Source: Nitrospira sp. (GTDB lineage: Bacteria; Nitrospirota; Nitrospiria; Nitrospirales; Nitrospiraceae). Taken from it: a stretch of 62,158 nucleotides of DNA. This document shows positions 1 to 62,158 of this stretch, piece after piece (positions within the stretch are counted from its first letter, which is position 1; each line of letters starts with the position of its first letter). The DNA lies in the NCBI GenBank assembly GCA_024998685.1, contig JACOEH010000027.1, positions 1-62,158 of the forward strand. Direction: 5' to 3'. Under the pieces are notes generated by a model. The model was given only the letters and a program-made list of their open reading frames with translations. It did not search any database and was not told the DNA's origin. Both the position numbers and the translations under genes were made by a program.

Positions 1-90
1 CCCTTGCGAGAAGCCCTGCTTGGTCCGGACCGCTTTCAGGTGATTGGAAAACTGACCCGCGTTTGCCTCTCGCCGTGTCACAAGTTGCAT
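1..90 (-). CDS. N-terminus of an XRE-type HTH regulator (partial, runs off the window)
   Basis: Thirty codons can be read on the minus strand from ATG at 90 to the window edge. The end of this stretch (SNHLKAVRTKQGFSQG) looks like the first helix of a Cro/C1-type helix-turn-helix, whose usual form is 'LK..R...GlSQ..LA'. The rest of the protein lies outside the window. It is divergent from the molybdoenzyme gene at 327 across an AT-rich gap, so it could regulate that gene. Some XRE-type proteins carry a molybdate-binding-like domain, but none of that part is visible here. The start codon is uncertain: no clear ribosome-binding site is seen and a GTG three codons on is possible. Confidence 0.4.
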   Translation of the reverse strand, partial: MQLVTRREANAGQFSNHLKAVRTKQGFSQG

Positions 91-326
91 GGCGGCGATG
101 TATAGCAATCACACATTGCATCTGTCAACATATAATTAATCCAGCCTATTTAATTTTCATGTAAAATAATGAAAAACTTTAGTAGTAGTCATAATAATAG
201 TGACGTTTCTTTAGTATCCATAAATATTCTAATCATGATAGGAAATATAAAGATTAATTGGATCAGGGCTTGTAAATAATAAATCATGCTGGTACATGTC
301 CAGATAGCAAGAGCTGTAATCAAGAA
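91..326. promoter_or_regulatory. AT-rich divergent intergenic region
   Basis: About 235 bases between the partial HTH gene (minus) and the molybdoenzyme gene (plus). Positions 125-285 are strikingly AT-rich compared with the GC-rich genes on either side, with many A/T runs and several TAAT-type words. This is the expected place for divergent promoters and regulator binding. I could not pick one convincing -35/-10 pair. Confidence 0.35.
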
Positions 327-1364
327 ATGGCGGATTATCACAACAGGTTTTCGATCCGTCGCCGCGCCCTCCTCAAAGCGTTCGGACTGGGAGCGGTGGT
401 CGGCAGCGTGGGCGGATGCGATGCCGTCGGCGGCGTCTTTGGCCGCATGTTCGCCGTCCCGCCGCGCGAGACGACCTACTTCACGCCCAATGCAACCTTC
501 TACATCGTGAACTACGCTGATGGTGCCGTCTCCGCGTCACGCGAGCTGAATATCGAGCAGTGGAAACTGCACATTACCGGCGCGGTGCACACGCCGATGG
601 CGCTCGGGTGGCGCGATATTTTGAACCGCGATGCCTACGATCAGATTTCCACCCTCATGTGCATCGACACGCTGCCGGGGGGCGACAGCATCGGCACGGC
701 GACCTGGCGCGGCATCTCGCTCAAACAACTGCTCATCGACTGCGGAGCGGATGCCGACACCGCGCGCGATGTCGTCTTTCGCGGCATCGACGGCTACGAC
801 GACAGTATTCCGTTCACCCGAGCGATGCAGGACGACGTGATGCTGGCCTTCCTGATGAACGGGGAGAAACTGCCGCAAGCCCATGGATTCCCGCTCCGCC
901 TGCTGGTGCCGGGGCTCTACGGCATCAAGAATGTGAAGTGGATCGTGGAAATTGAAGTCTATCCGGGCGACTACAAGGGCTACTGGCAACGGAAGGGCTG
1001 GACCGACGACGGCACGATCAAGATTTTCTCACGCATCGATTCGCCCGGCCATTATCAACCCCTGCGCGGACCGGAGCACACACTCCGCGGCATCGCCTTC
1101 GGCGGCCCCAACAGCATCAGCAAAGTTGAACTAAGCTTCGATGCAGGCCGTACTTGGAACGAGTGCCTAGTTGAACCATCCATGTCTCCCTATTCCTGGG
1201 TGATCTGGACCTACACGTGGCGCCCGCCGGCGCCGGGGAAATTCCAAACTGTCGTCCGCGCCACGGACACAACGGGTCAACTGCAAATTGCGGAGATTGT
1301 GAGACCGCAGCCGGCCGGCGCGAGCGGATATCACACGATCGTCTCGGAAGTAACAGAACTCTGA
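327..1364 (+). CDS. Sulfite-oxidase-family molybdopterin oxidoreductase, Tat-exported
   Basis: The 345-residue protein has a twin-arginine type leader (SIRRRALLKAFGLGA) followed by a GGC that could be a lipid-attachment cysteine, so it is probably exported already folded. Residues about 70-215 form the oxidoreductase molybdopterin domain; the cysteine in STLMCIDTLPGG is the expected molybdenum ligand, and GFPLRLLVPGLYGIKNVKW is a typical cofactor-binding stretch. Residues about 250-325 (LRGIAFGGPNSISKVELSFD, then WRPPAPGKFQTVVRA) match the Mo-cofactor dimerisation domain of sulfite oxidases. The likely role is periplasmic oxidation or reduction of a small oxyanion or sulfoxide; the substrate cannot be read from sequence. 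It stands alone, with no cytochrome partner next to it. The ATG at 327 is used although its ribosome site is weak. Confidence 0.88.
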   Translation: MADYHNRFSIRRRALLKAFGLGAVVGSVGGCDAVGGVFGRMFAVPPRETTYFTPNATFYIVNYADGAVSASRELNIEQWKLHITGAVHTPMALGWRDILNRDAYDQISTLMCIDTLPGGDSIGTATWRGISLKQLLIDCGADADTARDVVFRGIDGYDDSIPFTRAMQDDVMLAFLMNGEKLPQAHGFPLRLLVPGLYGIKNVKWIVEIEVYPGDYKGYWQRKGWTDDGTIKIFSRIDSPGHYQPLRGPEHTLRGIAFGGPNSISKVELSFDAGRTWNECLVEPSMSPYSWVIWTYTWRPPAPGKFQTVVRATDTTGQLQIAEIVRPQPAGASGYHTIVSEVTEL

Positions 1365-1419
1365 AAACCGGGGGCGCCCTTACGTGTATCCTCGGTTTTC
1401 TGGTAGTGAGGCTCATACT

Positions 1420-2238
1420 ATGGCAGCAAGTCATGACGACTCCTCGCCAACCTTGCGCGACCAACACGGACGCTGGCCGTGGGCCGAATCCGTGGAAGAC
1501 TTCCGTCGCAATCTCGCGGCTGTTCAGGCAGGCATCGTAGCGGCATGCCGGCGGGTCGGGCGCGATCCTGCCGGCGTGCGTGTGCTGCCCGTGAGCAAGA
1601 CTGTGGACGAAGAGCGGATTCGTTTGTCCTATGCCGCGGGCTGCCGCCTGCTCGGCGAAAACAAGGTACAGGAGGCGTATCGCAAATGGAACGCCATGGC
1701 CGATCTTGCCGACCTGCGCTGGTCGGTGATCGGTCATTTGCAGACGAATAAGGCCAAGTTGGTGGCGCGGTTTGCTGCCGAGTTTCAAGCGCTGGACAGT
1801 CTGCATGTGGCAGAGACACTGGAGCGGCGATTGCAGGCCGAAGGCCGCGCACTTGATGTCTTGGTGCAGGTCAATACATCGGGTGAGTCCAGCAAGTATG
1901 GCCTGCAGCCAAAGGAAGTGGCCGCCTTTCTTCAGGCTCTCCCGGCGTTCTCGGCGCTGCGAGTACGCGGTTTCATGACGCTGGCGCTGCTGTCCGCCGA
2001 TGCCGCGCAGGTACGTCAGTGTTTCGTGCGGTTGCGTGAGCTGCGCGACCGGCTGCGCCAGGAGGCGCCGGATGGAATCGGGCTGGACGAACTGTCCATG
2101 GGCATGTCCGGCGACTACGAGATCGCCATTGAGGAAGGGGCCACGATCGTGCGCGTGGGACAAGCAATCTATGGTGCGCGGTCTACGCCCGACGCCCATT
2201 ACTGGCCGACGGCAGGAACTGAGGAACCGCATTCATGA
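1420..2238 (+). CDS. YggS/PLPBP-family pyridoxal-phosphate homeostasis protein
   Basis: This 272-residue protein belongs to the YggS/PROSC family, cytoplasmic single-domain PLP carriers that keep vitamin B6 and amino-acid pools balanced. The diagnostic stretches are present: RVLPVSKTVDEERI with the PLP-binding lysine, LLGENKVQEAY, WSVIGHLQTNKAK, VLVQVNTSGESSKYG, RGFMTLAL and ELSMGMSGDYEIAIEEGATIVRVG. ATG 1420 is chosen over an in-frame GTG at 1384 because GAGG lies eight bases before it. The N-terminus is some 20 residues longer than in the E. coli protein. The stop overlaps an ATG in the sequence ATGA, so translational coupling to something downstream is possible. Confidence 0.93.
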   Translation: MAASHDDSSPTLRDQHGRWPWAESVEDFRRNLAAVQAGIVAACRRVGRDPAGVRVLPVSKTVDEERIRLSYAAGCRLLGENKVQEAYRKWNAMADLADLRWSVIGHLQTNKAKLVARFAAEFQALDSLHVAETLERRLQAEGRALDVLVQVNTSGESSKYGLQPKEVAAFLQALPAFSALRVRGFMTLALLSADAAQVRQCFVRLRELRDRLRQEAPDGIGLDELSMGMSGDYEIAIEEGATIVRVGQAIYGARSTPDAHYWPTAGTEEPHS

Positions 2239-2360
2239 GTTCGGCCTTGCTTCAGTTCCTTTGCAACGTCATCCGCTGGAGGGACTTCACGTGGCCGATC
2301 AAAGGCTACGGCGTGAATGTTTCCGTCAAAGAGCGCGCCTCACACAGATTGCCTCCGTAA
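2235..2360 (+). CDS. Possible 41-residue ORF coupled to the YggS-like gene
   Basis: The ATG overlaps the stop of the preceding gene (ATGA) and opens a 41-codon frame ending at 2360, just before the ribosome site of the membrane-protein gene at 2390. The product is basic, with FTWPIKGYGVNVSVKERAS in the middle, and resembles nothing I know. It may be a real coupled small protein or simply a leader between two genes. Only its position supports it. Confidence 0.2.
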   Translation: MSSALLQFLCNVIRWRDFTWPIKGYGVNVSVKERASHRLPP

Positions 2361-2389
2361 GCTTCTCTCTCGGCTGTCGGAGTAAACTC

Positions 2390-2764
2390 TTGGATTCACT
2401 TGTCACCTGGACAAAGGTCGTGTACGCCCTTCACGCGTTCAGCCTGCTGACCGGCATCATCGGCACGGCCACGGTGGTCGGCGCATTCCTCACCGGCTGG
2501 CCTTCGATCATCGCGGTCATTCTGAACTACATCAAGCGGCGCGAGGCTCGCGGCACCTGGCTCGAATCGCATTTTCGCTGGCAGATCCGAACGTTTTGGT
2601 TCGGCCTGCTCTGGATCTCCCTCTGCGTGGTCTTCATCATCGCGACCTTCGGAATCGGTCTCCTGTTCATGTGGTTACCGATCACTCTGGTCGGACTCTG
2701 GTTCGTGTACCGGATCGTTCGTGGCTGGGTGACTCTTAGCGACGGTCGGCCGATGTATATGTAA
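2390..2764 (+). CDS. Small inner-membrane protein, COG3671/DUF4870-like
   Basis: The 124-residue protein has three hydrophobic segments (about residues 5-35, 63-88, 90-110). It contains the hallmark GTWLESHFRWQIRTFWFGLL and ends in WFVYRIVRGWVTLSDGRPMYM, which is the pattern of the small membrane proteins grouped as COG3671. Their function is unknown. The start is placed at TTG 2390 because GGAG lies seven bases upstream at 2379-2382 and homologues begin with a residue pattern like LVTWTKVVYALHAFSLLTG. Longer upstream reading in this frame overlaps the YggS-like gene and has different composition, so it is not used. Confidence 0.72.
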   Translation: MDSLVTWTKVVYALHAFSLLTGIIGTATVVGAFLTGWPSIIAVILNYIKRREARGTWLESHFRWQIRTFWFGLLWISLCVVFIIATFGIGLLFMWLPITLVGLWFVYRIVRGWVTLSDGRPMYM

Positions 2765-2785
2765 GCATAGCGGGCATCATGCTCA

Positions 2786-3001
2786 TTAATGATCAGGTCG
2801 AGGCGGCCGACTGGAGGGTATGGCGTTCTTCCTCTGCCATACTTCGAGCGCCGCGTGAAGGATGAGCACCGTGTTGTAAATTAAATCGCGTTCGCTGTCC
2901 GCGAGCGGCTTACCGGCAAGGAGATGCCGTTCGATCGGCGCGCAGCTCGAAACAAAACGAACCACTGAGCGTGCGAATGCTACTTGAGTGTAGTCGGCCA
3001 T
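2786..3001 (-). CDS. Small hypothetical cytoplasmic protein
   Basis: The 71-residue product starts MADYTQVAFARSVVRF and is predicted to be mainly helical, with no membrane segment and a Pro/Arg-rich tail. ATG 3001 is preferred over an upstream in-frame ATG at 3094 because GAGG lies just before it. It is convergent with the membrane-protein gene ending at 2764. I do not recognise a family; the coding appearance and ribosome site are the only support. Confidence 0.45.
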   Translation of the reverse strand: MADYTQVAFARSVVRFVSSCAPIERHLLAGKPLADSERDLIYNTVLILHAALEVWQRKNAIPSSRPPRPDH

Positions 3002-3203
3002 AATACCTCGTGGGTTGGGTGGCGCTGTACCACACACCACCGGTTTGGCCGTCGATGTTCTGGCGGCTGAAAATGCTTTGGGGGTGGTCGTCACAAGCCG
3101 GCACGTTGATGAGGTGGATTGGCGAGTTCATCGAAGAACCCCAAGTAGAGGAGTGGCCTCGCTTCGATCGTGAGCCGATTTCTGTCCAGCTACAGTTAAA
3201 CGA

Positions 3204-3509
3204 TCATGGATATTTCTCTTCGACGGTTATGTCCCTATACTTCGAAATCTGAATTCGCTTGCCGGGATTTTCATGAACCTTCTTGATGACCTTCTCTTCT
3301 ACGAATCGCCGCAACTCCTCGATGGAAATGCGGGCAGCTAAAAACTCCCGGTTAATGACGAGGTGCCAGGACAGCTTGCCGACACCACTGTTAAATGTAA
3401 AAGTCGGTCTTATAGCCTGACTGAACTTCACGTCTACGAATTGCTTTTCTAGACATTCCCGTATGGCCTGAATTTTTATCGGGTCACTTTCACATTTACC
3501 ACTGTCCAT
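3204..3509 (-). CDS. Hypothetical protein, about 101 residues
   Basis: From ATG 3509 the product reads as a globular alpha/beta protein with alternating short strands and helices (for example SWHLVINREFLAARISIEEL, then RRFVEEKVIKKVHENPGKR). No membrane segment or known motif is visible. Two in-frame ATGs lie close together (3521 and 3509); 3509 is chosen because the sequence around the first one supplies a GGAG at a good distance. It is divergent from the broken XRE regulator at 3556. No function is proposed. Confidence 0.5.
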   Translation of the reverse strand: MDSGKCESDPIKIQAIRECLEKQFVDVKFSQAIRPTFTFNSGVGKLSWHLVINREFLAARISIEELRRFVEEKVIKKVHENPGKRIQISKYRDITVEEKYP

Positions 3510-3555
3510 GGATTGCTCCATCAAGAAAGGCGGTATGTTACCGGCATACGTTACC

Positions 3556-3767
3556 ATGAGCGTTCGGACTATACGAGAAGAAAAAGAGCTGTCATTTCGG
3601 AGATAGCGGGAAAGGCAAGATGGGCTCCGTACCTCTGTCATGTCGAAAACGGCATGGCCGATCCTTCATTGAGTTCGCTCAGGCGCTTGGCGAAGGCAGC
3701 AACAGTGTTCCACGAAGCCCCGCGCTGCACAGAATCCTCACCGGATCGAACGTTGCAGCTTGCCTGA
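3556..3767 (+). pseudogene. Frameshifted XRE-family HTH regulator
   Basis: Two reading frames join into one helix-turn-helix protein. Frame one runs from ATG 3556 as MSVRTIREEKELSFR and then meets a stop at 3604. The next frame continues from 3600 as EIAGKARWAPYLCHVENGMA and then DPSLSSLRRLAKA. Together these match the Cro/C1 HTH consensus (REIAEKAG.SPSYLS.IENG...PSL.TL..LAKAL). The break is explained by loss of one G in what would have been a GGG run at about 3600, and one codon also seems missing between P and Y in the turn. It may be a true pseudogene or a single-base sequence error. Its position inside a region of small, unrecognised genes fits decay. Confidence 0.6.
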
Positions 3768-3786
3768 AATTCCATGGAAGGTTCTT

Positions 3787-3810
3787 GAGCCGGCGACCCG
3801 ATTGAACGGG
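3787..3810 (-). repeat. Copy of the tRNA-Thr 3' end (possible attachment-site remnant)
   Basis: The 24 bases match positions 7370-7394, the T-arm and acceptor end of the intact tRNA-Thr, with a single base missing (CCCG here, CCCGG there) and in the same orientation. A displaced tRNA 3' end lying on the 3' side of an intact tRNA gene is the usual trace of an element that integrated into that tRNA. No integrase gene is visible between the two copies, so any island has decayed. Confidence 0.5.
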
Positions 3811-4101
3811 AAACCAGTCATCGGTTCGGCCCTGATGCTTGCCTCACCGATTCCTACGAAGTGGGCCAGCCCCGCTTTTCGTATCAACGGACAGTTCGAT
3901 CATACGGATACGGGGCAATTCTCTATGCAAGTTGACGGATCGCCGCTATTTCATCGACCACAGGCATGTTATTGCCCATGATGGCGATGCCTGATTGGAT
4001 GGATTTCGCGAGAGATAAACGGCCCAATCCCCTGTATTTCAGCGAATTCTTCCCGGACAAGGTGTGAACCTTGTGATGTACGAAGGAGGGATTAGGCCCT
4101 G
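3811..4101. other. Stretch without a confident gene; short ORF debris
   Basis: Just inside the putative island edge. The only readable piece is a 29-codon plus-strand frame at 3978-4067 (..PDWMDFARDKRPNPLYFSEFF..), which looks protein-like but has no proper beginning. It is best treated as a fragment of a lost gene. Confidence 0.3.
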
Positions 4102-4239
4102 TTATTCACCAAGCAAGGCAGCAAGGTGCTCAACCTTTCCACTCAAGATTTCCGTTTCGTCATCAGAAAGATCACCCTTTTCGAGAATCTCCCTGCTGGT
4201 GAAGATATATTCGTAGACACTATGTTGGTATTCAACCAC
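4102..4239 (-). CDS. Possible 45-residue small acidic protein
   Basis: A GTG at 4239 is preceded by AGGAG at 4248-4252 (eight-base spacing) and opens a 45-codon frame to TAA at 4102. The product is acidic and helical (EYIFTSREILEKGDLSDDET, then EILSGKVEHLAALLGE), without membrane segments. Such composition is protein-like, unlike the random frames nearby. Small acidic partners of toxins look like this, but no toxin gene is adjacent. No family recognised. Confidence 0.42.
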   Translation of the reverse strand: MVEYQHSVYEYIFTSREILEKGDLSDDETEILSGKVEHLAALLGE

Positions 4240-4800
4240 AGCTCTGACTCCTATTTGTGTATTATTTGTTGATAGGACATCGCTGGTTTGCCACTGAGCA
4301 ACTAAAGTTCACCGCATAAGGCATGCCACTCAGCATTATTGCTCGCATCTATTTCTCAGCTTGAGCAAGTAACTGAAATTTCTGTAATCCATCAAAATCA
4401 ATCTCGTGACGGACGGTCGTTCATGCACTGGATGGTGTAGAACATGTATGTCATTCCATACATGCGACGGGAATGGAGTCCGGTCAAACGTGGCACGGCT
4501 CAGCATGCCATTGCATTTTGGGTATTGATCGATAAGATGAAGTAGGTTGCATAGATGGACAAACGAGTAAAAGCTGAAAAATGACATGCACCTGGAATGG
4601 TATAGCTTTAGATACATCGCTTCTGGATGAGGAACACCTAGGGGGGTACCTAGTTTCATCTATTGTTGTCCTCTCCTGATAATTACCATAAGCATTTAAA
4701 CGTGTCGTTCTTTTTACGCGTCGATTTAAACGCGAATTCGGCATGATGGGTGCCCGAATGCGAGAACTAATCCGTTGACCGCCAATTCCGAAATCAAGTA
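4240..4800. other. AT-richer stretch without a convincing gene
   Basis: Open frames here on the minus strand (for example 4336-4659) have erratic composition, many Cys/His/Trp/Arg residues and no ribosome site, so they are not called. The base composition is lower in GC than the flanking core genes, which fits a horizontally acquired or decaying segment. Confidence 0.3.
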
Positions 4801-5130
4801 ATGTTTCTTATGCTTCAGATGGACCCAAGGCTATTTCCATCTTCATCTCGGGGAGTAGGTTTAACGTTTCTTGTCGTCTTGATTTGTTTCTGCGTGATAG
4901 TGCAAATGCTGGGAACGCCGGTCGCGCTCACCACTTTGCTGATGGCAGATACGTCAATGGGATCTGTCTGCGATGACTCGATTCCACCGGTAAAGCTGGA
5001 TCTCGAATTACTTAGCTGTGCGCTACTGCACGAGAATACCGAGCACTCATCTTATTCCCAGTTCTTTGAGACTTCAGCCTTTCACCCTCCTCAGGTAGAG
5101 CCAACACTCTCATCGCGTTTATACCAATAG
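4801..5130 (+). CDS. Possible small exported or membrane-anchored hypothetical protein
   Basis: A 109-residue frame with a basic start and one hydrophobic segment at about residues 18-40 (GVGLTFLVVLICFCVIVQML), followed by a polar tail. This could be a signal anchor. No ribosome site stands out and no family is recognised. It lies 180 bases upstream of the ABC transporter in the same direction. It may equally be a chance frame. Confidence 0.33.
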   Translation: MFLMLQMDPRLFPSSSRGVGLTFLVVLICFCVIVQMLGTPVALTTLLMADTSMGSVCDDSIPPVKLDLELLSCALLHENTEHSSYSQFFETSAFHPPQVEPTLSSRLYQ

Positions 5131-5311
5131 ACGGATGATAAAGGACACGTCTCCTTAGCTCTTGCTCATGGCCGCCTTGCTGATCATGTCGTTGCGCCCA
5201 GGGCCACCACCTTCCACGCGCTAGAGCGTGAGCACGTCGCAAAAGCGACGAGCATCTCAAAAGGACAGCATCGGATGCCTGAGCTTGTAATCCTATATAT
5301 AAGGTTCTTTC

Positions 5312-7141
5312 ATGTGGCTACTCATTAAACGACTTCATGCATTGTTGAACCTCAAGGAGCGGCGTCTCTCCTATGCGCTGCTTGGACTCATGGTTCTAGC
5401 CGGCCTCGTGGATGCGCTGGGCATTTCTTCAGTCCTACCCTTTATGGCCGTGGTGGGAAACCCTGATTTGATTCAGACCAATCCATGGATGTACCACCTC
5501 TATACCGCGTTGCAGTTTGAGTCCGTCAACACCTTTCTTGTTGCATTGGGCTCAGCGGCGCTGGTGATCATGGTCTTGAGCAACGCCGTGTCGCTCGCCA
5601 GCATCTCGGCCATCTTATGGTTTTCCTATAATCTGGGGCACAGCTTTTCCACGCAGATTCTTTCGAACTATGTGCGACAGCCATACGCATATTTTTTAGA
5701 ACACAATAGTTCAAACCTGGTCTTGAATTGTACCGATGATGTGACTCGTGTGACGAATAACGTTGTTGTTCCGATATTGCAGGCCCTGGCAAAGGTCATC
5801 ATCGCAACCTGCCTTCTGCTTCTTGTGATATGGATCGATCCGTGGCTGGCCGTCCTGTTCGGAACGGTGATCGGAACCATCTACGTCGTCGTGTTTCTGA
5901 ATATCCGTCACAAGGTGACCAATCTTGGAAGAGCCAGTAAAGAGGCGCAGAAGGAACGCTTTCGACTCGCTACCGAGATCTTGCATGGTATCAAGGAGCT
6001 CAAGATCCTGGGGCAAGATGAAGCCTATCAGGATCGGTTCGCCAGGTATTCGGCGTTGTATGCGAGGAATCAATGGGCGAGCACCACTCTGAGCCAGGTA
6101 CCGCGATACGCCATTGAAAGCATTGCATTTGGATCGGTGATTCTGCTGGTGCTTTATCTACTTGCGACCCATCAGGATTTCAAAGAAGCGATTCCCTTAA
6201 TGGCGCTTTATGCATTTACAGCCTATCGCCTGCTGCCGGCATTCCAGCAGATCTTTGGAAGCGCTACGACTATACGGTTCAATCTGGCCTCGCTGGAATC
6301 CGTTGAGGAAAAGCTGAAAACGATTGTAAGAGCACCGGGGCCGGAAGCCCAGCCGATCGTGGAAGTCAATCCAACGTTGCCGGTGAACAGGGATATCGGG
6401 CCCTTACGGCAAGAAATTGTCTTAGAGAATCTGGTCTTTCAGTATTCCAATACCGCCACGCCTCTTCTCAACGATCTGAATCTCACCATACAGCGTAATA
6501 CGACGGTGGCCATCGTTGGGAGTTCGGGAGGAGGCAAGACGACGATTGTTGATATTATTTTGGGGTTACTTGAACCGCAAGGCGGCTCCTTGTTAGTGGA
6601 TGGGACTCCGATTACTTCAGGCAATGTGGCATCGTGGCAGAAACACCTGGGGTATGTTCCACAACACATCTATTTATCCGACGACACCCTGGCGGCGAAC
6701 ATCGCATTCGGCGTAGCTCCAAGACACTGGGATATCGATCGCGTGGAGTGTGCGGCCCAGATCGCCAATCTTCATGAGTTCGTTGTCGGGGAGCTGCCAG
6801 ATGGCTATAGAACTATGGTGGGCGAACATGGCGTGAGACTCAGCGGCGGCCAGCGGCAACGCATCGGCATCGCCCGGGCCTTGTATAGTGATCCGGATGT
6901 CCTGATTCTTGACGAAGCGACAAGTGCGTTGGATAGCCTGACCGAAGATGCGGTGACGGAAGCGCTCCGAACAATCTTCCATCAGAAAACGATCATTATG
7001 ATCGCCCATCGTCTGAGGACGGTTCAACAAGCAGACATCATTTATCTGCTGGAGAACGGATCTCTTGCCGATCAGGGAACTTACGCGGAACTTCTTGATA
7101 GGAGCGATATATTTCGTCGCATGGCAAGCGGAAGGGCTTAG
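5312..7141 (+). CDS. PglK/MsbA-like ABC transporter (membrane domain fused to ATPase)
   Basis: A 609-residue half transporter. Residues about 1-330 hold six membrane helices of the type IV exporter fold and about 365-600 the ATPase. Walker A is GSSGGGKTT, the Q-loop region is LGYVPQHIYLSDD, the signature is LSGGQRQRIGIARAL, Walker B is VLILDEATSALD and the H-loop is MIAHRL. The beginning (ALLGLMVLAGLVDALGISSV) and overall layout most resemble PglK-type flippases, which move lipid-linked oligosaccharides across the inner membrane; lipid or polysaccharide export is therefore the likely role. No glycosyltransferase cluster is adjacent. It is the only large intact gene between the tRNA-Thr fragment and tRNA-Thr, so it may be cargo of an old island. 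Confidence 0.85.
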   Translation: MWLLIKRLHALLNLKERRLSYALLGLMVLAGLVDALGISSVLPFMAVVGNPDLIQTNPWMYHLYTALQFESVNTFLVALGSAALVIMVLSNAVSLASISAILWFSYNLGHSFSTQILSNYVRQPYAYFLEHNSSNLVLNCTDDVTRVTNNVVVPILQALAKVIIATCLLLLVIWIDPWLAVLFGTVIGTIYVVVFLNIRHKVTNLGRASKEAQKERFRLATEILHGIKELKILGQDEAYQDRFARYSALYARNQWASTTLSQVPRYAIESIAFGSVILLVLYLLATHQDFKEAIPLMALYAFTAYRLLPAFQQIFGSATTIRFNLASLESVEEKLKTIVRAPGPEAQPIVEVNPTLPVNRDIGPLRQEIVLENLVFQYSNTATPLLNDLNLTIQRNTTVAIVGSSGGGKTTIVDIILGLLEPQGGSLLVDGTPITSGNVASWQKHLGYVPQHIYLSDDTLAANIAFGVAPRHWDIDRVECAAQIANLHEFVVGELPDGYRTMVGEHGVRLSGGQRQRIGIARALYSDPDVLILDEATSALDSLTEDAVTEALRTIFHQKTIIMIAHRLRTVQQADIIYLLENGSLADQGTYAELLDRSDIFRRMASGRA

Positions 7142-7367
7142 AACCTATCTGAAGTTGCTTTCAAGAGCTCAGCAAGCTCATGCGGTAGAGACCGGTATGA
7201 TAGCCGTCGCGCTGACACGTCTTACGCATAGATTCGATCTAAGGCTTGGGTTTTTCTCCCTTCACCGCCGCCGACAATGGTTACACTTTCTGTTACATCA
7301 AGGGCGCTGATGTAAGAGAGGCACAGAGAGAGTGACAACGAACTGGTTGGAATCTCGCAGGTATATA

Positions 7368-7443
7368 TGGAGCCGGCGACCCGGATTGAACGGGCGACCT
7401 GCGGTTTACGAAACCGCTGCTCTACCAACTGAGCTACGCCGGC
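7368..7443 (-). tRNA. tRNA-Thr (anticodon CGU)
   Basis: The minus strand folds as a full cloverleaf: acceptor GCCGGCG pairs with CGCCGGC, D-arm GCTC/GAGC, anticodon stem GCGGT/ACCGC with loop TTCGTAA (anticodon CGT), and a T-arm with TTCAATC loop. The discriminator is T and CCA is encoded at 7368-7370. The 3' half is duplicated at 3787-3810. Confidence 0.95.
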
Positions 7444-7540
7444 ACCTTCGGTCAGACAGGAGAAAGACAGGATGAAACCTTGCCCGGCATGATAACGACC
7501 ACCGGCGAGCCTGTCAATGAAGCAGACCGGCTCATCTCAT

Positions 7541-9607
7541 CTATGGCCCAATCTGCATCGGGTTGGTTCCTGACGAGTCGGGGGGAAGGGTTGGTTGTTT
7601 CTGCATCGGAACCGGCTTTGGGTTATTGCCCCTCGCCACCGGATGTATTCGCACCATGCCTCCCCGCCCGATTCCGGGGAAACAGAGCGCATCGTGTTTG
7701 TTAGCGAATTGCTCTCGAGCCACACGCGCCGCCTGACCTCGAGCATAGGTACAGAGTTCGCCGACGATGACAGTCCCATCCCGATCCACATCAGCTGCAC
7801 CTTGCAATCCTCTCAGAAGATAGTACGTGAACAACCCGTGCTTGCCTTCGTCATACGCATGGGCTTCTTGCAGATCTCGATTGCCCACCATCCACATCTC
7901 CACATCCTTTCTGGCCTCGCTGACAGACGATTCCCAAGCAGGCGATGGGATGTCGGCAAGAGCGGTACCCGGAGACGGGTCCATCGAGACGTCGAACATC
8001 AGAATAGCCCGCCGGATCGGAAGCCGGTAGAGCACTTCTTGTAGTCGGACGAGAGAATAGAGCTGCTTCGCCCCCGAGAGGGTGCCGTCATACGGCACGA
8101 GCGAGATCGCGCCGGTCCCTCCCTCTACCAATGCTCGTCCGGCAAAAAATACGTAGACAACGGTCTCCCGGTCCACCTTCTTTCGAAGCCATTGTTCAAA
8201 CGTGTCTTCCAAATCCCTTACGAGAGCCTGCCGGTCGAGCAAGATCCGTATACGCTCGCCTGGAACACCGCCGATGATGCGCAAATATTCGGCCATGACT
8301 TCCGCATCATGGCGGGCATATTTGACTGCCGGTACCTCTCCGTCGAGAAAGGTCCCGACGCCGATCGAAATAATGACGGCTTTGGGCTGATCAAACGCCG
8401 CCAGGGAACTCGGCATGTTATCGACATCCGGAATCAACGCGGCGTCGATGACTCTTGGTTTGACCCCAAAATTAAATATCTTGGGCGAGGGAACGGACAC
8501 GACCGGGCTGGTCGTCCGCAAGTTCAACGTCAATTCTCCATGAAGGTGTTCCTGGGACGCCGTCACCCGTTGTGTGATCGAGGTACGTTTGATCTCTCCC
8601 GGTTTGATGATGCCCATTTGGACTTCCGAGGGAAACAAGGCGGCCAACTCGGCTTTCCCTTCAGCCGTGATTGTCACGTCTTTCGCTTCTCCCATTCCCT
8701 CATTCTTCACTTCGATTTCGATCGTGAGAGATTCATCCGACTGAAGGAATTGGTCCTGATTTTCATCCCGGATGATGGCGCGAAAACTCAGTTGCGCCGG
8801 CACAGCCGGCGCCGCCGAAGCGACCGACAGTTGCTGGGCCGCCGTCTCCATCATCGTGGGGTTGGACGTGGCGGTCTCCGCTGTCGGCGCCGCCACAGAG
8901 GCGTGTGGACGTGCCGCCGTTGGAACCTCGGCGCCTCTTTGTGCGGCATATTCTCGAATCTGCACCGATTGCGCGATCTGTTGAGCCAAGCCGGTGATAG
9001 CCGAGTCCATGGCGTCCTGAACAATCGCCTCCACGCCCGCTATCTGACACGACTGTTCCCCGACCGTCACCGTACCACGCCCGGTACCTTCGAGCTTCTT
9101 ATTGAAGAGTAACGCTCCGTCCTTGGCCAAGAAGACCATCTCAATTCCTACCGTCGCCGTCGCCGGATAGGTTCCTTGCGTTTGCTTGGGGACGGCAAGC
9201 TCGATCCGTCTCAGTCCTACCCCTACCTCAATCACGCCGTCGGACGCGATGGTTTCATCAGTCTGACTCTGGGCCGTGACCGCGGTAAAGATGTCCGTCA
9301 ACTTCTTGGGGACGGAGGCGACAAGCGCGTCAGCCAGAGCGACCGATCTCGTCTCGCCGCAACTGTCGAGGTATGGCATCTCAGCTGTCGTCACGCTGGG
9401 TGAAAACCAGATCACCGGCGTCAATGGAATCGGTTGGGAACCGACCGGCTCCTTTCCCGGCTTGAGCAGGGAACAGCCGACACCCGCCAAGGCGAGAGCC
9501 AGCACCACACAGCATGGGATAACACGACGACATGGCCGGAAATGGACGACCGGCATGGGTTGCAGCTTCTGCACATTGTGGTTATACCGAATTCGCATCG
9601 ACGTCAC
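7541..9607 (-). CDS. Exported protein with an inactive caspase-like domain
   Basis: This 688-residue protein has an N-terminal hydrophobic leader with a lipobox-like ALALAGVGC (Cys about 45), so it is probably a periplasmic lipoprotein. Residues 60-220 form an unrecognised alpha/beta domain and 270-375 a beta-sandwich-like region (SLTIEIEVKNEGMGEAKDVT). Residues about 408-640 follow the caspase (peptidase C14) fold: AVIISIGVGTFLDGEVPAVK, KYARHDAEVMAEYL, VVYVFFAGRA and AILMFDVSMD. In active members the last two read FYFSGHG and DsC. Here the catalytic His is Arg491 and the catalytic Cys is Ser541, so peptidase activity is not expected. It likely acts as a binding or scaffold protein. Start choice is open: GTG 9607, ATG 9598 and ATG 9556 are all possible. 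Confidence 0.82.
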   Translation of the reverse strand: MTSMRIRYNHNVQKLQPMPVVHFRPCRRVIPCCVVLALALAGVGCSLLKPGKEPVGSQPIPLTPVIWFSPSVTTAEMPYLDSCGETRSVALADALVASVPKKLTDIFTAVTAQSQTDETIASDGVIEVGVGLRRIELAVPKQTQGTYPATATVGIEMVFLAKDGALLFNKKLEGTGRGTVTVGEQSCQIAGVEAIVQDAMDSAITGLAQQIAQSVQIREYAAQRGAEVPTAARPHASVAAPTAETATSNPTMMETAAQQLSVASAAPAVPAQLSFRAIIRDENQDQFLQSDESLTIEIEVKNEGMGEAKDVTITAEGKAELAALFPSEVQMGIIKPGEIKRTSITQRVTASQEHLHGELTLNLRTTSPVVSVPSPKIFNFGVKPRVIDAALIPDVDNMPSSLAAFDQPKAVIISIGVGTFLDGEVPAVKYARHDAEVMAEYLRIIGGVPGERIRILLDRQALVRDLEDTFEQWLRKKVDRETVVYVFFAGRALVEGGTGAISLVPYDGTLSGAKQLYSLVRLQEVLYRLPIRRAILMFDVSMDPSPGTALADIPSPAWESSVSEARKDVEMWMVGNRDLQEAHAYDEGKHGLFTYYLLRGLQGAADVDRDGTVIVGELCTYARGQAARVAREQFANKHDALCFPGIGRGGMVRIHPVARGNNPKPVPMQKQPTLPPDSSGTNPMQIGP

Positions 9608-9658
9608 AACCAGCGAGGTCGCATTGACAGCCGGTTTTCCCTGAGCTAAGGTCGCGCC

Positions 9659-10549
9659 ATGTCCAGTCCGGCTGTGTCATCTTCGAGCTCCTCAGGAATT
9701 CCTTGGCCTGCTCTTGCCCGATTGATCCGGCTGCCGAATCAGACCGGCACCTATCTCTTACTCTTGCCCACGATGTGGGGATTGGTACTGGCCGCCCGAG
9801 GGATTCCCTCACCTCATCTCGTAGCCATTTTCATCGGAGGATCGTTCTTAATGCGGAGCGCGGGAGTGATCATGAACGATTTGGCGGATCAATCGTTCGA
9901 CCGGCAGGTCGCTCGTACCAAAACTCGGCCATTGGCTTCAGGTGAGTTATCGCGGCACCATGCGACTATACTACTGGCCGCGCTCCTTGCCATAGCGGCA
10001 AGCCTCCTGTTTTTCCTTCGGCCGATCGTGACCTGGCTCGCTCCGATCGCAGTCTTTCTCGCAGCCCTCTACCCATACTCGAAACGATGGATCCATATCC
10101 CGCAAGCCATGCTTGGCATCGCGTTCGGCTGGGGAACGGTCATGGCCTGGGCCGCGGTACGAGGGCAATTGGATGCACCGGTGTGGTGTCTTTTTGGAGC
10201 AACCGCCGCCTGGGCCGTAGCCTATGACACGATCTACGCAATCCAGGATCAGGAAGATGATCGCCGCATTGGGGTCAAGTCGGCCGCCCTGTACTTCGGG
10301 TCTTCCGTTCACCAAGCAGTGGGCTTGGCATTCGGGATCATGCTGGCTTTCTTGATCACAGCCGGGTGGCTCGCTCAGTTGCGGTGGCCATATTACGCGG
10401 TACTCTTAGGCGTGTCGGTATTTTTTCTATTTCAAATCAGTCAGTTACGAAGGCCGATTGCACCGCCGTACGCCTTTGACATGTTCCGAAAGCACGTATG
10501 GGTTGGTATCGCCATCCTCGCCGGACTCTTCGCAGGTGTGCTGGTCTAG
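9659..10549 (+). CDS. ubiA: UbiA-family prenyltransferase
   Basis: A 296-residue integral membrane enzyme with about eight helices. It carries both aspartate-rich motifs of the family: NDLADQSFDRQVARTKTRPL and AIQDQEDDRRIGVKS, which bind the Mg-prenyl-diphosphate. The second motif and the length favour 4-hydroxybenzoate polyprenyltransferase, an early step of ubiquinone-type quinone synthesis, but other aromatic acceptors cannot be excluded. AAGG precedes the ATG. The stop codon overlaps, on opposite strands, the stop of the dihaem cytochrome gene (shared CTAG at 10546-10549), so the two genes converge with no spacer. Confidence 0.88.
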   Translation: MSSPAVSSSSSSGIPWPALARLIRLPNQTGTYLLLLPTMWGLVLAARGIPSPHLVAIFIGGSFLMRSAGVIMNDLADQSFDRQVARTKTRPLASGELSRHHATILLAALLAIAASLLFFLRPIVTWLAPIAVFLAALYPYSKRWIHIPQAMLGIAFGWGTVMAWAAVRGQLDAPVWCLFGATAAWAVAYDTIYAIQDQEDDRRIGVKSAALYFGSSVHQAVGLAFGIMLAFLITAGWLAQLRWPYYAVLLGVSVFFLFQISQLRRPIAPPYAFDMFRKHVWVGIAILAGLFAGVLV

Positions 10550-11571
10550 GGTTTTTCAACCGGCTTCTCGGCAATAGGTTCCGCTTTGGGAGCACGTAGC
10601 GTGGCGACGTACATGGTTACGGCCTTGGCGTCCATGTCATTCAGTCCCAATGCCGGCATGCGCGTGTGCGGGTCCATAGCCTGCGGATTCTTCAGCCAGC
10701 GATAGATCCAGGTCGCGTTCAGCCGAAATCCCGCTCGATCCAAGGCAGGGCCGATCTTGCCGCCCTCACCGTCCAGATTGTGGCAACCGTTGCAGCCGTA
10801 CTTATTTTCGTAGAGTCTTTTCCCAAGGTCGGCCAATTTCGCGGCTTCAGCGGGCTTGATTGTCAGATCCGGCCTTGGAATACTGACCCCCTTACCCGGT
10901 CTCGTGGAGAAGTTGTTCAGTGCAACCTGTGCCGCATCCATCTCTTTCTTGGCTTGTACCATCGCCGTTTGTTCGGCCGCATAGGCGGATTCATCCACGT
11001 CCACATCTTTCTTCAATTGTTCGCTCTTCCGCTCCGCTTCTTCGCTGGCTTTTTTCTCTGCCGCTTCATAGGCCTGCTTGGCCTGGTCAAATTTGGCCTG
11101 GGCGGTTTTCAACCCTTCTTCAAGCGAAGCTTTGCGCGCCGCGACGTTGAATTCCATCTTCATCCCGTGCAGGGTGCGCACGTGCCCGACGATCGCCCAG
11201 ATTTCATCCTCAGACAGCGTATATTTGAATGTCGGCATCGTCGGAACCGCAAAGTCATCGTCTCCGATCGGATCGCCACCCTCTTCGCTGGTGTCCAGCA
11301 TGTCGCGTGAGATCGTACTGAAGAGCTCCTCGTCTTTGAACGTGCCCATTTCGGATTTGTTCGACAAATCTTTCGGTTTCGGATCCGGCATAGCGGACCA
11401 ATTAAACCCTTGGTTTTGCTTGCCGCTCTCACCATGACAATCACTGCAGTAGTGAGTATAGAGCTCGTGCCCCCGCTTCTCATGCTCGCTCGCGCACCCT
11501 CCTGCGATCAAGGCTGCGCCCCCCACTATCCCAACCACCAACCCAATGACACCCAGCCGTGCCGCCTTCAT
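10546..11571 (-). CDS. Dihaem c-type cytochrome lipoprotein with a central coiled coil
   Basis: The 341-residue protein starts with a lipobox leader (GGAALIAGGC), so it is anchored on the periplasmic face. The first haem site is CSDCH near residue 40 in a class-I cytochrome domain. The second is CNGCH in a C-terminal domain, with PALGLNDMDA supplying a likely methionine ligand. Between them, about residues 145-245, lies a long charged helical stretch rich in Ala, Lys, Glu and Gln with coiled-coil character. It is the last gene of the respiratory operon, two bases after the preceding stop. It could pass electrons from the membrane complex to soluble carriers. An in-frame upstream extension is rejected because the leader begins naturally at MKAARLG. 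Confidence 0.9.
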   Translation of the reverse strand: MKAARLGVIGLVVGIVGGAALIAGGCASEHEKRGHELYTHYCSDCHGESGKQNQGFNWSAMPDPKPKDLSNKSEMGTFKDEELFSTISRDMLDTSEEGGDPIGDDDFAVPTMPTFKYTLSEDEIWAIVGHVRTLHGMKMEFNVAARKASLEEGLKTAQAKFDQAKQAYEAAEKKASEEAERKSEQLKKDVDVDESAYAAEQTAMVQAKKEMDAAQVALNNFSTRPGKGVSIPRPDLTIKPAEAAKLADLGKRLYENKYGCNGCHNLDGEGGKIGPALDRAGFRLNATWIYRWLKNPQAMDPHTRMPALGLNDMDAKAVTMYVATLRAPKAEPIAEKPVEKP

Positions 11572-11573
11572 GT

Positions 11574-12401
11574 TCACTGCCCTTTCTTGAGTTTTCTGAT
11601 CAGGACAAACTGAAATCCCAAGGCCAATGCAGCGGCTACCGCCGCATACATATAGCTGGAATAGTCCGGCGGGGCATCGGCTCGGAAATACCACCAAGAG
11701 GAGACGGCTTTTTGAGATCCCTTTTCGACCAACTCACCCGCGCCGTCTTTTCGTCCGTCCCATACCGCGAAAGCGATACTGATGAATTGTCCCGGCGTCA
11801 TTTGAACATCTTCTTCCGGATGGTCGGTCGAGAGATTTCTGGAAAAGACCACTTTCCAGGTCCCGTTGGAGTAGGCGCCCTTTGCGTTCACATCTTGATG
11901 CGTTTGCGGCTTCAATGTGCCGAAGCCTTTTGCACTCATATCGACAGCCTTGCCTACCTTATTTTTCCAGAACCAAATATTAACCGGCCCGCCTTCGACC
12001 TGCAGCATCGGTTGTCCGTGGGCAAAGTGCGCCTTCTTGTCCCCGACCATGAATTCGAGCGCCGCCCCATCGTCCGGATCTTGAGTGGGATCGGCATATT
12101 CCAGAAGAAAGGCGACCTGTTTCCCGTCGTGCAAGGCACGGACGGCTACATCCTTGACGGTGACTTCTTGGATGCGATTCGGCCAATGGACTTGCGGGGA
12201 CATTGGAAACGACGCAGGGGATGCACTACTCCAAGCTGCAGCATTCGGATCATCAAGGGGTAACCCACCGGTCACAAGCGAAGCCCGAACCGCCACGCTT
12301 TCTTGTGCGAACGTGAGCGATGCGCCACCGATGATCAGACTTGCGATCACCGCCGACCCACCGCGTAGAATCTGCTTTATCATTGGACTCGCCGGTTTCA
12401 T
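11574..12401 (-). CDS. Ethylbenzene-dehydrogenase/NxrC-type haem-b protein with C-terminal anchor
   Basis: The 275-residue protein has a signal peptide (SLIIGGASLTFAQ), a long periplasmic domain and one C-terminal membrane helix (YAAVAAALALGFQFVLI). The periplasmic part has the pattern of the EB_dh domain found in the gamma subunits of DMSO-reductase-family enzymes, including NxrC: PNAAAWSSASPASFPMSPQ near the start, LLEYADPTQDPDDGAALEFM and WKVVFSRNL. These subunits bind haem b through Met and Lys. No molybdopterin subunit is encoded here; instead the gene sits inside a cytochrome operon, which suggests use as an electron carrier or subunit of that complex. ATG 12401 has GAGG five bases upstream and is preferred to TTG 12425. 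Confidence 0.75.
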   Translation of the reverse strand: MKPASPMIKQILRGGSAVIASLIIGGASLTFAQESVAVRASLVTGGLPLDDPNAAAWSSASPASFPMSPQVHWPNRIQEVTVKDVAVRALHDGKQVAFLLEYADPTQDPDDGAALEFMVGDKKAHFAHGQPMLQVEGGPVNIWFWKNKVGKAVDMSAKGFGTLKPQTHQDVNAKGAYSNGTWKVVFSRNLSTDHPEEDVQMTPGQFISIAFAVWDGRKDGAGELVEKGSQKAVSSWWYFRADAPPDYSSYMYAAVAAALALGFQFVLIRKLKKGQ

Positions 12402-12450
12402 GCTGGCCTCGTTCTTCCTACACAACTACATCCCACGCTGTTCCTCTCCC

Positions 12451-13167
12451 TTACTCCCATGTTCGTGGAGATTGATGGGCTCCGTCGTATTCGCCCATAA
12501 TGATCTTCCAAATCCATTCATCCGGTAATTCCACTTCCCAGCGGGGCATGGCGGACTTCCATGGCGCACCCTCGATCGGGAGACCGACTCCGCCCTTCTT
12601 AATGCGCCAGAATAGATAACTTTCTTGCAACATTGCGATTGTCGTCGGATCGGCAAAATTGGCTGGAGGAGGGTTGAAGCCGCGAGCGGCCGGTCCCTTG
12701 CCGTCAAAGTTCCCGCCATGACAGGGTGAGCAAAAGGCCGCATAGAACCCCTTCCCTTGCATGATATTTTCCGGAGTCTTGGGAACAGGATTCGACAACC
12801 CGGTGTACTCCCCGGGCGGCGCAGGATGAATCGTTCTACCTTCCGTCGGCGGGAGGTCACTCGTGGCGGTACTCCCGTAGGTCTGCCACCCGACCAGAAG
12901 GGGAAACAGAATGAGCACCCCATATCGAAGAGCTTTCAAGCCTCCGATCTTCTCTCCGGTCATGAACCGCTGCATCGGCCCCCAGAAGGCATCTTTGGAC
13001 TCTCCGCTCAATGTCTCGTAGATGACGATGCCGGACGCAGTCAGGAGGAGATAGAGGAAAATCAGGCTGGAGGGAAGAGGCGCGGAGCCCGGTATGTTGG
13101 GCAGCACAAACTTCAGGAACACATACATGGCTATCATCAGTATGATCGGCTTACCTAACGCGCCCAT
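12451..13167 (-). CDS. Membrane-anchored monohaem cytochrome c
   Basis: 238 residues with three hydrophobic segments in the first 100 residues (IILMIAMYVFLKFVLP; SLIFLYLLLTASGIVIYE; ALRYGVLILFPLLVGW), then a periplasmic cytochrome c domain with one CSPCH. The haem domain continues FDGKGPAARGFNPPPANF and contains WRIKKGGVGLPIEGAPWKSA with a downstream AMPRW methionine, a pattern of small cytochromes linked to oxidases. The start overlaps the end of the gene at 13151-13804, showing tight coupling. Its probable role is electron transfer within the complex encoded by this operon. Confidence 0.88.
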   Translation of the reverse strand: MGALGKPIILMIAMYVFLKFVLPNIPGSAPLPSSLIFLYLLLTASGIVIYETLSGESKDAFWGPMQRFMTGEKIGGLKALRYGVLILFPLLVGWQTYGSTATSDLPPTEGRTIHPAPPGEYTGLSNPVPKTPENIMQGKGFYAAFCSPCHGGNFDGKGPAARGFNPPPANFADPTTIAMLQESYLFWRIKKGGVGLPIEGAPWKSAMPRWEVELPDEWIWKIIMGEYDGAHQSPRTWE

Positions 13168-13804
13168 ACGTTCCTCCCTCGTCGTGCGTGTGTGCGTCGG
13201 CGACCAATGAAGATTCAGCGGCTTTGACTGGAGCTGACGGCGCCTTACCCGGTATCTCCAAATCCGTCACGCTGATGGAGACCGGCTCACCGCTCATTTG
13301 CTGCAGAAACGCGATGACAGCCAAGATTTCATTTTTCGAGAGCCCGATCGGATCCTTGTTGATCGCCGGCATCGTCGCCGGATATTCCTTCGGCACCCCT
13401 CCATGTCGATAATCGTGGTACACGAACGCCTGGGGATCCGTCAGACTCTCATAGAGGAAGTCTCGGCTCAATTTGGCGCCGATCCCCTTCAAATCCGGGC
13501 AACGGGCGGATTCGCTGGGACCGATGGAATGGCATAGCGCGCATTGGCCTTTGCTGAAGAAGACCGTCTGTCCGATCGCCGCGATGTCGGTGGGGGTCTT
13601 GATGCTCGCGATGTCGATCTTTTCCTCTGCCGGAGGCAGCGACGCCAACTGCGGCACGGCGAGACACGTGATCGAAAACAACCCAAGGACGATGGCAACA
13701 AATCCCGTGACCCGGACAAATGTGGCCTTGATGAAGAGAAGGATCAGAATCCCGACCCCGACGATTGACAATGCGATCAATTGTAATTGTGCGACTTCAC
13801 TCAT
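13151..13804 (-). CDS. Membrane-anchored monohaem cytochrome c
   Basis: 217 residues. Two membrane helices lie near the N-terminus (LQLIALSIVGVGILILLFI; VTGFVAIVLGLFSITCLAVP), followed by a periplasmic cytochrome domain with CALCH at about residue 90 and a likely Met ligand in ATMPAINKD. The C-terminal tail after the haem domain is polar with a His-rich piece (DAHTHDEGG) that might bind metal. It overlaps the next gene by 17 bases. Its position directly after the first bd-like subunit suggests it donates or accepts electrons there. Confidence 0.88.
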   Translation of the reverse strand: MSEVAQLQLIALSIVGVGILILLFIKATFVRVTGFVAIVLGLFSITCLAVPQLASLPPAEEKIDIASIKTPTDIAAIGQTVFFSKGQCALCHSIGPSESARCPDLKGIGAKLSRDFLYESLTDPQAFVYHDYRHGGVPKEYPATMPAINKDPIGLSKNEILAVIAFLQQMSGEPVSISVTDLEIPGKAPSAPVKAAESSLVADAHTHDEGGTYGRVR

Positions 13805-13821
13805 AGGCCCTCGAATGTTAG

Positions 13822-13844
13822 GTGCTGAGTGCTGAGTACTGAGT
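13822..13844. repeat. Short tandem TGCTGAG-type repeat
   Basis: An imperfect run of about three units of a 7-8 base word (GTGCTGA, GTGCTGA, GTACTGA) lies between the bd-like gene and the cytochrome gene, followed by a T-run. A close copy occurs at 56081-56103, also followed by a homopolymer run. No coding content. Confidence 0.55.
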
Positions 13845-13883
13845 TTTTAAAGAAAGCTCACCATGTAACCATCAAAACTTTCT

Positions 13884-15743
13884 TCAAGTCTGTTGCCGCT
13901 CATCCGGAGCCCCTCCGGCCATAGCCGGAATGCCGTGCGGCAGTTCGCCCTTGCCTGATGCCGCAGCCGCTTTAGTCTTGTCACCCATGGTAGCGACCCA
14001 GAAGATAAACGCCACGAGGATGCAGAAGAAAAACGTGCAGAAGGCCATGATCAACGAGGCGCTGCCGAGGGCCGGCGAATAGGCATAGGGCGACGAATCG
14101 CGCATGACGCCGTACACATGCCAATGGACACGGGATGATGATCGCGCATACCCCATCAATGTCATGAGAAGAATGACCATCACGGCATTGAGGACCAGGG
14201 CATACCCGGCGCGCGGAGGCATACTGCCCCAGACCATTTCCGTCGTCGTCCTGGCGCTCTTGAGTAACAGCGCGGTCAACGGTGTGATGGTCAGAATGAC
14301 GAAGATGACGATCAGCACTTGGGACGTGGAGAAATAATTGATGCGGACGATGGCCGGCACGAAGTATCCCCAGACACCGAGGACGATAACCGCCGAACTG
14401 GCCAGCACCAACACCGCGCCCATAACCGCTTTGCCCAGCGTCGCCCAACCGGCTGTGTCTTGCTTCCCTGCCCGCCAATACATGACGAAGCTCATGAAGG
14501 TAATGAGGATCATAAGGTTCGACACCGTCATTTTGGCCGACATGACGCCCAGGACGCCGAGCAACGGGTGATGGGCTCCTCCCATTTTCTGGGCCTCTTC
14601 GATGCTGGCTACGAGCGAGTGCGGGGTCATCCACACCGCGAGACAGAACAGCAAGCTGATCAGCATCCACAGCATCGGTCGCCGATATTTTGCCATTGAT
14701 CCAGGAATGCGATAGGTAATCCCCAGCCAGAAATAATAATTGGACCCAAGAAACAAGACCCCGATCAACATGGCTTGGATGATGAAGAGCCAGGATAGAA
14801 ATCCTCCCATCAGCGTAATGCCCATCTGCTGGTTGTACTGGTAGATTTCCCGCATGAGCCAGTAGCCGGCGAACGGCAGGGCCAGCAGGCCGAACACACC
14901 GATAAAGTTGCCGACATAGCCCATCCAGTCATAATGCTCCCGATCCTCGGGACTCTTGACCGACAAGTACCGGACCCCGGCATAGGCTCCGCAAATGTAC
15001 CCGCCGAGCACGACGTTGGCGATGAACCGGTGGATGTTGATCGGCCACCAGGTCGGATTCCAGGTCGCAGCCCAGGCTCGCTCAATAGCCGTGCCTTCGG
15101 AAATCACGACCGGGCTGGCTTGGAACGTGGCCCAGGCATTGGGCACGATCATGATGAACACAGCGAAGAAGTTCAGCAGGAATCCTAGAAACACGTGCAG
15201 CGTTTTCTTCTTGCCGTCCTGCATGGCATCCCACCCGTACCAATACAAATACAGTGTCGCGGTTTCGAGCAAGAACAGAAGGCAGTAGAGCAAGAAGGAC
15301 GGGAAGAAGACGTCCGTCAAATAATTCATGAGCTTGGGGTAGAACGACACTAAGAGAAACAGCAGAATGCCGCCGAAGAGAGCGGTAGTTGCATAGGCTG
15401 AAGTGAGGAGCTTGGTAAATTCCTTGGCGAGCTTGTCGTAGCGCTTTTCGCCTCCCCTCCACGCGATGACTTCGCACAGCCACGCGAAGATCGGCACGCC
15501 CAAGACAAACCCAGCCAACAGGAGGTGCAACTGCGCGACGATCCAGACGAGGTTCCGACTGCCGATGTAGGGGATATCGCGATATTCGGTAGGGCCGGCC
15601 GCAACTCCATCCGCTGCGAGACCGATTGAAGGGAAGACAAGCCAGCCGACCGTCAACAAGAGACCTGCGAGCCATCCACCGTGACCTCCAACGGCCCGGA
15701 GAGCTCGCTGAATTGTTCCGACCCCTTGTTGTATGGCACTCAC
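13884..15743 (-). CDS. Cytochrome-bd-like oxidase subunit I (CydA-like A)
   Basis: 619 residues with about 14 membrane helices, longer than CydA of E. coli (about 520). The first core helix has AQLHLLLAGFVLGVPIF, whose His aligns with the CydA haem ligand His19. NIHRFIANVVLGGYICGA aligns with the helix carrying His186, and LFLLETATLYLYWYGWD aligns with the one holding Glu107. The Glu99 position is hydrophobic. The quinol-binding GRQPW motif is absent: the equivalent place reads YWLMREIYQYNQQ. It may therefore take electrons from cytochromes rather than quinol. The start is GTG 15743, preceded by a purine-rich GGTGATGAG, because any longer frame would overlap the upstream gene. No CydB gene is present nearby. 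Confidence 0.83.
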   Translation of the reverse strand: MSAIQQGVGTIQRALRAVGGHGGWLAGLLLTVGWLVFPSIGLAADGVAAGPTEYRDIPYIGSRNLVWIVAQLHLLLAGFVLGVPIFAWLCEVIAWRGGEKRYDKLAKEFTKLLTSAYATTALFGGILLFLLVSFYPKLMNYLTDVFFPSFLLYCLLFLLETATLYLYWYGWDAMQDGKKKTLHVFLGFLLNFFAVFIMIVPNAWATFQASPVVISEGTAIERAWAATWNPTWWPINIHRFIANVVLGGYICGAYAGVRYLSVKSPEDREHYDWMGYVGNFIGVFGLLALPFAGYWLMREIYQYNQQMGITLMGGFLSWLFIIQAMLIGVLFLGSNYYFWLGITYRIPGSMAKYRRPMLWMLISLLFCLAVWMTPHSLVASIEEAQKMGGAHHPLLGVLGVMSAKMTVSNLMILITFMSFVMYWRAGKQDTAGWATLGKAVMGAVLVLASSAVIVLGVWGYFVPAIVRINYFSTSQVLIVIFVILTITPLTALLLKSARTTTEMVWGSMPPRAGYALVLNAVMVILLMTLMGYARSSSRVHWHVYGVMRDSSPYAYSPALGSASLIMAFCTFFFCILVAFIFWVATMGDKTKAAAASGKGELPHGIPAMAGGAPDERQQT

Positions 15744-15759
15744 CTCATCACCTCGCAAA

Positions 15760-16764
15760 TTACGGTTTCGTATCGGCAGAGGAGTCCTTGGCTGTTCGGC
15801 TTTCGGCCTTCCCCTTGCCCTTTTCTTTCTGCCCTTTTGTTTCTGCCTTGTGCCGTTCCATCTCCTCAACTTGCGCCGCAAGCGACGCGATCCGCTGCGC
15901 ATTCTTGTTCAATGATTCGATCGGCTTAAAAGCCGGTTCGACCTGTATCTCAGGTTTTTTACAGCAGTCGTGCGGATTGGGCGTCGTCACCGGAAGGATG
16001 GCCCAAAACACCAGCGACAGGACCACGCCGACACCCGCCAATGAAGCCAACAACAACCCTTGATCGGTCGGCACGCGCATCAAATCCCAACGGGTCACGA
16101 TTCCTTGATAATTTTCAGATACCGGACGTGAGTGTTCCGCCATCCGCCGAACGATCTGTCCAAGTATGGAAATCCCGATGACCGCCAAGACGATCAGAAC
16201 CGCCGACGAGATGGATCCCCAGATCGTGAGCTCGAGACCGATTCGTTCCGCGATGGGAAGACCGGTGCCGAAGAGATGTCGCATGCTGTCCATTTCGGCC
16301 ATCGAGTGGGAGGCGCTGATAGCGATCTCCGTGACACGGCTGACAATCCACCAAAGAAGTGGAAGAAAGAAGGTCCCAATAAGCGCAGCCCTCCACCAGA
16401 TCGCGAAACCAAGCCCATCGGGGGGCGGCTCTTTCCGAAGCCGTTCCAAAAAGAACGTTCGCCCCACCAGTCCGAGCGCCCAGATGTCGACGGGGATGGA
16501 CATCCCAAAAATGAACGGCAGCCCGATCCCTTCACCGAAGTGCGTCTCAAAGACGGCGATGATGATTGGGGCGGCAAAGACTGTGACGGGACTGGCAAAC
16601 AGCATTAAAAAGGCAAGACCGAATCGTCCTTCGAAATGCACCAATCCCATCGTCATGACAAGAACCGCAAACACCGCCTTAATGGGGATGCCGGTCCAGC
16701 AGGCAGACCACAGGATACCGAACCCTATCTTCGTCGGCGACATCGATTCTCGTTCTTCAGCCAT
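15760..16764 (-). CDS. Polytopic membrane protein with a C-terminal coiled coil, oxidase-associated
   Basis: 334 residues with about six or seven membrane helices and a charged C-terminal tail after residue 280 (SLNKNAQRIASLAAQVEEME, then a Lys/Glu/Gly-rich run) that looks like a short coiled coil ending in disorder. A CC pair precedes the tail (HDCCKKPEIQ). It matches no family I can name; no haem motif is visible. It is flanked by cytochrome b (16784) and the bd-like subunit (15743), with gaps of about 20 bases, so it is probably a structural subunit of the same complex. Its last bases lie 16 bases before the next start. ATG 16764 is used. Confidence 0.78.
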   Translation of the reverse strand: MAEERESMSPTKIGFGILWSACWTGIPIKAVFAVLVMTMGLVHFEGRFGLAFLMLFASPVTVFAAPIIIAVFETHFGEGIGLPFIFGMSIPVDIWALGLVGRTFFLERLRKEPPPDGLGFAIWWRAALIGTFFLPLLWWIVSRVTEIAISASHSMAEMDSMRHLFGTGLPIAERIGLELTIWGSISSAVLIVLAVIGISILGQIVRRMAEHSRPVSENYQGIVTRWDLMRVPTDQGLLLASLAGVGVVLSLVFWAILPVTTPNPHDCCKKPEIQVEPAFKPIESLNKNAQRIASLAAQVEEMERHKAETKGQKEKGKGKAESRTAKDSSADTKP

Positions 16765-16783
16765 GGCCAAACGTGTACCAGGA

Positions 16784-17911
16784 TCAGTCCAAGAACTCTC
16801 GGTTAATCACGGATGCAACCGTGAACAAGACGATCACGACCATGATCGCAATCCAGCTGATGAGAGCAATCGGTCGCTTGAAAATATTCCGCTCGGGATC
16901 CTTGTCGATGAACGGGAGTGCGACGAGCAACGCCATGAAGGCGACCGGCAATGCCACGGCACCCAAAAATTGACCGAACTCACCGGCGAACAGCTTCAAC
17001 CTGAGCAATTGGAAATAAAAAAGAAAATACCATTCCGGTTCTGGATGGTAGTCCCCTGGATCCGGCGCCGCCTCATCCAATAAAACGACCGGCTCCCAGA
17101 GAGCCAAGGCGCAGATCCCTACGAAGACGAACGCCATCCCGACCATATCTTTCCAAATTTGACGGGGAAAGAAATAGTCGGTTTTCGCTTTGATCTCCTC
17201 CACCGTACCAGTGAAGGGTCCTGCAGGAGCGGCCACGCGAAACAGGAACAGATGCAATCCGGCCAAGGCCATGAGCGCCGCCGGAAGAATCATCACATGG
17301 AGGACGAAGAATCGGCTCAAGGTCATCTGTCCGGGAGTCGGCCCACCTTTCAGAAATCGGGCGATAAAATCACCGATAATGGGAGTCTTATCCAAGATTT
17401 CGACACCCACAGTCGTGGCCCAGAACGCCCGTTGGTCCCAGGGCAAGAGGTAACCCGTAAAGCCGAAGGTGATCACAACACCGAACAGGGCCAATCCGAC
17501 AAGCCACAGCAATTCTCGCGGCTTCTTGTACGCCCCCCAGAGAAACACCTGGGACATGTGTGCCACCACACAGACGACCATCGCACTGGATCCCCAGAAA
17601 TGATAGCCGAGCAGGAACCACCCATAATCGACATCGTGAATAATATACTGCGTACTGGCATAGGCATGGTCGGCGGTCGGCACATAATAGAACATGAGCA
17701 AGATACCGGTCAGAGCCTGCATGGCGAAGATGAACAACAAGATGGATCCGAACACATAGGCCCAGCGGGAGCCGCCGGGGATCGGTTCATTCAGCATCTT
17801 GGCCTGCATTTCCTTGAGACCGATGCGTTCGTCAAGGAAAGCGACAAGCTTTTCGATCGCGCTGGGACGATGATCGGGAATGACTGTCGATGATGATTGC
17901 TTGCTATCCAT
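16784..17911 (-). CDS. Cytochrome b of a bc/b6f-type complex
   Basis: 375 residues. Helix B holds two haem-ligand histidines 14 residues apart (YHFWGSSAMVVCVVAH) and helix D two that are 15 apart (LHVMILPAALMALAGLH), the spacing typical of cytochrome b6 rather than mitochondrial cytochrome b. The ef loop has PEPEWYFLFYFQLLRL, the PEWY quinol-oxidation motif. Three helices follow helix D, so b6 and subunit IV are fused. The cysteine that attaches haem c in b6 is replaced (WAYVFGS). It is the quinol-oxidising core subunit, working with the Rieske protein just upstream. A TTG at 17926 that overlaps the Rieske stop is an alternative start. Confidence 0.93.
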   Translation of the reverse strand: MDSKQSSSTVIPDHRPSAIEKLVAFLDERIGLKEMQAKMLNEPIPGGSRWAYVFGSILLFIFAMQALTGILLMFYYVPTADHAYASTQYIIHDVDYGWFLLGYHFWGSSAMVVCVVAHMSQVFLWGAYKKPRELLWLVGLALFGVVITFGFTGYLLPWDQRAFWATTVGVEILDKTPIIGDFIARFLKGGPTPGQMTLSRFFVLHVMILPAALMALAGLHLFLFRVAAPAGPFTGTVEEIKAKTDYFFPRQIWKDMVGMAFVFVGICALALWEPVVLLDEAAPDPGDYHPEPEWYFLFYFQLLRLKLFAGEFGQFLGAVALPVAFMALLVALPFIDKDPERNIFKRPIALISWIAIMVVIVLFTVASVINREFLD

Positions 17912-17922
17912 GCCGCCAGCTT

Positions 17923-18858
17923 TCAAATGATCCGAATTTGTGATTTCGTACCGGCCTTGAACTCCATGTCGATAACCTCAACGTCTCCCGAGGCAGAAAC
18001 CCTTATGGGCAATGCGTCAAGGGCACGAGGCGCTGGGCCGTCGAGCACCTTCCCTGCGGCATCGTAGATGCTGAGGTGGCAAGGACAAAGAAACACTTGT
18101 CCCAACGTCTTATGCTGTCGCCACTTGAATGCGCAGCCTAAATGAGGACACTTACCGGAGAACGCCACATAGGGAGTGTCTTTCTTGTTGGTCCAGATCG
18201 TCTTCCCCTTGGCGTCTCGAAACTCCATGTCCTTGTCATGATAGACTCTCTCGAGAAGCTCGGGAGTCGCTCGGAGGATCCAGACGTTTTTATCGATTTC
18301 GCTCTCCGGCATATAGACTTCTTTGACCTTTTTCTTGTACTTGAACTGCACGCCGACGTCGTCCTGCTTGATCTTGCCGACATTGCCCACGTTCAACCAG
18401 TGGTTGTCGAAATCCGCATACATCGGCTTCATCAAAAAGCGGAGAATGGGGTACGCGATAGGCAGGCCGACCAAGAATCCGATGATATTCGTGAAATTCA
18501 TGAAAAACGTGCGGCGCTTGACGCTTTTTTCGAGATCGGGCAACGGCACCAACACTTCGCCCGGCGTCACATGGATGTTGTCCTCGAGGTGCGAGATCTC
18601 CACTTCATGCGTGGTGACATAATCTTCTCGCTTGAAGGGAGGCAAGGCGAGGATATCCATTGACGGCGCGCGCAACTGCACGAAGTCATCCGTCACAGCC
18701 TGGACATGGCCCATGGCGACTTGCCGCTCACCGTTCCCATTCATGGACACCACGATATGGCTGATCTCGTGGGAAAGGGGATCGAGCACGACCTTCGTGA
18801 CTTCGCCGATGTCGAGGTCGGTGCACCGGACCTTGGATTTCAGTTTCGGTTGCAACAT
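17923..18858 (-). CDS. Rieske iron-sulfur protein with an N-terminal PRC-barrel-like domain
   Basis: 311 residues. Residues about 8-75 (VRCTDLDIGEVTKVVLDPLS, HIVVSMNGNGERQVAMGHVQ) look like a PRC-barrel: a small beta barrel with 'IG.V..vvlDp' and 'VVS....R.vp...V'. A single membrane helix follows at about 125-150 (FTNIIGFLVGLPIAYPILRF). The C-terminal Rieske domain has both cluster motifs, CPHLGC and CPCH, with LSIYDAAG after the second. Usual Rieske subunits are about 180-200 residues and start at the membrane helix, so the N-terminal domain is an addition. It would lie in the cytoplasm if topology is standard. ATG overlaps the previous stop as TGATG, indicating coupling. Confidence 0.92.
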   Translation of the reverse strand: MLQPKLKSKVRCTDLDIGEVTKVVLDPLSHEISHIVVSMNGNGERQVAMGHVQAVTDDFVQLRAPSMDILALPPFKREDYVTTHEVEISHLEDNIHVTPGEVLVPLPDLEKSVKRRTFFMNFTNIIGFLVGLPIAYPILRFLMKPMYADFDNHWLNVGNVGKIKQDDVGVQFKYKKKVKEVYMPESEIDKNVWILRATPELLERVYHDKDMEFRDAKGKTIWTNKKDTPYVAFSGKCPHLGCAFKWRQHKTLGQVFLCPCHLSIYDAAGKVLDGPAPRALDALPIRVSASGDVEVIDMEFKAGTKSQIRII

Positions 18859-19667
18859 CAGCTTTTCTTGATCGGCTTGGGGGTATTCACCGAGGTGTTC
18901 TTGAAGGTGCCTAACCAAGCGGCGAGAGCCTGCATTTCCTTGGGCTCCATGAGGTCTTTAAATTTGTTGGGCATGATGCCCTTCTGGTATTCCTTCTCAT
19001 ACCCCTCAGCCATAAAGCTCTTGGGATCCGCAATTTTCTGTTGGATTTCATCGACCGTCAGCAATGAGCCGATATTATCCAATTCGGGGCCTCGCTTCTT
19101 TCCACCCTCACCCCTCAACTTGTGGCAGTTGTAACACTCTTGCAGTTGCCACTGTTCCTCGCCCACCTTCATGAAATCGCCGGCGCCCGTGCCGGCTGCC
19201 GCAGCAGGCTTTTCTCCAGCCGATGGCGCCGGAGCTGTCGCCACAGCTTGACCACTGCCCAACCCCTTCAGTCGCTCTTCCAAGGCTTTCACCTGTTCAT
19301 CGAGGGCCTTGGCGCGAGCAATCAGCTCCTCGGCCTTCCCCTTCTGAGAGGCAGCCCGCTCTTTTCCCAAAAGTTTGTCGATTTTGGCCCGTTCATCCTC
19401 CGGGTCAAACTGAGGCAACAGCGATGCGCCGGCAACACAGACGGTCACCAAGAGAATCCAGAATGCGATAACAGCCAAGAGGGCCTTCCCTCCGCTCATC
19501 GTCCCGATCGGCTGCGCGTCAAGCAGTATGAAAACGACCGCCCCGATCAATGCAACGATGAAGAACAACACTTGGAATGAGATGGGCAGCTCCTGCCAAT
19601 GTCCGACGAGAATAAGAGCACCACCAACCACCAGCCCAATGCCTAGCTTCTTGAATATATTCCCCAT
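18858..19667 (-). CDS. Membrane-anchored monohaem cytochrome c with a coiled-coil linker
   Basis: 269 residues: three hydrophobic segments in the first 90 residues, then a heptad-like helical stretch at about 105-140 (IARAKALDEQVKALEERLKG), an Ala/Pro-rich linker, and a C-terminal cytochrome c domain with CYNCH and a likely Met ligand (GIMPNKFKDLM). Its stop overlaps the Rieske start (TGATG). It therefore probably plays the cytochrome c1/f role in the complex with the Rieske protein and cytochrome b. The long linker would let the haem domain reach other subunits. Confidence 0.88.
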   Translation of the reverse strand: MGNIFKKLGIGLVVGGALILVGHWQELPISFQVLFFIVALIGAVVFILLDAQPIGTMSGGKALLAVIAFWILLVTVCVAGASLLPQFDPEDERAKIDKLLGKERAASQKGKAEELIARAKALDEQVKALEERLKGLGSGQAVATAPAPSAGEKPAAAAGTGAGDFMKVGEEQWQLQECYNCHKLRGEGGKKRGPELDNIGSLLTVDEIQQKIADPKSFMAEGYEKEYQKGIMPNKFKDLMEPKEMQALAAWLGTFKNTSVNTPKPIKKS

Positions 19668-19705
19668 ACGAATCTCGTCGCCTCAGTAGGCGCTCCACGC
19701 TGTGA

Positions 19706-21418
19706 TTACTTGGCTGCGATCGGAACAGGACTTCCCTCGGGCTCTCGTACCCTTGCGACGGAAGGCCGAAGAGCCACCAGCGCAGCCACGCTGACGATGG
19801 CGATAAACACGACGGTAATCGCCGTAATCCACCCGGCCGAATACGAGAGTGTCGGAGTAAACGACTCGGCACTGAGGTCCGACACCAAACTATAGACATG
19901 GAAGTATTTCTTGAGCAACGAGCGCACCGCCCCCATCAACCCCATGATCCACGTGGAAGTGAATGCCAGAAAAATCAGCACAAATTGCGCCGCGAAATCG
20001 ATTCGCCCCCAGAAGATCGTGCCCTGCTTGATGGTTCGGTTATACAAGACATAATTGACGACCGTCACATACACCAATGTCAAGATTGCCGAAAGCTTGG
20101 CCGGCATCGACGACAGATAGTCCCACCCTTCCGGCAGTTTCATGTCGTCGGGCATATCGGTGCCGGTGGCCACGAAACCGGCGGGCGTGAGCCAGACGGC
20201 ATCGCTGATGAGCATAATGATAAAGCCGATCCTGATGACGGTCCGTGCCGAGACGGTCTTGGGAATAAACCGGCCCAATAAAAACGGTGATAACGTGAGG
20301 GGCAGCAAGAACACCAACGACATTGGATCGGGAATCCAAAACTTATCCATCACCCACATCGTAGCGGGGAGCAATACGATGAGGACGATAGGGGCCAAGA
20401 TGGTCATCCGAACATTTTCGGCCCCTTCAATTCGTTTGACACTGAGCCAGCTATAATAGTTGATGCCCAGGAACAGCAGCCCAATCATGATGCCTTGCGT
20501 TTCAAAAAACATGGAAAGCTGATCGGCCATCATGTACGGGCAGAATGAAAAATCATAATCGCACATTTCATACGCCAACAAGAGCCCTGTAAACGGCTGC
20601 AAGAGCGACCCACCCACCGCGATCCAGATGGCGGCGAAGCCCATCCAATCGTAGTAGGCTCTCTCCTCCTGCGTCTTCGACCCCATGTACATGTAGGCAG
20701 CGATCATCCCGGCAATAAACCCTCCGAATGCCACGTTGCCGTCGATTCGGTGGAGACTCAGAGGGAACCAACTTTGGTTCGCAATCTTATCCCACAAGGT
20801 TGCTGTCGCGATGAAATCCTGCGGCGAAATCCCTTCAGCCTTCGGCGGTGTGTTCATGAACGACGTGGGGCCGTTAATGACGAACAAGATGAGCAGACAG
20901 ACAAGATTCAAGAGCACACCAAGAGCAATGTGGCGCCCTTTCTTTTCACCCTTCCAGACATCCCAAGTGTAGAGGTAGGCATACATGAGGATGGTCTCAG
21001 CGATAAACAGCGCCGGATATAATACCGCGAACACCATGTAAAACTGATTGATGAACGAGGTCGTGAACTGTGGATAGGCGGCCAGAAGAACGAAAATAAA
21101 CAAGCCACCCGTCACAGCCGTCATACTGAAGAGAATAACCGTAACTTTCGTGATCTCTTTAGCCAGACGATCATACCGGGGGTCCTGCTTACGGTAACCC
21201 AACCATTCTGAAATGACGACGAAGATCGGCGCACCCAGGATAAATGCGGCAAATAAGATATGGAGTTGAGCGACAATCCATACAGCCGTCCGATTACCGG
21301 TGTACGGAAACTCCACTGAGGATGCGCCAACTTCCTGAGCGGAGACACTGCTAGCAGCAGCCATACACAACGAGAACAACACAACGAGAGTCAGGAGACC
21401 GCTCGACAGTTTTTTCAC
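19706..21418 (-). CDS. Cytochrome-bd-like oxidase subunit I (CydA-like B)
   Basis: 570 residues, beginning with a cleavable-looking signal (LVVLFSLCMAAASSVSAQ) and then about 13 membrane helices. AQLHILFAAFILGAPIF carries the His19-like ligand, SLHRIDGNVAFGGFIAGM the His186-like one and ALFIAETILMYAYLYTWD the Glu107-like residue. Glu99 and the GRQPW quinol loop are missing, as in the paralogue at 13884. It opens the operon; GTG 21418 has GAGG four bases upstream. Two CydA-like proteins in one operon around a bc core is unusual. One may be an oxygen-reducing unit and the other a structural or redox partner, possibly replacing CydB. Confidence 0.83.
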   Translation of the reverse strand: MKKLSSGLLTLVVLFSLCMAAASSVSAQEVGASSVEFPYTGNRTAVWIVAQLHILFAAFILGAPIFVVISEWLGYRKQDPRYDRLAKEITKVTVILFSMTAVTGGLFIFVLLAAYPQFTTSFINQFYMVFAVLYPALFIAETILMYAYLYTWDVWKGEKKGRHIALGVLLNLVCLLILFVINGPTSFMNTPPKAEGISPQDFIATATLWDKIANQSWFPLSLHRIDGNVAFGGFIAGMIAAYMYMGSKTQEERAYYDWMGFAAIWIAVGGSLLQPFTGLLLAYEMCDYDFSFCPYMMADQLSMFFETQGIMIGLLFLGINYYSWLSVKRIEGAENVRMTILAPIVLIVLLPATMWVMDKFWIPDPMSLVFLLPLTLSPFLLGRFIPKTVSARTVIRIGFIIMLISDAVWLTPAGFVATGTDMPDDMKLPEGWDYLSSMPAKLSAILTLVYVTVVNYVLYNRTIKQGTIFWGRIDFAAQFVLIFLAFTSTWIMGLMGAVRSLLKKYFHVYSLVSDLSAESFTPTLSYSAGWITAITVVFIAIVSVAALVALRPSVARVREPEGSPVPIAAK

Positions 21419-21807
21419 GATGCCTCGATGCCCCCTACTTTAGAAGTCAGTCAAGGATCTTGCCTTCACACTGACTGCGCCTTCTTAAAAATACCTTCAT
21501 CTACTCATGAATTTCGATCACTATTTACCAAGAAAGTCTGACACCCTTCATTGAACATTGAGACCTTGGTATTGGAGGTCAGGCTCCATGCGATTTGCCG
21601 CAGCACTATCTCATGCGTCCTTATCGACCGGCAGAGTATCGCAGATTTGTCCAAGCCTTACCGATAGGGGAATCCCTTAGCAGTATATAAAAAAAACCTG
21701 AGCTTGGTTGAAGACCTCGATTCGCATACGGAAGGCGGGTGCCCCGATTCCAGGAGATTAAAAGCCGGAAGGTGCGAAGCATCGACAACCCTGTACCCCC
21801 CCTACAG
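21419..21807. other. Leader region of the respiratory operon, no gene seen
   Basis: About 390 bases between the operon start (21418) and the end of the cytochrome gene at 21808. The part from 21480 to 21540 is AT-rich and is the likely promoter zone, but no convincing -35/-10 pair was found. A run of A at 21688-21696 and a run of C at 21795-21801 are present. Small frames here are not credible. Confidence 0.35.
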
Positions 21808-22290
21808 TCATTTAGCGCCGGCATCGCCCCATTGCTTCTTCTCTTCATTCCAAGCCTTCCCAGCCAATCCAAAATTTCGCTCATACAGCACAAGCTTCCA
21901 TCGGTCTTCCTCTGAGAGCTTACTCTTCCAGCCTTTCATCTTGGTATTCGGCACTCCCTCGGAAATACGCCAAAACCACACGGAGTCCGAATAGAGCTTC
22001 ATCCGCTCAGGATTTCGGAAATCCGTGGCACCCGCCTTGACCGGCTTTCCGTCTTTACCATGACAGCTGGCACAGTTCACGTCGGGATTTGTCTGACCGA
22101 TAAAGAGTTTGCGTCCCTCTTCCAGCTTCTGAACATCTCCCCACCAATCTGCCGGCATATGCTTGTCGACATATTCAGCTGGAGCCGGCGGTGGCGGCAC
22201 GATCGGCCCCTCACCTTGCTCTCCGCAACTCGATAATAGCCCCACACTCATGATCAATACAGCATGAATCGAGCTGACCCGCATATTCAT
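21808..22290 (-). CDS. Monohaem c-type cytochrome lipoprotein
   Basis: 160 residues. The leader ends in a good lipobox (VGLLSSC), so it is a periplasmic lipoprotein. A Pro-rich spacer follows, then a class-I cytochrome domain with CASCH at about residue 80 and two candidate Met ligands (NPERMKLY; NTKMKGW). WFWRISEGVPNTKMKGWKSK is very close in pattern to the cytochrome at 12451 (WRIKKGGVGLPIEGAPWKSA), so the two share ancestry. It lies upstream of, and in the same direction as, the respiratory operon but is separated by about 390 bases. A mobile electron carrier for that complex is a reasonable guess. Confidence 0.87.
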   Translation of the reverse strand: MNMRVSSIHAVLIMSVGLLSSCGEQGEGPIVPPPPAPAEYVDKHMPADWWGDVQKLEEGRKLFIGQTNPDVNCASCHGKDGKPVKAGATDFRNPERMKLYSDSVWFWRISEGVPNTKMKGWKSKLSEEDRWKLVLYERNFGLAGKAWNEEKKQWGDAGAK

Positions 22291-22505
22291 TAAATCATCA
22301 CTTTGTTATAGAAGGATTCTCGTCCAGACTGCAACGAGGTCGAGAAGGGGACCGACAAACAAAAAAACGCTTCTGCAGAGGCATCACTTGCCCCTGCAAG
22401 AGCGTCAAGATTATACTCGCCCTTTCAACTCGTATCACGGGCCCTCGCCGATCTATCGACCGATTCGGCGAGATACCTTGTAGCCCCAAGGACCGTCATC
22501 GGCGA

Positions 22506-22976
22506 TCATGATTTTCTCTTTCCCAGGGATTTCGCCTTGACCCGTTCCTGCTTCCGCTGAGAACGGACAAATTTCATCCCGATAATACCGGTGGCTATTG
22601 CGAAGACCGCTCCGCTTCCCCACCAAAGCCAAGCGGGAGGCCCATGCGCCTCACAGCCAGTTCCAAAATTAACCCGGATCTTCCGTTCACTCTCTAGATC
22701 TTTTGGATCGAATTCGACTTTAAGATTTTGCTGCTCCCCCTTCGCCTCTACCAGAAGGGGATCGCCAAGATTGTCGTTGTGCAGATGAAACATCGCTTTG
22801 TAATAGCCATCTCCATCCGTCCTGACGACCTGACCGTATGAAACCCTGGTGTCCTTGACGAGGACATCTGTATTCGAAAGCCCCTTGCCATCCTGTCCGC
22901 AAACATACCCCTCCACCATGAAACGATGATCCGCTTCATGTGTGGCCTGTGCCACAGGTGGGAACGCCACGTTCAT
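22506..22976 (-). CDS. Exported carboxypeptidase-regulatory-like beta-sandwich protein with C-terminal anchor
   Basis: 156 residues from ATG 22976. Residues about 18-110 resemble a carboxypeptidase-regulatory or Cna-B type beta sandwich (FMVEGYVCGQDGKGLSNTDV, then TRVSYGQVVRTDGDGYYKAM). One membrane helix follows (WLWWGSGAVFAIATGIIGMK) and then a basic cytoplasmic tail (RSQRKQERVKAKSLGKRKS). The ATG start leaves only the end of a signal peptide. The frame stays open upstream for 28 codons with a proper leader (GLFTLACCLVMNVAF, then AQA), a strong AGAAGGAG at 23058-23065 and ACG six bases after it at 23051. The true start is probably this ACG or a damaged ATG. Function unknown. Confidence 0.7.
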   Translation of the reverse strand: MNVAFPPVAQATHEADHRFMVEGYVCGQDGKGLSNTDVLVKDTRVSYGQVVRTDGDGYYKAMFHLHNDNLGDPLLVEAKGEQQNLKVEFDPKDLESERKIRVNFGTGCEAHGPPAWLWWGSGAVFAIATGIIGMKFVRSQRKQERVKAKSLGKRKS

Positions 22977-23221
22977 TACGAGACAGCAAGCTAAGGTAAA
23001 CAGTCCTGCTGGACTAAGGCCGTCAAGCTTCGAACTAGATCGCTGACTCGTCGCTCGCTCCTTCTAAGAGTGCGCGCCTCGGTATCACGAGCGCGCTACA
23101 TTCGGGCAGGGTTTCTAGCACAGCACTACATCTTTGTCAATGAACAGGCAGGCGGGTTTACTGATGTAGAGCAATCTTCGATGACGGTCTACTCTCCAAT
23201 CGCCTGAATTCCACAACAGCT

Positions 23222-23614
23222 TCAGAGATAGCCCTTCGTGCGCGCGACAGCCTCGATCTTTTCAGCTTCCGCGCGGCGTTCGGACTCTTTCTTGGACACC
23301 CAAGCTTCCCACGATTTTCCGTTCGCCGTGTCCTCTCCGGTAAACGCGATGCTCTCGATGGACCGGTACGAAATGCGCTGTGGACCCTGCTGATCAATGG
23401 GAAACAGTTCGAGATACGAATCGTCGCCTGCCGTTTGACGATTAAAGAGATATCCAGTGACCGATTCACCGGACGGTAGAGACAGGGTGACGTCGCCGCG
23501 ATAGTCGAACGCCAGTTCGACGGCCTCCGCTGTTTCCTCTGCAGAGGCTGGTTTGAACACTCGCCCTTCCAGAGAAGTAGGGCTACCCGCTGTGTGATCC
23601 TTCGTATCCGTCAT
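23222..23614 (-). CDS. Conserved-looking hypothetical cytoplasmic protein
   Basis: 130 residues with no membrane segment. The centre (RGDVTLSLPSGESVTGYLFN; SYLELFPIDQQGPQRISYRS) has short alternating strands like a small Sm-type or SH3-type barrel. The C-terminal 30 residues are a charged helix. It lies 60 bases downstream of hpnH in the same direction and may share its transcript. I do not recognise the family, and the barrel reading is inference. Confidence 0.65.
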   Translation of the reverse strand: MTDTKDHTAGSPTSLEGRVFKPASAEETAEAVELAFDYRGDVTLSLPSGESVTGYLFNRQTAGDDSYLELFPIDQQGPQRISYRSIESIAFTGEDTANGKSWEAWVSKKESERRAEAEKIEAVARTKGYL

Positions 23615-23676
23615 GGCTGGAGATCGTGAATCGCTAAACGAGGAAGACCGCCGGAACTGCGATTAACGTTGAACGG

Positions 23677-24693
23677 TCAGCGAGAAGTAGGCAACAACGT
23701 CAGTTTTGCTGTCCGCGCAAATCCAGAGGCCGTACTAAACGTATCCTCCACTGCCGATGCCTCATAGCCGCAATGGACCATACAATCCGCGCATTTTTCA
23801 TTTCGACCAGTTCCATACTTTTCCCATTCCGTCGACGCCATCAGATCCTGGAAGGTCGTTGTATACCCTTCTTGCAGCAAATAGCAGGGCTTCTGCCACC
23901 CAAAGACATTGTAGGTTGGGTTTCCCCAAGGAGTGCATTGATACTCACGCCGGCCCATCAGAAAATCCAAGAACAAGGGAGATTGATTGAACTGCCAACC
24001 CGGCTTGGGCCGAGCAAGAATCTTAGAGAAGAGCTCTTGCGTCCGCGCCCGCTTCAAAAAATGTTGCTGATCGGGGGCCTTTTGATAACTATACCCCGGG
24101 GAGATGGTCATACCTTCAACCCCCAGCGCCATCATGTCATCGAAAAATTTTCTCACTCGCTCAGGATTTGCGTCGTCGAACAACGTGGTATTCGTCGTCA
24201 CTCGATGGCCGCGTTTGAGCGCCGCTTTGATGGCTTGGACTGCCACGTCATAGACACCATCTCGACAGACGGCTAAATCGTGTTCATCCTTCAGCCCATC
24301 CATATGGACGCTGAATGTCAGGTATTTGGAAGCTTTATATTCGTCCAGCTTTCGCTCCAAAAGAATGGCGTTCGTACAGAGATAGATGTATTTCTTCCGA
24401 TCCACCAAGCCCTGGACGATTTTCGAGATTTCAGGATGAATGAGCGGCTCCCCTCCGGGAATACTCACCATGGGTGCACCGCATTCTTCTGCCGCTGCCC
24501 AACATTGTTCCGGCGTCAACCGCTTATCGAGGATATGATCGGGATACTGGATCTTTCCGCAGCCGGCGCAGGCCAGGTTACACCGAAAGAGCGGCTCGAG
24601 CATCAGTACCAAAGGATATCGCTTTACTCCCTTCAGCTTCTGTGAGAGCACATACTTCGCCACGGTATACATCTGGGAAATCGGAACAGCCAT
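23677..24693 (-). CDS. hpnH: HpnH, radical-SAM adenosylhopane synthase
   Basis: 338 residues of a radical SAM enzyme that joins the 5'-deoxyadenosyl group to diploptene (hopene) in the first step of extended hopanoid synthesis. The [4Fe-4S] motif is CNLACAGC near residue 38; SIPGGEPLIHPEI is the GGE-type SAM motif. The opening MAVPISQMYTVAKYVLSQKL and the C-terminal cysteine cluster (CADCMVHCGYEASA) match HpnH. AAGGAG six bases before the ATG supports the start, and a good promoter lies at 24787-24815. The other hopanoid genes (shc, hpnG) lie 11 kb away, so extended hopanoids are transcribed separately here. It works on the product of the cyclase at 35859. Confidence 0.95.
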   Translation of the reverse strand: MAVPISQMYTVAKYVLSQKLKGVKRYPLVLMLEPLFRCNLACAGCGKIQYPDHILDKRLTPEQCWAAAEECGAPMVSIPGGEPLIHPEISKIVQGLVDRKKYIYLCTNAILLERKLDEYKASKYLTFSVHMDGLKDEHDLAVCRDGVYDVAVQAIKAALKRGHRVTTNTTLFDDANPERVRKFFDDMMALGVEGMTISPGYSYQKAPDQQHFLKRARTQELFSKILARPKPGWQFNQSPLFLDFLMGRREYQCTPWGNPTYNVFGWQKPCYLLQEGYTTTFQDLMASTEWEKYGTGRNEKCADCMVHCGYEASAVEDTFSTASGFARTAKLTLLPTSR

Positions 24694-24786
24694 TCCGTTC
24701 TCCTTACTTAATTGTCTTTTCTAAAATCTGCCCTATCTGAACAGCTGCCTGAAGCAGCCCTGCATGGAAGCATAAAAATTTTTGGA

Positions 24787-24815
24787 ATTCTAACATTATG
24801 CGTACGGCTCGTCAA
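24787..24815 (-). promoter_or_regulatory. Sigma-70-type promoter of hpnH
   Basis: On the minus strand TTGACG (24815-24810) is followed after exactly 17 bases by TAGAAT (24792-24787). Transcription would begin near 24780, giving an untranslated leader of about 85 bases before the hpnH ATG. Spacing and both boxes are close to consensus. Confidence 0.55.
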
Positions 24816-25112
24816 TTTCGAAGAGCAAAGAGGTGGTGCCTCCACTTGCCGCAGTATCAGGGTTTCTGCTACCGTCAGATTGACCTGTGCCAGGCCGATC
24901 CCAACGTCCCTAGCTGAGGCAGCTATGAGACGTGTCTCTCTTCTCTCGCCGTCCTTTCTTGTGTTCCAACTGTTCACACGTCGGCTGACAACGATTAGGG
25001 CGCGACAAGTTCATGACTCAAGGAGGCCCTCATGAGGGCATTCATTCCATATGATCAAAAATACTTCCATATAATTGAAGCCGTTCAACTTCGTACAGAA
25101 GGAGGGCGCATC
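24816..25112. other. Divergent intergenic region, no gene
   Basis: This is the remainder of the 419-base gap between hpnH (minus) and the haem protein gene (plus). It holds the hpnH promoter at one edge and a strong ribosome site (GGAGG) for the plus-strand gene at the other. Open frames are short and uneven in composition. Confidence 0.35.
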
Positions 25113-25694
25113 ATGATCATGAAAAGCCTGGTGTTGGGAATCGCATCACTATTTCTTCTCATGTTCGGCTATTTTGGAATATCCTCCGGCGCCAAGGATG
25201 CCGGGGGCATTCCTGCTGAGAAAGTGGCGGATATGTTACATTCCGTCATCCAGTCGAACCGAGAATTTTATACGCAGCACGTTGTAGAGCGGATGCAAGC
25301 AAAAGGCGCTGCCGTCGCATCGGAGAATTGGCGCACTGAAAAGACCTTGCCCCTGCCGGCCCAATTCTTACAGGAAAGCGCTCGACTCTCGATTAATTCG
25401 ACGGCCAAGGTCGGCTATAAGCTCATCAGTCTCTGGCCCATCAACAAACAGAACGGGGCAAAATCCGAAGCTGAGCAACGGGGCCTGACGGCAACCCAAC
25501 AGAACCCGAACCGCCCGCATACTGAAGTGGTCATGAACGGAGCGGATGCCTATCTCATGGCCATCTACGCCGACAGAGCTGTTTCTCAAGCCTGCATCGG
25601 CTGCCACAACGCGCATCAGGATAGTCCAAGGCACGATTTCAAGCAGAATGACGTGATGGGCGCCATCATGATCATGATTCCGCTGAAACTATAG
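25113..25694 (+). CDS. DUF3365 (Tll0287-like) c-haem sensor-type protein
   Basis: 193 residues with an N-terminal hydrophobic anchor or signal (SLVLGIASLFLLMFGYFGIS), a PAS-like periplasmic domain, and a single C-terminal haem site CIGCHNAH. WPINKQNGAKSEAEQRGL and the late CxxCH are typical of the DUF3365 family, whose haem senses redox state or small ligands. No signalling domain is attached, so it may be a stand-alone redox protein. ATG 25113 is preferred over the in-frame start at 25032 because GGAGG lies seven bases before it and the leader then starts cleanly. Confidence 0.85.
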   Translation: MIMKSLVLGIASLFLLMFGYFGISSGAKDAGGIPAEKVADMLHSVIQSNREFYTQHVVERMQAKGAAVASENWRTEKTLPLPAQFLQESARLSINSTAKVGYKLISLWPINKQNGAKSEAEQRGLTATQQNPNRPHTEVVMNGADAYLMAIYADRAVSQACIGCHNAHQDSPRHDFKQNDVMGAIMIMIPLKL

Positions 25695-26039
25695 CGGCAC
25701 GCGCAAGCGAGGTATCTGAAAGAGGACACCGGCCATGATTATCCCACGGTGTCGATAGAAGAGGGCTACGCCTGAAGAGCCGCGGGTACGCACGAAGTGC
25801 GACATGGGAAAGTACGAACACTAAAGGCGTCTTCTCCCGTCGCCAGGAACAATCATACGGGCTCCGGGTCGAGTAAGAAATAGGGCTACTTGAGGTGCTT
25901 ATCCGACGACGATTATTACGATAACACGATGATTAGTCGTCGGCCCACACGAAGAATGACAAGACACTTGAAGGTTTCATCCGCGCGCATCAGTCACGAT
26001 AAGACGCCGAATAGCGCACGGGTCAACCGAAGGTCTGTA
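25695..26039. other. Intergenic stretch, nothing recognised
   Basis: About 345 bases between the DUF3365 gene and tRNA-Cys. No credible frame, terminator hairpin or repeat was found. Confidence 0.4.
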
Positions 26040-26114
26040 TGGAGGCGCCGAGCGGGTTCGAACCGCTGCATCGCAGTTTTGCAGACTGCTCCCTTACCAC
26101 TTGGGTACGGCGCC
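26040..26114 (-). tRNA. tRNA-Cys (anticodon GCA)
   Basis: The minus strand gives acceptor GGCGCCG paired with CGGCGCC, anticodon stem GCAGT/ACTGC around loop CTGCAAA (anticodon GCA), and a T-arm GCGGG/CCCGC with TTCGAAC loop. The discriminator is T and CCA is encoded at 26040-26042. Confidence 0.95.
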
Positions 26115-26224
26115 CCGGAGGACCACATTATAGTCGCTTCTTTTTCTGGAACACAACACAAGACCACCCCCGTCAATCGACGACGGTCTCATCAGTCAGC
26201 GCCTTGCTTTCTTTGATAGATGGA

Positions 26225-27571
26225 TTATGCTTCACTGACCAAGCGGGAAGAACCGGTAGGCATTTTTTCTGAGTGCGGGACCGGACCGCTCCAATCGCCC
26301 CTGCTACTGAGAAGTAATCCATATAAGATCAACATGGCGATACCTAGATGATGGTAACTCTTCAGCGCTTCCCATCTGGCGGAACCCACGACTTCATAAT
26401 TCAGCACCATGGTCAGCACAACGTACAGGGCCAGCATAGCATATCCCGTACGGGTTAACTCCCCGTTCAATCTGGCGGCGGCCGACACGACTACAACTGC
26501 CGCCGGTATCATCCACACTAAATGCTGATCCCATGTGATGGGTGAAAAGAACAGGGCCAAAAGCAAGGTTCCGGCGCACTCCCTCGCCCACATAGGATCT
26601 CCCGGCCCTTGAAACGCCTGACGGCTGGACCATGCAAACAGACCAAGCAAGCTGATCGCGGCAATCCCGACGATTACGTTCGCAAGAGGCGACGGAAGAT
26701 CCAGTACCGGCTTGTAGCTCTGGTCGATTTGCCGAAGCAGATGAGTGGGTGGATACGTGACCAGGTATCGCAGCATGGTATGACGGAGCGAAAGATTGGC
26801 CTTCTGAAGTTCATTTTCTTGGCGTCCCTCACTCTGCCGATCAAGCATGGATAACACTGCGTTCCTGGTCCATTCCATATGATGATCCCACCAACTCGAT
26901 GGCCCCATGTACAGGACGGGCAATACGATCCAAAAGACCGTCGCGAGCACTGTGTATGACACCAATCGCCATTGCCGCTTCCAAAGAAACAGCAACACAA
27001 AAAGTGCAGGAGTGATCTTGAGTACGATGCCGAGCCCGATCAGCGCCGCACCCAGCCGTTCTCTCCCTGTCCATATCGCGTAGATTCCGCCGGTTAGAAT
27101 TCCCAATAACATGAGATGCGGCCCGCCGTCGTCGAGATCATTCAAGATGAATTGCAGCGTCAACGCTCCCGCACCCACGCCGACCAATAGCCGGCTCCAC
27201 GCACTGGACTGTGATGTGCCGCACAGCATGCGGTGGAACAGCATGATTGTGATGACTAAACAGGCGACAGCGACGGCATACCGCAGGGCCAAGCTCGGAT
27301 TTCTCTCCAGGACAAGCAAGGGAGCGAAATAGATCCCGGTAGTCGGCAAATACATGTAGCAATAGTCGTTGGCATAGAGATATTCGCCGGAGAGAAAGCG
27401 CCTGCCGATCTCGCGGTGAATATCAATATCACGGGAGTGAAATGACCGCCCGAAAGAGATGATGTAGCCGTGCACGACCGCCGCAATCACAAGGCCGATC
27501 TTCACCAGCCTCGCAAACAAAGGAGAGCCGGCAAACTTGCTGATCCGGTGGATGGCGGCCTTTGATTCCAT
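26225..27571 (-). CDS. GT87-family (DUF2029) mannosyltransferase-like membrane protein
   Basis: 448 residues with about ten membrane helices. The first external loop has RSFHSRDIDIHREIGRRFLS, with the acidic pair expected of a GT-C glycosyltransferase, and YANDYCYMYLPTTGIYFAPL follows. LGIVLKITPALFVLLFLWKR and FFSPITWDQHLVWMIPA are characteristic of DUF2029/GT87 proteins, which use polyprenyl-phosphate sugars as donors on the outer face of the inner membrane. It lies about 115 bases downstream of ispG in the same direction. Glycosylation of a hopanoid or other envelope lipid is possible from context; the acceptor is not visible. Confidence 0.82.
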   Translation of the reverse strand: MESKAAIHRISKFAGSPLFARLVKIGLVIAAVVHGYIISFGRSFHSRDIDIHREIGRRFLSGEYLYANDYCYMYLPTTGIYFAPLLVLERNPSLALRYAVAVACLVITIMLFHRMLCGTSQSSAWSRLLVGVGAGALTLQFILNDLDDGGPHLMLLGILTGGIYAIWTGRERLGAALIGLGIVLKITPALFVLLFLWKRQWRLVSYTVLATVFWIVLPVLYMGPSSWWDHHMEWTRNAVLSMLDRQSEGRQENELQKANLSLRHTMLRYLVTYPPTHLLRQIDQSYKPVLDLPSPLANVIVGIAAISLLGLFAWSSRQAFQGPGDPMWARECAGTLLLALFFSPITWDQHLVWMIPAAVVVVSAAARLNGELTRTGYAMLALYVVLTMVLNYEVVGSARWEALKSYHHLGIAMLILYGLLLSSRGDWSGPVPHSEKMPTGSSRLVSEA

Positions 27572-27685
27572 GGGTCAGAGGCAGAAATACATGACGCCGT
27601 GAAAGTGTGTCAATCATTTTTTGGTGAGAGAGGCGAGCAGCTCAGTGAAGCAGCGGGAGAGTCGGTGTCGCTGCCGGCAATGCAC

Positions 27686-28870
27686 CTACCGATGAGGCAA
27701 GACCGGGATTTCTCTGCCGAGCGTCGAAGGGTGATCCGACTGGGGTTCCAGCGATTCCCACCCGTTTGAAGGAACAGATGCAGTCGCTTCGCCGTTGTTT
27801 TCCGCTTCCTTTTCCTTGGCCAGCAGTTCCACTTCCTGAATCAATGTGTCCATCAATTCTTCCATCGGAACCTTTCGGACGAGCTTGCCTTTCTTGAACA
27901 AAATACCCTTACCTTCACCGCCGGCAATCCCGATATCGGCCTCTTTCCCCTCTCCAATGCCGTTGACGACACAACCCAGCACCGACACGTTCAATGGGGT
28001 CTTGATATGGCCGAGTTTCTTTTCTAACTCGTTCGCCATCCTGACGACGTCGATTTCAACGCGCCCACAGGTCGGGCAGGCGATGACATTAATGCCTCGA
28101 TGGCGTAATTCGAGTGACTTGAGGATTTCAAACCCGACTTTGACTTCGTCGACGGGATCGGCCGCCAATGACACACGCAACGTGTCACCGATTCCCTGCG
28201 AAAGCAAGTACCCAAGGCCGATGGAAGACTTCACCGCGCCGGTCATGGTGGTCCCTGCTTCTGTAATCCCAATATGCAGAGGATAATCGGACTGATGGGC
28301 GAAGAGCCAATAGGCATCGATGGCATGATGCACGTCCGAGGCTTTAAGCGACACCTTCATATTGGTGAAGCCCACGTCTTCAAGCGCATGTACGGCATTG
28401 AGCGCCGACTCAGCCAGCGCCTCTGGGGAAGGCCATCCGTACTTCTCCAACAACGGTCGTTCGAGCGATCCTCCGTTGACGCCGACACGAAGCGGAATTC
28501 CTCGCTCATTCACGGCCTTAATGACTTCTTCCACTTTCCACCAAGCACCGATATTGCCGGGATTGATACGGACACAATCGACGATAGGTGCGGCCTTCAA
28601 GGCAAGTCGATGATCGAAGTGAATATCGGCGATCAGCGGTACCGTCATCGCCGCTTTGATTTGCGGAAGGGCCTTGGCGGCCTCGTCGTCCGGAACAGCC
28701 ACACGGATGATTTCGCAACCGGCGGCTTCAAGCTGGTGGATCTGTGCGATCGTCGCGGCCGCATCTCGCGTGTCCGTCGAACACATGGATTGCACAGACA
28801 CCGGAGCATCGCCCCCGACCTTCACTTTGCCGACCTGTATCTGGCGAGTCTTTCGTCTGTTAATGTGCAT
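27686..28870 (-). CDS. ispG: IspG (GcpE), HMBPP synthase
   Basis: 394 residues. It performs the reductive ring opening of methylerythritol cyclodiphosphate to HMBPP, the penultimate step of the DXP pathway. The TIM-barrel part starts with INRRKTRQIQVGKVKVGGDA. The [4Fe-4S] cysteines are seen in VIACPTCGRVEID and VLGCVVNGIGE, with the conserved EGKEADIGIAGG following. A C-terminal extension of about 35 residues is polar and probably disordered. It is 77 bases downstream of dxs in the same direction; ispH lies elsewhere at 43310. No strong ribosome site precedes ATG 28870. Confidence 0.97.
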   Translation of the reverse strand: MHINRRKTRQIQVGKVKVGGDAPVSVQSMCSTDTRDAAATIAQIHQLEAAGCEIIRVAVPDDEAAKALPQIKAAMTVPLIADIHFDHRLALKAAPIVDCVRINPGNIGAWWKVEEVIKAVNERGIPLRVGVNGGSLERPLLEKYGWPSPEALAESALNAVHALEDVGFTNMKVSLKASDVHHAIDAYWLFAHQSDYPLHIGITEAGTTMTGAVKSSIGLGYLLSQGIGDTLRVSLAADPVDEVKVGFEILKSLELRHRGINVIACPTCGRVEIDVVRMANELEKKLGHIKTPLNVSVLGCVVNGIGEGKEADIGIAGGEGKGILFKKGKLVRKVPMEELMDTLIQEVELLAKEKEAENNGEATASVPSNGWESLEPQSDHPSTLGREIPVLPHR

Positions 28871-28947
28871 GGGAACTTTCCCGTACTTCTCGATCCGGCT
28901 TTCTCTTCACGACTCAAAACTCAACATTCAACACCCGCGCTTCGCGT

Positions 28948-30891
28948 TCAGCTTCCCTGTTCGTCTCCGTGCGGATGGCCGACCAGCGCCGTATCTGTGA
29001 CCGGCGACTTCCCGGCGGATGCCTTGCCGATCAATTCCTTCACATTTTGATAGATCCCTTCAGCCGTCAAACCATATCGTTCCCGCAACAGATCCTGTGG
29101 CCCCTGTTCGATGTACCAATCGGGTAGGCCTAGGACCTTCGTCTTCACCCCCGTCACCCCGGCTTCCGATAGGGTTTCGAGCACGGCGGACCCAAATCCC
29201 CCGATCTTACAGCCTTCTTCCACCGTCACAACATAGCGCACCCGCTTCGCCACATCGACAATCAATTCATGATCGAGCGGCTTGACGAATCGTCCGTTCA
29301 CGACCGCAGCGGAAACCCCTTCTTTGCTGAGGCGCTCGGCTGCTTCGACGGCCTGCCATACCGAGACACCGATCGCAATGATGGCCACATCCGTCCCGTC
29401 TTTGAGACGCTCACCTTTCCCGACAGGCAAAGCTTTCGGCACGGGGTCCATTTTCACACCGAGACTCACCCCGCGCGGATAGCGCACCGAAATCGGTCCG
29501 TTGAATTCCAAGCAGGTTTTCACCATATGCTGTAGTTCATTTTCATCCTTGGGAGCCATGACGACCATATTGGGAACATGCCGTAAATAGGCATAGTCGA
29601 AGGCCCCATGATGCGTCGTCCCGTCTTCCGCGACGAGCCCTCCTCGATCGATGCAGAAAGCCACCGGAAGATTCTGGGTGGCGACATCATGCACGACTTG
29701 ATCATAGGCGCGCTGAAGGAAGGTTGCATACATCGCCACGACCGGTTTCATGCCCTGTGCGGCGAGCCCTGCCGCAAACGTGACCGCGTGCTGTTCGGCG
29801 ATACCGACGTCGTAGAGACGCTCCGGGAATTCTTTTTCGAATGCCGTCAACCCCGTCCCCTCACACATGGCGGCCGTGATGGCCACGACGCGTTTGTCCT
29901 TGCGGGCTAGTTTGACAAGCGCATCCATAGCGATCGCCGTGTATGAGGGGCGCGCGGCTTTCTTGGCCGGCGCGCCGGTTGAGCGAACGAACGGAGGACA
30001 GGCATGGAACCATACCGGATTCTTCATGGCCGGCTCATACCCAAGCCCCTTCTTCGTGATGACATGGAGCAGGACAGGCCCTTTCATCCGCAGAACGTTC
30101 TCGAGGGTCGGCAGAAGGTGTTCAAAATTGTGGCCATCGATGGGGCCGCTGTACTGGAACCCCAACTCTTCGAAAAGCAATCCGGGCAGAATCACGCCCT
30201 TGGCGAGTTCTTCAGCTCGACGAGCAAGCCGTTGCATGTCGGAGCCGATGTGAGGAATCTTACCCAATAGTTGCCCGGTTTCTTCACGCATCTTCCCATA
30301 GAACTCACCCGTAATGGTCCGACTCAGATAGGCGGAAATGGCTCCGACATTTTTCGAGATCGACATTTGGTTGTCGTTCAAAATCACGAGGAAATCTTTT
30401 CCGAGTCCTCCCGCATGATGCAGTCCTTCCAGCGTCATCCCCGCCGTCATCGCACCGTCACCGACAACACAAACGACCTTGTGCTTCTGCTTCAACTGCT
30501 CCCTGGCTTCGACCATACCGAAGGCGGCCGACACGCCGGTCCCCGCATGGCCGGCGTTGAACGTATCGTACTCACTTTCTTCTCGCTTACAGAATCCGCT
30601 CAATCCTCCATATTGACGAAGCGTATGGAATTGTTCGCGCCGGCCGGTGAGGAGTTTATGCGTGTACGACTGATTGCTGGTATCCCAGATGATTTTGTCG
30701 GTCGGTGTATCCAGAAGGTATTGCAAGGCAACCGTGAGCTCGACCACACCCAAATTCGAAGCCAGGTGTCCCCCGACATCAGCGACCGCTCCGATAATTT
30801 GCTCGCGAATTTCCTGGCACAATGCCGGAAATCTGTCCGGAGACAACCGCTTCAGATCGGCGGGACTATGGATCGTCTTCAGTATGGACAT
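28948..30891 (-). CDS. dxs: 1-Deoxy-D-xylulose-5-phosphate synthase
   Basis: 647 residues, full length for Dxs, the thiamine-dependent enzyme that condenses pyruvate and glyceraldehyde-3-phosphate at the start of isoprenoid synthesis. The thiamine-diphosphate motif is VGDGAMTAGM followed downstream by NDNQMSISKNVG. The transketolase-type central domain has GIAEQHAVTFAAGLA and DRGGLVAEDGTTHHGAFD. AAGGAG precedes the ATG. It lies in the same direction as the hopanoid/Mla genes above it, separated by about 215 bases, and would supply precursors for squalene and hopanoids as well as quinone tails. Confidence 0.97.
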   Translation of the reverse strand: MSILKTIHSPADLKRLSPDRFPALCQEIREQIIGAVADVGGHLASNLGVVELTVALQYLLDTPTDKIIWDTSNQSYTHKLLTGRREQFHTLRQYGGLSGFCKREESEYDTFNAGHAGTGVSAAFGMVEAREQLKQKHKVVCVVGDGAMTAGMTLEGLHHAGGLGKDFLVILNDNQMSISKNVGAISAYLSRTITGEFYGKMREETGQLLGKIPHIGSDMQRLARRAEELAKGVILPGLLFEELGFQYSGPIDGHNFEHLLPTLENVLRMKGPVLLHVITKKGLGYEPAMKNPVWFHACPPFVRSTGAPAKKAARPSYTAIAMDALVKLARKDKRVVAITAAMCEGTGLTAFEKEFPERLYDVGIAEQHAVTFAAGLAAQGMKPVVAMYATFLQRAYDQVVHDVATQNLPVAFCIDRGGLVAEDGTTHHGAFDYAYLRHVPNMVVMAPKDENELQHMVKTCLEFNGPISVRYPRGVSLGVKMDPVPKALPVGKGERLKDGTDVAIIAIGVSVWQAVEAAERLSKEGVSAAVVNGRFVKPLDHELIVDVAKRVRYVVTVEEGCKIGGFGSAVLETLSEAGVTGVKTKVLGLPDWYIEQGPQDLLRERYGLTAEGIYQNVKELIGKASAGKSPVTDTALVGHPHGDEQGS

Positions 30892-31108
30892 AGATGGTCT
30901 CCTTCGTTCTCCCCGTCAGCAACGTGGCCATCACACACAACCGACCGCACCGGTCGTTCGTGTGCCGAATTTTGGTGGAGTCTCACACAAGAACCATATG
31001 AAGTCAAGCACTTATGAAACATCTCTTGATGAGCTGCCTCATCGGCCTCGTGATAAAGGAAAGAATGAAGATGAAGATTATTTCATTGCGTGAACACGGA
31101 TGGTTCGA

Positions 31109-32320
31109 TTAGTAAGGAAAGTCTAAACCGGCAAAAATGGCTCCTCCCTCTTTGCTGAACCCGTAGTCGATGCGCCCAACGACATTGGGCCGAATGATCC
31201 CCCGAAAACCGATACCCGGGGTAATGCGATAGTCCTTGAAGCTCACATTCTTATATGAATTGAAGACTTGCCCGGTATCGATGAACGGCGCGATTTCAAA
31301 ATCAGCCATGACCCCGGCCAGGCGTGTTCGCAGTATATGAATGCGTTCCTCAATGCTGAAGGCAATCAGCTGCTTATCGATGTACCGATCGACACCAAAA
31401 CCACGCAGATTGTTTTGCCCCCCCAACGAACTCTGCTCATAAAACGGAACGTCCGAGCCGAGCGTGGCTTGCAGATCGCCGCGAATCACCAAAATCGCCC
31501 GCTTGGACTCGCTCGCAAACATCTTTTTGATTTCGAGACCGTACCTAGAATACACGGGATCTACGCCCCGATGGAAATTGTAATTGAGCTCCGCATAGGC
31601 CGTGATCGCCATCCCATCAGTCGGAGTCACCAAGTTATTCCGTGTATCATAATGAAAGGTGATCCGTTGACCGAGTATCGTCGCCCCGTCCATGCCAGGA
31701 GCTTCCGGAAAAACATCTCGGGAAAACGGAAACATTGTCGCTGCTCCCTGCTGGATCGGCTGCATGATTCGTAGGCGCTGACTCACGGCGATCTGCGTCA
31801 CTTCATTGGCATAGACGCCGAATCTCCAATTGAGCCGTGTCTCGGATGCCGTGTAGTTAGTCTGTTCACCTTTTTGGGTCGTCGGGCCTAGACCAAAAAA
31901 ACGCATGGTGGCATTCTTGAAATTCATGGCACCGAACTCGATACTATACCGGCCATTGCTGAAACCGGGATCGACATAGTTGAACAGAAATTTATGTTCG
32001 ATCTTCTCGGACCAGGACGCCATCGCTTTGAGTTGTTTCCCACCCGGCTCATAACGGAACAGATTGAGTGTTCCCCGAGCGCCCACGTATGAGTTATGAA
32101 TCAACATTGGAGCGAGTAAGTATTTCAGATCTCCATCCGGTCCCGTGAAGAGAGCCGGCACGATCAGTCCGAAATCGTTGCCGTCGTTTTTGCTGGTACT
32201 GATGGCGGGGATGGGAAAGAATTTCACTTCCGCCTGAGCCTGATCGGAAAACATAAGACACAGAGCTCCGATCAACACAAAAAGAAGGCGGACCGCACGG
32301 CTGCGCATACACGTACTCAT
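31109..32320 (-). CDS. Omp85/D15-type outer-membrane beta barrel lacking POTRA domains
   Basis: 403 residues: a signal peptide (LLFVLIGALCLMFSDQAQA) and then a beta-barrel of alternating strands to the C-terminal aromatic FPY. The stretch SSLGGQNNLRGFGVDRYIDK matches the 'LGG...LRGy....' loop of the bacterial surface antigen (D15) domain of Omp85 proteins, and GIGFRGIIRPNVVGRIDYGF fits the last strands. There is no room for POTRA repeats. The gene follows mlaC by 16 bases in the hopanoid/Mla operon. It could serve as the outer-membrane partner of the lipid transporter, in place of MlaA/OmpC; this is inference from position. Confidence 0.78.
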   Translation of the reverse strand: MSTCMRSRAVRLLFVLIGALCLMFSDQAQAEVKFFPIPAISTSKNDGNDFGLIVPALFTGPDGDLKYLLAPMLIHNSYVGARGTLNLFRYEPGGKQLKAMASWSEKIEHKFLFNYVDPGFSNGRYSIEFGAMNFKNATMRFFGLGPTTQKGEQTNYTASETRLNWRFGVYANEVTQIAVSQRLRIMQPIQQGAATMFPFSRDVFPEAPGMDGATILGQRITFHYDTRNNLVTPTDGMAITAYAELNYNFHRGVDPVYSRYGLEIKKMFASESKRAILVIRGDLQATLGSDVPFYEQSSLGGQNNLRGFGVDRYIDKQLIAFSIEERIHILRTRLAGVMADFEIAPFIDTGQVFNSYKNVSFKDYRITPGIGFRGIIRPNVVGRIDYGFSKEGGAIFAGLDFPY

Positions 32321-32336
32321 GATTCCGCAAACGACG

Positions 32337-32981
32337 TTATGGCGCCTTGAGCTTGCCGGTTTTCTTGCGGAGTTGATCGACGAGGTCCGAATAAGAAGAG
32401 GCGCGAAGAATCTTTGTAAACTGTCCGCGGTAGTTGTTCACCAGGCTGACCCCGTCCACGACGACGTCATAGACCCGCCAATCATCCGTTTTATTGATCA
32501 AGCGATAATCAAGCGGGATCTCCGTCTTTCCTGAAAGCACTTTGGTTCTGACTTCCGCGTACTCTTTTTCCGTTCGTTCATTTAAATACTGCACGCCCTC
32601 TCCGGAATAGGTTTCGATCTTGTCCGCATACGAATTGGTCAGCAACGTTCGAAAGAGGTCGACAAATTCCTGTTTCTGCTGATCCGTCAGCTGATTCCAT
32701 GGAGCCCCCAGCGCCCGCCGGGACATTTCCGTATAGTCGAATCGAGCCGCCACCACGTTCTCCAGCAGGTGTCGACGCTCTTCGGCTTTTTCCGGTAGTT
32801 TAAGTTCCTTTTCCTTCACGATGCGGAGCACTTCGTCGATCGTCATCTTCATGGAGTCGGTTGGAGGCCCCGCATATCCGGGTACCGCCATCATTCCAAT
32901 GCAGAGGACCATCATGAGCCCCGTGAACCACCGGCTGCCGCCTCTCCGCCCATTCTCAGTATTCCTCATCGCTATTGTCAC
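32337..32981 (-). CDS. mlaC: MlaC-type periplasmic lipid-binding protein
   Basis: 214 residues with a signal peptide (GLMMVLCIGMMAVPGYAG). The mature part has the MlaC/Ttg2D pattern: ENVVAARFDYTEMSRRALGA, WNQLTDQQKQEFVDLFRTLL, TNSYADKIETYSGEGVQY and VYDVVVDGVSLVNNYRGQF. It ferries phospholipid (or here perhaps hopanoid) between the MlaFED complex in the inner membrane and an outer-membrane partner. GTG 32981 is chosen for the AGAGG four bases before it; ATG 32969 and GTG 33008 are alternatives and all leave a usable leader. It follows mlaD by about 60 bases. Confidence 0.9.
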   Translation of the reverse strand: MTIAMRNTENGRRGGSRWFTGLMMVLCIGMMAVPGYAGPPTDSMKMTIDEVLRIVKEKELKLPEKAEERRHLLENVVAARFDYTEMSRRALGAPWNQLTDQQKQEFVDLFRTLLTNSYADKIETYSGEGVQYLNERTEKEYAEVRTKVLSGKTEIPLDYRLINKTDDWRVYDVVVDGVSLVNNYRGQFTKILRASSYSDLVDQLRKKTGKLKAP

Positions 32982-33044
32982 GATGCCTCTCTTTCCTACA
33001 CCAATCACATCGGTCTTCCGGTCACATCTGACACAGAGGTCCGG

Positions 33045-33491
33045 TTAATTGACCTTCCCATGGACGTATTGGCTCACCAACTCCTCAAGGTCAAGGCCTG
33101 ATTCAGTATCACGGATCGTGTCGCCCGGCTTCAGAGGGTCTCCCCCTCCACCCGGCGAAAGTGCAAGATATTTTTCCCCGATGATCCCTCTGGTTTTGAT
33201 CGAGGCGATGGTGTCGGAATAAAGTTTTGTCCCATTCTGGACCGCCAGCCGCACCATCGCCCGATCCTCTTTCAGATTGATCGCCTTGACTCGACCCACC
33301 TCAACGCCGGCGACTTCCACAGCTGCTCCGGATTTCAGCCCTGTGGCCGAATTGAACAGAGCATCCACTTCATAGACATCTCCACCGATCAGTTCCAGTT
33401 TGCCGAGTTTAATCGAGAGATAGCCCAAACAGACAATCCCGACCAGCACGAACACACCGACGATCAGCTCCAACCTGCTCTTGTCCATCAT
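33045..33491 (-). CDS. mlaD: MlaD, MCE-domain lipid transport protein
   Basis: 148 residues, the usual size for MlaD. One N-terminal membrane helix (LELIVGVFVLVGIVCLGYLS) is followed by a single MCE domain (YEVDALFNSATGLKSGAAVE, VAGVEVGRVKAINL, SIKTRGIIGEKYLAL). The family forms a hexameric ring on the periplasmic side of MlaE that carries lipid. The C-terminal part ends soon after the MCE domain with a short helix (GLDLEELVSQYVHG). It lies nine bases after mlaF in the operon. Confidence 0.95.
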   Translation of the reverse strand: MMDKSRLELIVGVFVLVGIVCLGYLSIKLGKLELIGGDVYEVDALFNSATGLKSGAAVEVAGVEVGRVKAINLKEDRAMVRLAVQNGTKLYSDTIASIKTRGIIGEKYLALSPGGGGDPLKPGDTIRDTESGLDLEELVSQYVHGKVN

Positions 33492-33500
33492 GCCACTCCT

Positions 33501-34259
33501 TTAATCGGTGGAAACCGCCTTGGTCAGCGACACCGTCCCGCCGACTGAGATGAATTCCCTGATTTCAGGATCGGTCGTCCGTTGAAATTCAGCCGACTCC
33601 GCCATTGCGGCTATTTTCCCGCGTTTCAACATCGCGACATAATCGGATATCCCGAATATCTCCGGAATCTGATGGCTCACCATCACGGCGGTAAACCCGA
33701 ACTTCCGCTGCATGCTCGTGATGAGATCGTGAATCGATTTGGCCATGAGCGGATCGAGGCCCGTCGTGGGTTCGTCGAAGAGAATAATTTCCGGTTGCAT
33801 GACCAACGCACGTGCGAGGCCGGTGCGCTTGCGCATGCCTCCGCTGAGTTCCGCAGGGAACTTGTGGCCCATGCCGGTCAACCCCACTTGATCCAACTTC
33901 TCTTCGACACGGCCGGTCACCGCCGTGCCTTTCATTCGGAGTTTTTCTCTCAGCGGAAACGCCACGTTTTCGAAGACAGTCAGTGAATCGAACAGCGCCG
34001 CTCCCTGAAACAGCATCGCGAACCGCTTGCGCACTTCGTTGAGTGCTTGGCCGCGAAGTCGAGAAATCTCGACTCCATCGACCCACACTTGTCCGGCATC
34101 AGGTTGGAGGAGCCCGATCATATGTTTCAGCAGCACGCTCTTGCCTTCGCCGCTTCGACCGATGATCGTTGTGAGCTTTCCTTCAGGGATGGTGAGATCG
34201 ATGCCCTGCAAGACCGGCTGACCTCCCAACATCTTCGTCACACCCACAAGCTTCAGCAT
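33501..34259 (-). CDS. mlaF: MlaF, ABC-transporter ATPase of the lipid transport system
   Basis: 252 residues with all ABC ATPase motifs: Walker A GRSGEGKS, Q-loop FAMLFQGAALFDSL, signature LSGGMRKRTGLARAL (the MR variant typical of MlaF), Walker B IILFDEPTTGLDP and the switch His in VMVSHQIPEI. It drives lipid movement through MlaE/MlaD. It starts two bases after the stop of mlaE, so the two are translated together. Confidence 0.96.
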   Translation of the reverse strand: MLKLVGVTKMLGGQPVLQGIDLTIPEGKLTTIIGRSGEGKSVLLKHMIGLLQPDAGQVWVDGVEISRLRGQALNEVRKRFAMLFQGAALFDSLTVFENVAFPLREKLRMKGTAVTGRVEEKLDQVGLTGMGHKFPAELSGGMRKRTGLARALVMQPEIILFDEPTTGLDPLMAKSIHDLITSMQRKFGFTAVMVSHQIPEIFGISDYVAMLKRGKIAAMAESAEFQRTTDPEIREFISVGGTVSLTKAVSTD

Positions 34260-34261
34260 GA

Positions 34262-35035
34262 TTACAACAACAATGAAGTCAGAAAATAATCCCAGATGAG
34301 GATCAAGACCGATGACAACACGACCGCCTCTGTCGTGGCGGTGCCGAGCCCTTCGGCGCTCATCTTGGTGTGAAAGCCTTTATAGCAACAGACCCAGCTC
34401 ACGATCAGACCAAAACTAATAGATTTGAGAATGCCGCCATAGACGTCTTTCCACTCGACCGCGGCTTCGATGGAATTCCAGTAGGAACCGGCGTTGACGC
34501 CGAGCAGGTCCACTCCGACAAGGTGACCGCCGTAGATTCCCACTACGTCGAAGATCGCGACCAACAAAGGGACGCCGATCAGACCCGCCACAAGTTTCGG
34601 CGCAATCAGGTATTGGAGCGGATTGACGGCCATGGTATCGAGCGCGTCGATTTGTTCCGTGATCCGCATGATGCCGATCTCCGCCGTAATAGCGGAACCG
34701 GCTCGCGCCGTCACCATGAGCGCAGCCAGGACCGGACCCAATTCGCGAATCATGCTGAGCGCCACTGCGGAACCTAACAGCCCTTCAGACCCGAACTTTC
34801 GCAGCGTATAGTAGCCTTGCAGCGCCAGCACCATCCCGGTAAATGCCGCCGTCAACACGACGACAAACGTCGACTTGTAGCCGATGAAATGGAGTTGTTT
34901 GATGATTTGCATGCCGCGCAGCGGCGGGCGCGCCAACCAAGCGAAAGACGCCATTACGAAGATCAGCATCCGGCCCATTTCCGCTACATAGGTCAGGGCC
35001 CATCGTCCCACAAATTCGAGTAGCGTCATGGCCAA
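34262..35035 (-). CDS. mlaE: MlaE, permease of the lipid transport system
   Basis: 257 residues with the MlaE fold of about five membrane helices. LQGYYTLRKFGSEGLLGSAV, VTARAGSAITAEIGIMRITE, QIDALDTMAVNPLQYLIAPK are the family's diagnostic stretches, including the coupling helix near EIG. The start overlaps the end of hpnG by ten bases. That overlap ties lipid transport to hopanoid synthesis in one transcript. Confidence 0.96.
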   Translation of the reverse strand: MAMTLLEFVGRWALTYVAEMGRMLIFVMASFAWLARPPLRGMQIIKQLHFIGYKSTFVVVLTAAFTGMVLALQGYYTLRKFGSEGLLGSAVALSMIRELGPVLAALMVTARAGSAITAEIGIMRITEQIDALDTMAVNPLQYLIAPKLVAGLIGVPLLVAIFDVVGIYGGHLVGVDLLGVNAGSYWNSIEAAVEWKDVYGGILKSISFGLIVSWVCCYKGFHTKMSAEGLGTATTEAVVLSSVLILIWDYFLTSLLL

Positions 35036-35862
35036 ATCAGCGAGAGTTCCTTTTTATGCCGCTCAGTCGTCATCACTGCCACATAGCTTCGGAAAAAGGC
35101 CGTCAAGGCTTCTGCTGCGACCAGACTCTGCCGACGAAGCCTGTGAAGACCTAAGAGGCATGAAGGAGCGGATAAGACAGCACCGATACCTTTGAGCCAC
35201 CCAGTGGGCCTGAGAAATAGATTGAAGTCAAGCGGAAGATCTTCGTCCAGAAGATCCGAAACAGATCGGATGATCACAAAAGGGACCTTCGCCTGTTGCG
35301 CTTGAGCGGCCAAAGCTGAACTTTCCATATCGAGAGCGATGGCCTGAGTACTCAGCGCAAACCTTCGCTTTTCCGATGCACTGCCGATTATTCGATCGGT
35401 CGAGACAAATCGCCCGATGTGCTCAGGCGGCACCAGATTCTGGATCAACGCCATGACGAGATCCCGCTCATCACCCGGCATGTCGAAAATCTCTATGATC
35501 GACTTTTTGCTGTGCGTTCCTCGATGTATCACTTCACGTCCTACTAAGAGCGTCCCGATATCCGCAGCGATGAGCGCGCAAGCAAATCCCGTCGAGACCA
35601 TGAGGTTGAACGACTGGTCGCCGAGCAGTCTGGCGGCATTTCGCTCCGCCTTTTCAAGACCGACGCCGGTTTGAACAAGCCAGTATTCCCTGTCGCCTAC
35701 GGCGCACACGCTTACAGAAAGATTGCCGATTCGACGTTTAACGCCGGGAGGAAATGCCGCCCGCACCGCCCCCATTTCCCAGGGGGTAGCGGCAAAAATG
35801 GCGATCCGTTTAGGCGGCACAGTACCAGATGAGCGCGGGGAAAGAGAATCGGAGAGGGTCAA
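35026..35862 (-). CDS. hpnG: HpnG, hopanoid-associated nucleoside phosphorylase
   Basis: 278 residues of the purine/uridine phosphorylase superfamily. HpnG removes adenine from adenosylhopane to give phosphoribohopane. IAIFAATPWEMGAVRAAFPP is the typical start; VSTGFACALIAADIGTLLVG, ALDMESSALAAQAQQAKVPF and VIIRSVSDLLDEDLP hold the phosphate/ribose-binding and catalytic features (the MES and SD motifs). It overlaps shc by four bases upstream and mlaE by ten downstream. HpnH, which makes its substrate, is encoded at 23677. Confidence 0.9.
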   Translation of the reverse strand: MTLSDSLSPRSSGTVPPKRIAIFAATPWEMGAVRAAFPPGVKRRIGNLSVSVCAVGDREYWLVQTGVGLEKAERNAARLLGDQSFNLMVSTGFACALIAADIGTLLVGREVIHRGTHSKKSIIEIFDMPGDERDLVMALIQNLVPPEHIGRFVSTDRIIGSASEKRRFALSTQAIALDMESSALAAQAQQAKVPFVIIRSVSDLLDEDLPLDFNLFLRPTGWLKGIGAVLSAPSCLLGLHRLRRQSLVAAEALTAFFRSYVAVMTTERHKKELSLIWP

Positions 35863-38042
35863 TGCTCGGACCGATACAAGTCAGTTCCTTGAATATGATG
35901 ACGAAGTTCGTCGGCCCGCATCTTCCCACGGGAACGAAGGTTACGGTACATCGCCAGAGCCCACAGCGGGAAGTACTGACAATACCAATGATACCGAAGA
36001 TAAAACACGCGCGGAAATCCTGTACCGGTATGAGCGATTTCTTCCCATGATCCATCCTTCATTTGACGACGAAGGAGGAATTGCACTCCCCGCGCGACAC
36101 TAAAGGAATCAATCGCTCCCGCCGACATCATGGCCATCAATGCCCATGCTGTTTGCGAGGGTGTACTCTCCCCTTTACCGTGATGCTCCAGTTCGTCCCT
36201 ATAGGAGAGACAGGATTCACCCCACCCACCGTCAGGATTTTGCTTCGATTCCAGCCAAGCAACCGCCCGGCGAACAGAAGGCGTCGAAAGATCTTCACCG
36301 ATGGCCCTGAGCCCAGCTAAGACGGACCAGGTCCCATAGACGTAATTGATACCCCAGCGTCCGTACCAACTGCCGTCTTCCTCCTGTTCTTTCTTCAGAA
36401 AAGCCAAGGCCGGTCCCGCCGCTGGGTGAGTTTTGTCATATCCTAGTGCGCCGAGCATCTCCAGGCATCGCCCGGCCAGATCGGAGGTACTGGGGTCCAA
36501 AAGCGCTTTATGATCGGCGAAGGGGATATAGTTGAAGACGACCCGGTTATTGTCCTTATCGTAGGCGCCCCAGCCGCCGTCGGATCCCTGCATCGCCAAG
36601 ACCCATCGCATACCACGACGAATGGACCCGTTCAGCTCGTCTTCCTGACCCGGGATCTTCAATTTTGAGAGCGCCATGATGACCACGGCAGAATCGTCAA
36701 CGTCCGGGTACGATTCGTTCTCAAACTGGAAATACCACCCACCCGGTTCCGCGTTCGGCGAGGAGATGATCCAGTCACCCACGGTCTTCGTTTGCTTGGA
36801 TATGAGATATCGCCCGGCCTTTTGGAGTGCAGGATGATCCTGCGGCACCCCCGCTTCAATCAAAGCGTTCACGAGCAACGCGGTATCCCAAACAGGAGAA
36901 AAACACGGTTGAAGGTGAAGCGTAGGGACGACCTCACCGTCAATCCTCGTGGAATCGTAGACTTCCAACTCTTCGATCTCGCGAAGCGCCTTGACGACGA
37001 GGGGGTCATCGACATCATACCCTAAGCATTGAAGCGCCATGATGGAATTGGCCATCGCCGGATAGATGGCACCGAGTCCTCCGGATCCTTTGAGATGGTC
37101 CACCATCCAGCCGGCTGCTTTCTGCAGCGCCTTTTCCCGCAATACCCGCATGGGCATTCGGTCATACAGTTTCAACATCACATCCAGTGCCACGAAAAAG
37201 TTATGCGGGGTGAACCATGCCTGATCCTTATTGAATGGAGGATATTTCCAGTAACGGACTTCCGCGCGCGGGATCGGGTACAACTCATCGATGCCTTGTT
37301 CATGTGGAATCCTGCAGACTGGCCGATGCGCGAATACGATGAGTAAGGGAATGAGCACGGCCCGGGACCAATACGAGATCGCATAGATACTGAAGTAGAA
37401 CTTCTTGGGCAACAACATCAGTTCGACGGGCATATGGGGTACACCTTCCCACTCGTACTGATCGAACAAGGCCAGCGTGATTTTCGTAAAGACGTTGGTG
37501 TGCAGGACACCGCCCATCGCCAAGATCCGTTCTTTGGCCAGAGCCATAAATGGTTCGTCCGCCGACACGCCGCTTAATTTGAGCGCAAAATATGCCTTAA
37601 CCGATGCACTGATCTCCGCCGGACCGCCATAATAGATCGGCCATCCGCCGTCCGGTAATTGCGTCGCTTTGAGGTAGCGGACAGCCTTCACCTCTCGATC
37701 AGGATCGACCCGATCGAGAAATCGACGCAGCATCAAATATTCGGATGTCAGAGTGGTGTCTGCTTCCAGCTCTGCAACCCAGTACCCTTCGGCATGTTGA
37801 CGGTTGAAAAACCATGATTGACTCCGCCTGATCGCGTCATCCACAGCATCAGGCTGACTGACGGCATGACCGATGGGCCTGCGAGCAGCGGAAGAATCCA
37901 ATGAAGACAGGACAACCGGTTTATCCGAAACCAGTCGAAGCGAAGCAACAGGGGTAAACTCCGTAGCCGGATCGATTCGCCCCTGAACGGTCGAGAGCAG
38001 ACTGTCAGAGAGGCGGTTGAATAACGCCTTTATGATATTCAT
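35859..38042 (-). CDS. shc: Squalene-hopene cyclase
   Basis: 727 residues, slightly longer than the typical 630-680 because of an N-terminal extension of about 60 residues. The catalytic DXDD motif is present as DVDDSAV at about residue 450, and several QW repeats are visible (QLPDGGWPIYYGG; GSDGGWGAYD; QEEDGSWYGRWGINYVYGTW; QNPDGGWGESCLSY; QMKDGSWEE). It cyclises squalene to hopene on the cytoplasmic membrane face. It opens the operon shc-hpnG-mlaEFDC-barrel. No squalene synthase genes (hpnCDE) are in the window. The cyclase product feeds HpnH and then HpnG. Confidence 0.96.
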   Translation of the reverse strand: MNIIKALFNRLSDSLLSTVQGRIDPATEFTPVASLRLVSDKPVVLSSLDSSAARRPIGHAVSQPDAVDDAIRRSQSWFFNRQHAEGYWVAELEADTTLTSEYLMLRRFLDRVDPDREVKAVRYLKATQLPDGGWPIYYGGPAEISASVKAYFALKLSGVSADEPFMALAKERILAMGGVLHTNVFTKITLALFDQYEWEGVPHMPVELMLLPKKFYFSIYAISYWSRAVLIPLLIVFAHRPVCRIPHEQGIDELYPIPRAEVRYWKYPPFNKDQAWFTPHNFFVALDVMLKLYDRMPMRVLREKALQKAAGWMVDHLKGSGGLGAIYPAMANSIMALQCLGYDVDDPLVVKALREIEELEVYDSTRIDGEVVPTLHLQPCFSPVWDTALLVNALIEAGVPQDHPALQKAGRYLISKQTKTVGDWIISSPNAEPGGWYFQFENESYPDVDDSAVVIMALSKLKIPGQEDELNGSIRRGMRWVLAMQGSDGGWGAYDKDNNRVVFNYIPFADHKALLDPSTSDLAGRCLEMLGALGYDKTHPAAGPALAFLKKEQEEDGSWYGRWGINYVYGTWSVLAGLRAIGEDLSTPSVRRAVAWLESKQNPDGGWGESCLSYRDELEHHGKGESTPSQTAWALMAMMSAGAIDSFSVARGVQFLLRRQMKDGSWEEIAHTGTGFPRVFYLRYHWYCQYFPLWALAMYRNLRSRGKMRADELRHHIQGTDLYRSEH

Positions 38043-38204
38043 GATTCTTTATGGCTTGAACGACGAGACTGAGAGGGGTGAAAGACCGGCATCTTGCAAT
38101 GGTCTCCCTTCGTAAACCTTTCCAACACTCCTTGAGTATATGGCAGGCTTATAACAGACGATTGGAAGCGAGTCAAGCGAAGGAGCTGAGAAGTGCCTGA
38201 AGTA

Positions 38205-38234
38205 TATATACATTTTATCGGTGTAGGCGATCAA
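38205..38234 (-). promoter_or_regulatory. Candidate sigma-70 promoter of the hopanoid/Mla operon
   Basis: On the minus strand TTGATC (38234-38229) is followed after 18 bases by TATATA (38210-38205). This would give a leader of about 160 bases before the shc ATG. The boxes are fair rather than strong, and the sequence is locally AT-rich, so chance is possible. Confidence 0.35.
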
Positions 38235-38302
38235 GAACACCGCTTCAACAGCATGTGTAACTGGCTGACGCAGCATTCCCTCCGCTGTCGATTAATACGC
38301 AA

Positions 38303-38349
38303 TTGGGTCAGAGTCGCCAACTATTAATTAATAGGGGTCGGTCAAAGAC
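38303..38349. repeat. GGGTCAGAGTCG-type palindromic element (possible mobile-element scar)
   Basis: The stretch has TTGGGTCAGAGTCGCCAACT, then the palindrome ATTAATTAAT, then AATAGGGGTCGGTCAAAGAC. The repeated GGGTC words around an AT palindrome resemble end sequences of REP-associated or MITE-like elements that are often seen in bacterial intergenic DNA. No transposase is present. Confidence 0.3.
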
Positions 38350-38429
38350 ACCGCATGGGTTGTTCGAGGAACCTATCATCTCACTAGGGAGACCACTAGG
38401 CTCGTTTGTCACCTAAGTAAGTTTACCGT

Positions 38430-38648
38430 TTGGTTGTCCGCGCTCCATTGGAATATCCGTTGACGAGGGACGACATCCAGACCAGGTCAGGTATTGTCCG
38501 AGTGAATGATCGCGGTCCCTTTCCCAGTCAGAACAATCCCGATTCTGGGAAGAGAATCATCGACCTCAGCCGAAGAGCGGCCGAACAGCTTGGATTTGTC
38601 GAGCAAGGTGTCGTCCAGGTCCGTGTGGAAACGATACAGCTGGAATCG
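38430..38648 (+). pseudogene. C-terminal fragment of an RlpA-like septal lytic transglycosylase
   Basis: From about 38493 the frame reads IVRVNDRGPF, then RIIDLSRRAAEQLGFVEQGV and VQVRVETIQLES. This is the second half of the double-psi beta-barrel of RlpA, including the conserved NDRGPF and DLS..AA..LG. The first half, with the catalytic region and signal peptide, is absent upstream in all frames, and an insertion (PSQNNPDSG) follows GPF. Downstream the frame becomes low-complexity and is antisense to the small gene at 38738. It is therefore a remnant and not a working gene. Confidence 0.55.
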
Positions 38649-38737
38649 GGTAACGGAAGTTGGAGGAACGCTCATCAGCGCTCTGACATGAGAGACGCAT
38701 CGAGTCAGGAAATCGTCGCCTTTGTTGATGGGACAAG

Positions 38738-38995
38738 TTACCGCATCAAGAGGACAACGAGAGCGATGAAGCTCCAGAGTGCGACCGACAGGCGCAGCCC
38801 ATTGACAATGCCTCTGACAGGCCCCAACGGATCATCGTCCAGCTCCTCCTGCCGCTCGTCCCGTGCCGCTAACAACCGCCTCTCTTCGGCTTTGCTGGTT
38901 GGCATGAGCAGTGCTTCCAAGGTCACTTGTGCAAGAGCGAGATTGGCGACCGATTGCGGATGTAATTTCCTATTGGGAATTTGAGAACGCGCCAT
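38738..38995 (-). CDS. Small hypothetical protein with a C-terminal membrane helix
   Basis: 85 residues from ATG 38995. A basic N-terminus, a helical centre (VANLALAQVTLEALLMPTSK; AEERRLLAARDERQEELDDD) and a single C-terminal hydrophobic helix (LSVALWSFIALVVLLM) suggest a tail-anchored membrane protein. The composition is protein-like and the opposite-strand frame is Ser/Arg-rich. No family recognised. Confidence 0.5.
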   Translation of the reverse strand: MARSQIPNRKLHPQSVANLALAQVTLEALLMPTSKAEERRLLAARDERQEELDDDPLGPVRGIVNGLRLSVALWSFIALVVLLMR

Positions 38996-39007
38996 GATCG
39001 CCCTCAT

Positions 39008-39439
39008 TGTGCAAGTCGTGAAGTGGCCTTTACATTTTTGCTAGAGCAACAACGATACCGTGGACCATTCGCTTCTCATAGCAAAACCAACTTTCTGAAC
39101 CGTGTATTCCACGATTGGAAACAAATGGGATGAGAACACAAACCATTGATGAATATCGCTTCCTTTCTTTAGGAATATCCGTACTCCAATAAAACGGGCA
39201 GCTCGCTGCTCTACTCAGCAGCTCTCTCCGAACCGGTGGAACATTTTTCGGGAGGGATCTTGACCGTTTTTGCACAGGAATGGCGCCTGCTCTGCGAATT
39301 GGCACGTGGATACAAAAAAGAAACTATTTCGGTATGCGAAAACTGGGTCCGTCATGACCGGTGGCCTGTTACTGCTGACGGCAAACCTGCTCCGAACCAG
39401 TCCAACCAAAAGCAGAAGGATGTGGACGGCCTATTACTC
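39008..39439. other. Stretch downstream of smc without a confident gene
   Basis: About 430 bases. Minus-strand frames (39030-39305 and 39215-39409) have irregular composition and no ribosome site. One minus-strand piece near 39185-39285 reads plausibly for about 30 codons (ending AKTVKIPPEKCSTGSERAAE) but has no start. It may hold gene debris. Confidence 0.3.
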
Positions 39440-42400
39440 CTAGGCCGGCTGCAGATCACCGAGCCTGACAGACACGAGTTTGGACACCCCAGGCTCTTCC
39501 ATAGTGACGCCAAAGAGAGAATCAGCAATGCTCATCGTTCGCTTATTGTGCGTGATGACGAGGAACTGCGCGTTCTGCGCCAGCTCCTTCAAGACCCCCG
39601 TGAATCGGCCGATGTTTTCCTCGTCCAGTGGGGCATCGATTTCGTCCAACAAACAGAACGGCGTCGGTCTGATCAGAAAACTCGCAAACAGCAGTGCCAT
39701 CGCTGTGAGTGTCTTTTCTCCGCCCGACAGCATGGTGATGCTTTTCAGCCGTTTACCGGGGGGTTGAGCCACAATTTCAATGCCCGGTTCCTGACTGCCG
39801 CCTGGTTCGCCGCTTTCCGGAGGCGGTTCATCGACCAACTGCAGCTCGGCTCTCCCGCCAGGGAAGAATTGACCGAAGACTTCGGTGAACTTCCGCTGCA
39901 ATTCCTCATATGTGGCTGCAAACATTTCCTTCGTCGTTCGGTGAATCCGCTGAATAATCTCCTTGAGCGACGCAATCGAGTTCGACAAATCCTGCTCCTG
40001 AACAGACAAGAACTTGTGGCGCTCCTCCAGCTCCTGATGTTCGCTGATGGCAGCTAAGTTGATCGGCCCCATACGGTCCAGCCGGTCACGAAGTTTCTGC
40101 AACTGTTCTTTCAACTCGACATCCGAGCGGTGCTCGCTCTCCTGTACGGCTGCCGCGTCAGCCTCGTTCACCGGTTCATTCGGCTTCGCGGAATCATCGA
40201 CCAACGTGAGTGGATCGAGCTGATAGGTCCCCGACAACGTTCCTTCGACTGTCCCCAATTGTGCGCGAATTTCCGCTCGCCGAACCTCAACCCTCATCCG
40301 GGCATCCCGAATGACCGAAATTGCCCGTCGCAACTCCTCCAGCCCGGATTCAAGCGTTTGCCTCGCCGACATCTGTTGCGCCTGTCGCTCTTGAGCGACG
40401 ACCAATTCTTCCTTCACCCGCCCCGCAATTATGCCAAGTTCTTGACAGAGGGCCTCCTGACGGGATTGTTCTGCCTGGCTCTGCTCAATGAGCCCGTTCA
40501 GATTGTTCAGGTGCTCACCCAACGCACAACGCCGGTCTTCAGTCTCCTGAATCTGTTGGGTCACCCGAGCGCGATTCAGTTGCTCATGTTCCCGTTTGGC
40601 TCGCAACCCTTCCGCGGTCAGCTTCGCCTCCGTCACCCGTTCCTGTTGCGTTCTCATATTTTGATCGAGCAGCCCCAGTCGTTCGCGCACTCTTCCCAAC
40701 ATCGTTTCCTGTCCGCTTTTCTCAGCAAGCCACTGACCCAATTGGGCCTGGACCGACAGCGATTCTTGTTCCAGCCGCTGGCCCTCGCTGATACCTTCCT
40801 GAATTTCTTTCTCCATTCCGGTGAGTCGATGATCAAGATCGCTCAGCACATGCTGAAGTTTTTCTTCATCCTTGCGCAGCGACAGATTCTGCATTTCGGC
40901 GTCACGAAGCGCATCTCCAAGTTGACGATCCCGCTGGGTGAGCGACTGGATCTGGGCAAACACCATGTTCCGCTGTTGCTTGCTCTGATCGAGCTCTGTG
41001 ACGAGTGAGCGGCGTTTGGCTTCAAGCTCGATCACTTCTCGTCGGCGTTCGAGCAAACCCGGCGTTCCTTGAACCTGACCACCCGTCACGATGCCGGATG
41101 CATCCACGACTTCACCACCCAGAGTCACCAAGATCGGCCCGTCCGGAGCACTCCACGTGTATTGCTCCCACAACTGCATCGCCTGATCTAGTGATCGAAC
41201 TATGACGACGCGATCGAACAGCGAATCGCGAGCCGCCGTTCGGGCGGCGTCGGTTTGGACCAAGTCCACTGCGAGTCCGACGACGCTCGGCTGCGTTGCT
41301 ATCGATTGCCACCAATCATGCGCTCGTCCGCCCTCCCATCGCGGGCGCTGCGGAATAAAACTGCCTCGCCCCAGCGCCTCATCTTGAAGAAAACGGATTA
41401 ACCGTCGCCCGACGGACGGTTCATCCACAAACCATCCGCGAACGCGCTCTCCCAAGACCGCCTCAACAGCCCGTTCCATCCCCGACGGAATTACCAGCCA
41501 TTCGGCCACTGCCTCCCGCACTCCGTCACACGACTTCAACGCGGGACCTTGCTCAATCCCCTGCCGACCGTAGCCCATCTCCTCACGAACCACACTCTGC
41601 AACGCCTCAAGACGCGAATCCACTCCGGCCAGCTCTTCCGAACGTCGTAAGATCATCTGATCCGACGACTGGAGAACACCGGTAGCTTGAGCGGCCTCTT
41701 CTTGCACGGTTCGTTGTTCCGTCCGTAGTTGCGAAACAAGGCGATCCGCCTCTCCATATTCCTTGCGCAAAACCTCATGGCGATCGATCGCCGCTTCCCG
41801 TTGGCCCCGCAGTTCGTCTCGCTCCGACGACAAGCGCGTTCCGCGGCCTGCAAGATCTTCCATTCGTTTGGCCAATTGCAAGATGCTTTGTTCGGTATTC
41901 GCGACAAGAACAGCCAGTTGCATGACGTCTTTTCGCCCTCGCTCCTCCTCCGCGACAGCTGCAGCCCGTTGGTGGAGCAAGCGCGTCATCTCCTCATCGA
42001 GTTCCCCGAGAGCCCGATCCCGAATCGCCGTCTCTTCCTCGACCGACGTCAGTGACGACTCGATGGCTTGAAGTGCGAGAGCCAAACTCTCCTGTGACCG
42101 GACCAGTTCTTCCAGCTCAGTCGATTCCTGTACCTGTTGTTGATTGAACAATAGCCCTCGGTTTCGTTCGACCTCCGCCACCGTCAACGCATGGGCCTGT
42201 TGTTGTTCAACACCCGCCAGTTCCTCTCGAATCTTCCCGATGGAATCGGCCGTCGCAATCGCATCAAGGCGCGCCTGTTCGAGTTCCGTGGTAAGCCGAG
42301 CCTGCTCCGCCGCCTTCTCGGATTCTTGTTGATCCAGGTTCAGCACTTCGGTCTCCGCCTCCTGCAACACCTGTCGCAAGACTCTGAGCTCCCGCGTCAG

Positions 42401-43120
42401 CAATGTTATCTCGATGCCGCGCGCCTCACCCTGCAACGCTTGAAAGGTGCGCGCCTGACGAGCTTGGCGCTCCAAAGAATTGAGCTGTTTCTTGACCTCC
42501 GCCACAATGTCTCGGACACGCAGGAGATTCTGCTGCGTCGCTTCCAACTTCCGCAACGCCTCGGCTTTTTGCTTCTTATAACGGACGATGCCCGCGGTCT
42601 CTTCGATGAGCTCGCGCCGGTCCTGCGGCGACGCATTCAAAATCTGATCGATCTGGCCCTGCGCAATGACGGTGTGCCCCTTGCTCCCCGCCCGCGTATC
42701 GAGCAACAAACTACGGATATCCTTCAGCCTGCACGGAATCTTGTTGATGAGATACTCGCTCTCGCCGTTGCGGTACAAACGGCGGGTTATCATCATCTCT
42801 TGCGCCTCCGTCAGCTCGTTCGGAAGTCCTGCTCCTCCATCCAGTTTCATCATCGCCGGATCAAGGCCGCCGATCACCAACGACACGTCCGCCATCCCCA
42901 GGGGCTTTCGGAGTTCGGTCCCGTTAAAAATGACGTCTTCCATCTTTTCGCTTCTGAGCGTTTTGGTGCTTTGCTCGCCCAACACCCACAGGATGGCGTC
43001 GACGACGTTGCTCTTTCCGCTCCCATTCGGCCCAACGATCGCGGTGACCCCTTCGGGAAACTCGATCTTGGCTTCAGCGAACGACTTGAAACCCAGCATG
43101 TTCAACGATTTCAAATGCAT
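39440..43120 (-). CDS. smc: SMC chromosome segregation ATPase
   Basis: 1226 residues, normal for bacterial Smc. The N-terminal head has FKSFAEAKIEFPEGVTAIVG and Walker A GPNGSGKSN. Two long coiled-coil arms flank a hinge at about 520-660, which carries a DASGIVTGGQVQGTPGLLER segment. The C-terminal head has the signature LSGGEKTLTAMALLFA and Walker B FCLLDEIDAPLDEENI. Such proteins work with ScpA/ScpB, not in this window, to compact and separate chromosomes. ATG 43120 is used because the family begins MHLKSLNMLGFKSF; the frame is open upstream for eleven more codons. It lies about 190 bases after ispH on the same strand. Confidence 0.96.
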   Translation of the reverse strand: MHLKSLNMLGFKSFAEAKIEFPEGVTAIVGPNGSGKSNVVDAILWVLGEQSTKTLRSEKMEDVIFNGTELRKPLGMADVSLVIGGLDPAMMKLDGGAGLPNELTEAQEMMITRRLYRNGESEYLINKIPCRLKDIRSLLLDTRAGSKGHTVIAQGQIDQILNASPQDRRELIEETAGIVRYKKQKAEALRKLEATQQNLLRVRDIVAEVKKQLNSLERQARQARTFQALQGEARGIEITLLTRELRVLRQVLQEAETEVLNLDQQESEKAAEQARLTTELEQARLDAIATADSIGKIREELAGVEQQQAHALTVAEVERNRGLLFNQQQVQESTELEELVRSQESLALALQAIESSLTSVEEETAIRDRALGELDEEMTRLLHQRAAAVAEEERGRKDVMQLAVLVANTEQSILQLAKRMEDLAGRGTRLSSERDELRGQREAAIDRHEVLRKEYGEADRLVSQLRTEQRTVQEEAAQATGVLQSSDQMILRRSEELAGVDSRLEALQSVVREEMGYGRQGIEQGPALKSCDGVREAVAEWLVIPSGMERAVEAVLGERVRGWFVDEPSVGRRLIRFLQDEALGRGSFIPQRPRWEGGRAHDWWQSIATQPSVVGLAVDLVQTDAARTAARDSLFDRVVIVRSLDQAMQLWEQYTWSAPDGPILVTLGGEVVDASGIVTGGQVQGTPGLLERRREVIELEAKRRSLVTELDQSKQQRNMVFAQIQSLTQRDRQLGDALRDAEMQNLSLRKDEEKLQHVLSDLDHRLTGMEKEIQEGISEGQRLEQESLSVQAQLGQWLAEKSGQETMLGRVRERLGLLDQNMRTQQERVTEAKLTAEGLRAKREHEQLNRARVTQQIQETEDRRCALGEHLNNLNGLIEQSQAEQSRQEALCQELGIIAGRVKEELVVAQERQAQQMSARQTLESGLEELRRAISVIRDARMRVEVRRAEIRAQLGTVEGTLSGTYQLDPLTLVDDSAKPNEPVNEADAAAVQESEHRSDVELKEQLQKLRDRLDRMGPINLAAISEHQELEERHKFLSVQEQDLSNSIASLKEIIQRIHRTTKEMFAATYEELQRKFTEVFGQFFPGGRAELQLVDEPPPESGEPGGSQEPGIEIVAQPPGKRLKSITMLSGGEKTLTAMALLFASFLIRPTPFCLLDEIDAPLDEENIGRFTGVLKELAQNAQFLVITHNKRTMSIADSLFGVTMEEPGVSKLVSVRLGDLQPA

Positions 43121-43309
43121 CAGATCACCATACATTACGCACACGCACCGCATTATCTCGGAGAATTACGAAACGATGGTCCTTGTACCACAAGAGTTTT
43201 GAGAAATCAAAACCAAACCACATTGCGTAGTGGAATAGTTTATATGGCCCTACTACATATAGGGCCGTTGATAGGGTCATTCGGGGGATAGAACGGATGA
43301 TAACGTCAG

Positions 43310-44269
43310 CTAGCCGGCAATGCCGGCCACCGACTTAGTCGATTCTATTTGGACGAGCTCTTTCGGCAGCAGAAATTCGACGTCTTCCTCGATCACCGTG
43401 AGTTCTTCGACATCGGACGGTTCCGATGCTCTCAGAAATGCAACCACTTCCGTGACCAGGATTTCCGGGGCTGACGCACCAGCCGCAATTCCGACTGCCT
43501 TGGCCCCTTGCAGCCATGCAGGATCGATGTCGGCGGCTGAATCGATAAGATAAGAGGGAATCCCGCATTGCTCTCCCAGTTCGCGTAGGCGATTGGAATT
43601 GGAGCTGTTCGGCGACCCGATAACTAGAATAACGTCCACGAGACGGGACAATTCCTTGACGGCATTCTGTCGGTTTTGCGTCGCGTAACAGATGTCTTCC
43701 TGATGTGGCCCCTTGATGTTCGGAAACCGCTGATGCAGGGCACCGACGATGTCCCGACATTCATCCACACTCAGCGTCGTCTGTGTGACATAGGAAAGGT
43801 TGACGGTGTTCTCCACTTTCAATTCTTCCACATCTTTGACCGACGACACCAAGTGAAACTTGTCGGGAATCTGACCCAATGTGCCGATCACTTCCGGATG
43901 GCCGGCGTGACCGATCAGGATGAGCTCATACCCCTGGGTATAATCGCGGTTCACTTCATTATGGACCTTAATGACCAGCGGACAGGTCGCGTCGATCACA
44001 TGAAGACGACGCAGATTTGCCTCCTCCCAGACCGCCTTGGCGACGCCGTGCGCGCTGAAAATCACAACCGACCCTTCCGGGACCTCATTCAACTCTTCTA
44101 CGAAGACTGCGCCCTTTTGCCGGAGTGAATTCACGACATGGCGGCTATGGACGATTTCGTGACGAACATAAATGGGGGCGCCATATTTCTTGAGCGACAG
44201 ATCTACGATATCGATCGCCCGATCGACACCGGCGCAAAACCCACGAGGATTGGCGAGATAGATCTTCAT
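43310..44269 (-). CDS. ispH: IspH (LytB), HMBPP reductase
   Basis: 319 residues. The last step of the DXP pathway: it reduces HMBPP to IPP and DMAPP at a [4Fe-4S] cluster. The three cluster cysteines are in [26 protein letters not shown] and [21 protein letters not shown] and the catalytic Glu/Thr region ([11 protein letters not shown]) are present. It supplies prenyl units to hopanoids and quinones; dxs and ispG lie 13-15 kb away on the same strand. Confidence 0.97.
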
Positions 44270-44394
44270 GATTGTCGTAGCTCCTTCGGCCAGGGTCTAC
44301 AAGGTGGTGCTGTCACCGTGATGGTTCACGATACGTCAGATCCATGGGGCCCGTCAACCGAATAGCCTCCATCGCAATACATCGGCTCTACCAC

Positions 44395-44799
44395 TCAACT
44401 CATCACAAACACGGCTGGAGAGACCGCTACGGTGGGAAATGCTTGGAGAATCTGCCGATCTGTCGTGACCAAAGACACCATCGAATCTTGCGCCAAGGCG
44501 ACAAACTCCCAATCGTAGGCCGAGCAGCCGGATTGCGCCGCGGGGCTTAACACTTGGGTGGAGATGACGCTGTATTCATGGCCGGTTAACCATCGTTCGG
44601 CTTCGTCGGCGATAGAAACCGCCGTCTCCAGCGGCAGCACGCGCTTTCTAACAAGCCCGATCAGCACATTTCGAAATTCAGATCGCCACAACAATGGCGC
44701 CGTCCACACCGGATCGCGTTGCAGCACGGCCTCGCTCTCTGCCGTCCATTGCCCCTGGATATAGAGATAGATCAAGAGATTCGTATCGGCCACAATCAT
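44395..44799 (-). CDS. VapC-like PIN-domain ribonuclease toxin
   Basis: 134 residues of a PIN domain. The acidic active-site residues are seen in VADTNLLIYL (Asp), WRSEFRNVLIGL (Glu), CSAYDWEFVALA (Asp) and TTDRQIL (Asp). Toxins of this type cut tRNA or other RNA when their antitoxin is lost. The start overlaps the antitoxin stop by four bases. A decayed relative, with the same RWLTG.EY core, lies at 46636-46738. Confidence 0.9.
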   Translation of the reverse strand: MIVADTNLLIYLYIQGQWTAESEAVLQRDPVWTAPLLWRSEFRNVLIGLVRKRVLPLETAVSIADEAERWLTGHEYSVISTQVLSPAAQSGCSAYDWEFVALAQDSMVSLVTTDRQILQAFPTVAVSPAVFVMS

Positions 44800-45038
44800 G
44801 GCCGACCGGTTCCCTTCAGTTCTCTCAGGAGCCGATCCGTCACTTTCACTCCTTCCGGCGTACGGCGAAGTGTCCTCGCACGAACCAACAAGGCATCAGC
44901 ATCGACGGAGACACTATGCGTCATCTGTTCGAGATACGAAATAACCTGAAAATTCAAGCTTCGATGTTGGGCAACCGCCTGCTGCTTGAGTCGCTTCACC
45001 ACTTGTTCCGGCACATTCTTGATGGTCAGGGTCGCCAT
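44796..45038 (-). CDS. Ribbon-helix-helix antitoxin (FitA-like)
   Basis: 80 residues. The N-terminal ATLTIKNVPEQVVKRLKQQA and HRSLNFQVISYLEQM form the strand and two helices of an Arc/FitA-type DNA-binding domain. The remaining 35 residues would wrap the PIN toxin. It precedes the toxin and overlaps it by four bases, the usual order. It likely also represses its own promoter. Confidence 0.88.
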   Translation of the reverse strand: MATLTIKNVPEQVVKRLKQQAVAQHRSLNFQVISYLEQMTHSVSVDADALLVRARTLRRTPEGVKVTDRLLRELKGTGRP

Positions 45039-45555
45039 ACTTACCTCTCAGATTCGGCATCCATAATGCTACCGCTATGGATACTATCCACACCGCCGCA
45101 TTCAGTCAAGTTCGGTGCCGGGATTCACGAGACGGTTCATGCGGGAACTGTTCAGTAGTAAGACAATTGCTCCATTGCTGTGGCCTATGTCGATGCACCG
45201 TGTCGAATCGGATCTGTATCGGATTGGATTCATGCCGGATCAATTTCGATTCACCGCACTCTGCCAAGATCCATCGTACTTTTAAAAACTTCAACTAATC
45301 CGTCATAAGCGAAGGATGATTCATAGTGGTTTGTATTTTGCTTAGTGGTCTGAATGGGACTCACGATGATCGATGAAATGAGAGATGACCTGAGTAAATC
45401 TTAGTTGACTCTTGTGAAATGAATTCGCCCTGAATGAAAATAGATCGCGGAAGTTCTTCCTAAATATTGGGACTGAGAAATAAATATTCTGGATGCTGTG
45501 AATCGTGCTCATTGATGGACCGCACCAGCGGTCAACGCATCACAAGGAGGCCACG
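45039..45555. other. AT-richer intergenic stretch, no gene seen
   Basis: About 515 bases between the antitoxin gene (minus) and the hypothetical gene (plus), so promoters of both should lie here. GC content is below that of the flanks from 45230 to 45500. Frames are short and unconvincing. A TTGACT at about 45409 lacks a matching -10 box. Confidence 0.35.
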
Positions 45556-46167
45556 ATGAACATTCCTCGCATGCCATTCCCCGTCGCAGAGCGGCGGCTG
45601 GGCGCCAGACCTGTGGTTTTTGGAATGCAAGCTTGGGTACTCATTCTCTTAGGTCTCTCCTTCGCCCGTTATGACGCTGCGATAGCAAAGATGGTGTCGC
45701 TTGCCGAAGCTGAAGTGTCCTTTGAGGCGCCCCCTGGATTCTCCGCTCTGAATGCGGAGGAAATGCGACTGATCTATCAAACTAATCAACCGCCGAAGTA
45801 TGCGGTGGGAAACGAGGCACGGACCACAACCATCGGGTACGATTTAGCGGAGGCCGCCATACGGCTCGACCAATTAAAAGAAGCCAAACCGGCGCTTGAA
45901 TCAATGTTTGAGCGTAGTAGGTCAAGAGTCGTATGGAAACAGCGCGAGATCATTACCTTGCAAGGGCAGCCGTGGATCTCGTTCGAACTCACGTTCCATG
46001 GTTCCGATGGGGAGGGGACCGATATTGAGTTCCATGACATCCTATTAATGACCTCACGGCACGGGCGACTTCTCCGGATCAGCTTCAATTCGACTCAGGA
46101 GGAGTTCCTCACCGTGGAGAACGCATTGCGAAAGACCATTCAGAGCATCAGGTTCACCCGGAAATGA
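45556..46167 (+). CDS. Exported hypothetical protein, PsbP/DcrB-like fold possible
   Basis: 203 residues with AAGGAGG five bases before ATG 45556; an in-frame start at 45505 lacks this. A hydrophobic leader (AWVLILLGLSFARYDAAIAK) precedes a domain with VSFEAPPGFSALNAEEMRLI early and DILLMTSRHGRLLRISFNST late, ending LTVENALRKTIQSIRF. The pattern of a 'P.GF' start and a final 'i..SI.f' helix is seen in small periplasmic PsbP/DcrB-like proteins. No partner gene is adjacent. Function unknown. Confidence 0.75.
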   Translation: MNIPRMPFPVAERRLGARPVVFGMQAWVLILLGLSFARYDAAIAKMVSLAEAEVSFEAPPGFSALNAEEMRLIYQTNQPPKYAVGNEARTTTIGYDLAEAAIRLDQLKEAKPALESMFERSRSRVVWKQREIITLQGQPWISFELTFHGSDGEGTDIEFHDILLMTSRHGRLLRISFNSTQEEFLTVENALRKTIQSIRFTRK

Positions 46168-46264
46168 GAGTGGGGGACACGGGAAGGACTTGTCATCAAG
46201 CCGTTGAGCGGTCACGCACTGACACGATGTCCGCTATGGTTCACTCAAATGGAGTGATGGAATC
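46168..46264. other. Short spacer before a gene remnant
   Basis: No feature recognised between the end of the exported protein and the truncated frame at 46265. Together with 46394-46806 this makes up a 640-base stretch that holds only fragments. Confidence 0.3.
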
Positions 46265-46393
46265 ATGCTGAATCGTCACTATTCAGATAATATTTCAAAT
46301 CAGCCGGAAGAAATTGAATCAAGCACGACGCTGACTCTGTCTCGTCGAGAAGTCTTTCGACTGATTGGCGCTCTCTGCCTAACGTCCCCGTGA
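46265..46393 (+). pseudogene. Stub resembling the start of a Tat-exported protein
   Basis: The 42-codon frame ends LSRREVFRLIGALCLTSP and then stops. The twin-arginine SRREVFRLIGA is what begins Tat substrates such as molybdoenzymes or cytochrome partners, so this looks like the leader of a gene whose body has been lost. It sits directly before an inverted repeat and possible transposon scar. Confidence 0.35.
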
Positions 46394-46397
46394 CATA

Positions 46398-46428
46398 GCT
46401 AAAGCGACCTGAGAAGGGTAGCTTTAGC
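46398..46428. repeat. Eight-base perfect inverted repeat
   Basis: GCTAAAGC (46398-46405) is repeated inverted as GCTTTAGC (46421-46428) around a 15-base loop. No T-run follows, so it is not a clear terminator. It may belong to the scar of a mobile element that truncated the stub gene upstream. Confidence 0.4.
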
Positions 46429-46473
46429 GAATGATTTATCAACGGCGAAGCCGGTTGAGCGCAGAGAAAAGAG

Positions 46474-46500
46474 TGGGGTCAAATCTTGTATTGTGCATCA
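46474..46500. repeat. GGGGTCAAATCTTGTATTG element (possible TnpREP-type end)
   Basis: GGGGTCAAATCTTGTATTGT followed by GCATC resembles the conserved ends found beside REP-associated tyrosine transposases in many genomes. The transposase itself is absent. About 45 bases further on a second TATGTGCAT word occurs. I read it as a remnant. Confidence 0.35.
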
Positions 46501-46635
46501 CATTTCCGCTTCAAGTTTGCGGTTTCCATCTTGTTATGTGCATAGGACCGCATCTCATACTTGTCTGGATGGATTTCCGGTTCAGGACAAATAGCGTTTG
46601 GCAAAACTAAGTCCCCAAAATTTCCCCAACCTCCT

Positions 46636-46738
46636 TCATCGAGGCGTCTTCGTCCTGCGGCTGAGGTTCAGCACGTGGTGGCAGACGATGCCGTACTCCT
46701 GGCCGGTCAACCACCGTTGGACTTCTTCGACGTGGTAT
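46636..46738 (-). pseudogene. Decayed VapC-like PIN toxin fragment
   Basis: The minus strand reads EEVQRWLTGQEYGIVCHHVL followed by a frame break. The intact toxin at 44395 reads DEAERWLTGHEYSVISTQVL at the same place, and the DNA is similar too (CTGGCCGGTCAACCACCGTT compared with the 44570 region). The start, the rest of the active site and an antitoxin are missing. Confidence 0.5.
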
Positions 46739-46806
46739 AGCGGTGACCAGAACGGACGAACGGCCTCTGAACCAGAAAAGCTCGGCAAGTTCGCCTTCAT
46801 GGATCT

Positions 46807-47169
46807 TTATCCGCGATTCAAAGCGCGCCGGACCCGTAGATGATCTGGAGTGAGGACGGCGAAGGCCTTCGCAAGATGCGGTTCATGCTCCTTCAAAGCT
46901 GTGTTCACTATCTCGGACTTCGCGTCAGCCGAAAGGCCATTGAGCCGTATCAGCATCACACCGTGCGTGGCGCGGCCTTGACGAAAAATCAGTTCGCCGA
47001 AGTCCTTGTCAGCGGTCACCAGGAGAGCGCCTTGGTCACGCGCAAGAGCTAAGACGGCTTCGTCCGTTAGTCCCGGCGCCATTTCAGCCACTGCCCAGAC
47101 ACGATGGCCTTCCTGTCGCAGCCGGACTGTAATGGCCGCATCAATGCTTTCGTCCGCTACCAGATTCAC
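46807..47169 (-). CDS. DUF5615 PIN-like protein (putative toxin)
   Basis: 120 residues of the DUF5615 / Mut7-C-like PIN family: MNLVADESIDAAITVRLRQE, GLTDEAVLALARDQGALLVT and ADKDFGELIFRQG hold the conserved acidic residues. Such proteins are regularly paired with DUF433 proteins and thought to be toxin-antitoxin modules. The start overlaps the DUF433 stop by four bases. Activity has to be inferred from family. Confidence 0.88.
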   Translation of the reverse strand: MNLVADESIDAAITVRLRQEGHRVWAVAEMAPGLTDEAVLALARDQGALLVTADKDFGELIFRQGRATHGVMLIRLNGLSADAKSEIVNTALKEHEPHLAKAFAVLTPDHLRVRRALNRG

Positions 47170-47402
47170 GAAGCAAGCGAAGTAGGATAGATGACGTCGG
47201 CGCGCAAAGCTTCAGCGGCAAAGGCAAGGGCCGCCTGGATCGCCTCGCGTGTGAGACGGGGGTGCGCCACAAGAAGTTGCTCAACAGTTTCGCCGGCGGC
47301 AAGCTTTTCAATGATGAGTTCGACGGTGATTCTCGTCCCAGCCACGACGGGTTTTCCCATCATGATGGCTGGATTGGATATGATCAACTCTTTTGCACTC
47401 AT
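47166..47402 (-). CDS. DUF433 protein (putative antitoxin)
   Basis: 78 residues. NPAIMMGKPVVAGTRITVEL, IIEKLAAGETVEQLLVAHPR and LTREAIQAALAFAAEAL are the classic DUF433 winged-helix pattern. ATG 47402 is used; the long upstream open frame (to 47762) has unlike composition and runs antisense to nothing recognisable, so it is ignored. It forms a two-gene unit with the DUF5615 gene. Confidence 0.88.
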   Translation of the reverse strand: MSAKELIISNPAIMMGKPVVAGTRITVELIIEKLAAGETVEQLLVAHPRLTREAIQAALAFAAEALRADVIYPTSLAS

Positions 47403-47663
47403 GGCTTTCCTCAGGTAGGAAGCAAGCCTATCAAACGTGAAGAAAGTGCGCAAGCTGAGGTCGCCTCCTACCATCATGTGTGGAATGAGTTCCCGATAAG
47501 ATTCCCGGTGATTTCCTGGCAGCCAGCGACAAAACGGGACCAATTTTGAATGAGCCGAGCCGGCTTCTGAAAAATCGGAGATATGTCCCGAAGATCTTGC
47601 TCGTCTCATACAGGCTTGGTATGTTGCGGACAGGTTGGACAGCCACAAGCCTAGGAGATCATT

Positions 47664-47948
47664 ATGAAGAAGACATCTGCTAAAAAAGTTGCCACTGCTG
47701 GGAAGCAGGTTGTGCGAAAGGGGAAGGCTCTGCGAGGCAAGGCCGGCGGGACGGCTCGTCAACTCAAGAAAACCGTTGCTGATGCCGTGTCCACATCGAG
47801 CCGTCGGCTCAAGAAAGGCATCAAGAAGACGAAGTCCTCACCCGTCAGTCGTCAGGCAAGAAAGGTCGGCGAAGCCGTCGGCACCTTCCTCGGCCAAGCC
47901 ATCGGCCGTGCCGAACGGATCGTGACACGAGTGGTGAAGAAGAAATAG
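47664..47948 (+). CDS. Lys/Ala/Arg-rich histone-H1-like protein
   Basis: 94 residues with about a third Lys or Arg, many Ala, Ser, Thr and Gly, and almost no acidic residues. Motifs such as KKTSAKKVATAGKQVVRKGK and RRLKKGIKKTKSSPVSRQAR resemble the C-terminal tails of histone H1 and the bacterial H1-like or AlgP proteins. The last 30 residues form a less basic amphipathic helix (GEAVGTFLGQAIGRAERIVT). It probably binds nucleic acid. AGGAG is found about ten bases upstream of the ATG. It is monocistronic. Confidence 0.75.
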   Translation: MKKTSAKKVATAGKQVVRKGKALRGKAGGTARQLKKTVADAVSTSSRRLKKGIKKTKSSPVSRQARKVGEAVGTFLGQAIGRAERIVTRVVKKK

Positions 47949-48050
47949 CCAAGAACAAGGCATTACCAGAAGTCCGCCGAGATTTCATTTCCCTGCGGCA
48001 AACGAAATTCTTGGCTCTTTGCTTCCTTTTGGAAAAAGGGGGTAGTACAG

Positions 48051-48434
48051 ATGGCTCAACGCCCTTTTCAAACCGGAGCGGTCGTCAATCTGAGTGATGG
48101 AGAAAGCACCAAAGAAGCCGTCCTCGTGACCGTGCCCAGGAAGAAACGATTCCATACTCAATTTCTCGGCATCAATGGTTTTGGGCACCCCAATCAAACC
48201 CTCTTCTATGCCGTTCACGTAACGACCCGATCGCAAGTCGGCATCTATCCCATTGCACTCACCGGCATTGCGGAAATAGATGAACCCGAATTCCCGACAA
48301 GATTTTTCGGAAGTCAGGTAATAATCCTCTACGCGGATCCCGGGTCCGAGCTCATCCTCTCGGTCGCGCGCAAGGAGACTACGGGTAATGTAAGGGTACT
48401 CATCGATATCTGCGGACTTCTCGTGGACGTGTGA
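48051..48434 (+). CDS. Hypothetical beta-rich protein
   Basis: 127 residues without membrane segment or signal. Successive short strands (GAVVNLSDGESTKEAVLVTV; RFHTQFLGINGFGHPNQTLF; TRSQVGIYPIALTGIAE; RVLIDICGLLVDV) suggest a beta sandwich or carbohydrate-binding-like fold. A G-rich sequence before the ATG may act as ribosome site. The gene lies 80 bases before the methyltransferase in the same direction. No family recognised. Confidence 0.6.
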   Translation: MAQRPFQTGAVVNLSDGESTKEAVLVTVPRKKRFHTQFLGINGFGHPNQTLFYAVHVTTRSQVGIYPIALTGIAEIDEPEFPTRFFGSQVIILYADPGSELILSVARKETTGNVRVLIDICGLLVDV

Positions 48435-48513
48435 GCTGGAGAAATAAATAGATTGCTGGACGAAAATTCCCAATAAGAGATCGGCACACCAATAACAAGG
48501 AAATTGCTTTTGT

Positions 48514-49539
48514 ATGAACACAACGCCAACCCCCTCTTCCATTTTGCAGACCGCCTTTGGCTTTTGGGGCTCCAAGGTCCTGCTCACGGCCGTCGAGGTC
48601 GGTCTCTTCACGAAACTTGCCGGTCGTCGTCTTACCGGGGCTGAGTTGGGTCAGGAATTGCAATTCCACCCACGCGCGAATCCCGATTTTTTTGATGCCC
48701 TCGTGGCGATGAAGTTTCTCGACCGCGATGGTGACGGCGCCCAAGCCAAGTATTTCAATACACCAGAAGGCGCCATGTTCCTCGATGCAGCGAGTCCGCG
48801 GTACATCGGGGGAATTTTGGTGATGCTCAATGCACGGCTGTTCAAATTTTGGAACGATCTGCCTGAAGCATTGCGGACGGGGCAGCCTCAGAACGAGGTG
48901 ACGCATGGGCAGAAGGGGATGTTTGAGGAGCTCTATTCGGATCTCCCCAGGTTGGAACAATTCATGGGTGCAATGATCGGTGCCTCACGCATCAATTTCG
49001 AGGCGTTCGCGGAGAAATTCGACTTCTCGAACTTCCGGACGCTCTGCGACGTCGGCGGCGCGACCGGACTGCTCAGCATCGAAGTCGCCAAGCGACACCC
49101 TCATCTCACGTGCACCAGCTTCGACCTGCCGGTCGTCGAACCGATCGCGAAGAAACATATCGCCGCCGCCGGCTTGGCAAGTCGCGTGGGCACGGCGTCC
49201 GGTGACTTCTTCAAGCACGCTCTACCGAAGGCCGACATCATCACGATGGGCATGATCCTGCACGACTGGAATCTGGAGAAAAAGATGCACCTGATCCGAT
49301 CAGCCTACGACGCGTTGCCACCAGGCGGCGCTCTGGTGGCCATCGAAGCGTTGATCGATGATGCCCGTCGTGAGAACGTGCAGGGACTGCTGATGTCGCT
49401 CAATATGCTCATCGAATTCGGCGATGCGTTCGATTATTCCGGCGCCGACTTCCGCCGATGGTGTGGCGAGGCCGGCTTCACACGATTCGAGACCATTCAT
49501 CTGGCCGGGTCGTCGAGCGCGGCGGTCGCCTACAAATGA
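48514..49539 (+). CDS. SAM-dependent O-methyltransferase (hydroxyindole/plant-OMT type)
   Basis: 341 residues. The N-terminal 100 residues form a dimerisation winged helix (TAFGFWGSKVLLTAVEVGLF). The Rossmann part has the SAM-binding LCDVGGATGLLSIEVAKRHP, a TSFDLPVVEP acidic motif, MGMILHDWNLEKKMHLIRSA with the catalytic-type His, and PPGGALVAIEALID. Such enzymes methylate hydroxyl groups of aromatic or polyketide-like small molecules; the substrate is unknown. It is followed by the unrelated phoB gene. Confidence 0.88.
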   Translation: MNTTPTPSSILQTAFGFWGSKVLLTAVEVGLFTKLAGRRLTGAELGQELQFHPRANPDFFDALVAMKFLDRDGDGAQAKYFNTPEGAMFLDAASPRYIGGILVMLNARLFKFWNDLPEALRTGQPQNEVTHGQKGMFEELYSDLPRLEQFMGAMIGASRINFEAFAEKFDFSNFRTLCDVGGATGLLSIEVAKRHPHLTCTSFDLPVVEPIAKKHIAAAGLASRVGTASGDFFKHALPKADIITMGMILHDWNLEKKMHLIRSAYDALPPGGALVAIEALIDDARRENVQGLLMSLNMLIEFGDAFDYSGADFRRWCGEAGFTRFETIHLAGSSSAAVAYK

Positions 49540-49623
49540 GCTGCCCATTATGAATTCGCTGTTTTCCTAACTCTTGCCCATCGTTTGACTCTCTCTCCCC
49601 TCCTCCGTACGCTGAGGCATCCT

Positions 49624-50334
49624 ATGGGTACCGCCAATCACAAGAAAATTCTGATCGTTGAAGACGAGCAGGATATTCTGCAGCTCGTCAAGCACTATTT
49701 GGAGAAAGAAGGATTTCGGCCTGTCACAGCGATGAGCGGACTCGAAGCTCTGAAGAAAGTCAAAGAGGACAAACCCGATCTGGTCGTCCTCGATTTGATG
49801 TTGCCTGAAATGGATGGGCTCGAAGTCTGCAAACGTCTCCGATCCGTTCCTGATACCGCGATGCTCCCGATCCTCATGCTGACGGCGAAAGCGGAAGAGT
49901 CGGACACGATCGTCGGTCTTGAGTTGGGCGCCGATGATTATGTGACCAAGCCGTTCAGCCCCAAGGCACTGGTCGCTCGCGTGAAGGCCCTCCTGCGTCG
50001 AGTCGAACGCGCCCCCTCTGCTGAGCCGGATCTGTACCGGTATGATACGCTCACAATGGACTTGGCCCGGCATGAGGTCACCATTGGAACGAAAGAGGTG
50101 CCCTTGACGGCGAAGGAATTCGGTCTGCTTGAACATCTTCTACGGCATCGCGGGCGTGTATTGACCCGGGAAGTTCTACTCAATGCCGTGTGGGGCTACG
50201 ATTACTACGGTACGACCAGAACGGTCGACGTGCATATCCGCCGGTTGAAACAGAAGCTGCCGCTTCTCGAAGAGGCCATCGTGTCCGTGAAATCATTGGG
50301 CTATAAACTTAAAGACTTCGACGTGTCGGAATGA
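49624..50334 (+). CDS. phoB: PhoB-like response regulator
   Basis: 236 residues. The receiver domain has ILIVEDEQDI, the phosphorylated Asp in LVVLDLMLPEMDGLE, and LTAKAEE and VTKPFSPKAL with the conserved Thr/Lys. The C-terminal OmpR/PhoB winged helix includes VPLTAKEFGLLEHLLRHRGR and RTVDVHIRRLKQKL. It is set to regulate phosphate genes with the PhoR-like kinase, whose start overlaps its stop by four bases. GAGG seven bases upstream supports ATG 49624. The phosphate transporter genes downstream support this assignment. Confidence 0.88.
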   Translation: MGTANHKKILIVEDEQDILQLVKHYLEKEGFRPVTAMSGLEALKKVKEDKPDLVVLDLMLPEMDGLEVCKRLRSVPDTAMLPILMLTAKAEESDTIVGLELGADDYVTKPFSPKALVARVKALLRRVERAPSAEPDLYRYDTLTMDLARHEVTIGTKEVPLTAKEFGLLEHLLRHRGRVLTREVLLNAVWGYDYYGTTRTVDVHIRRLKQKLPLLEEAIVSVKSLGYKLKDFDVSE

Positions 50335-52187
50335 CATGGTCGATTCGATGGAAAGTGGCGTTCGGTACGCTTGTGGCGGTGGCCTGTGGACTGCTGATTG
50401 CCGGGGTGATGACGGTTCAATCCCTCGAACAGCGACACCTCACGCAATTCGGTGATGCGCTGGAGACAAAAACTAAGCTGGTCGAATACGGTTTTCAACC
50501 GCTGTTTCACTCATCTGCACCTCCGACACCTTCCTCCTTACAAGAAACGGCGCGCGACCTCGGCAACCGAGCCTCTTCGCGAGTGACGCTGGTCGCCGAA
50601 GACGGAACCGTGTTGGCGGACAGTGCCGTACGGGATGCCGACTTGTCGGCCGTTGAGAATCACAAGTTTCGACCCGAAATCCAACAGGCCTTTTCCACGG
50701 GACAGGGACAGGACATCCGCCCTAGTCACACGACCGGAGAGCGAACGATGTATCGCGCCATTCTCATGCAGCCATCACAGGGTGCATCGCCGCTTGTGGT
50801 TCGGGTAGGCCTTCCAATGGTCGTACTGGACCGTGAACGCTCGGATTTACAGCAACGTCTCTTCCTCGCGCTCGGGTTCGCCTTCCTTGTCGCCCTGACG
50901 CTGAGTGTCTGGCTGGCTCACAGCATCACCAAACCCCTTTCTGATATCGCGTCGGCGGCCCGCCGATTCAGTTCCGGCAACCAGGCATTTCACGTTAGAA
51001 CGACCGCACAAGATGAAGTCGGCCTTCTGGCCTCGACGCTCAATCACATGGCGGATCAGCTTCACGCCAAGATCGATGAACTCTCGGAAGACCGTGCGCA
51101 ACTGCTTGCCGTGTTGACCTCGATGGTCGAAGGCGTGATGGTGTTGGACCGTCGCGGCCACGTGTTGCAAATGAATCCCGCGTTGGAACGCATGTTCGGC
51201 ATCTCCCGCGTGGAAGCTCGGGGAAGATCTTGCGCCGAACTCTTTCGTCATCAACAGCTCAATGATTTGGTGACAGTCATGCTACGATCACGCACCCATC
51301 ACCAGGATGAAATTGTGCTGCCGTTGAACGGACGATGCCTTCAGGTTGAAGCCTCCCCGGCAGGAGGCGAACGGGAAAACGAGGCCAGTGTGGTCTTGGT
51401 GTTCCATGACATGACAGAGCTGCGGCGCCTGGAGAAGATACGAAAAGACTTCGTGGCCAACGTCTCTCATGAACTGCGGACTCCACTCACTTCGATCAAG
51501 GGCTACGTTGAAGCGCTGCTTGACGGCGCCAAGGACGATCCTGCCGCCTCTGTAAAATTCTTAGAAATCATCCTCAAGCAAAGCGATCGGCTGAATCTGA
51601 TCATTGAAGATTTGCTGGAGTTGTCGAAAATCGAATCAGGCAGTGTCTCGTTCAAGGAAGAACCGCTTGAACTGCGTTCCATCCTCGACCGGACGCTGTC
51701 GACGATCAAACCGATCGCGGAGAAAAATCGCCACCGGCTCATCACAGCAGTCGATCCATCGCTCCCCCCGGTGGCGGGTGATGAAGGCCGGCTCGTGCAA
51801 GTCTTGACCAATCTGCTCGATAACGCCGTCAAATATACGCCGACGGGGGGAACCATCACCGTCGGCGCCAAGCTGATCCCCTCCGTCGGGAGTGACGAGC
51901 CGGCACCCTGTGCGATCGAGCTCAGCGTCGCCGATACCGGAATCGGGATTCCCGAAGCGGACCGGCCTCGTGTCTTCGAACGGTTTTACCGCGTCGACAA
52001 AGCCCGGTCACGAGAGTTGGGAGGGACAGGACTCGGACTGGCGATTGTGAAACACATCGTTGAAGGGCATGGAGGACAGGTGTGGGTCGAAGCCAATCAT
52101 CCTCAGGGGAGTCGATTCGTGGTCCGTCTTCCACTCAGCACCACGACTCACAAGCTTCATCACATGAACGACGCAAGCAGGACGTAG
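50331..52187 (+). CDS. phoR: PhoR-like sensor histidine kinase
   Basis: 618 residues. Membrane helices at about 8-28 and 178-198 border a periplasmic sensor domain of about 150 residues. Then come a HAMP domain (SITKPLSDIASAARRFSSGN), a PAS domain (LLAVLTSMVEGVMVLDRRGH), the phosphorylated His in NVSHELRTPLTSIKGYVEAL, and an ATPase domain with LTNLLDNAVKYTPTGG, ADTGIGIP and GGTGLGLAIVKHIVEGHGG. It phosphorylates the neighbouring regulator. The large periplasmic part differs from E. coli PhoR, which has almost none, but matches PhoR of Gram-positive and many other bacteria. Its 3' end overlaps the convergent pit gene by 28 bases. Confidence 0.88.
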   Translation: MTWSIRWKVAFGTLVAVACGLLIAGVMTVQSLEQRHLTQFGDALETKTKLVEYGFQPLFHSSAPPTPSSLQETARDLGNRASSRVTLVAEDGTVLADSAVRDADLSAVENHKFRPEIQQAFSTGQGQDIRPSHTTGERTMYRAILMQPSQGASPLVVRVGLPMVVLDRERSDLQQRLFLALGFAFLVALTLSVWLAHSITKPLSDIASAARRFSSGNQAFHVRTTAQDEVGLLASTLNHMADQLHAKIDELSEDRAQLLAVLTSMVEGVMVLDRRGHVLQMNPALERMFGISRVEARGRSCAELFRHQQLNDLVTVMLRSRTHHQDEIVLPLNGRCLQVEASPAGGERENEASVVLVFHDMTELRRLEKIRKDFVANVSHELRTPLTSIKGYVEALLDGAKDDPAASVKFLEIILKQSDRLNLIIEDLLELSKIESGSVSFKEEPLELRSILDRTLSTIKPIAEKNRHRLITAVDPSLPPVAGDEGRLVQVLTNLLDNAVKYTPTGGTITVGAKLIPSVGSDEPAPCAIELSVADTGIGIPEADRPRVFERFYRVDKARSRELGGTGLGLAIVKHIVEGHGGQVWVEANHPQGSRFVVRLPLSTTTHKLHHMNDASRT

Positions 52188-53152
52188 ACCCCCGCGCCTA
52201 ACAGCGCGGCTCCAGGCAATGTGAACACCCAAGCCGAAAAGATCTTGTTCGTAACCCCCCATCGAACCGCAGACAGGCGCTTGGTCGATCCCACACCCAA
52301 GATCGCGGAAGTGATGGTGTGGGTCGTGCTGACCGGAAGACCGAAGTGCGCGGTGAACAGCAACACCGAAGCCGCTGCCGTCTCAGCGCAAAATCCGTGA
52401 ACCGGCTCAAGCTTCACCATCTTGATCCCGAGAGTCCGAATGATCCGCCACCCGCCGACGATGGTTCCGAGCCCCATTGCCAGCGCGCAGGCTACGATCA
52501 CCCACGTCGGCACTTCGGTCGAGGTCAAGTGGCCGGATGCCACTAAGGCAAGCGTGATGACTCCCATGACCTTCTGCGCGTCGTTCGCCCCATGGCTGAA
52601 TGCCATGAAGCTGGCCGACACGATTTGGAGGCGGCTGAATACCTTGTTGGCCACGCCCCGATGAACTCGAAAAAACACCCAGCTGACCAGGACCATCAGG
52701 AGAAATCCTATCCCGAATCCCAAGAGGGGAGAAAGAATCATGGCTTCGAGAATCTTGCGCAGGCCGTTGAACTGAACCACCACCCAGCCGCCGTGCGCCA
52801 CCGCCGAGCCTACGAGTCCACCGATCAGCGCGTGAGAGGAACTGGTCGGCAATCCCAGCATCAGTGTAAGAAAGTTCCAGAGAATCGCCCCGCCCATCGC
52901 TGCGGCCACCACCGTATTCGTGATCGCGTCCGGAAAGACGATGCCTCCTCCGATCATTTTCGCCACGGCCGTCGAAAAAAAGGCCCCGGCGATATTCAGC
53001 ACCCCCGCCAACAACACCGCGGCGAGGGGACTTAACACACGGGTAGAGACGACCGTCGCCACCGCATTGGCGCAATCATGCCACCCATTCGAAAAGTCGA
53101 ACAGGAGCGCCAACACCACCGTCAAGAGTAGGATGCCGCTGAGCTCAGTCAT
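52160..53152 (-). CDS. pit: Pit-family low-affinity inorganic phosphate transporter
   Basis: 330 residues with about ten membrane helices and the two PHO4 repeats: NGWHDCANAVATVVSTRVLS near the start and FSHGANDAQKVMGVITLALV in the second half; PTSSSHALIGGLVG and PVSTTHTITSAILGVG are the paired substrate-binding motifs. It takes up metal-phosphate by proton symport. The partner DUF47 gene lies just upstream on the same strand. It is convergent with phoR. Confidence 0.95.
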   Translation of the reverse strand: MTELSGILLLTVVLALLFDFSNGWHDCANAVATVVSTRVLSPLAAVLLAGVLNIAGAFFSTAVAKMIGGGIVFPDAITNTVVAAAMGGAILWNFLTLMLGLPTSSSHALIGGLVGSAVAHGGWVVVQFNGLRKILEAMILSPLLGFGIGFLLMVLVSWVFFRVHRGVANKVFSRLQIVSASFMAFSHGANDAQKVMGVITLALVASGHLTSTEVPTWVIVACALAMGLGTIVGGWRIIRTLGIKMVKLEPVHGFCAETAAASVLLFTAHFGLPVSTTHTITSAILGVGSTKRLSAVRWGVTNKIFSAWVFTLPGAALLGAGVYVLLASFM

Positions 53153-53253
53153 GATGTGATTGAATGCTATCCGCTTATCTGAAGGCTATTCACGCATGGA
53201 GGGCTTGAGGACATACAGACATCATCATAGCCGCGCGTTCCATTCATGGGCGA

Positions 53254-53874
53254 CTAGGTCTGCTTGAGCACAATGCGCTCGATCACGTTGGCGACATCTT
53301 CACAACGGTCGGTTCCTTCTTCGAAGGTTTCATAAATTTCTTTCCACTTGATGACGGCGATCGGATTCGCCTCTTTCTCAAACAACTCTGAAATGGCATC
53401 GCGTGACACACGATCAGCCTCGTTCTCCAGGCTATTCACCTGTACACCGTACTCTTTCACTTCCTCATGAGACATGGCGATATGATCGACCCCGCGACCC
53501 ACCGCGACGGAAGCACGATAGAGAATATCGCCCAGTCGAATGGCACTCGCGGTAGGCTGCGCGATCTTGTAGATGGCGAACCGGTCGGCCACCGCTTCCA
53601 CCGCGTCGAGAATATCATCCAGTGCGCTGGCCAAATCATGGATGTCTTCGCGGTCCAGCGGAGTCAGGAAGGTTTGATTGAGGCGCAAGGCGATGTCGTG
53701 CGTAATCCCGTCTCCTATATGCTCCACTTCTTTGATTCGCTCAATTTTCTGCTGGACATTCGTGTAGTCCTCCATCAGCTCCTTGAGCAGACGGCTTCCC
53801 TCAATGACGTTGTGGGCCGCCTGTTTAAATAAGTCAAAAAACGCTTCTTCTTTGGGAAGCAGGCCGAAAATCAT
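53254..53874 (-). CDS. DUF47/PhoU-like phosphate transport regulator
   Basis: 206 residues, all helical: LLPKEEAFFDLFKQAAHNVI, IERIKEVEHIGDGITHDIAL with the metal-binding E..GD..TH, LDREDIHDLASALDDILDAV, and VNSLENEADRVSRDAISELF. This is the DUF47 (YkaA) family, PhoU-like proteins that accompany Pit transporters and probably gate them. It lies about 100 bases upstream of pit in the same direction. Confidence 0.93.
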   Translation of the reverse strand: MIFGLLPKEEAFFDLFKQAAHNVIEGSRLLKELMEDYTNVQQKIERIKEVEHIGDGITHDIALRLNQTFLTPLDREDIHDLASALDDILDAVEAVADRFAIYKIAQPTASAIRLGDILYRASVAVGRGVDHIAMSHEEVKEYGVQVNSLENEADRVSRDAISELFEKEANPIAVIKWKEIYETFEEGTDRCEDVANVIERIVLKQT

Positions 53875-53946
53875 ACCGCATCCTCCTGATTCATATGGGT
53901 GTCGATGATGAACGATCGGACGAACCGCCGCGTCCGACCAACGCCG

Positions 53947-54939
53947 TTACCATCGTAGGAGGCCCGTTGCCCAAGTCAGTCCGCCGCCGAAACTGCCGAG
54001 CAGCACCAGATCACCCGGCGAGATGTTCCCGCCGCGAACCACATCATCGAGCGCGATCGACAGAGACGCGGAAGACGTATTGCCATAGCCTTCGATCACC
54101 GATGCCAATCGGTCCTGGCCCATGCCCAGACGATCGGCCAGGTGAGACAAGATGCGACCGTTCGCTTGGTGGAGGACGACTTGTTTGAGATCGCCGGGAC
54201 AAAATCCGAATTCTTTCAAGATCTCCAACACGGCCTGTTCTATCCGGCGAACGGCGATCCGAAAGAGCGATGTTCCCTTCATGCGAAGCGTATGCTCCTG
54301 CTTGCGTACCGTGTCTGATGACAAGGGCGTCCGTGATCCTCCGCTGGAAACTCGAATGAGCCCATGATGTGCCCCATCGGCATACAGTCTGATTCCCAGG
54401 ATTCCTCGCCACTCAGGGCTTCGGTCCTCTTCACCCCGTAGTATGACGGCACCGGCCCCGTCGCCGAACAACAACGCCGTCGCTTCATCCCGAAGATCGA
54501 GCGATCGTGACTTGACCTCCGAGGCCACGACAAGACAGGTCTTGGCCTGTCCGCTCTGGATCATGGCCTGTGCCATCGATAGCCCGTATAAAAATCCCGA
54601 GCAGGAGGCGGACACATCAAATGCCCCCACTTGTCGACATCCCAATCCTCGTTGGACCAAACAGGCCGTTGAAGGAAATACCATATCGGGAGAGGTCGTG
54701 GAAAGAATGATGGCATCGATGGAAGAAGCCGAGCAATCCGCAACGTCAAGCGCCCGGCGTCCCGCCGCGACGGCCATATCGGAAGACGCCTCATGATCGC
54801 CGGCCCAATGCCGTGTTCGGATACCGGTCAGTCGTTGGATGTGTGCGGTCGAGAGTCCCAATCTACCGGCTATCTCTTCATTGTGGACGATCCGAGAAGG
54901 GAGATAGCTACCCGTTCCAATGATTTTTGCTCGAATCAT
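53947..54939 (-). CDS. fabH: Ketoacyl-ACP synthase III (FabH-like)
   Basis: 330 residues. The catalytic triad is visible: Cys in DVSASCSGFLYGL, His in QVVLHQANGRIL and Asn in IEGYGNTSSASLSIALDD. GTGSYLPSRIVHNEEIAGRL and the C-terminal LVLLGSFGGGLTWATGLLRW are standard. It starts fatty-acid chains from acyl-CoA and malonyl-ACP, although a lone FabH-like enzyme with no fab genes around may serve another acyl chain. ATG 54939 is chosen over TTG 54948. Confidence 0.92.
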   Translation of the reverse strand: MIRAKIIGTGSYLPSRIVHNEEIAGRLGLSTAHIQRLTGIRTRHWAGDHEASSDMAVAAGRRALDVADCSASSIDAIILSTTSPDMVFPSTACLVQRGLGCRQVGAFDVSASCSGFLYGLSMAQAMIQSGQAKTCLVVASEVKSRSLDLRDEATALLFGDGAGAVILRGEEDRSPEWRGILGIRLYADGAHHGLIRVSSGGSRTPLSSDTVRKQEHTLRMKGTSLFRIAVRRIEQAVLEILKEFGFCPGDLKQVVLHQANGRILSHLADRLGMGQDRLASVIEGYGNTSSASLSIALDDVVRGGNISPGDLVLLGSFGGGLTWATGLLRW

Positions 54940-55090
54940 GTCCCTCAATTATCAGCTACACGAGCGAAATCGCTCGTACTTCCAATGTGGGCGGGGATTA
55001 TAGGGAGCAGACGGGGGTAGGTCAACCAACATGCCGCCAAACCGCCTGTGTCATTGCTTTTTTTCCATATCCTTGCTATCTCTATGGCCC

Positions 55091-56065
55091 ATGCATCCTC
55101 GATCTATTCGAACCAGTTCCAGTCCATTACCAAGAGCATCGAGTGTATGCCTGGCGGCGTGGCTCGGCGTCGGCTCTCTGTTCATGGTCTCGTGCGCTGG
55201 CGATTTTTCGCCCAGCGACGTGCGAAACGGGATCAAGAAAGCTCTGAGCGGCACCGATGAACAAATTTTTCTCGGAGATACGGTTGACAACCATTACCAT
55301 CCCAACGTCATCATGAAGCGGGGGGAGGCGTATTTTGAGAAGGAAGAGTATGCGGAGGCATTAGTCGAGTACAAACATTTCATGGAGCTCCATCGCAATC
55401 ACGTCTTGGCTCCGTACGCGGCATTTAGAATCGGGGAAATCCATTTCAAGATGGCGAAGACCATTGATCGTGATCCTGAACCGATGCAAAAGGCCATCGC
55501 CGCATTTGAGCAGATGAGAAAAGAATTTTCCGGCAGCCGGTATGATAGCCAGGCTCAGCAAAAACTGGATGAATGCCATGATTGGATGGCTCAGATGCAT
55601 CTCTTCGTGGGACAATTCTATTTCCGGCGAGGCTCCTATCTTGCCGCCACGCATCGGTTCCAGCAAATCCTAAAAGATTATCCGGATAAGCCCGTCGCCG
55701 CAGATGCCTTGTACTTTCTCGCGAAGGCGTACCATGAAATGGGAGCCGACGATTGGGCACGGGAGAATCTGATCGCATTGGTTGAAAAGTATCCGAACAG
55801 TACGGCTTCAGGGGATGGAAAGAGCTTGTTGGAGAAGATCGGCGGAGCCCAACCAAATACGCTCCTTGCCCAGAAGTCGGAATCGGTCCCCCTTTCCGAT
55901 GCCGGCCCGGGGATGGTCCGAAGCAATCGGGCGTCCGTTAGCCCATCTCCATCTTCAGCACTCGGAACGCTCGGTATTCCTCCATCGCTCGACTCGTTTG
56001 GCGCTTCCGCTGCCACCACACTGGGACAAAGCTTTACAGTCTGCCGTCTTGGCGCCTGGTGCTGA
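55091..56065 (+). CDS. bamD: BamD-like outer-membrane assembly lipoprotein
   Basis: 324 residues. The leader ends GVGSLFMVSC, a good lipobox. Residues about 50-240 are TPR-type helical repeats (VIMKRGEAYFEKEEYAEALV, PYAAFRIGEIHFKMAKTI, AQMHLFVGQFYFRRGSYLAA, KPVAADALYFLAKAYHEMGA) in the arrangement of BamD, part of the machine that folds outer-membrane proteins. A Ser/Pro-rich, low-complexity tail of about 75 residues follows and is unlike E. coli BamD. No ribosome site is clear; an in-frame ATG at 55031 is possible. Confidence 0.87.
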   Translation: MHPRSIRTSSSPLPRASSVCLAAWLGVGSLFMVSCAGDFSPSDVRNGIKKALSGTDEQIFLGDTVDNHYHPNVIMKRGEAYFEKEEYAEALVEYKHFMELHRNHVLAPYAAFRIGEIHFKMAKTIDRDPEPMQKAIAAFEQMRKEFSGSRYDSQAQQKLDECHDWMAQMHLFVGQFYFRRGSYLAATHRFQQILKDYPDKPVAADALYFLAKAYHEMGADDWARENLIALVEKYPNSTASGDGKSLLEKIGGAQPNTLLAQKSESVPLSDAGPGMVRSNRASVSPSPSSALGTLGIPPSLDSFGASAATTLGQSFTVCRLGAWC

Positions 56066-56080
56066 TTGAAATAGTAGCGA

Positions 56081-56103
56081 GTGCTGAGGAGTGAGTGCTG
56101 AGT
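56081..56103. repeat. Short tandem TGCTGAG-type repeat
   Basis: GTGCTGAGGAGTGAGTGCTG followed by AGT and an A-run, between the convergent bamD and ccdA genes. It is a near copy of the repeat at 13822-13844. Confidence 0.55.
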
Positions 56104-56151
56104 AAAAAACGCCCGCCCGGAATGTCTTACACCACCGTCCGCTGACACTAT

Positions 56152-56898
56152 TTACTGACCTAAATACCAGCCGATCCCGTATCGCTCTAAGAAACTTGTC
56201 ACGATGGTGAGCGAATTGGCATAGATCATCACGCCGACGAGGACCAGCATAACGCCACTCACGGTCGAAACGCCCCACAGATACGCCCGTACTTCTTTGA
56301 AATACGCTAAGAACCGATCAACACCCAATGCCGTCAGAAACAACGGCAAGCCTAACCCGAACGAATAGAATGTCAGCAACACGACTCCATTAAGAAGCGA
56401 GTCGGTCGTACTGGCATAGAGAAGAATGGATCCCAGAACCGGCCCGACACAAGGAGTCCAACCGGCGGCGAACGCGACACCGATCAAGAATGACCCCAGG
56501 TAGCCGGCCGGCCTGCTGCGGAACTGATACCGATGCTCCATTTTTAGAAACTTCAGATTCAAAAGCCCGAGCAGATACAGCCCGAATACGATGATCAACA
56601 CACCACCAATGCGGCGAATCAGGTCTTGGTGGGAGATCAGAATCTGGCCGAAAAAGCTGGCCGAGGCCCCGAACGCAATGAAGACCGATGAAAACCCGAG
56701 AATAAACAATAACGAGTTCAGGACGATCGCCTTCTTGAACTTCACCCGTTCGGACGCGTCTGTCAGTTGCTCGACCGACAGGCCGGTAATGTAGGAAATA
56801 TAACTCGGCACCAACGGCAGCACGCATGGAGACACAAATGAAAGGAGTCCCGCCGAAAAGGCGGCAATGAGCGAAATCTGCGGGATGGATTGCGTCAT
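56152..56898 (-). CDS. ccdA: CcdA-family thiol-disulfide transporter
   Basis: 248 residues with six membrane helices. The two active cysteines are in LLSFVSPCVLPLVPSYISYI and FAAGWTPCVGPVLGSILLYA, each followed by the family's proline motif. It passes reducing power from cytoplasmic thioredoxin to the periplasm, needed to keep apocytochrome c cysteines reduced. The TlpA-like gene immediately upstream (two-base gap) is its natural partner. Together they support the many c-type cytochromes of this window. Confidence 0.94.
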   Translation of the reverse strand: MTQSIPQISLIAAFSAGLLSFVSPCVLPLVPSYISYITGLSVEQLTDASERVKFKKAIVLNSLLFILGFSSVFIAFGASASFFGQILISHQDLIRRIGGVLIIVFGLYLLGLLNLKFLKMEHRYQFRSRPAGYLGSFLIGVAFAAGWTPCVGPVLGSILLYASTTDSLLNGVVLLTFYSFGLGLPLFLTALGVDRFLAYFKEVRAYLWGVSTVSGVMLVLVGVMIYANSLTIVTSFLERYGIGWYLGQ

Positions 56899-56900
56899 GG

Positions 56901-57455
56901 CTATGACTTCATCAGCTCGTGAATCAAGTCACGGGCCTCCGGTGAGCCCCAATCACGGGCACCGAAAATCTTTTGTCGCACGATGCCTCGGCGATCGACC
57001 ATGAACGTGATCGGAATCGTGCGTGCCCCATAGGTCAGGCCTACGCGGTATTCCGAGTCATGAAGAATGGGAAATGTGAACCCCATTTCCCGCTGGAACG
57101 GACGGGTGACCGCCGCACCTTGTGGATCCGTCGACACCGCCAGGATTTCGAACTCCCTTCGCGGCAACGTTCGATACAGCTGTTCCATCGCCGGCATCTC
57201 GACACGGCACGGTCCACACCAGGTCGCCCAGAAATTTAGCAAGACGACCTTCCCCCTGAGCTGAGACAAACTCATGGCATTGCCGGTGAGGTCGCGCAGC
57301 GTGAAATTCGGCGCTTCGTCACCGACTTGAATGACACCGCGTTCGAAGCCCGGACGTTTCTTCGGGTGAGGTGATTCTGCTTGGGAGAACAGTACCGTGC
57401 ACAACGCACCGACTGCCATGAAAGTGAAACCCAACACCGCTCGATGAAGCTTCAT
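56901..57455 (-). CDS. TlpA/ResA-like periplasmic thioredoxin
   Basis: 184 residues with a signal or anchor (AVLGFTFMAVGALCTVLFSQ) and a thioredoxin domain of the AhpC/Redoxin type. The active site is NFWATWCGPCRVEMPAMEQL, and GARTIPITFMVDRRG holds the cis-proline. It takes electrons from CcdA and reduces periplasmic disulfides, most likely apocytochrome c. A GTG at 57476 is an alternative start, but neither has a clear ribosome site. Confidence 0.9.
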   Translation of the reverse strand: MKLHRAVLGFTFMAVGALCTVLFSQAESPHPKKRPGFERGVIQVGDEAPNFTLRDLTGNAMSLSQLRGKVVLLNFWATWCGPCRVEMPAMEQLYRTLPRREFEILAVSTDPQGAAVTRPFQREMGFTFPILHDSEYRVGLTYGARTIPITFMVDRRGIVRQKIFGARDWGSPEARDLIHELMKS

Positions 57456-57766
57456 GTCAATGATACAGAGGGACACCGTCTACGCTGCCGTCAAAATAGC
57501 CGTGACCGCCACGATCACGCTTCTATACTCCCCTATCGGTGGATTCTCTTGCGACGAACGTATGTTACAAGTCCACAAAAACCTGAGTCAAGCAAACAGA
57601 GAGTGACTAATTTCCCCCCTACGATCGAAGTGATGGACAAAGCCGACTGATCTCTCTAGAATTGCCGAAGTTTGTGCGTGGTCTGTCACTCGGCACCACT
57701 CGTCACATTCACCATCAGCAGACACAGCAACGCTGGTATTCCATAACCTGAACCCACGAGGGGCAT
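57456..57766. other. Divergent region between the tlpA-like gene and metK
   Basis: About 310 bases holding the promoters of both genes. No SAM- or SAH-riboswitch motif that I can recognise is present upstream of metK. A run of C at 57614-57619 is the only simple-sequence feature. Confidence 0.35.
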
Positions 57767-58915
57767 ATGCGAGACAATTTCTTGTTTACTTCGGAATCGG
57801 TCACTGAAGGACACCCGGATAAGATCGCCGACCAGATTTCCGACGGCATCTTGGATGCCATCATTGCTCAGGATAAGTACTCCCGCGTCGCCTGCGAAAC
57901 GATCCTGACCACCGGTATCGCTTTTGTAGCGGGAGAAATTTCCACCAAGGCTTATGTCGAAATTCCGGATATCATCAGAGATGTCATTAAGGACGTCGGT
58001 TACTGCGATGCGTCGTGGGGATTCGACTTTCATACCTGCTCGGTTCTCACCGCCATTCACCAGCAATCAGGTGATATCGCGATGGGGGTCGATTCCGGCG
58101 GAGCCGGCGATCAAGGGTTGATGTTCGGCTACGCCACCAATGAAACGGACGAGCTCATGCCGATGCCGATCGTCTTGGCCCACCGGCTGACCAAGCGCCT
58201 GGCGGAGGTGCGCAAAAAGAACATTCTGAAGTGGGTGCGGCCTGACGGCAAATCGCAAGTGACGGTCGAGTACAAAAACGGCAGGCCCGTGCGGATCGAT
58301 ACGATTGTCGTCTCCACACAACACAGTCCCGACGTGACCACCAAGCAAATTGAGCGCGATATCATGGAAAAAGTCATCAAGCCGGTGATGCCCAAAGGGC
58401 TCTATGATCCAACCGGCGTCAAACATCACATCAACCCGACCGGTCGTTTCGTCGTCGGCGGTCCGATGGGCGATACCGGTCTTACAGGGCGGAAGATTAT
58501 CGTCGACACCTATGGCGGTCATGGCAGCCACGGCGGCGGTGCCTTCTCAGGCAAAGATCCCACAAAGGTGGACCGTTCCGCCTCCTATATGGCCCGCTAC
58601 ATTGCCAAAAATCTGGTGGCCGCCGGCCTGACCGACAAGTGCGAAGTGCAACTGGCCTATGCGATCGGGGTCGCCGATCCGGTATCTGTCCTCGTGGACA
58701 CCAAGGGTACTGAAAAAGTCTCGGTCGATATTCTCGACAAACTCGTGCGCAAGCATTTCCCTATGACTCCTCGTGGCATCATCGATCATCTCAAGCTTCG
58801 GCGGCCGATTTTCCGCAAGACGGCCGCGTACGGACACTTCGGACGCAACGAACCCGAGTTCACATGGGAGAAAACCGATAAGACGAAGGCATTGCGCAAG
58901 GACGCCGGTCTGTAA
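57767..58915 (+). CDS. metK: S-adenosylmethionine synthetase
   Basis: 382 residues, full length. It makes SAM from methionine and ATP. The N-terminal [20 protein letters not shown], the [12 protein letters not shown] motif and [20 protein letters not shown] (phosphate-binding loop) are diagnostic. It lies about 120 bases before ahcY in the same direction, forming a methyl-cycle unit that supports the SAM-dependent enzymes nearby, including HpnH and the O-methyltransferase. Confidence 0.98.
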
Positions 58916-58922
58916 CGACGAC

Positions 58923-60298
<1,376 letters not shown>

Positions 60299-60300
60299 AG

Positions 60301-60424
60301 AGCATGGTGCGGCGCGGGTACTCTCCGTGCTCGCTCACCGCGCATGCGGGATTGATTTGATTTTCAAATAGCGGGCGATGCCCGGTGAATGCGCGCAGTC
60401 GAGAGCACCCACGCCGCACCTGCT
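60301..60424. ncRNA. Long imperfect inverted repeat, candidate structured RNA after ahcY
   Basis: The 25 bases at 60301-60325 are nearly the reverse complement of 60401-60424 (one indel, two mismatches). The loop between them contains further complementary words (TCACCG/CGGTGA and GCGCAT/ATGCGC) that cannot nest, so they would alternate or form a pseudoknot. A perfect terminator follows at 60442. A degenerate partial copy of the right arm occurs at about 61838-61873. It could be a structured 3' UTR, a small RNA, or a REP-like element. Confidence 0.4.
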
Positions 60425-60441
60425 TGAAAGAGGAGAAATAG

Positions 60442-60469
60442 AAAGGCCGTCTTAATTGAGACGGCCTTT
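60442..60469 (+). terminator. Rho-independent-type hairpin between ahcY and the dioxygenase gene
   Basis: AAAGGCCGTCT and AGACGGCCTTT form a perfect 11-pair stem around the six-base loop TAATTG. The T-run after it is short on the plus strand, while on the minus strand the stem is followed by a T-rich stretch, so it may act in both directions. It separates the metK-ahcY transcript from the next gene. Confidence 0.75.
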
Positions 60470-60540
60470 GTTATTCGTGACGTTCATTCTGCCGAACCAT
60501 TGATTGCAATCTCGTGGTAGAGTGTGGGCAAGGAGTTTCC

Positions 60541-61743
60541 GTGAAATCCTCAATGCCCCAGCCGTTGTCGCTTGCAGATTTTGACATCTCTCCTGAGCGG
60601 GGATTCCTACCGTCGGATCCTTGTGAAACGCTGCCCGACTGTCCCACTCTGAATCATCTCGGCCATGAGATGCCGAAGTTGCTGAGCACGCGCCAGGTCC
60701 GGCAGTTTATCGACGAACAACCGTCGTTGCTTCCATCCATCCCATCAAGTTGGCGGGAGGACGAATATCGAGCGGCAATGCGGATTCTTTCATTCGCCGG
60801 CCACGCCTATGTTTTGGAAACGCCGGGACAGCCGGCCCTTAAACTACCCTCTCAACTCGCGCGGCCGTGGTATGAAATCGCCCGGAAGCTCGGCCGTCCG
60901 CCGGTGCTTTCCTATGCCTCCTATGCGCTGGACAACTGGCGCCGGCTTGACGGGACGAAACCCATTCAGCTCGACAACATCGTGCTGCTGCAGAATTTCC
61001 TCGGTGGGCTGGATGAAGAGTGGTTCGTCGTCGTACATATCCAGATCGAACGGCAGGCGGGAATCGGCTTGGAGGGATTGCTGAGGGCGATTAACGGAGC
61101 CGCGGAAGAGAAGGATGATGAGGTACTATTGGGATTACAGGCCTTGGCGTCGGCTCAAACTGCCATGCGGGACACGTTGCTCCGCATGAAAGAGCGCTGC
61201 GATCCTTATGTGTATTACACCCGTGTGAGACCCTACATTCACGGCTGGAAAAACAACCCATCGCTGCCCAACGGCCTCATCTATGACAACGTCGAAGCCT
61301 ATGCCCAACAGCCGCAGCAATTTCGTGGTGAGACCGGTGCGCAGAGTTCAATCGTGCCTTGCCTGGACGCGGGACTAGGCATCCACCATGCGCCCGATCC
61401 CTTGACGGTGTATTTACAAGAAATGCGGGAATATATGCCGCCCCAGCACCGCGCCTTTCTTCAAGCCCTGGAGAGCCAGACTGATAGCAACGGGCGCGCG
61501 ATCCTTTCCGGCTATGTCCATGATCGCAAGCAGCGTTACCCTGAACTGTGGTCCGCCTACTGTGCTTGCGTTAACCTGGTGGTGAAATTCAGAGAAATCC
61601 ACATCGGCTACGCCGATAGTTACATCAACCGTCAGCATCAAACGAGTACAAGCAACCCCACGGCAGTCGGCACCGGCGGCACGCCGTTCATGACCTATCT
61701 ACAGAAGCATCTGGACGAAACGAAGCAAGCCATAGAGGGCTAG
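60541..61743 (+). CDS. Indoleamine 2,3-dioxygenase family haem enzyme
   Basis: 400 residues. The proximal haem ligand is the His in KFREIHIGYADSYI, and VGTGGTPFMTYLQKHLDETK is the hallmark IDO loop. SYASYALDNWRRL, VVHIQIERQAGIG and MREYMPPQHRAFLQALES also match. The family opens the indole ring of tryptophan to N-formylkynurenine using O2. GTG 60541 is chosen because AAGGAG lies five bases before it; a GTG at 60514 also fits the frame. No other kynurenine-pathway gene is nearby. Alternative indole substrates are possible. Confidence 0.9.
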   Translation: MKSSMPQPLSLADFDISPERGFLPSDPCETLPDCPTLNHLGHEMPKLLSTRQVRQFIDEQPSLLPSIPSSWREDEYRAAMRILSFAGHAYVLETPGQPALKLPSQLARPWYEIARKLGRPPVLSYASYALDNWRRLDGTKPIQLDNIVLLQNFLGGLDEEWFVVVHIQIERQAGIGLEGLLRAINGAAEEKDDEVLLGLQALASAQTAMRDTLLRMKERCDPYVYYTRVRPYIHGWKNNPSLPNGLIYDNVEAYAQQPQQFRGETGAQSSIVPCLDAGLGIHHAPDPLTVYLQEMREYMPPQHRAFLQALESQTDSNGRAILSGYVHDRKQRYPELWSAYCACVNLVVKFREIHIGYADSYINRQHQTSTSNPTAVGTGGTPFMTYLQKHLDETKQAIEG

Positions 61744-62158
61744 CTTCACATCGCAAGCAGTTTGGTATCCCTATCCTCTCGCCAAAATCGTTCCAGAGAG
61801 CTACAAGCCTGCCTGAGAATAAAGAACTTAAAGACGCGCGGGCAGTTAAGAGCACCTGCGCCACATCTGAGGAATGAAGGCTAAGAACAGATAGAACTGG
61901 TAGTTGCTACCCACTAAGTTGGCTCATTGCAGAGTCTGCCCATGAAAACCATTGCATAAGATCACCTCCAAATTGGCCTTTCTATTTTTCGAGGGGCACC
62001 ATTTGATACTCTTGGCAAGTACATACGCCTAATAAAAGAAGATTCCTACAGGGAATATATCATCGATGTCCGAACTCTCCTCATTTGCTCTCCCACAAGA
62101 CCTTCTAGCAGTCTGCTGAAAAACCCTCTTTTAGGACTGGCATTTCCGTTTTTTTGAG
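61744..62158. other. Terminal intergenic stretch with a possible mobile-element end
   Basis: About 415 bases without a credible gene. A degenerate copy of the right arm of the 60301-60424 element lies near 61838. Close to the window end, AGCAGTCTGCTGAAAAACCC (62107-62126) resembles the terminal repeats often found at insertion-sequence boundaries, so an element may begin just outside the window. Confidence 0.3.

Follow-up and report, generated by a model that had tools for sequence, protein, structure and literature searches.

How a nitrifying Nitrospira moves electrons to oxygen, and back to quinones, is the question raised by a gene cluster in which a bc-type core lies among genes for two CydA-like proteins. 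The window, the whole 62,158-nt stretch of contig JACOEH010000027.1 analysed here, carries ten such genes, all on the minus strand and running from 21418 to 10546, as the initial annotation had described. Pfam searches bore out its parts list, with two Cyt_bd_oxida_I matches (5.2e-24 and 2.1e-19), Rieske, the N and C parts of Cytochrome_B, four cytochromes c and EB_dh for the NxrC-type protein; the five haem-c sites that had been claimed for the four cytochromes were found as CXXCH counts of 1, 1, 1 and 2. These genes, and two upstream of them, are listed from the 5' end of the unit.

22506..22976, minus strand: cpd, small protein with one C-terminal membrane stretch (by eye); weak carboxypeptidase-regulatory-like match
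21808..22290, minus strand: cup, mono-haem, lipoprotein-like cytochrome c (Pfam), eleventh gene by conserved position
19706..21418, minus strand: bdB, CydA-like (PF01654, 5.2e-24), at the bd-like_1 position
18858..19667, minus strand: cytc_B, membrane-anchored mono-haem cytochrome c (Pfam; hydrophobic segments at the N terminus, CXXCH at residue 178)
17923..18858, minus strand: Rieske protein (PF00355), PRC-barrel-like N-terminal domain followed by a twin-arginine-like anchor
16784..17926, minus strand: cytochrome b, b6-like N part and short C part, PEWY motif (Pfam and NCBIfam)
15760..16764, minus strand: gene 5 (cc), membrane/coiled-coil protein without known family, helical charged C-terminal tail
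13884..15743, minus strand: bdA, CydA-like (PF01654, 2.1e-19), at the bd-like_2 or Nide0901-like position
13151..13804, minus strand: c7, membrane-anchored mono-haem cytochrome c (Pfam, CXXCH), fused to bdA in some relatives
12451..13167, minus strand: c8, membrane-anchored mono-haem cytochrome c (Pfam, CXXCH)
11574..12401, minus strand: alternative NxrC (alt_NxrC_1), type II DMSO-reductase-family haem-b gamma-like protein (PF09459, 3.5e-25), C-terminal membrane anchor
10546..11571, minus strand: c10, di-haem cytochrome c (Pfam; CXXCH at 46 and 264), lipoprotein-like start, final gene of the unit

Two of these starts differ from the mechanical calls. The start at 15902 for bdA is probably an over-call, with GTG at 15743 the likelier choice, and the same probably holds for c10, where ATG at 11571 is preferred to 11697; both revised starts were picked by eye from homologues and the lipobox. 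With the likely starts, the intergenic gaps within the ten-gene unit are 38, −1, −4, 19, 16, 79, −17, 49 and 2 bases. The alternative NxrC also matches TIGR03477 at 5.7e-33, yet below the cut-off, and its hydrophobic C-terminal segment spans residues 258-276. At the far end of the unit, c10 converges with a ubiA-like gene (9659-10549).

Judged by gene order, the unit extends beyond the ten genes, and cup is its eleventh member. This gene lies upstream of bdB on the same strand in every complete locus with at least 2.5 kb upstream, 65 of 65 in one genome set and 49 of 49 in the other, and cpd follows further upstream in 53 of the 65 and all 49. The only domain match of cpd, to PF13620 (0.012), falls below the cut-off, and its homologues also occur within two antiporter-bearing clusters (L062, L064); cpd is probably a gene associated with the operon. 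Pattern scans for terminators and promoters, which are weak indicators, placed a terminator-like site (22399-22373) and a promoter-like site (22438-22410) upstream of cup, out of 24 and 18 such sites respectively in the region.

Both CydA-like genes were found in all 77 order-level genomes sampled, with bdB in single copy in 76 (E<=1e-75). All ten genes occur in the same order in 70 of the 77, the remainder being six loci cut by contig ends and one variant; among the 70, one locus (L087) has cytc_B split over two frames. Given this conserved order, a chance adjacency of the ten genes was rejected. The sole broken cluster among the loci read is that of RSF48 (L200, Nitrospira), which at this place lacks the greater part of bdA together with the next four genes, unless the region is misassembled. 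Outside the order the modules come apart. Eight class relatives have bdA-type matches and no bdB at E<=1e-75, and in three phylum genomes outside the class bdB is accompanied by molybdoenzyme genes (molybdopterin oxidoreductase, 4Fe-4S) and a membrane cytochrome c, with no bc genes and no bdA in the 8-20 kb read around it. The initial annotation had looked to gene order across Nitrospirota for evidence of a single assembly; bd-like and bc genes do stay together in Nitrospirales, RSF48 excepted, but CydA-like modules occur apart in the wider class and phylum. As far as gene order tells, the cluster is fixed in Nitrospirales and modular across the phylum.

The cluster itself is not new. A 2019 study of N. 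moscoviensis described CIII_1, bd-like_1, bd-like_2, alt_nxrC_1 and cytochromes c together and proposed a complex III/IV assembly, the supercomplex idea included (PMC6606698, consulted in part). The suggestion that the architecture is unsettled thus still stands, but the arrangement had already been reported. The N. moscoviensis locus (NZ_CP011801.1, L216) carries the same eleven genes, cpd and the converging ubiA-like gene in the same order, the only divergence being 54-87% identity per gene, and it fits the consulted part of the published account, down to the pair of cytochromes c that separates alt_nxrC_1 from the putative oxidase. That part of the account makes no mention of gene 5 or of the PRC-like Rieske domain.

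Evidence on the nature of the CydA-like proteins came from alignment and from a structural model of bdA. Equivalents of the CydA haem-ligand histidines H19 and H186 are retained in both bdA and bdB, as in canonical cytochrome bd; the ligand equivalents of M393 and E445 could not be placed by sequence alignment. In all four CydA-like paralogues examined, bdA and bdB included, the quinol-loop equivalents of K252 and E257 are missing and E. coli CydA E99 is replaced by Tyr. CydA chains are by far the best structural matches to the bdA model (Z 31-34), giving bdA the CydA fold; the histidine evidence covers both proteins. CydA has nine helices; the bdA model has 13 long ones, about four more, which would put extra membrane helices, counted in bdA, in place of the Q-loop residues. 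Unlike canonical CydAB, the operon has neither a Q-loop nor, among its ten proteins, any CydB-type family; a canonical CydA (PF01654) with a CydB-like neighbour (by eye) is encoded elsewhere in the genome.

These features resemble the OR-N type, reportedly defined by Murali et al. in 2021. As partly consulted descriptions of the OR-N CydAA' oxygen reductase have it (PMC12342949, PMC10839748), there are two CydA-like proteins, here linked in one operon, the quinol site is missing and cytochromes c are nearby. A tree built without OR-N reference sequences sets bdA apart from bdB and shows no more than that. The putative labels OR-N1 for bdB and OR-N2 for bdA are carried over from the literature. 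A sequence search for a solved OR-N structure returned only ordinary bd subunits and stray matches, and a search of bdA against a viral fold library gave no match at E<=0.001. Most bdA-specific histidines are shared by distant bdA relatives and therefore do not pick out an O2 site. The sole haem-copper oxidase match in the assembly is split between two frames, leaving bdA as the best cytochrome c oxidase candidate. bdA and bdB are putative O2 reducers.

The bc core has the features of a bc/b6f complex. Cytochrome b carries His 109/123 and 210/225 and PEWY at 297, and the Rieske 2Fe-2S motifs CPHLGC and CPCHLS are invariant in 25 homologues; we take these residues to have their customary meaning in these proteins. 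PRC matches to the Rieske protein were found at E<=1 in 17 of the 25 homologues (best 7.3e-5), the copy in the window having none. The four operon cytochromes c are candidates for the cytochrome c subunit. For gene 5, there was no Pfam or NCBIfam match, and when 49 homologues were searched at the loose threshold of E<=1, no family recurred in more than 5 of them. With no family, no relative among PDB sequences below E 0.6 and no outstanding fold match, assignment to a known subunit was rejected; the predicted structure, helical and only moderately confident (pLDDT 73.4), does not demonstrate a new fold. Gene 5 lies between the bc and bdA halves and is presumably a lineage-specific membrane subunit.

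The reading we favour, and hold to be somewhat better than evenly supported, is that this conserved Nitrospirales operon encodes a complex III combined with a cytochrome bd-like terminal oxidase of the OR-N (CydAA') type, orthologous to the N. moscoviensis CIII_1 / bd-like_1 / bd-like_2 / alt_nxrC_1 cluster. Electrons from periplasmic nitrite oxidation would enter through the membrane-anchored NxrC-like protein and cytochromes c; c7 would pass them to bdA, a contact backed by natural fusions, and bdA together with bdB would reduce O2. In reverse, driven by the pmf, electrons could run from the cytochrome pool through cytc_B, Rieske and cytochrome b to quinone, for NADH and ferredoxin; alternatively, the same bc route could take up quinol electrons in the forward direction. 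A search with two families found one complex III cytochrome b in this assembly and no second, an observation that fits a two-way bc role. The products probably act as one loose supercomplex. As for the electron source, a presumed N. moscoviensis NxrA query had no match in this assembly, a search run with no positive control, and the nitrite-oxidising donor is therefore putative here; a missing match among 105 contigs does not prove absence. The query was cut from one of five N. moscoviensis frames of 1149-1175 residues, its identity presumed from length and copy number. Seven molybdopterin matches occur in the genome, and three inspected by eye were one NarG-like and two NuoG-like. An AMO search of the genome was empty, as it equally was in the control.

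Gene order does not distinguish one complex from two co-regulated ones. The operon might encode an ordinary bc complex plus a separate OR-N oxidase that share only their transcription, with cytochromes c shuttling between them. The separation of the modules in evolution speaks for this, in the genomes with bdA-type matches lacking bdB and in those with bdB lacking bc and bdA. We regard this as possible but not probable: a single gene order in 70 of 77 genomes, with gene 5 between the halves, argues against it, and several of the cytochromes appear membrane-anchored rather than soluble. The natural fusions of bdA to a cytochrome c bear indirectly on cytochrome c as the donor.

More doubtful still is a reading in which the CydA-like proteins do not reduce oxygen but serve as membrane electron-transfer or quinone modules for reverse electron flow, as analogues of the NrfD-like subunits in alternative complex III. 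Membrane subunits of alternative complex III do match the bdA model (Z 19-23), as does chain C of polysulfide reductase (Z 15); three genomes have bdB homologues next to 4Fe-4S and molybdopterin oxidoreductase genes; and for the bd-like homologues of anammox bacteria a quinone role like that of complex III has been proposed (PMC3578206, consulted in part). However, CydA chains match far better, the haem-ligand histidines are retained, and the frame-split haem-copper gene leaves no stronger oxidase candidate than bdA.

Some relatives carry variants of the cluster. A bdA with a C-terminal cytochrome c occurs at seven loci in six genomes (L061-L066, L074), confirmed by Pfam in L062 and L074 and by CXXCH alone at the others. 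The consulted description of the TO_2 cluster of Ca. Manganitrophaceae (PMC9040806) likewise includes a bdA-like protein, an NxrC-like protein and a membrane cytochrome b, but this operon, unlike TO_2, has neither the bdA-c7 fusion nor antiporter genes, the two antiporter-like subunits of Mrp/complex-I-coupled oxidases being absent from its ten proteins. Antiporter-like subunits are present in the L074, L062 and L064 clusters, and the class relatives L062 and L064, with two such genes, fit the TO_2 description. In the Nitrospira genome RCA, where bdA and the cytochrome c after it form one protein and two complex-I/Mrp-type pump genes come next, the two designs are merged. One speculative and rather unlikely extension would see the operon as encoding one modular redox machine and give its bdA part a face on which complex-I-type ion pumps can dock. 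The two pump subunits inserted beside the bdA-c7 fusion of RCA would then have turned a plain bc/bd-like assembly into a redox-driven H+ or Na+ pump, or into a pump-driven device for reverse electron transfer, while bdB and a membrane cytochrome c would make up a general module that works with molybdoenzymes in other settings. The RCA fusion with its two pump genes and the three out-of-class bdB loci with molybdoenzyme genes are the new details.

The actinobacterial bc-aa3 supercomplex is a precedent for bc and oxidase as a single obligate unit, though its oxidase belongs to a family unrelated to that of this operon. Nitrospira is a main nitrifier, and in the literature consulted in part we found no biochemical proof of its terminal oxidase. 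In nitrifying Nitrospira the genes described here probably move electrons from cytochromes on to oxygen and, in reverse, to quinones, and the fixed operon, its eleventh gene, the bdA-cytochrome c fusions and the RCA pump variant yield testable predictions about the electron donor, the O2 reducer and ion pumping.

The initial annotation had described ten same-strand genes with five haem-c sites on four cytochromes, and both observations hold. By their coordinates, all ten are minus-strand genes running from 21418 down to 10546, with intergenic gaps of -17 to 79 bases, and five CXXCH motifs were counted on four proteins. The names bdA, bdB, cc (gene 5), c7, c8, c10, cup and cpd were coined in the present analysis.

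The ten-gene unit in transcription order (Pfam/NCBIfam assignments)
minus strand, bdB, CydA-like protein
minus strand, cytc_B, cytochrome c
17923-18858, minus strand, Rieske protein
minus strand, cytochrome b
15760-16764, minus strand, gene 5, without a family
minus strand, bdA, CydA-like protein
minus strand, c7, cytochrome c
minus strand, c8, cytochrome c
minus strand, NxrC-type protein (EB_dh)
minus strand, c10, di-haem cytochrome c

The ten-gene observation is correct, and the system is already known, important and biochemically unproven. The account of it in N. moscoviensis is that of Mundinger et al. 2019 (PMC6606698). In the text available, a region with high transcription is described that holds CIII_1 as complex III core, bd-like_1, bd-like_2, alt_nxrC_1 and several cytochromes c; bd-like_1 and bd-like_2 are the putative complex IV, two cytochromes c sit between this putative oxidase and alt_nxrC_1, and a III/IV supercomplex, maybe contacting NXR, was proposed in 2019 (PMC6606698). 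In the N. moscoviensis genome (NZ_CP011801.1), the order is cpd, cup, bdB, cytc_B, Rieske, cytochrome b, gene 5, bdA, c7, c8, NxrC and c10, followed by a converging ubiA-like gene. The single assembly suggested by the initial annotation is thus an already published proposal, and the predicted physical association is plausible. According to excerpts of later and related papers, a 2025 survey of the order names the Nide0901-like subunit OR-N2 and its partner an OR-N1 CydA (PMC12342949), and such proteins were taken as the likely cytochrome c-oxidising terminal oxidase in Nitrospinota (PMC10839748) and marine Nitrospirales (PMC10579370). The Nitrospina paper, in the text available, was more doubtful and offered a complex-III-like role instead (PMC3578206).

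The cytochrome b has two histidine pairs and PEWY, and searches with two families turned up no other complex III cytochrome b in the assembly holding the window (G000, 98.8% complete). Forward and reverse flow at the level of complex III would therefore share this copy, unless a second is missing from the assembly. In the Rieske protein, about 110 residues precede a twin-arginine-like motif. A PRC-barrel-like N-terminal domain ahead of the membrane anchor was seen in homologues, with matches at E<=1 in 17 of 25 (best 7.3e-5); the window's own protein gave no PRC-barrel match at E<=1. No paper combining Rieske, PRC-barrel and cytochrome b was found in the literature searched.

A structure model of bdA (pLDDT 79.8, pTM 0.80, 45 sequences) matched CydA chains with Z 31-34 over 339-359 residues (rmsd 3.5-4.0), ahead of membrane subunits of alternative complex III (Z 19-23), with polysulfide reductase chain C lower still (Z 15). 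The ligand roles of the E. coli CydA residues compared are taken as background. The equivalents of R9, H19, E107 and H186 are retained in all four CydA-like paralogues of the assembly, in which E99 is replaced by Tyr and K252 and E257 are gone; alignment places M393 and E445 unreliably. H381, H397 and H398 of bdA are invariant across 86 close bdA sequences and the window copy. Among 74 bdB sequences and the window copy, the H397 and H398 columns are unconserved and the H381 column is His in 71% of rows. This pattern fits a predicted catalytic role for bdA. It is no proof, because seven bdA relatives at 42-55% identity largely share these histidines (H381 and H397 fully, H398 in 71%).

Elsewhere in the assembly, a second cluster (G000:C24:27386-38700) combines a further pair of CydA-like genes with cytochromes c and with a long NxrC-like protein that has two CXXCH motifs. 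This cluster corresponds to the description of bd-like_3/4 of N. moscoviensis. A haem-copper oxidase subunit I match is split over two frames (G000:C9:92030-93284). Searching the whole assembly with the presumed NxrA of N. moscoviensis gave no match, possibly reflecting an assembly gap, although contig C24 has two further NxrC-like genes.

Among 245 Nitrospirota genomes, bdA-type proteins occur in 110 (E<=1e-40) and bdB in 83 (E<=1e-75), and at these cut-offs all 77 order-level genomes have both. The cluster region was inspected in all 77, window included. The ten genes are contiguous and in order in 70, counting one locus (L087) where cytc_B is in two frames; the remainder are six contig-end cuts (L050, L055, L101, L114, L120, L125) and one variant, Nitrospira sp. 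RCA (L074). An overlapping set came from using the gene 5 alignment to scan a collection of named genomes. The best 80 of 176 relatives were labelled Nitrospira, Nitrospirae, Nitrospirota or Nitrospiraceae in 79 cases and Nitrosospira in one; with 96 more relatives beyond these, gene 5 may also occur outside Nitrospirota. At these 80 loci the ten genes are complete in 51, cut by contig ends in 27, and altered in RCA (L175, from the assembly that also gave L074) and RSF48. In RSF48 (L200:6560-8073), the cluster breaks inside bdA with a ubiA-like gene directly after, and a search for a full bdA elsewhere in that genome found none; the break is either a deletion or a misassembly. Upstream of bdB, cup lies on the same strand in every complete locus whose upstream sequence extends 2.5 kb or more (65/65 in the 245-genome sample; 49/49 among the best 80 of 176), and we count it (21808-22290) as the eleventh gene despite a 389-base gap to bdB. 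The small membrane-protein gene cpd (E<=1e-6) is upstream in 53/65 and 49/49 of these loci, respectively.

The unit is locked in Nitrospirales, but elsewhere in the class and phylum bdA and bdB also occur apart. Three of 11 class-level genomes (families f6 and f7; L056-L058) retain the order from bdB to c10, although identity of c10 is only 29-31%. The gap was inspected in L056 and L058, where gene 5 gives way to a short frame that has a single hydrophobic stretch and a charged tail. In the remaining eight, a bdA-type match was found and no bdB at E<=1e-75; loci were inspected for six, leaving out G119 and G131. In L062, L064 and L066, bdA and cytochromes c occur with a long NxrC-like protein and with a Rieske and b6 of another kind (split in L062 and L064); L062 and L064 also contain cup and cpd homologues. 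Loci L062-L066 have antiporter-like genes and fit the description of TO_2 of Ca. Manganitrophaceae in the text available (PMC9040806). Seven loci from other families, mostly on short contigs (L067-L073), encode bdA-type proteins that are 42-50% identical; six of these loci also have c7/c8-like cytochromes, with bc genes absent from the stretch within reach. Outside the class, three phylum members (L224, L225, L226) pair bdB with a membrane cytochrome c, best matching cytc_B in the first two and cup in the third, with genes for a molybdopterin oxidoreductase and 4Fe-4S proteins adjoining; the 8-20 kb inspected around bdB contained neither bc genes nor bdA.

RCA, which the 2025 survey (PMC12342949) describes as a comammox MAG that has a V/A-type ATPase, departs from the unit within the order. 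Its bdA (62% identical) is fused to c7, and two Proton_antipo_M genes (6.2e-58 and 6.5e-41; complex-I/Mrp-type pump) stand between the fusion and c8 in an otherwise normal cluster (L074:8992-14822), as seen in one assembly. In a tree, the RCA bdB groups inside the order, and its bdA, flagged as a long branch, falls outside a 16-row Nitrospirales clade (100/100) that includes the window bdA. From these sequence relationships, bdA and the pump genes were probably imported, bdA apparently having been replaced by transfer. The antiporter type was restricted to Manganitrophaceae among the genomes of the TO_2 paper, as far as its accessible text goes (PMC9040806); RCA is a hybrid, with an antiporter-type bdA module in a Nitrospira, and no mention of it was found in the portions of the literature searched.

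Given this modular occurrence, the unit looks built from at least three modules, whose firm linkage is confined to Nitrospirales and close relatives of the order. As judged from gene order, the comparative data strengthen the case that the parts function together within Nitrospirales, and suggest that the unit had a modular origin outside it.
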